NCBI GenBank assembly: GCA_021789855.1
Contig: JAJYIW010000006.1
Span: forward strand, 1-38,158
Direction: 5' to 3'
Origin: Chloroflexota bacterium
Lineage (GTDB): Bacteria; Chloroflexota; Anaerolineae; Anaerolineales; Anaerolineaceae
Length of the DNA: 38,158 nucleotides
Shown: piece by piece, positions 1 through 38,158 of the stretch
How the letters are laid out: every line of letters starts with the position of its first letter
Numbering within the stretch: position 1 is the stretch's first letter
Translations under genes and position numbers: made by a program
The notes under the pieces: generated by a model
The model's database searches: none
What the model saw: only the letters and a program-made list of their open reading frames with translations
What the model was told of the DNA's origin: nothing

Positions 1-19
1 TGAGGTGTACGCCATGCGA

Positions 20-883
20 TTATTTTTGTTTGGGGTCGAGGGTTTCGATGGCAAAGACGCTCAGGCTGCGCGGGCCAAAGAGGGAAGCCAGAGGGAGGTT
101 GATGGGGGTTTCGTTGAAGCTCGCTTTCGGAAAACTCATCGTCGCGTGCTCGCGCAAGGATTTACCCTCGTGGGCCAGGGCTGGCACAGGCTGAATGACC
201 GATATCTGAGAAAGGTCGGTAAATTCATCCAGGAATTCCTGGAGATAATCGGTGAGGTGTCGCAGGTTGCGCACTTTTTCTAAGGGCGTGAGGTGGCCGT
301 CTTCAAGGGTGAAGATCGGGAACAGGTTAAGCATTTCCCCGACCATGGCCTGGGAATAATCGATGAAGCCAGCCCGGAATATGTAGGTCAATCCCGGGAT
401 GCAGAATATGGAGTAGATATGGGGAATCTGGCCGCGGACCAGGTGTTCGATTTCACTGAGAGAGGCCTGCCGGGCGGCGGCTTCGGCGGCCAGTTGAGCC
501 AGGTAACCCAGTCCCACGGAAGTGGTTTGTGAATCGATGATCTGGACTGCAAGCCGGCCCTGGATCTGGGCAGCTGCGACCTGGGCGTTTAACAGGGTAG
601 AGCTTAAGTGCGACGATATCGGCAGTACGACGATTTCGTTATACGTCTTTCCCAAAGACAGGTAGGTCTGGCGGAACTCTTCGACTGTGGGGGCAACAAT
701 GGAGGGAACCTCCTTGCCCCGGATGGTGGCGGGTAAATCTTCCACCTTTAGCTCCGAGTTAGCCTCGTCCGAAGAATGGTTAAGATACACGTGCATCGGG
801 ATGGCCTTGATCAGGTGGCGTCCCGGAAAAGAAGGCCTCGGAAATTGTGCGGTGCTATCAGTAAGGATGCAGACTGAACTCAT
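20..883 (-). CDS. DegV family protein (FakB-like fatty-acid-binding)
   Basis: ORF starts MSSVCILTDSTAQFP, typical DegV N-terminus; 3 bp from a DAK2/YloV-like gene. Confidence 0.85.
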   Translation of the reverse strand: MSSVCILTDSTAQFPRPSFPGRHLIKAIPMHVYLNHSSDEANSELKVEDLPATIRGKEVPSIVAPTVEEFRQTYLSLGKTYNEIVVLPISSHLSSTLLNAQVAAAQIQGRLAVQIIDSQTTSVGLGYLAQLAAEAAARQASLSEIEHLVRGQIPHIYSIFCIPGLTYIFRAGFIDYSQAMVGEMLNLFPIFTLEDGHLTPLEKVRNLRHLTDYLQEFLDEFTDLSQISVIQPVPALAHEGKSLREHATMSFPKASFNETPINLPLASLFGPRSLSVFAIETLDPKQK

Positions 884-886
884 AGG

Positions 887-2575
887 TCATTCAAGCGACA
901 TAATTAACTGGTAATGAGGTTGGTTACCTTCATGAATTTCTACTTCATGATTGGGGTAAACCGAGCGGATCTTATCTGAAATCTTGTTCACATCGATGGA
1001 TTGAATATCCGACCCATAAAACAGGGTGATGCGTTCCCGGTCTGAGACGTTGGCTTTAGCTAACAGGCCCAGGCAAGCTTCTTCGATGGTTGTGGCGGAG
1101 TAGATTAATTTTCCGTTGAGCAGCGCGATCACGTCTCCCTTTTTCACCTGCACGCCATTCATCTTGACCGAACGAGTGGCGACCGTGATCTCGCCCGTAT
1201 CCACCTCCGTGATGGCTTGAGACATCTCCTGGTACACTTCTTCCAGGTTGCCATCAGGGGAGAGTCTTAGCATGGCCGCCAGGCCTTGGGGAATGGTGTT
1301 GCACTGCACCACCTTGATATTTTTAACGGAAAAATTGGCGGCTGTCTGGGCAGCCAGGATGATATTTTTGTTGTTAGGCAGGATAATAATTTTATCGGTG
1401 GGCAGATTTTCAAAGGACTTTAGGATTTCATCGGTGCTGGGATTCATGGTTTGCCCGCCTTCCACAATGGCGGCTACCCCCAGGCTGGCGAAGATGCGCG
1501 ATATACCGATGCCAGGCGAAATAGCGATCGTCGCAATCTGGCCAGGCTCTACCGGCGCCAGGTTGACCTTGCTTTGAATTTTCTGGTCGGTCCGCTGTTG
1601 CACCTGGGCAACCAGGTTTTCGATCGTCACGTGGGTGATGGTGCCAAGCTTCATGGTGTAGTCAATCGGCTGGTACCGCTTCTCGGTCGGCACGTGAATG
1701 TGCATGCGGTACATACCGTCGCCTTCGCCGACCTGGATGGAGGTGCCGTACTGGGTCAGCTCATTGTAAAAACGCTCGATGTCCAGAGGGCGCTCAGGGG
1801 TGAAATCGATGACCACCTCAAAATCTTGCCCGGGCTCGATCGTCTCTTTGGCCTCCTGGATGGCGAGGGTTGATAGAGGTTGCACAGTAGCTAAATTTAC
1901 TTCCAAAGATTGGCCTTTTAAATACCTCAACATGCCTTCAAAAAGGTAGAACAAGCCCTTGCCGCCTGAATCGACCACCCCGGCCTGCTTGAGAATCGGC
2001 AACAATTCGGGCGTATGGCGCACCGACGCGTCGGCAGCCTGGACAATATCTTCCAGCAAGGTGAGGAAGTCCTCCGAAGTTTCCAGTTGTTTTTCAGCTT
2101 CAGCCGCAATATCTTTTGCTACGGTCAGGATCGTCCCTTCAACCGGGCGGACGATGCCTTTATACGCCGTATTGCGCCCTTCTCCAAGCGCACGCACAAA
2201 GGTTGGGATATCCATAGCATCCAGATTATCCAGTACGCGAGCGATTCCTCGCCAGATTTGGGACAGGATCACTCCCGAATTCCCCCTGGCCCCCATCAAG
2301 GCTCCCTGCGCCACAGCATGCGCCATCTTCCCGATATTGTGCTCGCCTGAGCTGGAAATTTCGTTGTAAGCGGCTTGCATGGTTAATACCATATTGGTGC
2401 CGGTATCACCATCGGGCACTGGAAAAATATTCAGTTCATTCACAATTTGCTGGTTGGTACGTAACCAGGTGAGGGAGGCCTCGATCAGGTTTTTTAACTG
2501 CTGCCCGTCAACCGGACCAAGCTGAGGTGGGTTATTTTCGCCGGAATCACCTTGGATTATGGGGTCGAAGGTCAT
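887..2575 (-). CDS. DAK2 domain (DhaL/YloV/FakA-like) protein
   Basis: Motifs NIFPVPDGDTGTNM, GARGNSGVILSQ and GVVDSGGKGL are typical of DAK2/YloV proteins; adjacent to DegV. Confidence 0.9.
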   Translation of the reverse strand: MTFDPIIQGDSGENNPPQLGPVDGQQLKNLIEASLTWLRTNQQIVNELNIFPVPDGDTGTNMVLTMQAAYNEISSSGEHNIGKMAHAVAQGALMGARGNSGVILSQIWRGIARVLDNLDAMDIPTFVRALGEGRNTAYKGIVRPVEGTILTVAKDIAAEAEKQLETSEDFLTLLEDIVQAADASVRHTPELLPILKQAGVVDSGGKGLFYLFEGMLRYLKGQSLEVNLATVQPLSTLAIQEAKETIEPGQDFEVVIDFTPERPLDIERFYNELTQYGTSIQVGEGDGMYRMHIHVPTEKRYQPIDYTMKLGTITHVTIENLVAQVQQRTDQKIQSKVNLAPVEPGQIATIAISPGIGISRIFASLGVAAIVEGGQTMNPSTDEILKSFENLPTDKIIILPNNKNIILAAQTAANFSVKNIKVVQCNTIPQGLAAMLRLSPDGNLEEVYQEMSQAITEVDTGEITVATRSVKMNGVQVKKGDVIALLNGKLIYSATTIEEACLGLLAKANVSDRERITLFYGSDIQSIDVNKISDKIRSVYPNHEVEIHEGNQPHYQLIMSLE

Positions 2576-2606
2576 AATTCTCCTAAAAGATCGCTCATCA
2601 TTTTAT

Positions 2607-2963
2607 CTAATCTGGATTGCTGATGCGTAAGCCGCGTACATGGACATTGACTTGTTTCACCGATAACCCCAGGGTTTTTTCCAGTTGAAAGCGCACGCTT
2701 TCTGATACACTGGCGGCAACCGAAGTAATCCGGGTGCCATATTCGACGATGATATACAGGTTGACTTCCAGGTCTTTTCCATCAAAATTGATATCTACCC
2801 CCATGGTGGGGTCCTTGATGATGGCCTGGGCCAGGCCGAGCGCAATATTTTTTGCAGCTAACCCGACCACTCCATAAGAAGACAAGGCTGACTGGCAGGC
2901 GATGGTAGATATTGCTCGGTGAGAGACGAATATATTTCCAAGTGGGTTGGTTCCGTCTTTCAT
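2607..2963 (-). CDS. Asp23/Gls24 family envelope stress protein
   Basis: 118 aa with Asp23-like pattern (VSHRAISTIA...LYIIVEYGTRI...VNVHVRGLRI); just upstream of the DAK2 gene. Confidence 0.85.
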   Translation of the reverse strand: MKDGTNPLGNIFVSHRAISTIACQSALSSYGVVGLAAKNIALGLAQAIIKDPTMGVDINFDGKDLEVNLYIIVEYGTRITSVAASVSESVRFQLEKTLGLSVKQVNVHVRGLRISNPD

Positions 2964-3090
2964 TTTTTACCCTTTGTTAAAGAATGGCTTGATGACAGTT
3001 TCGGTTTATGGTAAAATAACCCGCTGCTGCTGAGATAGTGAATTTATGCCGGTTTATGCCGTGCGATTGATTGCATGAAAGGATACGAAG

Positions 3091-3273
3091 ATGGCTAAGT
3101 GCGAACTTTGCGGGAAAACAACGACCTTTGGTCACAACCGGAGCTTCTCTTTGCGGGCAACCAACCGGGCTTTTCATCCCAACCTGCAAAAAGTAACGGT
3201 GGTGGTGCATGGTCGTAAAGTACATAAAATTCTCTGCGCCAAGTGCATCCGTACGATGGTTAAGAGTGTTTGA
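3091..3273 (+). CDS. rpmB: 50S ribosomal protein L28
   Basis: 60 aa MAKCELCGKTTTFGHNRSFSLRATNRAFHPNLQ...; typical L28. Confidence 0.95.
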   Translation: MAKCELCGKTTTFGHNRSFSLRATNRAFHPNLQKVTVVVHGRKVHKILCAKCIRTMVKSV

Positions 3274-3298
3274 GGGCAATTTTACTTTCCTGGCAAAG

Positions 3299-3326
3299 AT
3301 CACGGCTCCGGCCGTGATTTTTGTTT
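3299..3326 (+). terminator. Rho-independent terminator after rpmB
   Basis: Perfect hairpin ATCACGGC-TCCG-GCCGTGAT followed by TTTTGTTT. Confidence 0.85.
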
Positions 3327-3987
3327 AATCACTGACACTGGCCCGTAGCTGTTGGATTCCGGCAAAAATCCCATCTGGGTGCTTAAAAATGGAGGTGGCA
3401 GCCACAATAGCCCTGGCGCCCGCCTGGTAAACTCCCGGTAAAGTATCAGCGGTGATGCCTCCATCCACTTCAATGATGGCGGTCAGGTTAGATTCCTCCA
3501 GCATCTTTTTGACCTTTTGAATCTTCGGCAGAGATTGTGGGATGAATTTCTGCCCCGAAGCGCCCGGGTTCACGGTCATCACCAGCACGATATCGACCAG
3601 GTGGAGCACCGGGGCTATATTTTCCGCTGCTGTGCCAGGATTAATCACCACCCCTGGGTGGCAGCCTAATTCACGGATGACTTGCAGGGTATGGTAGAGA
3701 TTCGGGCAGGTTTCATAATGCACGGAGATGTTCTGGGCGCCGGCCCGGGCAAAACTCTCTAACTGGCGCTCTGGTTTTTCAACCATCAGGTGGACATCTA
3801 GCGGTAACCCGGTGAGCCGGTGGCAGGTTTCTACGATAAAATCACCCATCGTGATGTGGGGGACAAAGTGGCCATCCATGACATCGACATGAATCCAGTC
3901 CACACCACCCGTCTCGGCCATTTGGATTTGATCGGCCAGATGCCCAAAGTCGGCTGAAAGAATGGAAGAAGATAACAGGATTGGCAT
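3325..3987 (-). CDS. rpe: Ribulose-phosphate 3-epimerase
   Basis: SSSILSADFGHL, WIHVDVMDGHFVPHITMG and VNPGASGQKF motifs. Start placed at MPILLSSS; the longer ORF overlaps the upstream kinase gene. Confidence 0.93.
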   Translation of the reverse strand: MPILLSSSILSADFGHLADQIQMAETGGVDWIHVDVMDGHFVPHITMGDFIVETCHRLTGLPLDVHLMVEKPERQLESFARAGAQNISVHYETCPNLYHTLQVIRELGCHPGVVINPGTAAENIAPVLHLVDIVLVMTVNPGASGQKFIPQSLPKIQKVKKMLEESNLTAIIEVDGGITADTLPGVYQAGARAIVAATSIFKHPDGIFAGIQQLRASVSD

Positions 3988-3995
3988 CGAGGGTT

Positions 3996-5051
3996 TTATC
4001 TTACCGGTGAATTTAAGGATAACCAGACGAACAGCCAGAAGGGAATCAAACCGCCTACGGCTAAAACGGTCAATAACCCCAGGCCAATGGTCAACCAATC
4101 GATATCAAAGGCATGGTTGTCCTCGGTTGCTTCAGGTGACGCCTCCGTTGTGGTTCCAGAGGCCTCGAAAGAGGCAGGCGTGTTGAACTGGGTGATCGCC
4201 GGAGAGGGTTGAGTGGTGGTTTGGGAAAGCCGGGTGTGGTAATTAATCAAGACTCTTCCAAATTGATCGGCAGTGCGATAGCGGTTTGAAGGTTCTTTGG
4301 AGAGGACCTTGAGGATGATCTGCTCTAATGGCTCGGATATGGCGGGATTGAGGTCGCGGGGAGAGACTGGGGTCACTTCCCGGTGGTAGCGAGCCAGTTC
4401 GGAGGCATCATCGGCGTTAAAAGGCAGTTGCCCGGTGAGGGATTCATACAGGATGATCCCAAGAGAATACACATCGGAGGCGGGAGATGGGGCGGAGCCA
4501 GAGGCCTGTTCGGGCGAAAAATATTGGGGAGAGCCCCAGACCACCTCATTGTGCTCATCTTCATGGATTGAGGCCATCGCGCGGGCGATGCCAAAATCGG
4601 CCACTTTGAGCCGTTGGTCGGGGGTGACGAGCAAATTTTGGGGTTTGATATCACAATGGACCAGCCCGGCGCGATGCGCATAGCCGACTCCAGCGCATGC
4701 CTGTGTCATCAAGTGGAGCGTCTCATCCACCGATAAACGCCCACACTGCCTGAGGAGAGTCTTGAGATCCGTTCCAGGGACGTATTCCATCACGATAAAA
4801 AGGCGACCCTGATCTAATCCAAAGTCATGGATGGTAACGATGTTGGGATGGGAGAGGTTGGCCGCCGCTTTGGCTTCCTGCTTAAACCGTTCACGGAAAT
4901 GGGGATCGTTAGAGAAGTCTTCCCGCAATATTTTGATCGCCACCGTCCGTTCCAGCATTAAATCATGCGCTTTAAAGATCACGGCCATACCGCCAGATCC
5001 TAGCGACTGCTGTAATTGGTACCGGTTCATCAAAAGTGGAGCATCACCCAT
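3996..5051 (-). CDS. Ser/Thr protein kinase with one C-terminal transmembrane helix
   Basis: Glycine loop LGSGGMAVIFKA, VAIK, HCDIKPQNL, DFGIA, SPEQ; C-terminal hydrophobic segment WLTIGLGLLTVLAVGGLIPFWLFVWLSL. Confidence 0.92.
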   Translation of the reverse strand: MGDAPLLMNRYQLQQSLGSGGMAVIFKAHDLMLERTVAIKILREDFSNDPHFRERFKQEAKAAANLSHPNIVTIHDFGLDQGRLFIVMEYVPGTDLKTLLRQCGRLSVDETLHLMTQACAGVGYAHRAGLVHCDIKPQNLLVTPDQRLKVADFGIARAMASIHEDEHNEVVWGSPQYFSPEQASGSAPSPASDVYSLGIILYESLTGQLPFNADDASELARYHREVTPVSPRDLNPAISEPLEQIILKVLSKEPSNRYRTADQFGRVLINYHTRLSQTTTQPSPAITQFNTPASFEASGTTTEASPEATEDNHAFDIDWLTIGLGLLTVLAVGGLIPFWLFVWLSLNSPVR

Positions 5052-5170
5052 GGGCTTCCTTCTGTAAATTTGGATTATATCATAATGCCATAATCATCTA
5101 CGCCTATTATATATAATGGTACAATTCCAGCCAGGGCATCTCATCATCCGGCTTCTAACTCTGGCATACT

Positions 5171-5695
5171 ATGGGCCAATCATTTGGAAGGAATAACTTG
5201 CTGACCCCCTGGGTGTTTATCGGGGGGGTGTTACTGGCGGGGATTACCCTGGGCTGCCTGGTGGCCTTGATTTTATTTCTCCGGCCAACGCATTCCAGTG
5301 CGTTTTCCGCTTCCACCCCGGAGGTCACGGTGCTGGTTGCCCCCACCTTCACCCCGGTCTTGCCTCCGCCCACTTCGGCGGCTACCTCCACCCCAGGGGT
5401 GACGCCTGGCACGGCCCAGCCCGGCGGCCCGATCAAAATAGGAATTTATGTGCAGATCGTGGGCACCGGCGGCGATGGCTTGCGCATTCGCTCCGGGCCT
5501 GGCACCTACAATACCACCAATTTTATCGGCATGGATTCTGAAGTATTCCTGGTAAAAGGAGGGCCCATCCAGGCCGATAACCTGAGCTGGTGGTTGCTGC
5601 AAGCGCCCTATGATAAGAGCCGGTCAGGTTGGGCGGCGGGGTCTTACCTGGCTGTGATAAGCGGGCCCCAACCCACACTCACCCCTACCCCTTGA
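5171..5695 (+). CDS. SH3-like domain protein with N-terminal membrane anchor
   Basis: N-terminal hydrophobic helix, Pro/Thr-rich linker, bacterial SH3-type motif GLRIRSGPGT...W...GWAAGSYL. Confidence 0.75.
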   Translation: MGQSFGRNNLLTPWVFIGGVLLAGITLGCLVALILFLRPTHSSAFSASTPEVTVLVAPTFTPVLPPPTSAATSTPGVTPGTAQPGGPIKIGIYVQIVGTGGDGLRIRSGPGTYNTTNFIGMDSEVFLVKGGPIQADNLSWWLLQAPYDKSRSGWAAGSYLAVISGPQPTLTPTP

Positions 5696-7079
5696 GCCAT
5701 TGTTTGATCTGTTGAGCCAGCTCCCTGGCCCGGGCTGGTGCACTGCCCGTATGGCGGCCAGCCTGCATCAAGCGCCGGATCTCGCCCCCTGGCAAGAACT
5801 GCTGGAAATCGGCATCCTGGGCAATCGCCTCGATCAAAGGGTTAGGCATCCCTGCCTGGATGGCCTGCCAGGCCTGGAGGGAGTGGATGCGTAGCTTTTC
5901 GTGCATTACCTGGCGGTCGGCCCCGGCTTTCGCCGCAGCCATCAGCACTTGCTCGGTGGCGGCAAACGGAGCATACGTTGCGAGGTTGCGCTGGATGGCG
6001 CTCTCTTCAATCTTCAGCCCCGAGATGAGCCGTTGGCTTACCCTGAGCAGCTCATCGGTGATTAAAAAAGCTTCGGGCAGCAGGCTCCGCCGGTTGGCGC
6101 TATCATCCAGGGTGCGTTCGAGCAGCGAATTGGCCGCATTATCCCAGGCGATGCGCGGGAGCCCGGCCAACTGGCGGGCCAGGGAATCGATTTTTTCGGC
6201 GTTGATGGGATTGCGCTTGAACGGCATGGCAGAGGATCCCACCTGTTTGCTGCCAAAAGGCTCACTCAGCTCACCAAACAGGGGAGATTGAAGCACGCGC
6301 AGGTCAAAGGCGAATTTGTTGAGCGATGCGCCAACCCCGGCCAGGGTGGACAGGATCAGGTAGTCTTGTTTGCGGGGATAGGTCTGGTGGCTCACCGGGT
6401 AAAAGGCCAGATCCAATTTCTCCGATAGGGCTTCCTCGAAGGTTTCAATAGAGCTCTCGCCGAGTAAATCCATGTACGCGGCTGATGTGCCCACTGCGCC
6501 TTTAAAGCCTTTCCCTCTGATCTTTCCAGCGACCCGGCTGAGCTCCTGGTAATCTTCGAACAGGTCCTGGGCATAGATAGCGAAGCGATATCCCAGGGTA
6601 GAAGGCTCAGCGGGTTGGAGATGGGTGAAGGCGATGATCGGGAGATCGGCCCATTGCTCCATTTTCTGAGTCCAGAGCAACAGCACGCCTTCGATCTTCT
6701 TTAAAACCATCTGCATGGATTCGCGCAGCCGGATGGCATCGGCATTGTCCTCAATATCCATGGATGTGGCGCCAAGGTGGAGGCTTCCACCCCCCAGCGG
6801 ACACTGCCCGGCGTAGGTCTTCAATTCGGCCATCAAATCATGCTGGATTTCGCTCTCAATTTCCAGGGCGCGGGGGATATCGATATCTTCCACGTGAGCT
6901 TTTAAATCCCCCAGTTGTTCGGGTGATACCAGCCCATAGGTTGCCTGGACTTCGGCCAGGGCCAGCCAGATTCTCCGCCACACTTTTCGCTTGTAGGTCT
7001 CGCTCCACACCCGGCGCATGTCATCTGAGCCGTAACGCCAGGTAAAAGGCGATTGATAAAGAGTATAGGGATCAGTCAT
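5685..7079 (-). CDS. purB: Adenylosuccinate lyase
   Basis: Fumarase/ASL signature GSSAMPFKRNPINAEKI and TSMDIEDNADA; about 460 aa. Confidence 0.92.
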   Translation of the reverse strand: MTDPYTLYQSPFTWRYGSDDMRRVWSETYKRKVWRRIWLALAEVQATYGLVSPEQLGDLKAHVEDIDIPRALEIESEIQHDLMAELKTYAGQCPLGGGSLHLGATSMDIEDNADAIRLRESMQMVLKKIEGVLLLWTQKMEQWADLPIIAFTHLQPAEPSTLGYRFAIYAQDLFEDYQELSRVAGKIRGKGFKGAVGTSAAYMDLLGESSIETFEEALSEKLDLAFYPVSHQTYPRKQDYLILSTLAGVGASLNKFAFDLRVLQSPLFGELSEPFGSKQVGSSAMPFKRNPINAEKIDSLARQLAGLPRIAWDNAANSLLERTLDDSANRRSLLPEAFLITDELLRVSQRLISGLKIEESAIQRNLATYAPFAATEQVLMAAAKAGADRQVMHEKLRIHSLQAWQAIQAGMPNPLIEAIAQDADFQQFLPGGEIRRLMQAGRHTGSAPARARELAQQIKQWLKG

Positions 7080-7262
7080 GAGCGTTCCACTCCACTTTCA
7101 GCCAAAGCCGGATACCGGATCAGGCGCCAAAATCGATTTATTATAACGGAGGCCAGGCGGTTTACGCTAAGGTTGTTCAGTAAATTGGTTGCAATTCCGT
7201 TAAATGCAATTTATAATCATTGGATATTCCACTATGGGAGGAATCGGCTGGAAACTCACCGT

Positions 7263-9137
7263 ATGACTCAAGGCTTTAATCAGAACGGGCACTCTGATGA
7301 GCAATTGCACCCGGGCACGACCCTGGTTGAACGTTACCTCATCCAGGATGTCATCGGTGTTGGGGGGATGGGCTCGGTTTATCGCGCCCGGGATCTTCAT
7401 TTCCCCAACGTGGTTAAGCTGGTAGCCGTCAAGCAGATGATTAACCAGGCGCGGGATCAACTCTTGCGCGAAACCATCGTGCAAAATTTCGAGCGTGAAG
7501 CGAACATCCTGGTGACGCTCAACCACCCGGCGATTCCCAAAATCTATGATTATTTTAGCCAGGATGACCGCTCTTACCTGGTGCTGGAATTCGTGCATGG
7601 TAAAGATCTAGGCTCCATTTTACATGAGAACCAGGATTTTTTCCCTGAGGATCAGGTGTTGGGCTGGGCTGTTGAATTATGTGATGTGTTAAATTACCTC
7701 CATAACCACAAGCCGGATCCGATCGTTTTCCGTGATATCAAGCCATCCAATGTCATGGTGAATCAGTATAACCACATCGTGCTGGTGGATTTTGGCATTG
7801 CCAAATCCTTCAAAGGCGGCGCCAGGGGCACGATGATTGGCTCAGAAGGCTATTCACCTCCCGAACAGTACCGAGGGGAAGCGACACCCGCGGTAGATAT
7901 TTATGCCTTAGGGGCAACGCTGCACCATTTGTTGACCCGTCGTGATCCGCAATTAGAGCCGCCTTTCACCTTTCCTGAACGGCCGATTCGCCAGATTAAT
8001 CCCGCCGTCTCCCCAGAATTTGAGGCGGTGGTGAACACCGCGTTGCAATATGATCCGGAGAACCGCTACAAGACCGCTCTCGAAATGAAAGAGGCCCTCC
8101 TGTTCGCGGCTCGAAAGACGGGCATCTTGATCAACCTGACGACCAATGTCCACCTGACTTCTCAGACGATCAATTCACAGGCGATCAAACCGATCTGGAC
8201 TTTTGAATGCGAGGATGAAATCCGGGGATCGGTCATTTACGATAATGGCGTCGTTTATGTGGGCGCGTACGATAATAACCTTTACGCATTGAACGCGAGT
8301 GATGGCTCATTTGTGTGGAAATACCCGGCAGATGGGGGTATTGTCAGCCGGCCAACCGTCAACGAGGGTATCGTCTATTTTGGCTCGGAAGACCACCGCT
8401 TGCACGCCCTTTCAACCCGTACTGGTAAAGTGATATGGACTTATTACACGGATGGCCCCATCCGGTCTTCGCCGAGAATCGCGGAAGGACATATCTTTAT
8501 CGGTTCAGATGATGGTTATATGCACGCGGTCAACCTGGCCACCAACCGGCGCGCCTGGCGGGTGGAAGCATCCGGGCCGGTGCGTTCAACGCCGTTCGTA
8601 GATAATGAGCAGGTTTTTTTTGGCTGTGAAGGGGGTGAATTTTATTCAACTGATTTTCGAGGCGAAGTCAAATGGATATTCAGGGCCAAGCGCCCGATCA
8701 CCTCTTCGCCGGTGGTTACCCAGGGCGGGGTGTATTTCTCATCGCTCGACGGGCAGCTTTATTGCCTGGATGCAAAATCCGGCTGGGTAGTCTGGCGGTT
8801 CCGCATGGGGAAAGGATCGGTTTCCTCGCCCTGCAGGGTCGAGAATGAGGTGATTGTTGGATCGGCAGATGGGAACATCTATTGCGTTGACGCGAATAAC
8901 GCCCGCGAAATCTGGCATTTTCAAACCGAACACCAGGTCAGCGGTTCGCCGTTTATTTATAAAGACTCGGTCTATTGTGGTTCTGCGGATGGCAACCTGT
9001 ACTGCCTGGAATACAGGACCGGCCGGCTGAGATGGAAGTTTACCACCGGTGGGCCGATCACGGGATCGCCTTATGGTTATAACGATATCCTTTATGTGGG
9101 TTCATCCGATCACAGAGTCTATGCCCTCATGTCTTGA
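7263..9137 (+). CDS. Ser/Thr protein kinase fused to a PQQ-type beta-propeller
   Basis: Kinase motifs (GVGGMGSVYRARD, FRDIKPSN, VDFGIAKSF, YSPPEQYRG), then eight GSxDGxLYxLD repeats. Start moved to ATG 7263 because homology-like sequence begins at MTQGFNQ. Confidence 0.92.
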   Translation: MTQGFNQNGHSDEQLHPGTTLVERYLIQDVIGVGGMGSVYRARDLHFPNVVKLVAVKQMINQARDQLLRETIVQNFEREANILVTLNHPAIPKIYDYFSQDDRSYLVLEFVHGKDLGSILHENQDFFPEDQVLGWAVELCDVLNYLHNHKPDPIVFRDIKPSNVMVNQYNHIVLVDFGIAKSFKGGARGTMIGSEGYSPPEQYRGEATPAVDIYALGATLHHLLTRRDPQLEPPFTFPERPIRQINPAVSPEFEAVVNTALQYDPENRYKTALEMKEALLFAARKTGILINLTTNVHLTSQTINSQAIKPIWTFECEDEIRGSVIYDNGVVYVGAYDNNLYALNASDGSFVWKYPADGGIVSRPTVNEGIVYFGSEDHRLHALSTRTGKVIWTYYTDGPIRSSPRIAEGHIFIGSDDGYMHAVNLATNRRAWRVEASGPVRSTPFVDNEQVFFGCEGGEFYSTDFRGEVKWIFRAKRPITSSPVVTQGGVYFSSLDGQLYCLDAKSGWVVWRFRMGKGSVSSPCRVENEVIVGSADGNIYCVDANNAREIWHFQTEHQVSGSPFIYKDSVYCGSADGNLYCLEYRTGRLRWKFTTGGPITGSPYGYNDILYVGSSDHRVYALMS

Positions 9138-9209
9138 TTGGAAATGGCTTACCAATGGACAGAGCCAGGCCGTGATTACCCCAACCTGCAAAGATGAGGA
9201 GACAGGTGC

Positions 9210-10109
9210 GTGGCCAATTTAATTGACAGGCTGTTCAGAAAAATACAACCGGCGCCTCAAAAAGCTCCGGAGCTCCAGACTGCCCCCCTGGCGGACCTTC
9301 AGGAGGAGGAGGCCGGCCGCGAGGTGAAGATAGAGCCGCCCCAATATGTGGTGGGGTTAGGCCAGTCGATCGGTAAGCAACGTGAACGTAATGAAGATAC
9401 CCTGTACGTGCTTAGCTCGATGATTGCCGGGGCGAATTCCACCCTGCCATTTGGCCTCTTCATTGTGGCCGATGGAATGGGCGGTTATGAAAATGGAGAG
9501 GTTGCCAGCAACCTGGCCGCGCGGATTATGGCAAATCGCCTGGTGCAAACGCTCTACCTGCCATACTTTGACTCAAAGCCGGAAAAACGGGCGGATCCAT
9601 TGCAGGAAGTGATGCAGGCAGCTTTTCGGGAGGCGAACCAGGCGGTCATCCGGCTCGTGCCAGGCGGGGGCACCACTCTCACTGCGGCTTTTCTTTTAGG
9701 AGAGCAGGTGACCCTGACGCATGTCGGCGATTCGCGCGCCTATTTTATTTATCCTGATGGGCGTTTCAAGGTCATCACGCGGGATCATTCTCTCGTCAGC
9801 CGCCTCATTGAATTAGGCCAGCTTACCGAGAAAGAGGCTGCCGTGCACCCGCAGAGAAACGTATTATACCGGGCGATCGGGCAGACTGAGCCGCTCGAAC
9901 CGGATGTCAATACCTACCCCATCCCCCATCCTGGCTTCTTGATGCTTTGTTCGGATGGTTTATGGGGTAATGTCTCAGAGATGGACCTGTTCCGCGTCAT
10001 TAAAGAAGGGCCCACGCCAACGATCGCCTGCCAAAAGCTGGTGGAACTGGCCAATGCAGCCGGTGGGCCGGATAATATTTCGGTTATCCTGGTTCAATTT
10101 TTAAATTAA
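9210..10109 (+). CDS. PP2C-family Ser/Thr phosphatase
   Basis: NEDTLYVL, FIVADGMGGYENGE, HVGDSRAYFI, LCSDGLWGNV, GGPDNISVILV. Start codon at 9210 appears to be GTG. Confidence 0.93.
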   Translation: MANLIDRLFRKIQPAPQKAPELQTAPLADLQEEEAGREVKIEPPQYVVGLGQSIGKQRERNEDTLYVLSSMIAGANSTLPFGLFIVADGMGGYENGEVASNLAARIMANRLVQTLYLPYFDSKPEKRADPLQEVMQAAFREANQAVIRLVPGGGTTLTAAFLLGEQVTLTHVGDSRAYFIYPDGRFKVITRDHSLVSRLIELGQLTEKEAAVHPQRNVLYRAIGQTEPLEPDVNTYPIPHPGFLMLCSDGLWGNVSEMDLFRVIKEGPTPTIACQKLVELANAAGGPDNISVILVQFLN

Positions 10110-10121
10110 AAGATTTTACCG

Positions 10122-11597
10122 ATGGTACAGGGAACTAATTATTACAGCCGGCTCAAGGTGTCCAGAGATGCCACTCCGGATGAAATCCGTTCTGCCTATT
10201 TCGAGGCAGCCAGGCGGCTTCACCCCGATAATAACCCGTCGCTGGATGCTGCTGAACAGTTCATAAAAATTCAAGAAGCTTATGATATCCTGTCTAATCC
10301 GGATAAACGGCAGATTTACGACGCCAACCTGGAATTTACCGGGCCTAACGAGCCTGAAACAAAGATAAGCATCCTGTATAGCCAGCCGGGGTTACTCCGC
10401 CTGGATGAGCCTCAATTGTTGTATGTTTTGGTCCACCTGACCACAACGGGGGAAATCCCCAATCAAAAAACGCCCCCATTGAATGTTTGCCTGGTGGTAG
10501 ACCGGTCAACTTCCATGCGGGGGGCGCGCATGGACATGGTGAAATCGAACGCGACCATGATATTACGCCAGATTCGGCCTGAAGACTATTTCTCTATCGT
10601 GTCCTTCAGCGATCGGGCTGAAACGCTTATCCCTTCAGGCCATATCACCGATATTGCCAGAGCAGAACACCAGATCAGCTTGCTAAAAACTGGAGGTGGA
10701 ACCGAAATTTACCAGGGCCTGCAGCTAGGGGTGTCTGAATTAAAAAAGGCGGCTCGTTCCAATACCATTAGCCACCTGATTTTGCTTACGGATGGGCGAA
10801 CGTATGGCGATGAAGAGGCTTGCTTCCAGCTTGCCCAGGATGCCACGTACGAGGGGATTACCTTCAGCACGCTGGGGATTGGCCACGAGTACAATGATGA
10901 ATTCCTGGATAAATTGGCGTCATGCAGCGGCGGCGGTAATATGCATATATCGGCGGCCAGGGATCTCCACCAATACCTGGAAGAAAAATTCAAAGGCCTG
11001 GGAAGAATCTACGCAGAGAACGTCGCCCTTGAATTACAACTGCATGAAGATGTAGAATTAAAGTACGCTTTTCGCCTGCAGCCTGAGCTGGGCCGCCTGG
11101 GCACTGAATTTCCAATTCGCTTAGGTGACCTGCAATATTCAAATGACTTAACATTTGTTTTGGAATTATTGGTGAAAAGCCTGCCTGAAGGTGATGAACC
11201 CATGGTGATGGGGTCCGGTCGCATGACTATGGTCATTCCCTCGCGGTCTGTCCCGTACGCCAGGTCAAAAATAACCTTTTCCCGTCGTATTTTTGAGCAC
11301 ATCGAAGCCCAGACTCCAAAATCATCGGTCCTTCACGCATTGTCTAACCTGACGCTTTACCGGCTGCAAGAAAAGGCCCGCCAGGAGGTAACGGAAGGAG
11401 ATTTCCATAGCGCCACGCGCCATTTAGATTATTTGGCCACCCATTTATTATCGAATGGCCAGGGAGAATTGGCCCGAACCGTCCTGGCGGAAGCCGAAAG
11501 TCTGCAGAATGCCAGGCAGTTCAGCCAGGAAGGCGACAAGATCATAAAATATGGAACCCGGGCTTTATTACTCCCCAAAAATACAGGAGTGATATGA
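10122..11597 (+). CDS. J-domain-von Willebrand factor A domain fusion protein
   Basis: N-terminal J domain with HPD (ARRLHPDNN, AYDILSNPDKRQIYD); vWA MIDAS motifs VVDRSTS, GGGTEIYQGL, LLTDGRT. Confidence 0.9.
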   Translation: MVQGTNYYSRLKVSRDATPDEIRSAYFEAARRLHPDNNPSLDAAEQFIKIQEAYDILSNPDKRQIYDANLEFTGPNEPETKISILYSQPGLLRLDEPQLLYVLVHLTTTGEIPNQKTPPLNVCLVVDRSTSMRGARMDMVKSNATMILRQIRPEDYFSIVSFSDRAETLIPSGHITDIARAEHQISLLKTGGGTEIYQGLQLGVSELKKAARSNTISHLILLTDGRTYGDEEACFQLAQDATYEGITFSTLGIGHEYNDEFLDKLASCSGGGNMHISAARDLHQYLEEKFKGLGRIYAENVALELQLHEDVELKYAFRLQPELGRLGTEFPIRLGDLQYSNDLTFVLELLVKSLPEGDEPMVMGSGRMTMVIPSRSVPYARSKITFSRRIFEHIEAQTPKSSVLHALSNLTLYRLQEKARQEVTEGDFHSATRHLDYLATHLLSNGQGELARTVLAEAESLQNARQFSQEGDKIIKYGTRALLLPKNTGVI

Positions 11598-12109
11598 TCA
11601 CCTGCCCGAAATGCCAGCACCTTGAAATTTACGGCGCGCTGTTTTGCAGCGAGTGTGGTGCTTCGTTCCTCTCGGAAGAAAACGCGTATGCTCCGCTTAT
11701 ATCTCAGGATGAGCTGAGCCAGAGAAAGGCTCGATCGCAAGCCGTACCGGATGAATCGATGTCCCCGCATCAGGGCAGTGGGGTAGCTCGGCTCTCATTG
11801 TTGCTGCTTGACAGCAACCAGGAAATCCCTATGGCGGGGCGGACGGAATTTACCCTGGGACGGGTTGCAGAGGGACAATCAATCTTACCGGACATCGACC
11901 TGGCGCCCTATGATGCCTACTCTCAGGGTGTTTCACGCTTACATGCTGCCATTAAATGGGTCGATCAAGCGGTCACCGTGGTAGACCTGGACTCGGCCAA
12001 TGGGACGCGAGTCAACGGCCAAAAAATCGCCCCCAATGTTGATTTTCCGGTCAAACCAGGCGATGTGATTGCGCTAGGACGGTTTAAAATAAAAGTGTTA
12101 ATCGGTTAA
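11594..12109 (+). CDS. Zinc-ribbon FHA domain protein
   Basis: CPKCQHLEIYGALFCSECG zinc ribbon; FHA-type LGR...VSRLHAAI...DLDSANGTRVNGQKI. ATGA overlap with the preceding CDS. Confidence 0.92.
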   Translation: MITCPKCQHLEIYGALFCSECGASFLSEENAYAPLISQDELSQRKARSQAVPDESMSPHQGSGVARLSLLLLDSNQEIPMAGRTEFTLGRVAEGQSILPDIDLAPYDAYSQGVSRLHAAIKWVDQAVTVVDLDSANGTRVNGQKIAPNVDFPVKPGDVIALGRFKIKVLIG

Positions 12110-12134
12110 TACCCGAGATCAGGAGATCGAATTA

Positions 12135-12374
12135 ATGCCCACTATATTGCTTCATATCCAAAATGAAGAGCCTGTTATGGGTGAGGTAGATGACATCCCC
12201 GGTGAACAGGATAATTTGATTGTCATCAAAAACCCTCGCCGGAGAGATGGGAAGGATATTGCCGCGCTCGATCCCAACGTGACAACCATCCTCTACCCCG
12301 TTCACCGGATTAATTTTATTGAGATTCTACCTTCCAGCGAGGAAGAGCAAATCATTGGATTTGTCAGGGAGTGA
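12135..12374 (+). CDS. Hypothetical 79-aa small protein
   Basis: Small ORF in the operon, same strand, between the FHA gene and a response regulator. Confidence 0.7.
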   Translation: MPTILLHIQNEEPVMGEVDDIPGEQDNLIVIKNPRRRDGKDIAALDPNVTTILYPVHRINFIEILPSSEEEQIIGFVRE

Positions 12375-12378
12375 TTCA

Positions 12379-13116
12379 ATGACCGAAGGGCAATATAAAA
12401 ACAGGCGTATCCTTGTAGTGGATGATGAAGAGCGGATGGTCCGGTTCATCCGGTTAAACCTGGAGCATGATGGCTTTCAGGTGATTGAAGCATTCCGGGG
12501 GAACGAAGCGATTCAACGTTTGCGCGATGCGATACCGGATCTGGTGCTACTGGATGTGATGCTCCCCGATCTGGACGGATTTGAGGTTTTGAAAATGATC
12601 CGTGAAATCAGCGAGGTGCCAGTCATCATGCTGACCGCTAAGGGCGAGGAAGATGACCGCGTGCATGGCCTGGAGCTGGGAGCAGACGACTATATCACAA
12701 AGCCGTTTAGTCCCCGTGAGCTGGTCAGCCGGGTGAGGGCTGTTTTGCGCCGGAACGAGATCGTCAAGGGGAGTATGCACGGGATGATCGAGGTCGATGA
12801 GCATTTGAAGATAGACTTTGATCGCCGGGAAGTCTGGCTGGACGGCAAGCTGGTCAAGCTCCGCCCGACGGAATATCGCCTCCTTTACCACCTGGTACAA
12901 AACGCGGGCTGGGTCGTGACCCATGACCAATTGTTAGCCCGGGTGTGGGGATACGAATACCGCGATGAGCCGCATTATGTCCGGTTATATATCAATTACC
13001 TCCGCCAGAAACTGGAAAAAAATCCAGCCGATCCCCAGTACATCCTGACGGAACGCGGGGTGGGGTACCGGTTTGTAGATTTCAGGCGCTTAAAAGGGGA
13101 ACATCCAAATGGCTAA
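12379..13116 (+). CDS. OmpR/PhoB-family response regulator
   Basis: Receiver [36 protein letters not shown]-terminal winged helix [11 protein letters not shown]...VWGYEY...[13 protein letters not shown]. Start placed at MTEGQYKN. Confidence 0.95.
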
Positions 13117-13762
13117 ACAACGTGTTTTGCTGGTTGATGACCACGAAGTCGTCCGGCTGGGGTTAAGAGCCCTCCTTGAACACAATGCTCAATTTGAGGT
13201 GGTTGGCGAGGCCGGGTCGGCAAAAGAAGCCATTGAGCAGGTTGCCCTGACGTTGCCGGATATTGTCCTGATGGATATCCGCCTGCCGGGCGCGTCTGGG
13301 ATTGAAGCGTGTGAAGAGATCACCAACCGTTTCCCGGACATTAAAGTGGTGATGCTGACTTCTTATGCCGAAGATGAAATGCTATTTTCCGCGATAAGGG
13401 CGGGGGCTGCTGGATATATTTTGAAGCAAATTGCCGGCGACGATCTGATCCGCGCCCTCGAATCAGTCGGGCGGGGAGAGGCCATGTTGGATCCGGCGGT
13501 CACGCAGCGTGTTTTCCAGGAAGTGCGGCGAGCTGTGAAGGAAGAAGAGGCCTCAGCTTTCCTTAACCTCAGCCAGCAGGAGCGGCACGTGCTGCTGCTG
13601 GTTTCAGAAGGGAAGACCAACCGCGAAATCGCCAAAGCTTTATTTCTTGGCGAAGGCACAGTACGCAACTACGTGAGCAGTATCTTATCCAAGCTAGGGG
13701 TGAGCAACCGGGCTGAAGCTGCGGCTTTTGCGGTAGAGCACAACCTCAAAGAGTATATTTAA
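13109..13762 (+). CDS. NarL/FixJ-family response regulator
   Basis: Receiver [21 protein letters not shown]; LuxR-type [48 protein letters not shown]. Confidence 0.95.
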
Positions 13763-13770
13763 GCGCCAGG

Positions 13771-14766
13771 TCACAAAGACCGTTGAACGATATAAGCGGC
13801 AATGTCTTCGAGCGCACGGCGCTCGGGCGTATCCGAAAAGCCTGACAGGTATTGGAGGGCTTTTTGGACGTACCTCTGAGCCTCTTCATAAGCCAGGTGG
13901 ATCGCCTGGCTGTTGCGGATGGCTTTGGCCAGGCGGATAGCCTGGTTATCGTCCAGGCAATCACCGTTGATCAGGCTGATCCCATCCGGGTCTACCGGAT
14001 AGGTTTCGATGTAAAGAATGGTGGGCAAGGTGATGATGCCTTGCAATAAATCACTGCCGGTTGGTTTTCCTACGCTGGCCTCGTCGCCCGTAAAATCCAG
14101 GATATCGTCAATGATTTGGAAAGCCATTCCAACCGAGTGGCCGTAGCGGCGCATGTATTCGATCTCGTCTCGGGAAACGCCGCTTAAAATCGCGGCGGTG
14201 GAGGCAGAAGTTTCAAACAAGGAGGCTGTTTTAGCATAGATGCGGTCGAAGTAACCCTCGCGATCAACCTGGCAGCGGTTGGTGAAAAGCTGGGTAATTT
14301 CCCCGTTGACGATGGTCGAAAGGGTGTTGGCAAACACTTTCATCAGTTCGATAGAGCCAGTGTCGGCAACCAGCCTGGCAGCCCGGGCAAACATGAAATC
14401 ACCGGTCAAAACGGTGGCTGCCGGGGTCCATCTGGAATTTAATGTGGGAATACCTCGCCTGAGCAAAGAGCCATCAATCAGGTCATCGTGCACCAGCGTG
14501 GCCGTGTGGAGCATCTCAATGGCCGCTGCCAGGGTAATCAATTCTGTTTCTGGGGCGCCCAGCATTTTCCCTGCCAGGAGGGTGATCGTTGGGCGGACGC
14601 GCTTTCCTCCTGAGGAGATCAGTAAATCTAACGCAGCCCGCAAATCGGGATGCTGGTTGTCTGCCTGAGATCGCATCAGGTTTTCAACCTTTTGAATGCC
14701 TTCCTGTACCGGTGAAAAATACGTCGTATTCAATCTAAACTCCCCAGGCAAAAACTCTCGCAGCAT
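13771..14766 (-). CDS. Polyprenyl synthetase family protein
   Basis: GGKRVRPT, HDDLIDGSLLRRG, FQIIDDILDF. Annotated start overlaps the TatD gene; start uncertain. Confidence 0.92.
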   Translation of the reverse strand: MLREFLPGEFRLNTTYFSPVQEGIQKVENLMRSQADNQHPDLRAALDLLISSGGKRVRPTITLLAGKMLGAPETELITLAAAIEMLHTATLVHDDLIDGSLLRRGIPTLNSRWTPAATVLTGDFMFARAARLVADTGSIELMKVFANTLSTIVNGEITQLFTNRCQVDREGYFDRIYAKTASLFETSASTAAILSGVSRDEIEYMRRYGHSVGMAFQIIDDILDFTGDEASVGKPTGSDLLQGIITLPTILYIETYPVDPDGISLINGDCLDDNQAIRLAKAIRNSQAIHLAYEEAQRYVQKALQYLSGFSDTPERRALEDIAAYIVQRSL

Positions 14767-15541
14767 TTTGGTATATCTGGCTGGCTACCTCTGATAAAGG
14801 CCGGTTGTGGAGCAAGGCAATTTTCTCTGCGATAGGTAGAATATTTTTGGGTTCGTTCCTCTGCCCACGGTAAGGGTGGGGGGACAGGTAAGGAGCGTCT
14901 GTTTCAGTCATTAATGCTTCCAGGGGTAAAGCGGCAACGACGGCTTGTTTGCCCGGTGCATTTTTATAAGTCACCGGCCCGCCAACGCCTATGAGGAAAT
15001 TCATTGCTATCAAGGCTCGGCCCTCTTCCAGGCTGCCCTCAAAAGCGTGCAAAATACCAGGGTGGGTTTCTAACCCCGGCGCTTGGGTGCTCAGAGTGGA
15101 ATACCACTCGGATAGGATGGGCATTAAAGTATTCATAGCCTGACGGTTGTGTACGATGACCGGAAGGGCTACTTCAGCGGCCAGAGCCAGTTGCTCCTTG
15201 AATTTTTTGATTTGTTGCTCATGCGAACCCAATTCCCTGTAAAAATCGAGGCCAATTTCTCCTATGGCGATCACCCACGGCTTTTCGGCCAGCCGGCGCA
15301 TTTCATCTCGTGCCTGGGTGTCCCATCGCTCGGGCTCATTCGGGTGGCTGCCTAGCGCCGCATAAATCAGGCCTGGATGAGATTGAGCCAGCGCCAATGC
15401 GGACCGGCTGGTGGGCAGGTCGACGCCCGGAATGACGAACCGTTGAATGCCTTGAGCGACAGCCCTTTCGATCACAGCCTCCCGATCTGGATCGAATTGG
15501 TCAAAGTTCAGGTGACAGTGACTGTCGATTAACGATACCAA
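14735..15541 (-). CDS. TatD family hydrolase/DNase
   Basis: LIDSHCHLNFDQFD, AIGEIGLDFYRE, VIVHNRQA, TDAPYLSPHPYRGQRNEP. Confidence 0.93.
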   Translation of the reverse strand: MVSLIDSHCHLNFDQFDPDREAVIERAVAQGIQRFVIPGVDLPTSRSALALAQSHPGLIYAALGSHPNEPERWDTQARDEMRRLAEKPWVIAIGEIGLDFYRELGSHEQQIKKFKEQLALAAEVALPVIVHNRQAMNTLMPILSEWYSTLSTQAPGLETHPGILHAFEGSLEEGRALIAMNFLIGVGGPVTYKNAPGKQAVVAALPLEALMTETDAPYLSPHPYRGQRNEPKNILPIAEKIALLHNRPLSEVASQIYQNAARVFAWGV

Positions 15542-16975
15542 CTATTTTAACCCAGCTATGCTCAAACCGCTATTTAAAATATCTTTTACGCGCTCAGCGG
15601 CGGTCGTCTCGCAATACACGCGTAAAATGGGCTCCGTACCAGAAAATCGGATCAGCAGCCATCCGCCATCTTCAAGATTAAATTTATAACCATCCATCGT
15701 ATCCAGGCCGGTGACTTTCAGCCCGCCGATGGTGGCGGGGTGGGCGGCCAGGATGGATGCTTCCCGGCTTTTACGGTCGCCAGTAAAATGGGTATCGATC
15801 CGGTCGTAATAATGCGCGCCCACTTTACTAAACAAGAGATCTATCAATTGAGAAGGTTTGCATTTCAGCCTGACCATCATATCCAGCAGGTAGAGACCAG
15901 CTAAAATCCCGTCTCTTTCCGGCACATTTCCCCTGAAGGCATAGCCGCCCGATTCTTCTCCTCCGATCATAGCGTCGGTTTCTAACATCTTGGGGGCAAC
16001 GTATTTAAATCCGACCCCGGTCTCGTAAACCGGAACATGGTAAAGCGCTCCGAGCTTGTTCAACATACTGGTAGTTGATAACGTTTTGACGATGGGGCCT
16101 CGTTCACCCCTAACTTCGAGAAGGTAGTAGGCCAGGAGGGCGTAAGCTTGAAGCTGGTTGATGAATTTCCCATGTTCATCTCCAATCCCCAGGCGATCCG
16201 CATCTCCATCGGTTACGATGAGCACGTCGGCCTGGCGCTCAACCGTGGTACGTAGGCCCACATCGATGTTCGGTGGGATGGGCTCAGGGCGGGCCATTTC
16301 AGGGAAAATGGGGTTGCGAGTGTTGTGAATCTCAAAGACGTGGGTTTTCCCCCCATTTAACAGGGAGGAGAACCAGGTAGCGCCGTTGCCCCACATGGCG
16401 TCAAACACAATGTTGAGCCCTGCATCGCGGATTGGGGCCAGGTCGATCAGTCCTTTGAGGTGCTCGATGTAGGCCGGCCTGGGATCGAAATACTGGACTT
16501 TTCGGTCTTCCAGGGCTTTATCCAGAGATACCCTTTTCACCTCATCAGCCGAGTTGGGAATATACGACTCAATTTCGGATAGGCCTTCGGGTGGGATCGC
16601 GCCGCCATGTTCGTCGCGCACTTTGTACCCGTTATCCGTGGGAGGATTATGCGAGGCGGTAATGTTGACGGCGCCGGTTGCCTGGCGGTTGACCACGGAG
16701 TAGGCGATCACCGGGGTAGGGGTGGCGCCATCCGTCAGGTAGACTCGCAACCCATTGCCTGCCAGCACTTCTGCGGCGGTAGCGGCGAAATTTTCCGAGT
16801 GGAAGCGTTTGTCGTGGCCGACCACCACCCATTCTCCCTGTTTTCCATGGTTCAGGAGGTAAGTGGCAAATCCCTGTGTGCATCGCTGGACATTTTCAAA
16901 CGTATAATCACCGGCAATATACCCACGCCAGCCGTCTGTACCGAATTTGATCTTTTTTACCATCTCATCTCCCAA
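15542..16975 (-). CDS. Phosphoglucomutase/phosphomannomutase family protein
   Basis: [55 protein letters not shown]. Confidence 0.93.
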
Positions 16976-17040
16976 ATGTGATTATCCTAGTCAAGATGCC
17001 CCAATTATATCAGGGGTAAAACGTGCCGGCTGACCGAGGC

Positions 17041-18054
17041 TTAATAGCGCTTACGGATGGCGGGGATCAAATAATCGGCAAAAGCGTGTTGCTGGTCGTA
17101 TTCGGGTGACCAGTTCCAGTCCTGCCGCGCCGACGTGTCATCGACATCCGCCGGCCATGAATCGACGATATTCTGCCGGCTCTGGTGAGGCGAAAAGGTG
17201 ATCGTTGACCTGGGAAAAGCGGCCTTGACGATATCATAAATTTCCAGGGCGGTCAGGCTGAAACTGGTGACGTTGTACACATATTGGGTCAGGCGTTCAC
17301 GGGGGACTTCCTCCAGATCCAGGAGGGCTTTGATGGCATCGGGCATGACCATAAACGGCAGGCGAGTATCCGGCCGGACAAAGCATGCGTAAGGAACATT
17401 TTCCGCCGCGGCGTGAAGCATCTCTGGAGCATAATCGCTGGTCCCGCCGGTAGGGATGGTCACTGCGCTGATCAGCCCGGGGAAGCGCAAAGCGCGGAAG
17501 TCGATGGTGTTCTTGTCGTGATCCGCGGCCAGTTGGCGGTAGTGCGCGGCGTAGTAGCGGCCTAACTGCTCGACGTAAAGCTTGTTGCAGCCATACATGG
17601 TGTTGGGATTACACCATTCGTTTTCTTTGACCTTGCCAACCCGTTCTTTTACTTCTAAATTGGGGAGGCCATAAGCCGCAATGGAGCTGGGATACAGGAA
17701 TTTGACCGAGCGTCCTTGCCATTGAGATTGCTCAACGGCCAGGCGCAACAGGTTGAGCGTGCCCTCGACGTTGACCCGGTGGGCTGTTTCCGGGTTATAT
17801 TCGGCCTTCGTTGATAACAGGGAAGCCAGGTGGTAGATCGTGTGAATTTCAAACTCGACCACCAACCGGCCTAATAACATGGTATCCAGGATGTCGCCCA
17901 GGATAAAACGGTTGCAATAAGGTTTCAGGCTTTCGTCCAGCGGAGAAACATCCAGGGCGACAATGTTGACGTTCCCTTGCTGCCCGAGATGGGTAATCAG
18001 CCCATGACCGATTTCACCGTTGGCTCCGGTGATCAATACGACTTCCTTGCGCAT
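17041..18054 (-). CDS. NAD-dependent epimerase/dehydratase (L-threonine 3-dehydrogenase-like SDR)
   Basis: VLITGANGEIGHGL Rossmann motif, YHLASLLS, YPSSIAAYG, YGCNKLYVEQL. Confidence 0.85.
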   Translation of the reverse strand: MRKEVVLITGANGEIGHGLITHLGQQGNVNIVALDVSPLDESLKPYCNRFILGDILDTMLLGRLVVEFEIHTIYHLASLLSTKAEYNPETAHRVNVEGTLNLLRLAVEQSQWQGRSVKFLYPSSIAAYGLPNLEVKERVGKVKENEWCNPNTMYGCNKLYVEQLGRYYAAHYRQLAADHDKNTIDFRALRFPGLISAVTIPTGGTSDYAPEMLHAAAENVPYACFVRPDTRLPFMVMPDAIKALLDLEEVPRERLTQYVYNVTSFSLTALEIYDIVKAAFPRSTITFSPHQSRQNIVDSWPADVDDTSARQDWNWSPEYDQQHAFADYLIPAIRKRY

Positions 18055-18155
18055 ATCTCTCTCCTCATCGTTTATTCTACTGCATAAATCTACGAATCAC
18101 GCTCAGATCATACCGAGCCGCCCGGAGGCGACGCTGCCCTGGCACCCCGGGTGAT

Positions 18156-18195
18156 AAAAAATGGGCCCTGACGATAACCGTGGTCAGAACCCATT
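18156..18195 (-). terminator. Rho-independent terminator downstream of secDF
   Basis: On the minus strand: ATGGGTTCTGACCACGGTTATCGTCAGGGCCCAT followed by TTTTTTA. Confidence 0.7.
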
Positions 18196-18221
18196 CGTGA
18201 CTCTACAATGAACCCGACCTC

Positions 18222-19169
18222 TTAATCGGTGGTGGCCGTGCTCGGCTTTTTCCAGTTACCCTTGAACCAGTAACGCCATTCGTGATTTTCCCAAACAACC
18301 AGGATGGGTGAGGCATTGAAGATGGAAGAGTAGGTGCCGCTAAAGACGCCGATCAGCAGGACAATGACAAAGTGGCGAATAGTTACACCCCCGAATAGAG
18401 CCAGGGTGAACAGGGTGAACATCACGGTGAGCTGAGTATTGATCGAGCGATCGAGCGTCTGAACGACCGAGTGGTTGACGACTCGCTCGAAGGCCAGCCT
18501 TGGGTGGATGTTGGCATTTTCGCGAATGCGGTCGAACACCACGATGGTGTCATGAACGGAGAAGCCGATAACCGTCAGGAGGGCGGTCAAGAAGAGAGAA
18601 TCGACCTCCCAGCCCAGGAAATGGCCCAGGATAGCGCCCATCCCCACCACTACGGCGACATCGTGGAGCATGGCAATAATAGCGGCAGTGCCAAAGCGGT
18701 ATGCATAAGGCACTTTTCGGAAAGCAAAGGTGATATACAGCAAGATGAAAAACGCAGCGATGCCCACCGCTTCCGTACCGCGCAGGGTGACCTCCGCGCC
18801 GATGGTGGGGCCGACACTGTCAAATTCCAGCTCAGTGACCTTGCTATTGAATTGCTTGCTCAGCGAAGCTTCGACCTTGTCTTTAGTTTCCTGATCCATT
18901 TGCTTGGAACGGATCAGCAGTGTATTCTGGCCAGAAGTCTGCACCTGGGGATCGCGGATCGGATTCTGGCTGGTGGAGAGAGAATTGTAAATGGCAATGA
19001 CCTGGGCCGGCTGGGGCACCTTGCCTGAATCGAACTTGACTTGTAGCATGCTGCCGCCGGTGAAGTCGATGGCCAGGGGCAGTCCCCAGATTGCCAGGGA
19101 GATCATCCCGGGGATGATGACTGCCAGGGAGATAGCGAAGAACAGGTATCTCTTTCCGATGATATTCAT
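18222..19169 (-). CDS. secF: Protein translocase subunit SecF
   Basis: AIDFTGGSMLQVKF, FSVHDTIVVFDRIREN; directly after secD. Confidence 0.95.
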   Translation of the reverse strand: MNIIGKRYLFFAISLAVIIPGMISLAIWGLPLAIDFTGGSMLQVKFDSGKVPQPAQVIAIYNSLSTSQNPIRDPQVQTSGQNTLLIRSKQMDQETKDKVEASLSKQFNSKVTELEFDSVGPTIGAEVTLRGTEAVGIAAFFILLYITFAFRKVPYAYRFGTAAIIAMLHDVAVVVGMGAILGHFLGWEVDSLFLTALLTVIGFSVHDTIVVFDRIRENANIHPRLAFERVVNHSVVQTLDRSINTQLTVMFTLFTLALFGGVTIRHFVIVLLIGVFSGTYSSIFNASPILVVWENHEWRYWFKGNWKKPSTATTD

Positions 19170-19170
19170 C

Positions 19171-20712
19171 TTACTCTCCTTCGACGCCGAACCACCTGGG
19201 ATGTTCCCCGATCTTCAGGTTATCCAGAACCAGGTGCAAGAAGGTGCGAGTCACAACGATGGCGGTAAACAGGCTGACCAGGACACCCAGGGCCAGGGTG
19301 AGAGAAAAGCCTTTCACCAGGCTGGCGCCAAAGGTGTTGCCGAACCAGAATAGAATGACACACGTAATGAGGGTTGAGAAGTTTGAATCCCGGATGGAGG
19401 GCCATGCCCGTTGCCAACCCAGGTCAATGGCCTGGTGCAAGGTGCGCCCAGCACGCAGCTCTTCCTTCAGGCGTTCAAAAATGAGGATGTTCGCATCGAC
19501 CGCTACCCCTACGCTCAGGACAAAGCCGGCAATACCGGGCAGGGATAAGGTGACCGGGATGAGTTTATAAATAGCAAAGGTGGTCAGGGCGTACAGCGTC
19601 AATGCCAGGTCGGCCAGGACCCCAGGCAGGCGGTAATACAACGCCATGAAAAAAATCACGACGGCCATGCCGATGATCCCGGCGATAGCGCTTTTGCGGA
19701 TAGAGTCCTGGCCGAGGGTGGCGCCGATGGAGGTGGTCTGCAGGATTTTTAGCGGCACCGGCAGCGAACCATAGCGTAATTGGATGGCCAGGGCATTGGC
19801 GCTATCATACGTAAACGACCCTTGAATCTGCCCGCTCCCGTCGGTGATCGGGTTAATCACCTGGGGGGCTGAAATGACGTTGCCATCCAGAACAATTCCC
19901 AGGTAGTCTTTAACGTGGTTTGTCGTGTACTGGGCAAAGAGGTTCTTGCCAGTATCCTTGAGGGTAAAACTGATGACATAGTTGCCAAGCGTGTCGCGGG
20001 TCACGCCGACGCTGCTCAGCATATCGCCGGTCATTAAGGCATTGTAGGTGGGCAGGCCGGGGGTGGTGGCGGCTGGGGTGCCCGTGGTGGTGGGGGTGGG
20101 GGTGAGTGAGCCTGCAGCAGCGGTGGTTGGCGTAACGGCCAGGGTGGCTGTGGCGGCTGGAGTGGCTGTGCCAGGCGTGGCCGTGGTTGAGGATGTGATG
20201 GTGGTCGTGGTGGTCGGCGCCGGGGTCACTGAACCGGTGGGCAAAGGCAATGGCGTGGCTTCGCCGGCCGGGGTGCCTACTGTGGCTAAATTGACGTTAA
20301 TTTTCGTGCCGACCGGGAGAGGATTTTGTCCCATGGGGACGAAGGCCAGTTGGCCTACCTGTTTCAGCACTTGCAAAACCTGGTCCTGGTTGGTGATGCC
20401 AGGAAATTCACCCACGATACGGTTGTTGCCTGAGATCTGGAAGGTCACTTCACTAACGCCCAGGGCGTTGCTGCGGTTTTCCAGGATCTGCCTGGCATCC
20501 TGCATGTTCTGTGCAGTGACTGTTTGGCCCGCTGGGACGTCTGCCTCGAGCAATACTTCCAGGCCACCGCGGAGATCCAGACCCAGCTGGGTGGTCAGGC
20601 TCCGGTTGATGCCGAGAATATGGATACCTGGGTTATTGGGCAGGTCAATCCATATCACGGCGGCGGTTAGTAAGATAATGAAAAATAGCAAGCCATAATT
20701 ACGTTGACTCAT
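19171..20712 (-). CDS. secD: Protein translocase subunit SecD (with Thr/Pro/Ala-rich insert)
   Basis: LGLDLRGGLEVLLEAD, VGVAVDANILIFERLKEELRAG; directly upstream of secF. Confidence 0.95.
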   Translation of the reverse strand: MSQRNYGLLFFIILLTAAVIWIDLPNNPGIHILGINRSLTTQLGLDLRGGLEVLLEADVPAGQTVTAQNMQDARQILENRSNALGVSEVTFQISGNNRIVGEFPGITNQDQVLQVLKQVGQLAFVPMGQNPLPVGTKINVNLATVGTPAGEATPLPLPTGSVTPAPTTTTTITSSTTATPGTATPAATATLAVTPTTAAAGSLTPTPTTTGTPAATTPGLPTYNALMTGDMLSSVGVTRDTLGNYVISFTLKDTGKNLFAQYTTNHVKDYLGIVLDGNVISAPQVINPITDGSGQIQGSFTYDSANALAIQLRYGSLPVPLKILQTTSIGATLGQDSIRKSAIAGIIGMAVVIFFMALYYRLPGVLADLALTLYALTTFAIYKLIPVTLSLPGIAGFVLSVGVAVDANILIFERLKEELRAGRTLHQAIDLGWQRAWPSIRDSNFSTLITCVILFWFGNTFGASLVKGFSLTLALGVLVSLFTAIVVTRTFLHLVLDNLKIGEHPRWFGVEGE

Positions 20713-20735
20713 CCGTTCACGGCCTCCCGTTCACA

Positions 20736-20757
20736 AAAATGCCAGCGTAAGCTGGCG
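20736..20757 (-). terminator. Probable terminator between the P-loop gene and secD
   Basis: On the minus strand: GCCAGCTTACGCTGGC hairpin followed by ATTTTTG. Confidence 0.6.
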
Positions 20758-20804
20758 ACAAGCGCAGATTATACCCGTAATAAGGGGATATGAGTAGAGT
20801 CCAT

Positions 20805-21167
20805 TTAAATATCAGGCCGGGCTCCCGACTTTAAGGTTTTCAAGAAGCGAAGCACTGCCTCGGTCACTTCTTGAGGGGTCATTGCATCCGTTTGAAGATA
20901 CAGATCAGCATTCTGCCGGGCATGGCGCAGGCGGAAATGTTGCTCCTGGTAATCGGCTATTGACCAGTCCAGATGGCGCCTTTGTATCGTCACCCCATAC
21001 GAGGCATCCAGAAAAATTAACACGTCAGGGTGAACCAACCGTTGCCACATGTCGGCAACGTATGAATGTTCCTGGCTGATATGTTTGAGCGTTAAAGGGT
21101 AGGCTGCCAGGTTCTTAATCAGGGTCGTTTTTCCCGACCCGCACGGGCCGACAACGCCGATAACCAA
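20805..21167 (-). CDS. Small P-loop NTPase/kinase-like protein
   Basis: Walker A motif VVGPCGSGKTTLIKNL in a 120-aa ORF. Confidence 0.7.
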   Translation of the reverse strand: MVIGVVGPCGSGKTTLIKNLAAYPLTLKHISQEHSYVADMWQRLVHPDVLIFLDASYGVTIQRRHLDWSIADYQEQHFRLRHARQNADLYLQTDAMTPQEVTEAVLRFLKTLKSGARPDI

Positions 21168-21185
21168 TGTCCTTTTCCAATCAGG

Positions 21186-21896
21186 CTACTCCAGGTCCAC
21201 CGGCAGGCGGACCGACATACGTCTGACCATATCGCCTGTGAGTTGCGTGGTTTTTAAGACCACCACGCTCATATCATCCGATGGGCGGCCTTCATCGAGA
21301 TGGATAGCATTGGCCAGGAGCGAATCCGCGATCTCCTGGGATGAGGGTTCCTGCTCCTCCAAAAGGCCTCCCAATGTGGTGGACACATCCAACTGGGCAC
21401 CAGAGCGCTCACCGGCATGTTCCAGCCCGTCGGTAAATGCCACCACGGTGAGCCCGCTTTCCAGGGGCAGCTCGCAGATCGATGGGCGGATGTTACGCGA
21501 CGTGCCGATGGCAATGCTTTCCGCGCTCAGGCATTCGATGTGATCATTCCTGGCCATGAAAACCGGGGCAGGATTGTTGCGGCTGATCACCAGGGTGTTG
21601 GTTTGCAGATCAACGGAAATAATGTTTAACGTTGCGATGACTTTTCCATTACGCTCGGTAAAGAGATAATCGGAAGAAGCCCTGGCAGCGGCTCCATCTC
21701 GAACCCCCTCGGCCAGCAGGCTGATAACCTTCCGGACAACCATGGTGGAGATAACTTTCGCGCCTCGCCCGGAAGTTTGCCCGTCCGCCAACACGATTGA
21801 CAGGCCGCCGTTCGGGCGCTCGACCACTTCAAGGGTATCCCCACTTTCTGAAGAAGCGTACTTATTGATTTTTGCGATGCCGATTTGTATCTCCAT
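21186..21896 (-). CDS. SpoIIE/PP2C-type phosphatase
   Basis: VLADGQTSGRGAK, VVAFTDGLEHAGE, RPSDDMSVVVLK. Confidence 0.85.
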   Translation of the reverse strand: MEIQIGIAKINKYASSESGDTLEVVERPNGGLSIVLADGQTSGRGAKVISTMVVRKVISLLAEGVRDGAAARASSDYLFTERNGKVIATLNIISVDLQTNTLVISRNNPAPVFMARNDHIECLSAESIAIGTSRNIRPSICELPLESGLTVVAFTDGLEHAGERSGAQLDVSTTLGGLLEEQEPSSQEIADSLLANAIHLDEGRPSDDMSVVVLKTTQLTGDMVRRMSVRLPVDLE

Positions 21897-21983
21897 GCCC
21901 TGATTTTACATCCAAATACGATGGAATACCTATACTTAAATGACGAACGCGGCTTGTTCCCAGGTTGATTAGGGGGACAAAGC

Positions 21984-22730
21984 CTATGGGACGCGCCCCC
22001 AGGCGTAAAAGGTAGGCACGAATAACACCCTTTCTCCCTGATCCCAGGCATGCTGGTCAAGGGCGATATAAGCCGACCAACCGGATTCCGTCAAGGCCTG
22101 GCCCAGGTCATTCGCAAGGGTATCCTGCTCGGCGGAAATAAGAGCCGGGTCTACCGGGTAGGCCCATTGGCCGCCTAAAATTCCTGCCTCGACGTGAGTC
22201 AGGCCGGCCTGTGAAAAAGTGGCTGCCAGCTTCCTGCCGGCCTGTGGGTCGGCTCCCTGGCGCCGCAGGGCTTCGGTCTCAACCCGGGCGGTTTGTTCTA
22301 AATGGCCGGGATAATCTATCCGGCCTTCGTAATCCGGTTCGGCCAATGCCAGCACGCTACCGCCTGGCCGGGTAATCCGTCGCATCTCCTGCACCGCCTG
22401 GAGTGGAGCCGGGAGCCACAGCAAGAAATAATGACAGAATACCAGGTCGAACTGGCCATCTGCGAAAGGCAGGCGGCTGGCGTCGCCGTTCAGGAATGCG
22501 GTATGCGGGTCGTTAGCCCTGGCCTGTTGGAGCCTGGCGTAATCGATATCGATCCCGAAGGAGGCGGCAGGCGTGTAACTGGCCAACTCAGCAGTCAATA
22601 CGCCCGTCCCGCAGCCTATCTCGATGACCCGGCGGGCGGCGGGTAGGCCTGCCCGTGGATAGAGGTAGCGGCGCAGCGGTTCGGTCCAATGGGCCTGTTG
22701 TACAAAGCGGGCGTGCCAGTTAAACCCCAC
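21984..22730 (-). CDS. Class I SAM-dependent methyltransferase
   Basis: VIEIGCGTGVLTAEL (motif I), FGIDIDYARLQQA, FDLVFCHYFLLWL, MRRITRPGGSVLAL. Confidence 0.92.
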   Translation of the reverse strand: MGFNWHARFVQQAHWTEPLRRYLYPRAGLPAARRVIEIGCGTGVLTAELASYTPAASFGIDIDYARLQQARANDPHTAFLNGDASRLPFADGQFDLVFCHYFLLWLPAPLQAVQEMRRITRPGGSVLALAEPDYEGRIDYPGHLEQTARVETEALRRQGADPQAGRKLAATFSQAGLTHVEAGILGGQWAYPVDPALISAEQDTLANDLGQALTESGWSAYIALDQHAWDQGERVLFVPTFYAWGRVP

Positions 22731-22742
22731 GCCGTCAATCGC

Positions 22743-23906
22743 TCACGCCTGGGGCCGGTTTTTCCAGATTGATTCCCACGAATCAACCAGGAGATTCCCC
22801 ATTACGGTCGTGACGCCCTGTTCTGGCAAAACATCGCCGTCGGGTTCAACATATAGCCAGGCTTTCCCCATTCCCTGGGGTAGGGAGGTATGCTCGGCCA
22901 CCTCGAGCGCCACCGGATGGAGTGACGAATAAGGCACGGGCAGGTCCCATTCCAGGGGAAGGCCCAGATGAGCGGCTGTTACCCCGGCATTTTTCACCGC
23001 TTCCGATAAATCTTCCGAGCTGGCGCTGAGCGATAGCGACTTCACGCCCATGTCTGCGAGCCGCTGCAACAGGGAAGAAATGGTTGCCTGGTTATCCGGC
23101 GTAAGGGTTATATGCACGGTGGTGAAGATATCCGCTGTCAGCACATCCCTTACCGCTTCCCATGACTGTTCGGCTTCGGGGTGAAGCACGATCAGCAGGT
23201 GGTCGAGGCCGTTTTGCAACAGGCTGCCCAGGTATTCGTGTTCGGACAGGCGCAGACCGTCGCTGAGCAGGCCGCTGACCAATCCCACCTTTTCAGCATA
23301 AGCGATCAGGTCGGGCAGGTCGGGGCGCATGGTCGGCTCACCGCCGGTAAAAACGATGTGGGGGATGCCTGCCTGCCAGGCTTTATCCATGATCACCTGC
23401 CACTCGGCGGTGGTCAATTCGCGCCGCACACGCCCTGCCGGCACATCTTCGGGATTCGAAGCGGCCGAGACGCGGTAGGTCAAAGCGCAATCCAACCGGT
23501 AAGGCGCGGATAGCTCGGTTGTATAAGGGTCGCGCCGCTCAAAATTGAGGAAGGTTTCTGGATCCAGGTTGGGCGCGTGGATCAATGCGTCGATCTGGTC
23601 GCGCAGCATATAAAAATCCTTAAGCGCCTCATCTTTTTTAACGTGGTAACGCCGCGACATTTGCTTTCCGATTTCGGCATCCGGCGTTTGTTTGACCAGG
23701 TAATAAGCTAATTCTGCCGCGGTCTGGTTCAGATGGAGGACGGTTTTGGCGTTGACAATTAATAAGCCCAGGCCGTCCGGCTCCAGGCGTAAATGCAGGC
23801 GATATTGTTGAGGCGTCTCTGGAGGCGTCTGGTAATGGTAAATACCCGCCGGCAGGGGGAGCTTTTTAGGGAAGATTTTTTGGTAAGTATCGCGCAATCG
23901 GTTCAT
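22743..23906 (-). CDS. Degenerate radical SAM paralogue lacking all cluster cysteines
   Basis: Alignable over most of its length with the neighbouring 23943-25337 product (LHLRL..DG.GLLI.NA..V.HLN.TA; APYR.D.A.TYR; W.AGIPHIVFTGGEPT.R.DLP.LIA.AE). The CxxxCxxC site reads TYRVSAASNPEDV and no SPASM cysteines remain. Confidence 0.85.
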   Translation of the reverse strand: MNRLRDTYQKIFPKKLPLPAGIYHYQTPPETPQQYRLHLRLEPDGLGLLIVNAKTVLHLNQTAAELAYYLVKQTPDAEIGKQMSRRYHVKKDEALKDFYMLRDQIDALIHAPNLDPETFLNFERRDPYTTELSAPYRLDCALTYRVSAASNPEDVPAGRVRRELTTAEWQVIMDKAWQAGIPHIVFTGGEPTMRPDLPDLIAYAEKVGLVSGLLSDGLRLSEHEYLGSLLQNGLDHLLIVLHPEAEQSWEAVRDVLTADIFTTVHITLTPDNQATISSLLQRLADMGVKSLSLSASSEDLSEAVKNAGVTAAHLGLPLEWDLPVPYSSLHPVALEVAEHTSLPQGMGKAWLYVEPDGDVLPEQGVTTVMGNLLVDSWESIWKNRPQA

Positions 23907-23942
23907 GGTTCCTCAACTTATCTGCAGAATGGCCAGAAATGC

Positions 23943-25337
23943 TTAAAGCCAGTGGAGCGGTTCGGGCTTGACCGGTTCATGGTTGGCTGCCTGGCGAGCC
24001 AGCGGGCAGCCGCCGCCGCATTCGGGCAAAAGCTGGCAACCGGCGCATTCAGCGGGGGCCAGCTTCCTTTCACGCAGGCTGACGGCCAGCTCGTGGTTCC
24101 AGATTGCATCCCAGGGATCGTTTAACAGGTTGCCCAGGGGCTGGTAATACGATTGGCAGGGGATGACCGCTCCATCGGGCTCAATGCACATATTGTACAA
24201 GGCCGCCGTGCATCCCTTGACCCCCAATTCCATCTGAATCGGGTCGAAGTGGCAGTATTGGGTGGGGGTGTACCAGATCAGGCGTTGGTGGGCCTGGTCG
24301 GTTTTCTGGCGCGCCAGGGTCAGCATCGGCGGTAGTTCGCTCTCTTTGACCCCGTTACCGACGTTTAACCCGCGCCCGGAATAAATGAGTGCGTTCAAGC
24401 CAACAGTGGGGACGCCCAGCTCTGCCAGGTAATCCAGGGTGGCGGCGAGGTAGGGACTGTTATCCCGGAGAAGGGTGGTGTTGGTCATCACGTACAGGGG
24501 GCTGGCTAACGCATGACGCAGCCCGGCAACGGTTTGTTGCCAGGCGCCATGCGCTCGCACCATCTGGTCATGGATGGCCGGGTCATGTGACTCGAGGGTG
24601 ATTTGGGCGTGATCTAACCCGGCCTGCACCAGGCGTTTCAGGTAGTCAGGGTCGCTCAACCGGCGCCCGTTGGTATTGATCCCGGTGATCTGGCCGTTGG
24701 CTTCAGCATGGGCAATCAACTCAGGCAGGTCGTCGCGCAGGGTCGGCTCGCCGCCGGTGAAGACAATATGGGGGATACCGAGCTGCCACAGGCGGTCCAG
24801 GATGTTGAACCAGTCTTCCGTTTTCAATTCGGGATAATGGCGCGGCCTGGCGTTGTAACAATGAGCGCAGTTGTTGTTACAGCGGTAGGTGACGGCCAGA
24901 TCCATCCGGTAAGGGGCGGATGGCCTGGCGGTGAACGGCGCGATGGTCTCCAGCTCCAGATCGCAGACGGGGCAAGCGCCGTCCGGGCGGATCAGCTCGT
25001 TTACCTGGGTCGAGATGAGGGCGTAATCGTCCCTGGCCTGGGCCAGCGGTACCTGGTACCGCCGGGTGATACTGCGCACAATCTGGTTCTCCGGCAGCCC
25101 TTCGAGGGTGAAGTAGGCCATTAAAGCAGCGGTGGGGTTGAGGTGATACACCCGGTTGGCGTTGATGATCAATAATCCCTGGCCGTCTATGTCCAGGCGC
25201 AGGTGCAGGCGCACCTTGCCGCTGTCGCCATCCCGGCGATAATGGTACAGCCCAGGGCCAGGCCATTCAGGGCCAGGCTGAAAGAGCCTTTCGCCGATGG
25301 ATTGGACCGATGATTTCAGGTTTTCGGAGAAGGACAT
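23943..25337 (-). CDS. Radical SAM/SPASM protein with PqqD-like N-terminal domain
   Basis: VTYRCNNNCAHCYN (CxxxCxxC), FTGGEPTLR; SPASM cysteines GCTAALYNMCIEPDGAVIPCQSY...CAGCQLLPECGGGCPLA; N-terminal HLNPTAALMAYFTLEG...ITRRYQVPLAQARDDY resembles PqqD/RRE. Confidence 0.93.
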   Translation of the reverse strand: MSFSENLKSSVQSIGERLFQPGPEWPGPGLYHYRRDGDSGKVRLHLRLDIDGQGLLIINANRVYHLNPTAALMAYFTLEGLPENQIVRSITRRYQVPLAQARDDYALISTQVNELIRPDGACPVCDLELETIAPFTARPSAPYRMDLAVTYRCNNNCAHCYNARPRHYPELKTEDWFNILDRLWQLGIPHIVFTGGEPTLRDDLPELIAHAEANGQITGINTNGRRLSDPDYLKRLVQAGLDHAQITLESHDPAIHDQMVRAHGAWQQTVAGLRHALASPLYVMTNTTLLRDNSPYLAATLDYLAELGVPTVGLNALIYSGRGLNVGNGVKESELPPMLTLARQKTDQAHQRLIWYTPTQYCHFDPIQMELGVKGCTAALYNMCIEPDGAVIPCQSYYQPLGNLLNDPWDAIWNHELAVSLRERKLAPAECAGCQLLPECGGGCPLARQAANHEPVKPEPLHWL

Positions 25338-25356
25338 AGACTACCTGGCCATCCTG

Positions 25357-27090
25357 TTAGCGCCCTCCGCCAGCGCAGGCGCAGGCGCAGCCAGCGCATG
25401 CACAGGCGCAGGCGCAGTGCCCGCCGCCTCCACTAAAGCCGCCTGAGGTTGGTGGCGGCGCGGGATTGGTGCGGTTGGTGATGCCCCCTGTGAAGGAGGT
25501 GAGGTTGCCAATCGCGCCAGCCGCGAAGGTTGACGTGCCGTTTACCATTGACGCGGCGAAGTCGGCGCCCGGCAGGCTGGGCAAACCCCCAGAGGAACGA
25601 CCGCCCATGCCAAAAGGCTGGGTAGAGACGGACGTTACACCCCCGGCGGCGCCCGTGCTCATGCCCCGGTAGGCCGGGTCAAACCCGCCCCACCACATTG
25701 GCATAAACACCGGGATGGGCGTAAAAACGGTGCGCGTGTGTCCGTCGAAGTTGCGGTCGAGCATGGTCCACTCCAGGTTCTCATCGAACTTCTGGCTTTT
25801 GACTTCAGGCGTCCCGGCCGTTTCAACCTCGCTCCAGGCCTGCTTCATGATGCTCTGGTAGTAATCGACCGTCTCTTTCTGGCTGAACCCTTTCATTTTT
25901 GCCGATACGCTATTGACCAGGTTAACCACCAAATTTTGGAGCGCCAGCCGCTGGTCAGAGACATTGGCTTTGCTGAATGCGGCCAGGAATTCGACTTCGT
26001 ACGGGTATAACCCCTGGGGGGCAGGTGTGGTCACATCTAGCTTGAGCGGTTCTTTGGTGGCCACCGAAGCGGCGCCCTTCTTCACCACGCCAAACAAGAT
26101 CATCGTCAGCACTTTATCCAGGGGAAGCTGCATGAGGATGCCTGCTTCTACCGCAGTGAGCCCGCGCTTGATGCCGTGTCCTTCCAGAGAGATTTTGGGC
26201 GGAAGGTAATTCAGCCGGGTGCCTGAAACAGCTCTACTGCCGCCCAGGCCGCCAAAGATGCTGATCAGGAAGAAGATAAAGAACCCGATGACGAAGATAT
26301 TGCCGCAGCCGAGATTAATCCCTGAGCCTCCGCCGCTACTGCTGCTGGAGGTGGGTGCAGGCACAGCGCTGATGGCGGACGCCGGCACGTAACTGGCAGG
26401 AAATTCCGCTCCGAAATAGTAAGTTGCTGAAGAGCTGGCATTGGTAGCCGTCCAGGTATAGGTCACCCGTTTCTGGCTGTCATAGCTGCTCTGGGGAGTG
26501 CCGTTGCCTGGCCAGTTTTTGGGGGTGTAATACACCGGTTCATTTTGCTGGATCCCCGGCGGCAAATGCAGCGAGATGGTTTCATCGGTGTGCCCGACCA
26601 CGTATTGTGAACTGAAATAGTTGGGCTCAAAGTTTAAACTGGCATAGCTTTTGCCATTGCTGGTGCTTTTATAGAGCATGCCACGGATGACGCCTATGGA
26701 AACATGCACTGTGCCTGAGTTGCCTGGCTGGATGGTTTGAGCGCCTAATCCCAGGGTGATGCCACTGACGTAGGATGAGACGGTGATATCGGTGATCGCT
26801 TGGCCGTTCACGTCAGCCGTGATACTGCTCATGTCATAATCGGTGGTGGGAAGCCCGATGTCCACGTAATCGATGGGGTGGGCGCCAGACTCGTTGGTAA
26901 AGTTGTAGACGTAATCTAATGTAGCGATCCCCTGGCTATTGAAAACGAGGTCAACCGTCATTTTGGGGATGCTAAACGAATAATTTTGCGCGGCGACGGG
27001 AGCAGTGGCCAGCAAGGCGACGCCCATGACCAGCGAAGCCAGGACGGATAGCCTGGTGATAGTCTTCAGAATGATTAATTTTTTAGCCAT
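25357..27090 (-). CDS. DUF2207-like predicted membrane protein with Cys-Ala repeat C-terminal tail
   Basis: Signal-like N-terminus, beta-rich ectodomain, single strong TM (GCGNIFVIGFFIFFLISIFGGLGG), cytosolic-type domain, Gly/Ser-rich linker, C-terminus GGGGHCACACACAGCACACAGGGR. Confidence 0.85.
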   Translation of the reverse strand: MAKKLIILKTITRLSVLASLVMGVALLATAPVAAQNYSFSIPKMTVDLVFNSQGIATLDYVYNFTNESGAHPIDYVDIGLPTTDYDMSSITADVNGQAITDITVSSYVSGITLGLGAQTIQPGNSGTVHVSIGVIRGMLYKSTSNGKSYASLNFEPNYFSSQYVVGHTDETISLHLPPGIQQNEPVYYTPKNWPGNGTPQSSYDSQKRVTYTWTATNASSSATYYFGAEFPASYVPASAISAVPAPTSSSSSGGGSGINLGCGNIFVIGFFIFFLISIFGGLGGSRAVSGTRLNYLPPKISLEGHGIKRGLTAVEAGILMQLPLDKVLTMILFGVVKKGAASVATKEPLKLDVTTPAPQGLYPYEVEFLAAFSKANVSDQRLALQNLVVNLVNSVSAKMKGFSQKETVDYYQSIMKQAWSEVETAGTPEVKSQKFDENLEWTMLDRNFDGHTRTVFTPIPVFMPMWWGGFDPAYRGMSTGAAGGVTSVSTQPFGMGGRSSGGLPSLPGADFAASMVNGTSTFAAGAIGNLTSFTGGITNRTNPAPPPTSGGFSGGGGHCACACACAGCACACAGGGR

Positions 27091-27115
27091 GCGAACCTCA
27101 CCTTGGTTTTACCCA

Positions 27116-27487
27116 TCACCACTTGGGTTCTTCGGTCAATTGATACGTGGTCTTACAATAGGGGCAGGTGACCACCGGCGCGCCTGCGACCATCTGGATG
27201 TTTTCTGGGCCCAACGTCCCACCGCAGGATTTGCATTTTAAAGTGTCCATGGCCACGTTGGCGGGCAGGTCTACTTTGTAAGTGACGTTTTGGGTGTTAC
27301 CCGGGGCGGCTGACTTGATCCGCGAAGCCAGGAAAATGGCAAGGAATGCCACCCCCCACAGGATCAGGCCAATCACAATCCAGCCTACGCCGCCTCCACT
27401 TGCGCTAAATGCACCGAGAACAAATAAAAAGCCAAAAATAATCAACAGGCCAGCCACGATAAATAAAATAATTTTCCCAGCAGTCAT
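27116..27487 (-). CDS. Two-TM membrane protein with C-terminal zinc ribbon
   Basis: Start placed at MTAGKIILF (GGAGG ribosome-binding site just upstream); two hydrophobic helices, then CKSCGG...CPYC zinc ribbon. Confidence 0.75.
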   Translation of the reverse strand: MTAGKIILFIVAGLLIIFGFLFVLGAFSASGGGVGWIVIGLILWGVAFLAIFLASRIKSAAPGNTQNVTYKVDLPANVAMDTLKCKSCGGTLGPENIQMVAGAPVVTCPYCKTTYQLTEEPKW

Positions 27488-27713
27488 GTCATCCTCCTGA
27501 ATCTCATAGATAATATAGCACCAACCTGCGGGTAAAGCAATTAAGACCGGGGCACCAATTTCCTGTAAAAGCTGCCTCTGGATGCTCAAAATGAAATAGA
27601 GCCTGGCCTCGCCAGACTTATCACCCATCTGTAGTATGGCATATTTTTATTTTCGCGAGCCTATATAATCTATGTATTTTAGATTGCTATTGTAAGGAAT
27701 TGCATGAATAGAC

Positions 27714-27745
27714 ACTTTGTGATAAAGTAAACCAGACTTTGTGAT
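27714..27745 (+). promoter_or_regulatory. Candidate Rex operator half-sites: two direct copies of ACTTTGTGAT
   Basis: Exact 10-mer ACTTTGTGAT at 27714-27723 and 27736-27745 (22 bp apart), upstream of rex; contains TTGTGA as in the Rex operator consensus. Confidence 0.5.
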
Positions 27746-27804
27746 CTTTTCCTGGACGACCTGATCGATTGTGGAGTGGATAATGCTCGAGGAGGGAAGG
27801 TGAA

Positions 27805-28425
27805 ATGAACCAAACAGGCATCCCTGATATCATCGTCGGCCGGCTGCCAAAATACCTGCGCGCGCTCCAAAATATGACTTCCGGGGGGATAGTAAAAACC
27901 TCCTCCCAGGAGCTGGGCAATTACCTGGGCATTTCGGCAGCTCAGATACGAAAAGATTTATCCCAATTCGGTGAATTTGGGAAGCAGGGAACGGGATATT
28001 CCGTGCCCGTCTTGATCCAGGAATTGCAAAGGATTCTCAAAGTGGATCGGGTGTGGGATATGGCCCTGGTAGGTGCGGGCGACCTGGGGCACGCCATCGC
28101 GCGTTACCAAGGGTTCATCGATTGCGGATTTGTCATCAAATTGGTCTTTGACGCTGATCCTCAAAAGATTGGCCAGCCGCTTGGAACGTTTGTTATCCAG
28201 GACATTGCCGATCTGGTAACGGCTGTTCAGGCGTCTAATATTGAAGTGGCCATGATTACGGTACCGCCCCAGGCAGCCCAGAGTGTGGCCGACCTGTTGG
28301 TTAAAGCCGGGATCAAAGCCATATTAAATTATGCACCCGTGACCTTGAATGTACCTGGCGATGTCCATGTTCAGCACATCGATCCAGTGATTCACCTGCA
28401 ACACATGACCTATTATCTGGAGTAG
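27805..28425 (+). CDS. rex: Redox-sensing transcriptional repressor Rex
   Basis: RLPKYLRAL, SSQELGNYLGISAAQIRKDLSQFGEFGKQGTGY, GAGDLGHAIARY. Confidence 0.95.
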   Translation: MNQTGIPDIIVGRLPKYLRALQNMTSGGIVKTSSQELGNYLGISAAQIRKDLSQFGEFGKQGTGYSVPVLIQELQRILKVDRVWDMALVGAGDLGHAIARYQGFIDCGFVIKLVFDADPQKIGQPLGTFVIQDIADLVTAVQASNIEVAMITVPPQAAQSVADLLVKAGIKAILNYAPVTLNVPGDVHVQHIDPVIHLQHMTYYLE

Positions 28426-28430
28426 CGCTC

Positions 28431-29246
28431 CTAACCCTGCCAGGCGCCAATATAGGTTAAGATGGCGACCAGCACATCCAGATTAGGGATATGCTCGCTG
28501 GGAATAGAAACTGCCTCAGGCGATACGCCATGAGCCAGGGGAAAAACCATGGAACCCAGCTGGATCCTGGCTGGCGCTATTTGCTCCCAGGTAAAGGCTT
28601 TCTTATTTAATGTAATCTGAGTTTTATTCAGGGAGACTGGCCCAAAGCGGAGGCTCTCACCCTGGTTATACGCCGTCGCACTGGCTGTATAAAGCGGGGC
28701 AAACCTGGCTTTTTGAATGGTATCACCCAGGGACTCAACTTTTTCGAAGCGATCGTCCAGGATTAACGGCCGGTGGGATGATCCGGTTAGCCGATAGCAA
28801 TGCTGCCCTGGTGTTCGAGAGGCAGAGAAGGGCTTACGGGTTAATTTTTCGAAGAGCTGCTCGATATCGTTCCATTTCCAGGCCTCTGCATAGCGCCGGC
28901 GGCGGTAAACCAGCCCGGCCGGGTAAACCTCGACCGATTGGCGGCGATACTCCTGGAAACCTGCCAGCAAAATTCCTCCAGCGAGGAGACTGGCCAGGCC
29001 GAGCACCAATGGCCACAGCAGTTGCTTCCCTGCGACCTCGGGCCCAAATTCTGCCACATAAGCGTAAGTGAAATAGATGCCGCTGGCCAACGTTCCGGCC
29101 CCTGCCAGGAAGAAAACCACAGAGCCGGCAATCCATCCCCAATAATGAAAAGATTGCCGGTTGAGATGATAAACAGCCAGCGGCTTGCCCAGGCCGGGCG
29201 AGACAGGCTGGGTATCAGCAATCTGCGAATCCATTGGGGAAGACAC
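28431..29246 (-). CDS. Hypothetical membrane protein (DUF6585-like)
   Basis: 271-aa ORF with two hydrophobic helices and a PH-like C-terminal region; family name tentative. Confidence 0.6.
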   Translation of the reverse strand: MSSPMDSQIADTQPVSPGLGKPLAVYHLNRQSFHYWGWIAGSVVFFLAGAGTLASGIYFTYAYVAEFGPEVAGKQLLWPLVLGLASLLAGGILLAGFQEYRRQSVEVYPAGLVYRRRRYAEAWKWNDIEQLFEKLTRKPFSASRTPGQHCYRLTGSSHRPLILDDRFEKVESLGDTIQKARFAPLYTASATAYNQGESLRFGPVSLNKTQITLNKKAFTWEQIAPARIQLGSMVFPLAHGVSPEAVSIPSEHIPNLDVLVAILTYIGAWQG

Positions 29247-29269
29247 GGTGACACCTGTTCCAGTGCAGG

Positions 29270-30277
29270 TTATACCGGCGGCAGGTTACGCCTCAGCACT
29301 TCGCGCATGGCCAACCCGCGGGCGGCGCCTTCAGCGGTGCAGGTTGTGGGGTTATCCACCAGGTATGCCGGGATACCCAGGGCCTTAGTTAAATATTTGT
29401 CGATGCCCTTGAGCTGGGCGCTGCCTCCGCATAACGCCACTCCTCGATCGATAATATCTGAGATCAGTTCGGGGGGCGTCTTTTCCAAGACGCGCCGGGT
29501 GGTGGCCACAATATCTTCCAGTGGTTCTTGTAAAGAGTCCATGATCTCATCCGTGGTCAGAGAAGCGGGCCTCGGCAGGCCAGATACCTGGTCCTGGCCC
29601 TGGATTTCCATGGTTTGTTGTTCATCCTGGGGTACCGCAGCGCCAATCCGTATTTTTAATTGTTCAGCCGTTGGCTGGCCGATGACCAGGCCATATTTCC
29701 TGCGGATGTACGCGATGATGGCTTCATCCAACTTTAAGCCCGCCGTGTGTGTGGTTTCGGCGGTGACGATCCCGTTCATGGCCAGGACGGCTGCCTGGGT
29801 AGTGCCTCCCCCCAGGCAGATGATCATGTTGCCAGAAGGGGTGTTGATGGGCAGGTCGATCCCCAGCGCCGCCGCCAGCGGCTGTTGGATGAGGTAGACA
29901 TCCCGGCTGCCGGCGCCCAGCCCGGCCTCGTGCACCGCGCGCGACTCAACGCTGGTAATGCCGTAAGGCACGGTGATCATGATGCGCGGGCGGAACAGGA
30001 ACATAGGCCCAGTCACCTTTTTGATCAAGGATTTCAGCAAATTTTCCGTGATCTCGTAATCCGCAATGACGCCGTGTAGCATGGGGCGGGTGACCTCGAT
30101 GTTTTCCGGAACGCGACCCAGCATATCCCGCGCAACATGGCCCCACTCAACCATCTTTTGTTCGTTGACGACAATGGCGACCACGGTCGGTTCTTCCAGA
30201 AGGATTTGCTTCCCCTCCGCAACCACGGTGTTGAGCGTCCCCAAATCAATCCCCAGTTCCCTTGAAAATGCAGGCAT
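29270..30277 (-). CDS. MreB/rod-shape determining family actin-like ATPase
   Basis: LGIDLGTLNTVV, RPMLHGVIADYE, MIICLGGGTTQAAVL, GVALCGGSAQLKGID. Confidence 0.9.
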   Translation of the reverse strand: MPAFSRELGIDLGTLNTVVAEGKQILLEEPTVVAIVVNEQKMVEWGHVARDMLGRVPENIEVTRPMLHGVIADYEITENLLKSLIKKVTGPMFLFRPRIMITVPYGITSVESRAVHEAGLGAGSRDVYLIQQPLAAALGIDLPINTPSGNMIICLGGGTTQAAVLAMNGIVTAETTHTAGLKLDEAIIAYIRRKYGLVIGQPTAEQLKIRIGAAVPQDEQQTMEIQGQDQVSGLPRPASLTTDEIMDSLQEPLEDIVATTRRVLEKTPPELISDIIDRGVALCGGSAQLKGIDKYLTKALGIPAYLVDNPTTCTAEGAARGLAMREVLRRNLPPV

Positions 30278-30308
30278 GTCGTGAAAGCTATTCCTTCCTG
30301 AAGGTTAA

Positions 30309-30887
30309 TTAACGAGAAAAAAACTGTAATGCCAGGCGCAGGCGCGTCTCAACCTCAGCCGGCGTCTCCCGAGGGATGGCCTGGATGGCAGTCTGGGCTT
30401 CTACGACGCTATAACCCAGGCTGGTAAGCGCCGAGAGTACTTCGACGTCCACTTCAGAAGCGGCGGCGCCCAGGCCAGGGATGGCCTCGCCTTCAATGCG
30501 TCCCTGCAGGTGCAGCAGGATTTTTTGAGCAGTCTTTTTTCCAACCCCTGGGACGCGGCTGAAGACCTCGCTCTGCTCACCCAATACTGCCCGCCGGATG
30601 GAGTCGGGCGACAGGACGGATAATATCGCCAGGGCGGTGCGCGGCCCGATGCCGTTGACCCCCAGCAGGAGCACGAAGAAGTCCCGTTCTTCGCTGGTAT
30701 CGAACCCGTACAGGCTGAGCAAGTCTTCTCGCACCACCAGGTGGGTGCTCAGGCGGGTCATCTCGCCTGGCCGGCAGCGGGCCCGCACCTGGGATGGGAC
30801 AGCCACGCGTATTCCCAACCCTCCCACCAGGATGACCAGGCTATCGTTGGTTACTTCACTGATTTCGCCAGCAATGGATGCGATCAC
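30309..30887 (-). CDS. ruvA: Holliday junction branch migration protein RuvA
   Basis: MIASIAGEI, LYGFDTSEERDFFVLLLGVNGIGPRTALAIL, VPGVGKKTAQKIL. Confidence 0.95.
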   Translation of the reverse strand: MIASIAGEISEVTNDSLVILVGGLGIRVAVPSQVRARCRPGEMTRLSTHLVVREDLLSLYGFDTSEERDFFVLLLGVNGIGPRTALAILSVLSPDSIRRAVLGEQSEVFSRVPGVGKKTAQKILLHLQGRIEGEAIPGLGAAASEVDVEVLSALTSLGYSVVEAQTAIQAIPRETPAEVETRLRLALQFFSR

Positions 30888-31687
30888 TTGCGGTCTCGTC
30901 TCTGGTTATAACATTCGTATAAAATCACAGCCGTGGCAATTGCCAGGTTAAGCGAGTCACTGCGTCCCACCATCGGGATACTTATAATATTATCACAAAG
31001 CTGGCGATGGTGTTCTTTCAACCCTTCCCTTTCGCTTCCCATCAACAGCAGGTAAGGATCGGGAAAGCGAAACAGGTGGTAATCCTGGCTGGCTGCGCCA
31101 GAAGCGCCTACCAGGGGAACCTGGGACGCCTTTTTCCACCCGGTAAAAGCGGAAAAGCTGGCCTTAACCAGATGCTGCGAAAAAACCGAGCCCATGCTGG
31201 CCCTGACGGAGGTGGGATCATAAGGGTCAGTGGTGTGGTCGAGTAACAGGACCCCCTTGCCGCCCACCGCGTCATGGGTGCGGAGGATCGTCCCCAGGTT
31301 ACCCGGGTCGGCGACCTCGTCCAGCACTACCCAGCTATCCCCCGGTTGGGGGTGAACCGACTCCAGGGAAAGCCAGCGCTGGTGCAACACAGCGGCTATC
31401 CCTTGAGGCCCCTCCTTAACCGCGAAACTTTTGAACGTATCCGGTGAAACTTCATAAACCGGCGTTCCCGCCAGGCGGAGATTACCCAGCAGTTCTTGAC
31501 CGAATGGACTGGTCAGCAGCTCAGGAGCAACCACCAGGTACTCAAAACTGGCCTTCTGCTGCACTGCTTCGGCCAGGATGCGCAATCCTTCGGCATAAAA
31601 TAGCCCGCTGGTTTCGCGCTCTTTCCTTTCGCGTAGCTTGCGGATGAGTTTTATTTTTGGGTTGGATGGGCTGGTGATGGCTGCCAT
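30884..31687 (-). CDS. TrmH/SpoU-family RNA methyltransferase
   Basis: FYAEGLRILAEAV, LDEVADPGNLGTILRTHDAVG, LLMGSEREGL, IPMVGRSDSLNLAIATAVILYE. Start placed at MAAITSPSN. Confidence 0.93.
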   Translation of the reverse strand: MAAITSPSNPKIKLIRKLRERKERETSGLFYAEGLRILAEAVQQKASFEYLVVAPELLTSPFGQELLGNLRLAGTPVYEVSPDTFKSFAVKEGPQGIAAVLHQRWLSLESVHPQPGDSWVVLDEVADPGNLGTILRTHDAVGGKGVLLLDHTTDPYDPTSVRASMGSVFSQHLVKASFSAFTGWKKASQVPLVGASGAASQDYHLFRFPDPYLLLMGSEREGLKEHHRQLCDNIISIPMVGRSDSLNLAIATAVILYECYNQRRDRK

Positions 31688-31703
31688 GCCTCCCTCGCCT
31701 GGT

Positions 31704-32207
31704 TTAAGATGATGCCTGGTCGACCGACGCCTGGTAACGTGCCGTGCTGAGGTGGCAGATCGCGATGGCCAGGGCGTCGGCGGTGTCATCGGGCCGTGGC
31801 ACTTCGGGCAGGTCGAGGATGGCCTTGACCATCTGCTGCACCTGCCTCTTCTCTGCGCCGCCGTACCCGACGACGGCGTTCTTGACGTCGAGGGGAGAAT
31901 ATTCCGCGACCGGGATGCCAAACTCTGCCAGCGTCATGAGGATCACCCCGCGGGCCTGCCCTACCGCCAGCGCCGTCTTGACGTTCTTCTGAAAAAATAA
32001 CTTCTCCACCGCTCCGCTGTCAGGGTGGTGGAGAAGTAAGATGTCTTTCAAGTTTTGGTGAATGAGCAGCAGTCTCTCGGCCATGGGCAGGTCAGCGGGT
32101 GTGAGGATCACACCGTAGTGAACGGCCTGGAGGCTGCCGGATGCCGTCTCGGTGATCAGGCCAAAACCGGTAGTTGCCGTACCCGGATCAATCCCCACCA
32201 CCAACAT
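31704..32207 (-). CDS. ruvC: Crossover junction endodeoxyribonuclease RuvC
   Basis: VVGIDPGTATTGFGLI, AVEKLFFQKNVKTALAVGQARGVIL, DDTADALAIAICH. Confidence 0.95.
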   Translation of the reverse strand: MLVVGIDPGTATTGFGLITETASGSLQAVHYGVILTPADLPMAERLLLIHQNLKDILLLHHPDSGAVEKLFFQKNVKTALAVGQARGVILMTLAEFGIPVAEYSPLDVKNAVVGYGGAEKRQVQQMVKAILDLPEVPRPDDTADALAIAICHLSTARYQASVDQASS

Positions 32208-32213
32208 GATCGA

Positions 32214-32969
32214 TTAACTGGCTTCGAGCGCCGCCATGGCCTCGTCGGTGATCTTCAGGTTCGAATAGACTGCCTGTACGTCATCCAGCTCTTCCAGGGC
32301 CTCAATCGTCTTCATAACTGCCAACGTATCGTCCACGCTCAGCTCGATTTCCTGGTTCGGGATCATGTGCAGGGCAGCTTCCGTAGGGGTAACCTTAGCT
32401 TTGTGCAGCCGGTCAGAAATGGTTTTAAACGATTCAACCGGGGCAATGATTTCGATGACTTCTTCATCAATATTGACGTCGTTCGCGCCGGCTTCCACCG
32501 CTAATTCAAAGATGGTATCCGGGTCATGGCCGGTCGCTGGAATGGAAAAGTAGGCCACGCGGCTGAATTGCCAGCCTACGGATCCAGCCTCACCCATGTT
32601 CCCGCCGCCGCGGCTGAGGAGATGGCGTACATCAGAAACGGTGCGGTTGCGGTTTTCGGTGACGGTCTCAATCATAAGGGCGATGCCATGCCCGGCATAG
32701 CCTTCATAAAAAACCTGTTCCAGGACGACGCCGTCTTTGCTATCGCCGGTGCCGCGTTTTATCGCTCGTTCGATATTATCTTTTGGCATGTTCTCAGCCC
32801 GCGCGCGTTCGATCGCGAGCTGAAGGTGAACGTTCATATCCGGGTCGCCGCCCCCTTCACGCGCGGCCATCACAATCTCACGCGCCAAACGTGTAAAGGC
32901 CTGCCCACGCTTGGCGTCGGCTGCGCCCTTTTTACGTTTGATTGTCGCCCAATGGGAATGTCCAGACAT
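32214..32969 (-). CDS. YebC/PmpR family transcriptional/translational regulator
   Basis: MSGHSHWATIKRKKGAADAKRGQAFTRLAREI; GGNMGEAGSVGWQF. Confidence 0.95.
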   Translation of the reverse strand: MSGHSHWATIKRKKGAADAKRGQAFTRLAREIVMAAREGGGDPDMNVHLQLAIERARAENMPKDNIERAIKRGTGDSKDGVVLEQVFYEGYAGHGIALMIETVTENRNRTVSDVRHLLSRGGGNMGEAGSVGWQFSRVAYFSIPATGHDPDTIFELAVEAGANDVNIDEEVIEIIAPVESFKTISDRLHKAKVTPTEAALHMIPNQEIELSVDDTLAVMKTIEALEELDDVQAVYSNLKITDEAMAALEAS

Positions 32970-33059
32970 TGCTAGTCTCCTCAGATGACCATCATTGATG
33001 GGAATTAGTCGTTTGAATAAATTATACCATGGTCATTTAATGGATTAGTCTGCGATCTT

Positions 33060-33830
33060 TTATCCCTTTGATTGAGCGGTTACCGGATTCTGCAGTGTGC
33101 CAATACCCTCGATGGTGGCTCGGACGGTATCGCCGGCCAGCAAAGGCCCAACCCCGGCTGGCGTACCGGTCATGATCACATCGCCTGGCAGGAGGGTCAT
33201 CACGGATGAGATGAAAGCAATCAACTGGCGTACCGTGAAGACCATGTCGCGGGTAGAGGCCATCTGGCGCATCTCGTCGTTGACATGGCAGGTGATCAAA
33301 GCGTCTGCCGGGTCTAAATCGGTTTCGATCCAGGGGCCGAGGGGGCAGAAGGTATCGAACCCTTTACCGCGCGTCCATTGTCCATCGCGCCGCTGCAGGT
33401 CTCGGGCGGTGATATCCAGGCCGATGGTGTAACCAAAGACGTAATCCAGGGCGGATTCAGCCTGCGCCCAGCGGCAGGGCTTACCGATCACCACCACCAG
33501 CTCGGCTTCGTGCTCCACCCGTTGGGATTGAGATGGGAGGATAATTTTGTCGCCCGGGCCGATGACAGACGAAGGCGGCTTCAGGAAGATCAGGGGCAGG
33601 TCAGGCACATCAACGCCGTGCTCGTGGGCATGTTCTACGTAGTTACGCCCGATGCACACGATCTTGCTTGGCTCGACCGGCGCGAGCAGGCGCACCGAGG
33701 AGAGTGGCTGGGTGGCTTCCTGCCGGCGATATTGCCCGTAAAGGGAGCCTTCCACCGCACCCACCTTATCTCCCAGCACCCAGCCGTAAGTAGCGGGTTG
33801 CGATCCAACTTGATAGCGGATAAATTGCAT
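33060..33830 (-). CDS. Fumarylacetoacetate hydrolase family protein
   Basis: KIVCIGRNYVEHAHEHG, EAELVVVIGKPCR, GYTIGLDITARDLQ, GDVIMTGTPAGVGPL. Start placed at MQFIRYQ. Confidence 0.92.
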   Translation of the reverse strand: MQFIRYQVGSQPATYGWVLGDKVGAVEGSLYGQYRRQEATQPLSSVRLLAPVEPSKIVCIGRNYVEHAHEHGVDVPDLPLIFLKPPSSVIGPGDKIILPSQSQRVEHEAELVVVIGKPCRWAQAESALDYVFGYTIGLDITARDLQRRDGQWTRGKGFDTFCPLGPWIETDLDPADALITCHVNDEMRQMASTRDMVFTVRQLIAFISSVMTLLPGDVIMTGTPAGVGPLLAGDTVRATIEGIGTLQNPVTAQSKG

Positions 33831-33882
33831 AGCATAAACTCCTGGTTGTCGATTCAAATAAAGCCTATTATAATCAAGTTGC

Positions 33883-33959
33883 GGGCGGATAGCTCAGTTG
33901 GTCAGAGCGCATCTCTTACACAGATGAGGTCGCAGGTTCGAGCCCTGTTCCGCCCACCA
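33883..33959 (+). tRNA. tRNA-Val (anticodon TAC)
   Basis: GGGCGGA/TCCGCCC acceptor stem, AGCTCAGTTGGTCAGAGC D arm, CATCT-CTTACAC-AGATG anticodon arm, GGTTCGAGCC T loop, encoded CCA. Confidence 0.95.
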
Positions 33960-33975
33960 AAAAACTCTCAGTAGA

Positions 33976-34017
33976 TAAAAAACTGGCCTTTGCATAAAGG
34001 GCCAGTTTTATTTTTTT
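33976..34017 (+). terminator. Rho-independent terminator after tRNA-Val
   Basis: AAAAACTGGCC-TTTGCATAAAG-GGCCAGTTTT followed by ATTTTTTT. Confidence 0.85.
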
Positions 34018-34046
34018 GGGGGGATACTCCTAGAACCCCACGGCGA

Positions 34047-35882
34047 TCAAGAGGGGTCCGTTTCCGGCTGATAATTCTTCGCCTGGGCCAGGTACATGCG
34101 GGCATACTGCCCGCCTCGCTTCAATAATTCATTATGGTTACCGCTCTCCACCACGCGTCCCCTATCCATGACGTAAATCCGGTCGGCCATGTGCACGGTC
34201 GAAAAGCGGTGGCTGATCAGGATAGCGCTGCGGCCATGGATCAGGCTGCGGAAGCGGTCAAAAAGAGCCGCTTCCGCCAGCGGGTCGAGTGCGCTGGTGG
34301 GCTCGTCGAGCACGACAATCTGCGCCTGGCGTATGAAGGAGCGCGCCAGGGCTATTTTCTGCCACTCACCCGTGCTCAGATCCTTGCCATCTTCAAACAT
34401 GGTGCCCAGGTAGTTATCGTACCCCTTAGGCAACCGGCGGATCGTTTCGTCGACCCCTGCCTGCCGGGCGGCTGCTTCGATGCGCGCCCGGTCGGGCGGT
34501 GCATCTACGTCGCCAAGCCAGATGTTCTCCCACGCGGGCAGCATATAGTGCACATAATCCTGGAAGGTCACGCTGATTTCTCGTTGCCACCGCACCGGAT
34601 CCACGTCACGCAGGTCAATCCCATCCAGCGTGATCCGCCCGCCATCCGGGCGGTAAAGCTGGCACAGCAGCTTGATCAGGGTGGTTTTGCCGGATCCGTT
34701 TTCGCCTACCAGAGCGATTACCTCGCCAGGGCCTAAATGTAAATCAACCGACTCCAGCGCGGGTTGGGCCGTACCCGGGTAAGTGAAGCTCACCCCCTCG
34801 AAGGTTACCCCACGGGTGATGGGTTGCGGGATGGGGCGAGGATGCTCCGGCGCCTGGATCGCCGGCGCCAGGTCTAAAAAGTGGTAGAAATTGCTCAAGA
34901 ATAAGTTGTTCTCATACAACCCTGCCAAAGCCTGTAGGATAGATTGGAGGAACCCCAGCCCACTTTGAAAGCCCAGGTACACCATCACCAGGTCGCCCAG
35001 GCTGAGGGCGCCCCGCAACGCCTGCAAGGCAGTGTAGCCGAAGGCAGCAAACACGGCGATGGAGGCCAGCGCCTGCGCAAAAAAGTCCAATAGCGTCCGG
35101 CGACGGTACAGGTCTAAACGACTTTTACGTAAGGCCTGGCGTAAATCGTGGAAGCGCCCCTTGAATAGTGGCCCCAGTTGGAACAGCCGGATTTCCTTGG
35201 CATGGTATCCGGTGGTCAGCATCCAGTGATAATTCTCCGCCTCGCGCTCATGCTTCGTCTGCCCTAATGTAAACTTGAATAAACGGCGGGAGTACAGGAT
35301 GCGGACGATAGCTGCCGGTATTGCTGCGGCGAACAGGATGATCCCGGCCCAGGCATTCGCCCACACGAGCAAGCCGGCGATGCCCACGATGGTGATCCCG
35401 CTCTGGCCTAGCGAGACCAGACCGGTGACGATGCTCGTTGGACGAGATGGCCCTTCTATTTGGGCGCGGTGCAGTGTGTCATAATACTCCGGATTCTCAT
35501 AGTAACCCAGATCCATCACAATCGATTGGGCATGTATCTGGTCCGAGACAGCATCGGCTACCATCAACGCCTGGGCCGAGCTGGCCATCTCCCCCAGTGA
35601 GCGTGCCAGGGCGATCAGCACCGCCACGCCAACCGCTACACCCAACCAGGCTAACACCGGCTGGATAGCAGCAGATAGGTTTGATGCTTTCACCCCAATG
35701 GTCACGGTATCGATCACCCGTTTCATCACATACAGCGCTGCCAGCGGCAGCAGCCCCTGCACCACCACCAGGCCCAGGTTCACCAGCGTCCAACCGGGCG
35801 CAGCGCGCCATACCAGGCGAATCGCCCGGTCAATATGGAGCGCCTGGCGCACGGTTTCTTTCAAAGGAAGGGGCTGGCTCAT
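34047..35882 (-). CDS. ABC transporter, fused permease and ATPase
   Basis: N-terminal multi-TM region; ATPase motifs VALVGENGSGKTTLIKLL, LSTGEWQKIALARSFIR, IVVLDEPTSALDP, LISHRFSTV. Confidence 0.95.
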   Translation of the reverse strand: MSQPLPLKETVRQALHIDRAIRLVWRAAPGWTLVNLGLVVVQGLLPLAALYVMKRVIDTVTIGVKASNLSAAIQPVLAWLGVAVGVAVLIALARSLGEMASSAQALMVADAVSDQIHAQSIVMDLGYYENPEYYDTLHRAQIEGPSRPTSIVTGLVSLGQSGITIVGIAGLLVWANAWAGIILFAAAIPAAIVRILYSRRLFKFTLGQTKHEREAENYHWMLTTGYHAKEIRLFQLGPLFKGRFHDLRQALRKSRLDLYRRRTLLDFFAQALASIAVFAAFGYTALQALRGALSLGDLVMVYLGFQSGLGFLQSILQALAGLYENNLFLSNFYHFLDLAPAIQAPEHPRPIPQPITRGVTFEGVSFTYPGTAQPALESVDLHLGPGEVIALVGENGSGKTTLIKLLCQLYRPDGGRITLDGIDLRDVDPVRWQREISVTFQDYVHYMLPAWENIWLGDVDAPPDRARIEAAARQAGVDETIRRLPKGYDNYLGTMFEDGKDLSTGEWQKIALARSFIRQAQIVVLDEPTSALDPLAEAALFDRFRSLIHGRSAILISHRFSTVHMADRIYVMDRGRVVESGNHNELLKRGGQYARMYLAQAKNYQPETDPS

Positions 35883-35898
35883 GAATGGAGATTAAGCG

Positions 35899-37062
35899 TC
35901 ATCGCTGGGTGGGTGGGAACAGGATACTGGGCTGCAGATCGGGCCGGGCAGTGGCAATGGCTTCTGCCCGTGCGTGGGCTACCTGGCAGAAATAGTCGTT
36001 CCACCCGTCCATTTGGCCGGATTCCAGGTAGGCATGGGCCGGGCAATACAGGCACAGGTTGACAATGGGGCAGCGACCGCAACGCTCCTGGAAGACCGGG
36101 TTGGTGGGTTGCATGGCACGCACGCGCGGCACAAGCTCGTTCCAGGCTTCTGCCAGGCTACCCTTGCGCAGGTCAAAGATCGTATCGGGGTGCCATAAAT
36201 CACTGCACAATCGAAAAATACCGTCGTAGCTGACGGCAAAATTCTTCATGCCAGCGTTGCAATAGAACAGGTGATCCAGTGCATCAGTGGCAAATTCTGG
36301 GACGATCAGCCGGTCACATTGATGCTCCAATGACCTGGCGCGGGCGTCATCCGCTTGCTCGACTGCAACGATCTCGGCGGATGATAGGCGCTCGGTTTGA
36401 ATGTCCACATTACGTTGCGGATCCCGATCATAACGGAGGTGGAGGAGCGGGTCAAAGCGGAAATAGTCGGTGGTATGCTCGCGGCAGAAGGCGGCGATGG
36501 CGGGAAGCTCTTCTACGTTCGAACGGATGGCCATGGCCTTCAGCCGCACCTTGAGCCCAGCCTTTAGCAGTAGATCCAGACCGCGTCGGAAGGCCGCATA
36601 CGACCCCGGTTTGCGGGTCACTCGCTCGTAGGTCTCCCGGGTGACGCCATACACGGTCACTTCCAGATCGCGCGGTGGGTATTTTTTAAATAACGCCACG
36701 TGCTCTTCAGTCACCAGGCAGGCGTTGGTGAAAAGGGAGATCAGCAGGCCTTTGCGTTTGAGGGCGAGGTAAATCTCGGGAAAGTCCTGGCGTAACAAGG
36801 GTTCACCGCCGCTGATCAGCACCCACAGCGCGCCCAGCTTCACCGCCTGGTCAGCGATGTCGCTGATTTCGGCTATGGAAAGCTCTTTCTTCTTGGCTTT
36901 TCGATCACCTGCTGGAAGGTTGATGTAACAATGACGGCAATCGTTATTGCAGCGGGCCGTGATCTCCAGGTCGAAAGACAAAGGCACCCGCTGGCCAGCT
37001 AACTTGTTCCATAAGTTGAATTCAGGTAATGAGCTTGTTGTGACAAACGGTTTAGTATTCAT
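35899..37062 (-). CDS. Radical SAM/SPASM protein (peptide-modification type)
   Basis: ITARCNNDCRHCYI, LISGGEPLLR; SPASM FYCNAGMKNFAVSYDGIFRLCSDLW...CGRCPIVNLCLYCPAHAYLESG...YFCQVA. Confidence 0.93.
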   Translation of the reverse strand: MNTKPFVTTSSLPEFNLWNKLAGQRVPLSFDLEITARCNNDCRHCYINLPAGDRKAKKKELSIAEISDIADQAVKLGALWVLISGGEPLLRQDFPEIYLALKRKGLLISLFTNACLVTEEHVALFKKYPPRDLEVTVYGVTRETYERVTRKPGSYAAFRRGLDLLLKAGLKVRLKAMAIRSNVEELPAIAAFCREHTTDYFRFDPLLHLRYDRDPQRNVDIQTERLSSAEIVAVEQADDARARSLEHQCDRLIVPEFATDALDHLFYCNAGMKNFAVSYDGIFRLCSDLWHPDTIFDLRKGSLAEAWNELVPRVRAMQPTNPVFQERCGRCPIVNLCLYCPAHAYLESGQMDGWNDYFCQVAHARAEAIATARPDLQPSILFPPTQR

Positions 37063-37070
37063 CCTTGTTT

Positions 37071-37571
37071 CTAAGAAAAGGGTTTGATCCGGCTTGCCAG
37101 GCGATTGCGCAAGGAGATCAGCAAGGGGGAGCGAGACAGCCAGGCGATGGCGTAACGTTCAAGGCCCAGTCCTAACCAGACAGTACGCCCGTGACGCTCG
37201 ATCCGCGTGACTCGTCCCAATAGAGCTTGGCGTGGAATATAGCCATCCGGGTAGGTTGTCTCATTGTCGCCCTGGATTAACACGGCTGATGTACGCCGTG
37301 CAATAACCCGGTGGACGACTAATCGTTCATCCACCGGGCGGACAAACGCCACCACATCACCCACGCCGGGTAGACCGTGCTGCAGCGGTGCGACGGTAAT
37401 GACATCCCCATCTTTGATAAAGGGCTCCATGCTCCAACCGCGCGCGCAGAAGCGGAACGGGAGGCCTCGGGAAAGCACTGCCCGCATTAGCTCCAGCAAG
37501 GCTTGGCTTGAGAGCGCAAGGTCCTGAGCCTTAACCGCAAATAATGCGGGGTGAGCCGGCCGGTCACCCAC
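37071..37571 (-). CDS. S24/S26 (signal peptidase-like) family protein
   Basis: GWSMEPFIKDGDVITVAPL, GDVVAFV, VVHRVIA...LIQGDNETTYPDGYIP. GTG start at 37571 inferred from overlap with the PqqD stop; the longer ORF (to 37682) reads antisense-like sequence over PqqD. Confidence 0.85.
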   Translation of the reverse strand: MGDRPAHPALFAVKAQDLALSSQALLELMRAVLSRGLPFRFCARGWSMEPFIKDGDVITVAPLQHGLPGVGDVVAFVRPVDERLVVHRVIARRTSAVLIQGDNETTYPDGYIPRQALLGRVTRIERHGRTVWLGLGLERYAIAWLSRSPLLISLRNRLASRIKPFS

Positions 37572-37872
37572 CCGCGGCAATCTCCACCAGCATCCCGCGT
37601 TTCGCCAGCTCCTCCACCAGGCCGAGCACGTCTGCCTCGATATCGCCAGCAGGCGCTTCAAAGCCCTCAGCCAGGGCTGCACTCACCTCTCCCAGGTTGC
37701 GCTTGCCATCCAGCAGATCCCAGACGGCTTTACCGGTGTCATTGAGGGTGAACAGCTCGTCTTCCAGGTCGCCCATGCCACCCACCAGTGGGACAATAAT
37801 CAGCTCGCCCTCGATCTCTCGCGCCACCACGTCCTCAGAAGGCGCATACACTTGATTAGTCTGAATAGTCAT
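37564..37872 (-). CDS. PqqD family protein (RiPP recognition element type)
   Basis: FTLNDTGKAVWDLLDGKRNLGEVSAALAEGFEAPAGDIEADVLGLVEELAKRGML is a typical PqqD pattern; GGAGG ribosome-binding site upstream. Confidence 0.9.
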   Translation of the reverse strand: MTIQTNQVYAPSEDVVAREIEGELIIVPLVGGMGDLEDELFTLNDTGKAVWDLLDGKRNLGEVSAALAEGFEAPAGDIEADVLGLVEELAKRGMLVEIAAGG

Positions 37873-37948
37873 TGAATGGCATCCTCCAAATCTTGATCAT
37901 AAGATCAGACACACATTATGTGCTCATATCGGAATAGGCTACATGCCT

Positions 37949-38158
37949 CTATACGAGTATACCTTCTTGTTCTGCAAAGCGATGGATGCGCGCCTGCCAG
38001 TCTGTCACCTCCCAGGCCTGTTCACCTTCGCTGAGCAGGCCTAAATAGCGCGCCTGGGCGTGGGCCACCTCGCACAGGTACTCCACCGGCGTATCCAGCG
38101 TGCCGTGTTCTTCCCAGGATCGGGCGGGACACTGCTCGCACAGTCCCTTCAGGAAGCA
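37949..38158 (-). CDS. C-terminal fragment of a second radical SAM/SPASM protein (truncated by window edge)
   Basis: Translated by hand from the minus strand: CFLKGLCEQCPARSWEEHGTLDTPVEYLCEVAHAQARYLGLL...EGILV*, matching the C..C..CPA...C.VAHA layout of the 35899-37062 SPASM C-terminus. Missing from the ORF track because it is open at the edge. Confidence 0.75.
   Translation of the reverse strand, partial: CFLKGLCEQCPARSWEEHGTLDTPVEYLCEVAHAQARYLGLLSEGEQAWEVTDWQARIHRFAEQEGILV

Follow-up and report, generated by a model that had tools for sequence, protein, structure and literature searches.

What is known of the peptide chemistry of radical SAM (rSAM) enzymes comes mostly from small peptides that are secreted and from precursors of cofactors. 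In the sactipeptide and ranthipeptide systems (SkfB/SkfA, CteB with SCIFF, AlbA, PapB with freyrasin) an RRE-rSAM-SPASM maturase stands beside a Cys-rich target, which is a short precursor with a removable leader, and the cluster carries a peptidase or exporter. The PQQ and mycofactocin pathways (PqqE-PqqD-PqqA, MftC) use a PqqD-type recognition domain and an rSAM-SPASM enzyme of the PqqE kind. Among membrane proteins, the DUF2207 family combines a signal peptide, a beta domain, a transmembrane helix, a cytosolic winged-helix domain and a Gly-rich end. The closest published parallel to the system described here is provided by the TIGR04222 membrane proteins with Cys-rich C-termini, which have been proposed as MNIO substrates (PMC12452194).

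The locus analyzed here lies in a stretch of 38,158 nucleotides from a Chloroflexota bacterium (the window, meaning all of the DNA that was analyzed) and runs in the order zinc-ribbon membrane protein, tail protein, rSAM enzyme, degenerate rSAM paralogue (psSAM) and methyltransferase, with gaps of 12–36 bases among the last four genes. Its features, in window coordinates, are as follows.

27116–27487, minus strand: small membrane protein with two transmembrane segments and a CxxC...CxxC zinc ribbon; homologues of about 115–135 residues, conserved neighbor
25357–27090, minus strand: tail-protein gene, 577 residues (open reading frame; homologue in 132 of 147 genomes of the same family)
26398–26976, minus strand: predicted extracytoplasmic beta-sandwich, DUF2207-like, residues 39–231 (AlphaFold2 pLDDT > 90)
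26239–26298, minus strand: transmembrane helix, about residues 264–284 (hydropathy 2.56 at 264–283; helix 269–284 in the model)
25681–26208, minus strand: predicted cytosolic winged-helix/helical domain, residues 295–470 (AlphaFold2 model; conserved KRGLTAVEA motif)
25462–25575, minus strand: conserved helical segment LPGxDFA...FT...TNP, residues 506–543, candidate leader-like RRE recognition segment
25420–25461, minus strand: variable Pro/Ser/Gly linker, residues 544–557 (alignment; high per-position entropy; pLDDT < 50)
25360–25419, minus strand: C-terminal tail HCACACACAGCACACAGGGR, (CA)4-G-(CA)3-GGGR, putative rSAM core region (open reading frame; homologues keep the tail)
23943–25337, minus strand: radical SAM enzyme with N-terminal PqqD-like RRE, CxxxCxxC core and SPASM CX2CX5CX3C
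24990–25256, minus strand: PqqD/RRE-like winged-helix part of the rSAM enzyme, residues 28–116 (AlphaFold2 model; PF05402, 20.0 bits)
22743–23906, minus strand: psSAM, with a PqqD-like domain and without CxxxCxxC (sequence; Pfam rSAM, PqqD and partial SPASM)
21984–22730, minus strand: class I SAM-dependent methyltransferase (PF08241), conserved neighbor, archaea included

This cassette resembles the sactipeptide and ranthipeptide clusters in encoding an RRE-rSAM-SPASM maturase directly beside its Cys-containing putative target. However, that target ends a 577-residue membrane protein and is not a small precursor with a removable leader, no peptidase or exporter is conserved within 8 kb across 33 loci, a degenerate rSAM protein and a methyltransferase are added, and the target sequence is near-invariant in both archaea and bacteria. 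PQQ and mycofactocin biosynthesis share the recognition domain and the type of enzyme, but the rSAM enzyme falls far below every NCBIfam equivalog cut-off, including those for PqqE (TIGR02109, 112 vs 381.35) and MftC (TIGR03962, 88.8 vs 265), and its putative substrate resembles neither PqqA nor MftA. The layout of the DUF2207 proteins recurs in the tail protein, whereas the Pfam profile of that family, PF09972, misses the window protein, and the Cys-Ala tail with its rSAM cassette lies outside the family definition; one relative (L157) reaches 20.1 bits against the PF09972 cut-off of 24.4, and a protein of the sister system described below (L324) exceeds it at 25.5 bits. With the TIGR04222 proteins the system shares an integral membrane protein with a Gly/Ser-rich, Cys-containing C-terminus and a proposed role as substrate of a RiPP-type enzyme. 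Nevertheless, the tail protein is no member of that family by profile, enzyme or topology: NCBIfam gave no TIGR04222 match to the window protein (E ≤ 0.1) or to the relatives scanned (E ≤ 0.01), the enzyme is an RRE-rSAM-SPASM protein, and a Pfam scan found no MNIO (DUF692) gene in the eight window genes around the tail, nor was one present among the conserved neighbors. Their C-termini are diverse, predicted to be periplasmic and loosely associated with the enzyme, whereas the Cys-Ala tail is invariant, always contains Cys, is predicted to be cytosolic and co-occurs with its enzyme one to one.

The last 20 codons of the tail-protein gene (25360–25419, followed by the stop at 25357–25359) read HCACACACAGCACACAGGGR and hold seven of the eight cysteines of the protein, the eighth lying in the membrane segment (NLGCGNIF). 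The protein begins with a signal peptide and the beta-sandwich, and a single transmembrane helix leads into a C-terminal region of about 293 residues in which, according to the AlphaFold2 model and hydropathy, a winged-helix and helical domain is followed by a conserved helix (508–541) and the disordered tail. An excess of Lys and Arg after the last transmembrane segment (116 of 123 tail proteins), together with the signal peptide and the transmembrane helix, therefore places the tail in the cytosol, on the same side as the rSAM enzyme, by predicted topology. The earlier note on this DNA had described the tail with its coordinates, the repeat and the seven cysteines, and had proposed a signal peptide, one transmembrane helix and a membrane-free C-terminal region of about 290 residues with a cytosolic tail; its description is accurate in every detail checked, and the topology analysis upholds its proposal. 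Ahead of the variable linker, the LPG..TNP segment keeps P507, G508, F511, A512, F533, T541, N542 and P543 invariant in the alignment, is modeled as helices 508–526 and 530–541, and is a candidate for the part of the protein that the RRE of the rSAM enzyme recognizes. No family in Pfam or NCBIfam covers the tail protein, a sequence search against the PDB returned no match, and the fold search returned mainly M1-aminopeptidase-like beta domains at query TM-scores of about 0.23, which are uninformative for function. The tail strings had no match in the searched paper texts, so that the tail chemistry is apparently unnamed.

The CxxxCxxC and SPASM CX2CX5CX3C motifs of the rSAM enzyme are invariant, as are further residues. 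Its AlphaFold2 model (mean pLDDT 89) starts with an RRE-like domain of four strands followed by three helices, which scores just under the PqqD cut-off (PF05402, 23.4 bits). The best fold matches of the model are SkfB, SuiB (with bound SuiA) and CteB, with the SPASM peptide epimerase EpeE ranked well below them, and by sequence the nearest relatives of solved structure are SkfB, PqqE and SuiB. Its neighbor psSAM, which lacks the cluster-binding cysteines, is likely to be a non-catalytic partner.

Conservation of the tail was judged on sets found by domain similarity; the per-position entropies are necessarily zero over the last 17 residues, since this subset had been chosen on the motif, and were not counted as evidence. 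Within the window's own taxonomic family, whole-protein BLAST matches extend through the last residues of the query in about 128 of the 132 genomes with a homologue; three of the remaining four are truncated where the contig stops, and the fourth is a longer, distinct protein with the N-terminal domain alone in common. Homologues only 36–58% identical overall still finish with the same tail letters, while the linker just upstream varies in both length and letters, and this comparison of tail with linker, which the earlier note had called for, shows the tail to be far better conserved among orthologues with the same operon. About ten variants in all occur among 135 representative tail proteins (less than 80% identical), the commonest being CACACACAGCACACAGGGR and the others having one CA unit more or fewer, CACACAGCACACACAGGGR, CACACACDSCACACAGGGR or a few single-case forms. 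The tail is present in 20 of 20 genomes with a tail-protein profile match in a sample of 301 from the phylum. When a profile from which the tail had been removed was run on 149 genomes of one Asgard phylum, all 24 intact strong homologues proved to end in a Cys-Ala tail with GGGR. Some of these, such as CACACACACACAGGGR with (CA)6, have no central Gly, which weakens a fixed hairpin around that residue as a general model.

The association of tail and enzyme was followed with independent profiles in the same 301 genomes. The tail-protein profile found 20 of them and the rSAM profile found the same 20 plus one (G281), in which a divergent rSAM enzyme adjoins a DUF2207-like protein with a (CHSAC)n tail. 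Four genomes of genus g10 (G042, G046, G047, G048), in which the operon has no rSAM gene, were considered as a counter-example and rejected, as an orthologue of 74–77% identity is encoded elsewhere in each genome; genomes without the tail protein also lack an orthologous rSAM gene, except for two (G100, G070) whose contigs end inside the operon. One genome, G242, counts against the link: it encodes a full-length psSAM (580 bits, L261:2598-3743), with neither tail protein nor rSAM found there. Where no clear orthologous rSAM gene stood at the tail locus (24 genomes), 19 genomes gave a strong match (at least 380 bits), three the clostridial subtype and two a partial match. Pairwise distances of tail protein and rSAM enzyme correlate across 101 loci (r = 0.92), although this correlation is no more than supportive; both it and the co-occurrence are also expected of any co-inherited operon.

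The system also has parallel versions. In a sister system, DUF2207-like membrane proteins of 570–780 residues end in a near-invariant CHSAC repeat (L387–L396 in Asgard archaea, where the repeat spans 49 residues, and L323 and L324 in Chloroflexota), and a PqqD-rSAM-SPASM subfamily of its own (305–340 bits) lies close by in 8 of these 12 loci; the pairing of CHSAC tail and own rSAM enzyme is also present in Asgard archaea. Clostridia (L162, L178, L325) carry a short version with a DUF2207-like domain, a transmembrane helix and CACACA...GGGRAGCxxKDFY near the C-terminus, with a built-in zinc ribbon in two of the three and a distinct rSAM subfamily encoded directly upstream. The rSAM enzymes form separate clades by tail type, with support of 0.66 for CA, 1.0 for CHSAC and 0.998 for the clostridial CACA...GGGRAGC form. 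The earlier note had placed the tail within reach of the rSAM enzyme and had suggested that it could carry thioethers, a metal site or another crosslink; co-occurrence and the matched subfamilies of enzyme and tail give strong support to the tail as the substrate of this enzyme, whereas they do not choose among the chemical outcomes.

Taken with the fold of the enzyme, these observations make it very probable that the rSAM enzyme acts on the tail, and we consider it probable that this is a RiPP-like system in which the tail is modified while it remains part of its precursor, a membrane protein that is not cleaved. In this model the precursor would be a complete integral membrane protein, inserted so that the beta domain faces outward while the winged-helix domain and the tail face the cytosol. 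The PqqD/RRE-rSAM-SPASM enzyme encoded next to it, with psSAM as a probable partner, would bind a cytosolic segment, for which the LPG..TNP helix is the candidate, and then move along the Cys-Ala repeat. Most plausibly it would join the sulfur of Cys to carbons of Ala in several thioether crosslinks, with the methyltransferase contributing a further group. A bond from Cys to the Ala beta carbon would give lanthionine. We favor Cys-Ala thioethers over other products, since thioether formation is the chemistry of the closest enzymes and Ala is known to serve as a sactionine acceptor, as in Cys9-Ala25 of thuricin CD Trn-beta (PMC8172795); as an assignment of the product, a thioether is nevertheless tentative. 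The finished tail would form a compact ringed or metal- or redox-binding structure at the inner membrane face, whose state could be read out by the winged-helix domain or coupled to the outer sensor domain. A metal or redox role of the tail is itself doubtful, and we can only guess at a function in sensing metal or redox state at the membrane, from the domain layout, the zinc-ribbon partner and the anaerobic hosts.

The alternative that survives best is that the tail remains a free-thiol, metallothionein-like binder of metal or Fe-S, with alternating cysteines on one face of a strand and a zinc-ribbon partner nearby, while the rSAM enzyme, psSAM and methyltransferase serve another substrate or make a small cofactor for the tail protein. 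CxC repeats suit soft metals, the zinc-ribbon membrane protein belongs to the cassette, and the otherwise invariant tail tolerates loss of its central Gly. We nevertheless regard this as unlikely: the enzyme has an RRE/SPASM architecture with peptide maturases as its closest folds, the subtypes of tail and enzyme correspond, no gene for another substrate is conserved within 8 kb across the 33 loci, and metal binding alone would seldom need letter-for-letter Ala and GGGR. It is quite unlikely that the enzyme is instead a peptide epimerase converting Ala to D-Ala, so that a strand or helix of alternating L-Cys and D-Ala aligns the thiols. Some rSAM epimerases act repeatedly along one peptide, the tail has a strict two-residue periodicity and EpeE is among the fold matches; yet its low rank there, the absence of a two-residue repeat from the sister CHSAC tails and the invariant Cys, which epimerization alone leaves unexplained, argue against this. 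Very unlikely, finally, is a tail that, like PqqA in PQQ biosynthesis or MftA in that of mycofactocin, supplies the peptide for a small redox cofactor, being modified by the rSAM enzyme and then cut off at the Gly-rich linker. While the kinship of the enzyme with the PqqE and mycofactocin maturases, the flexible linker and the invariant GGGR end would suit such a pathway, the cassette has no conserved peptidase, and the tail is part of a 577-residue membrane protein with other domains that are just as ancient.

The repeat is of two residues and its unit number varies (three to five CA on the first arm), as slippage of DNA might produce. However, the identical last 17 residues of 114 orthologues are encoded by 114 different 51-nucleotide sequences in which every Cys and Ala codon varies synonymously, and bacteria and archaea keep the same end even where the domains diverge by up to 79%, so that a functionless low-complexity repeat can be ruled out. 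The argument from codon usage that selection on the protein holds the repeat, made earlier for the window gene, is therefore correct and becomes stronger across orthologues.

For the taxonomic range, one genome per prokaryotic species was scanned with a degenerate DNA pattern, followed by inspection of open reading frames, and the resulting list is a lower bound. Six matches (L171, L184, L199, L212, L224, L228) in short or wrong-frame reading frames were left out as chance pattern matches. Bacterial carriers among the matches listed belong to Chloroflexota (mostly Anaerolineae), Aminicenantes, Acidobacteriota, Zixibacteria, Coatesbacteria, Edwardsbacteria, Armatimonadetes, Pirellulales, Fermentibacteria/Sabulitectum and others, and archaeal ones to Hodarchaeota, Heimdallarchaeota, Lokiarchaeota, Sigynarchaeota and Bathyarchaeota. 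In all listed phyla the tail forms the C-terminus of related membrane proteins, with the repeat in Clostridia followed by RAGCxxKDFY and a short tail. Most carriers are metagenome-assembled genomes, so that individual assignments may reflect misbinning; scattered contamination is made less likely by the grouping of the archaeal rSAM sequences in a single clade of 14 (support 0.94). Such a near-invariant motif of 17 residues, found from Anaerolineae to Asgard archaea on an otherwise fast-changing membrane protein with an obligate rSAM enzyme, suggests an essential, conserved chemistry of anaerobes. We tentatively propose an undescribed modification class of archaea and bacteria, in which an rSAM enzyme would convert the invariant Cys-rich cytosolic tail of a sensor-like membrane protein into a group with several rings and possibly metal or redox activity. 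Two or more versions of this class would exist in parallel, (CA)n...GGGR and (CHSAC)n, with a separate enzyme subfamily for each. The CA and CHSAC pairs offer two natural enzyme-substrate sets for comparison, and cultured carriers such as Bellilinea caldifistulae GOMI-1, Ornatilinea apprima P3M-1 and Leptolinea sp. HRD-7 open the tail chemistry to direct mass spectrometry.

The cassette itself is well delimited, its genes being the only ones to occur in more than half of the neighborhoods (33 loci, 8-kb flanks). The tail-protein gene adjoins the rSAM gene in nearly all loci with enough flank, psSAM is a neighbor in loci of the same family and order, and the core of tail protein and rSAM enzyme, often with methyltransferase and zinc ribbon, also occurs in other phyla and in Asgard archaea. 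Some phyla have the alternative order zinc ribbon, rSAM, second rSAM, tail protein, methyltransferase. The zinc-ribbon protein is shorter than its 170-residue reading frame, with a conserved start MTAGK and an AGGAGG upstream of the ATG at 27487, so that its gene most likely starts at 27487 and not at 27628. Divergent to the cassette, at 27805–28425 and likewise in L069, lies a gene for the redox repressor Rex; the region upstream of the cassette (27717–27745) holds two TTGTGA half-sites (about 27718 and 27739), with no clear palindrome of a Rex operator, and scans for promoters and terminators did not exceed chance. Outside the cassette, 35899–37062 encodes a further radical SAM protein, unrelated to the first, and adjoins an ABC transporter gene (34047–35882). 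In genus g10 a protein of 361–388 residues with several zinc ribbons, an additional metal-binding partner, precedes the cassette (L089:5670-6821, L084:3149-4234). At L331:7918-10664, and also at L132 and L141, an rSAM enzyme (about 500 bits) stands beside a paralogue of the tail protein; the L331 paralogue has 331 residues and no Cys, and the normal tail protein lies elsewhere, accompanied by psSAM alone, an arrangement that may reflect a division of labor between substrate and scaffold.
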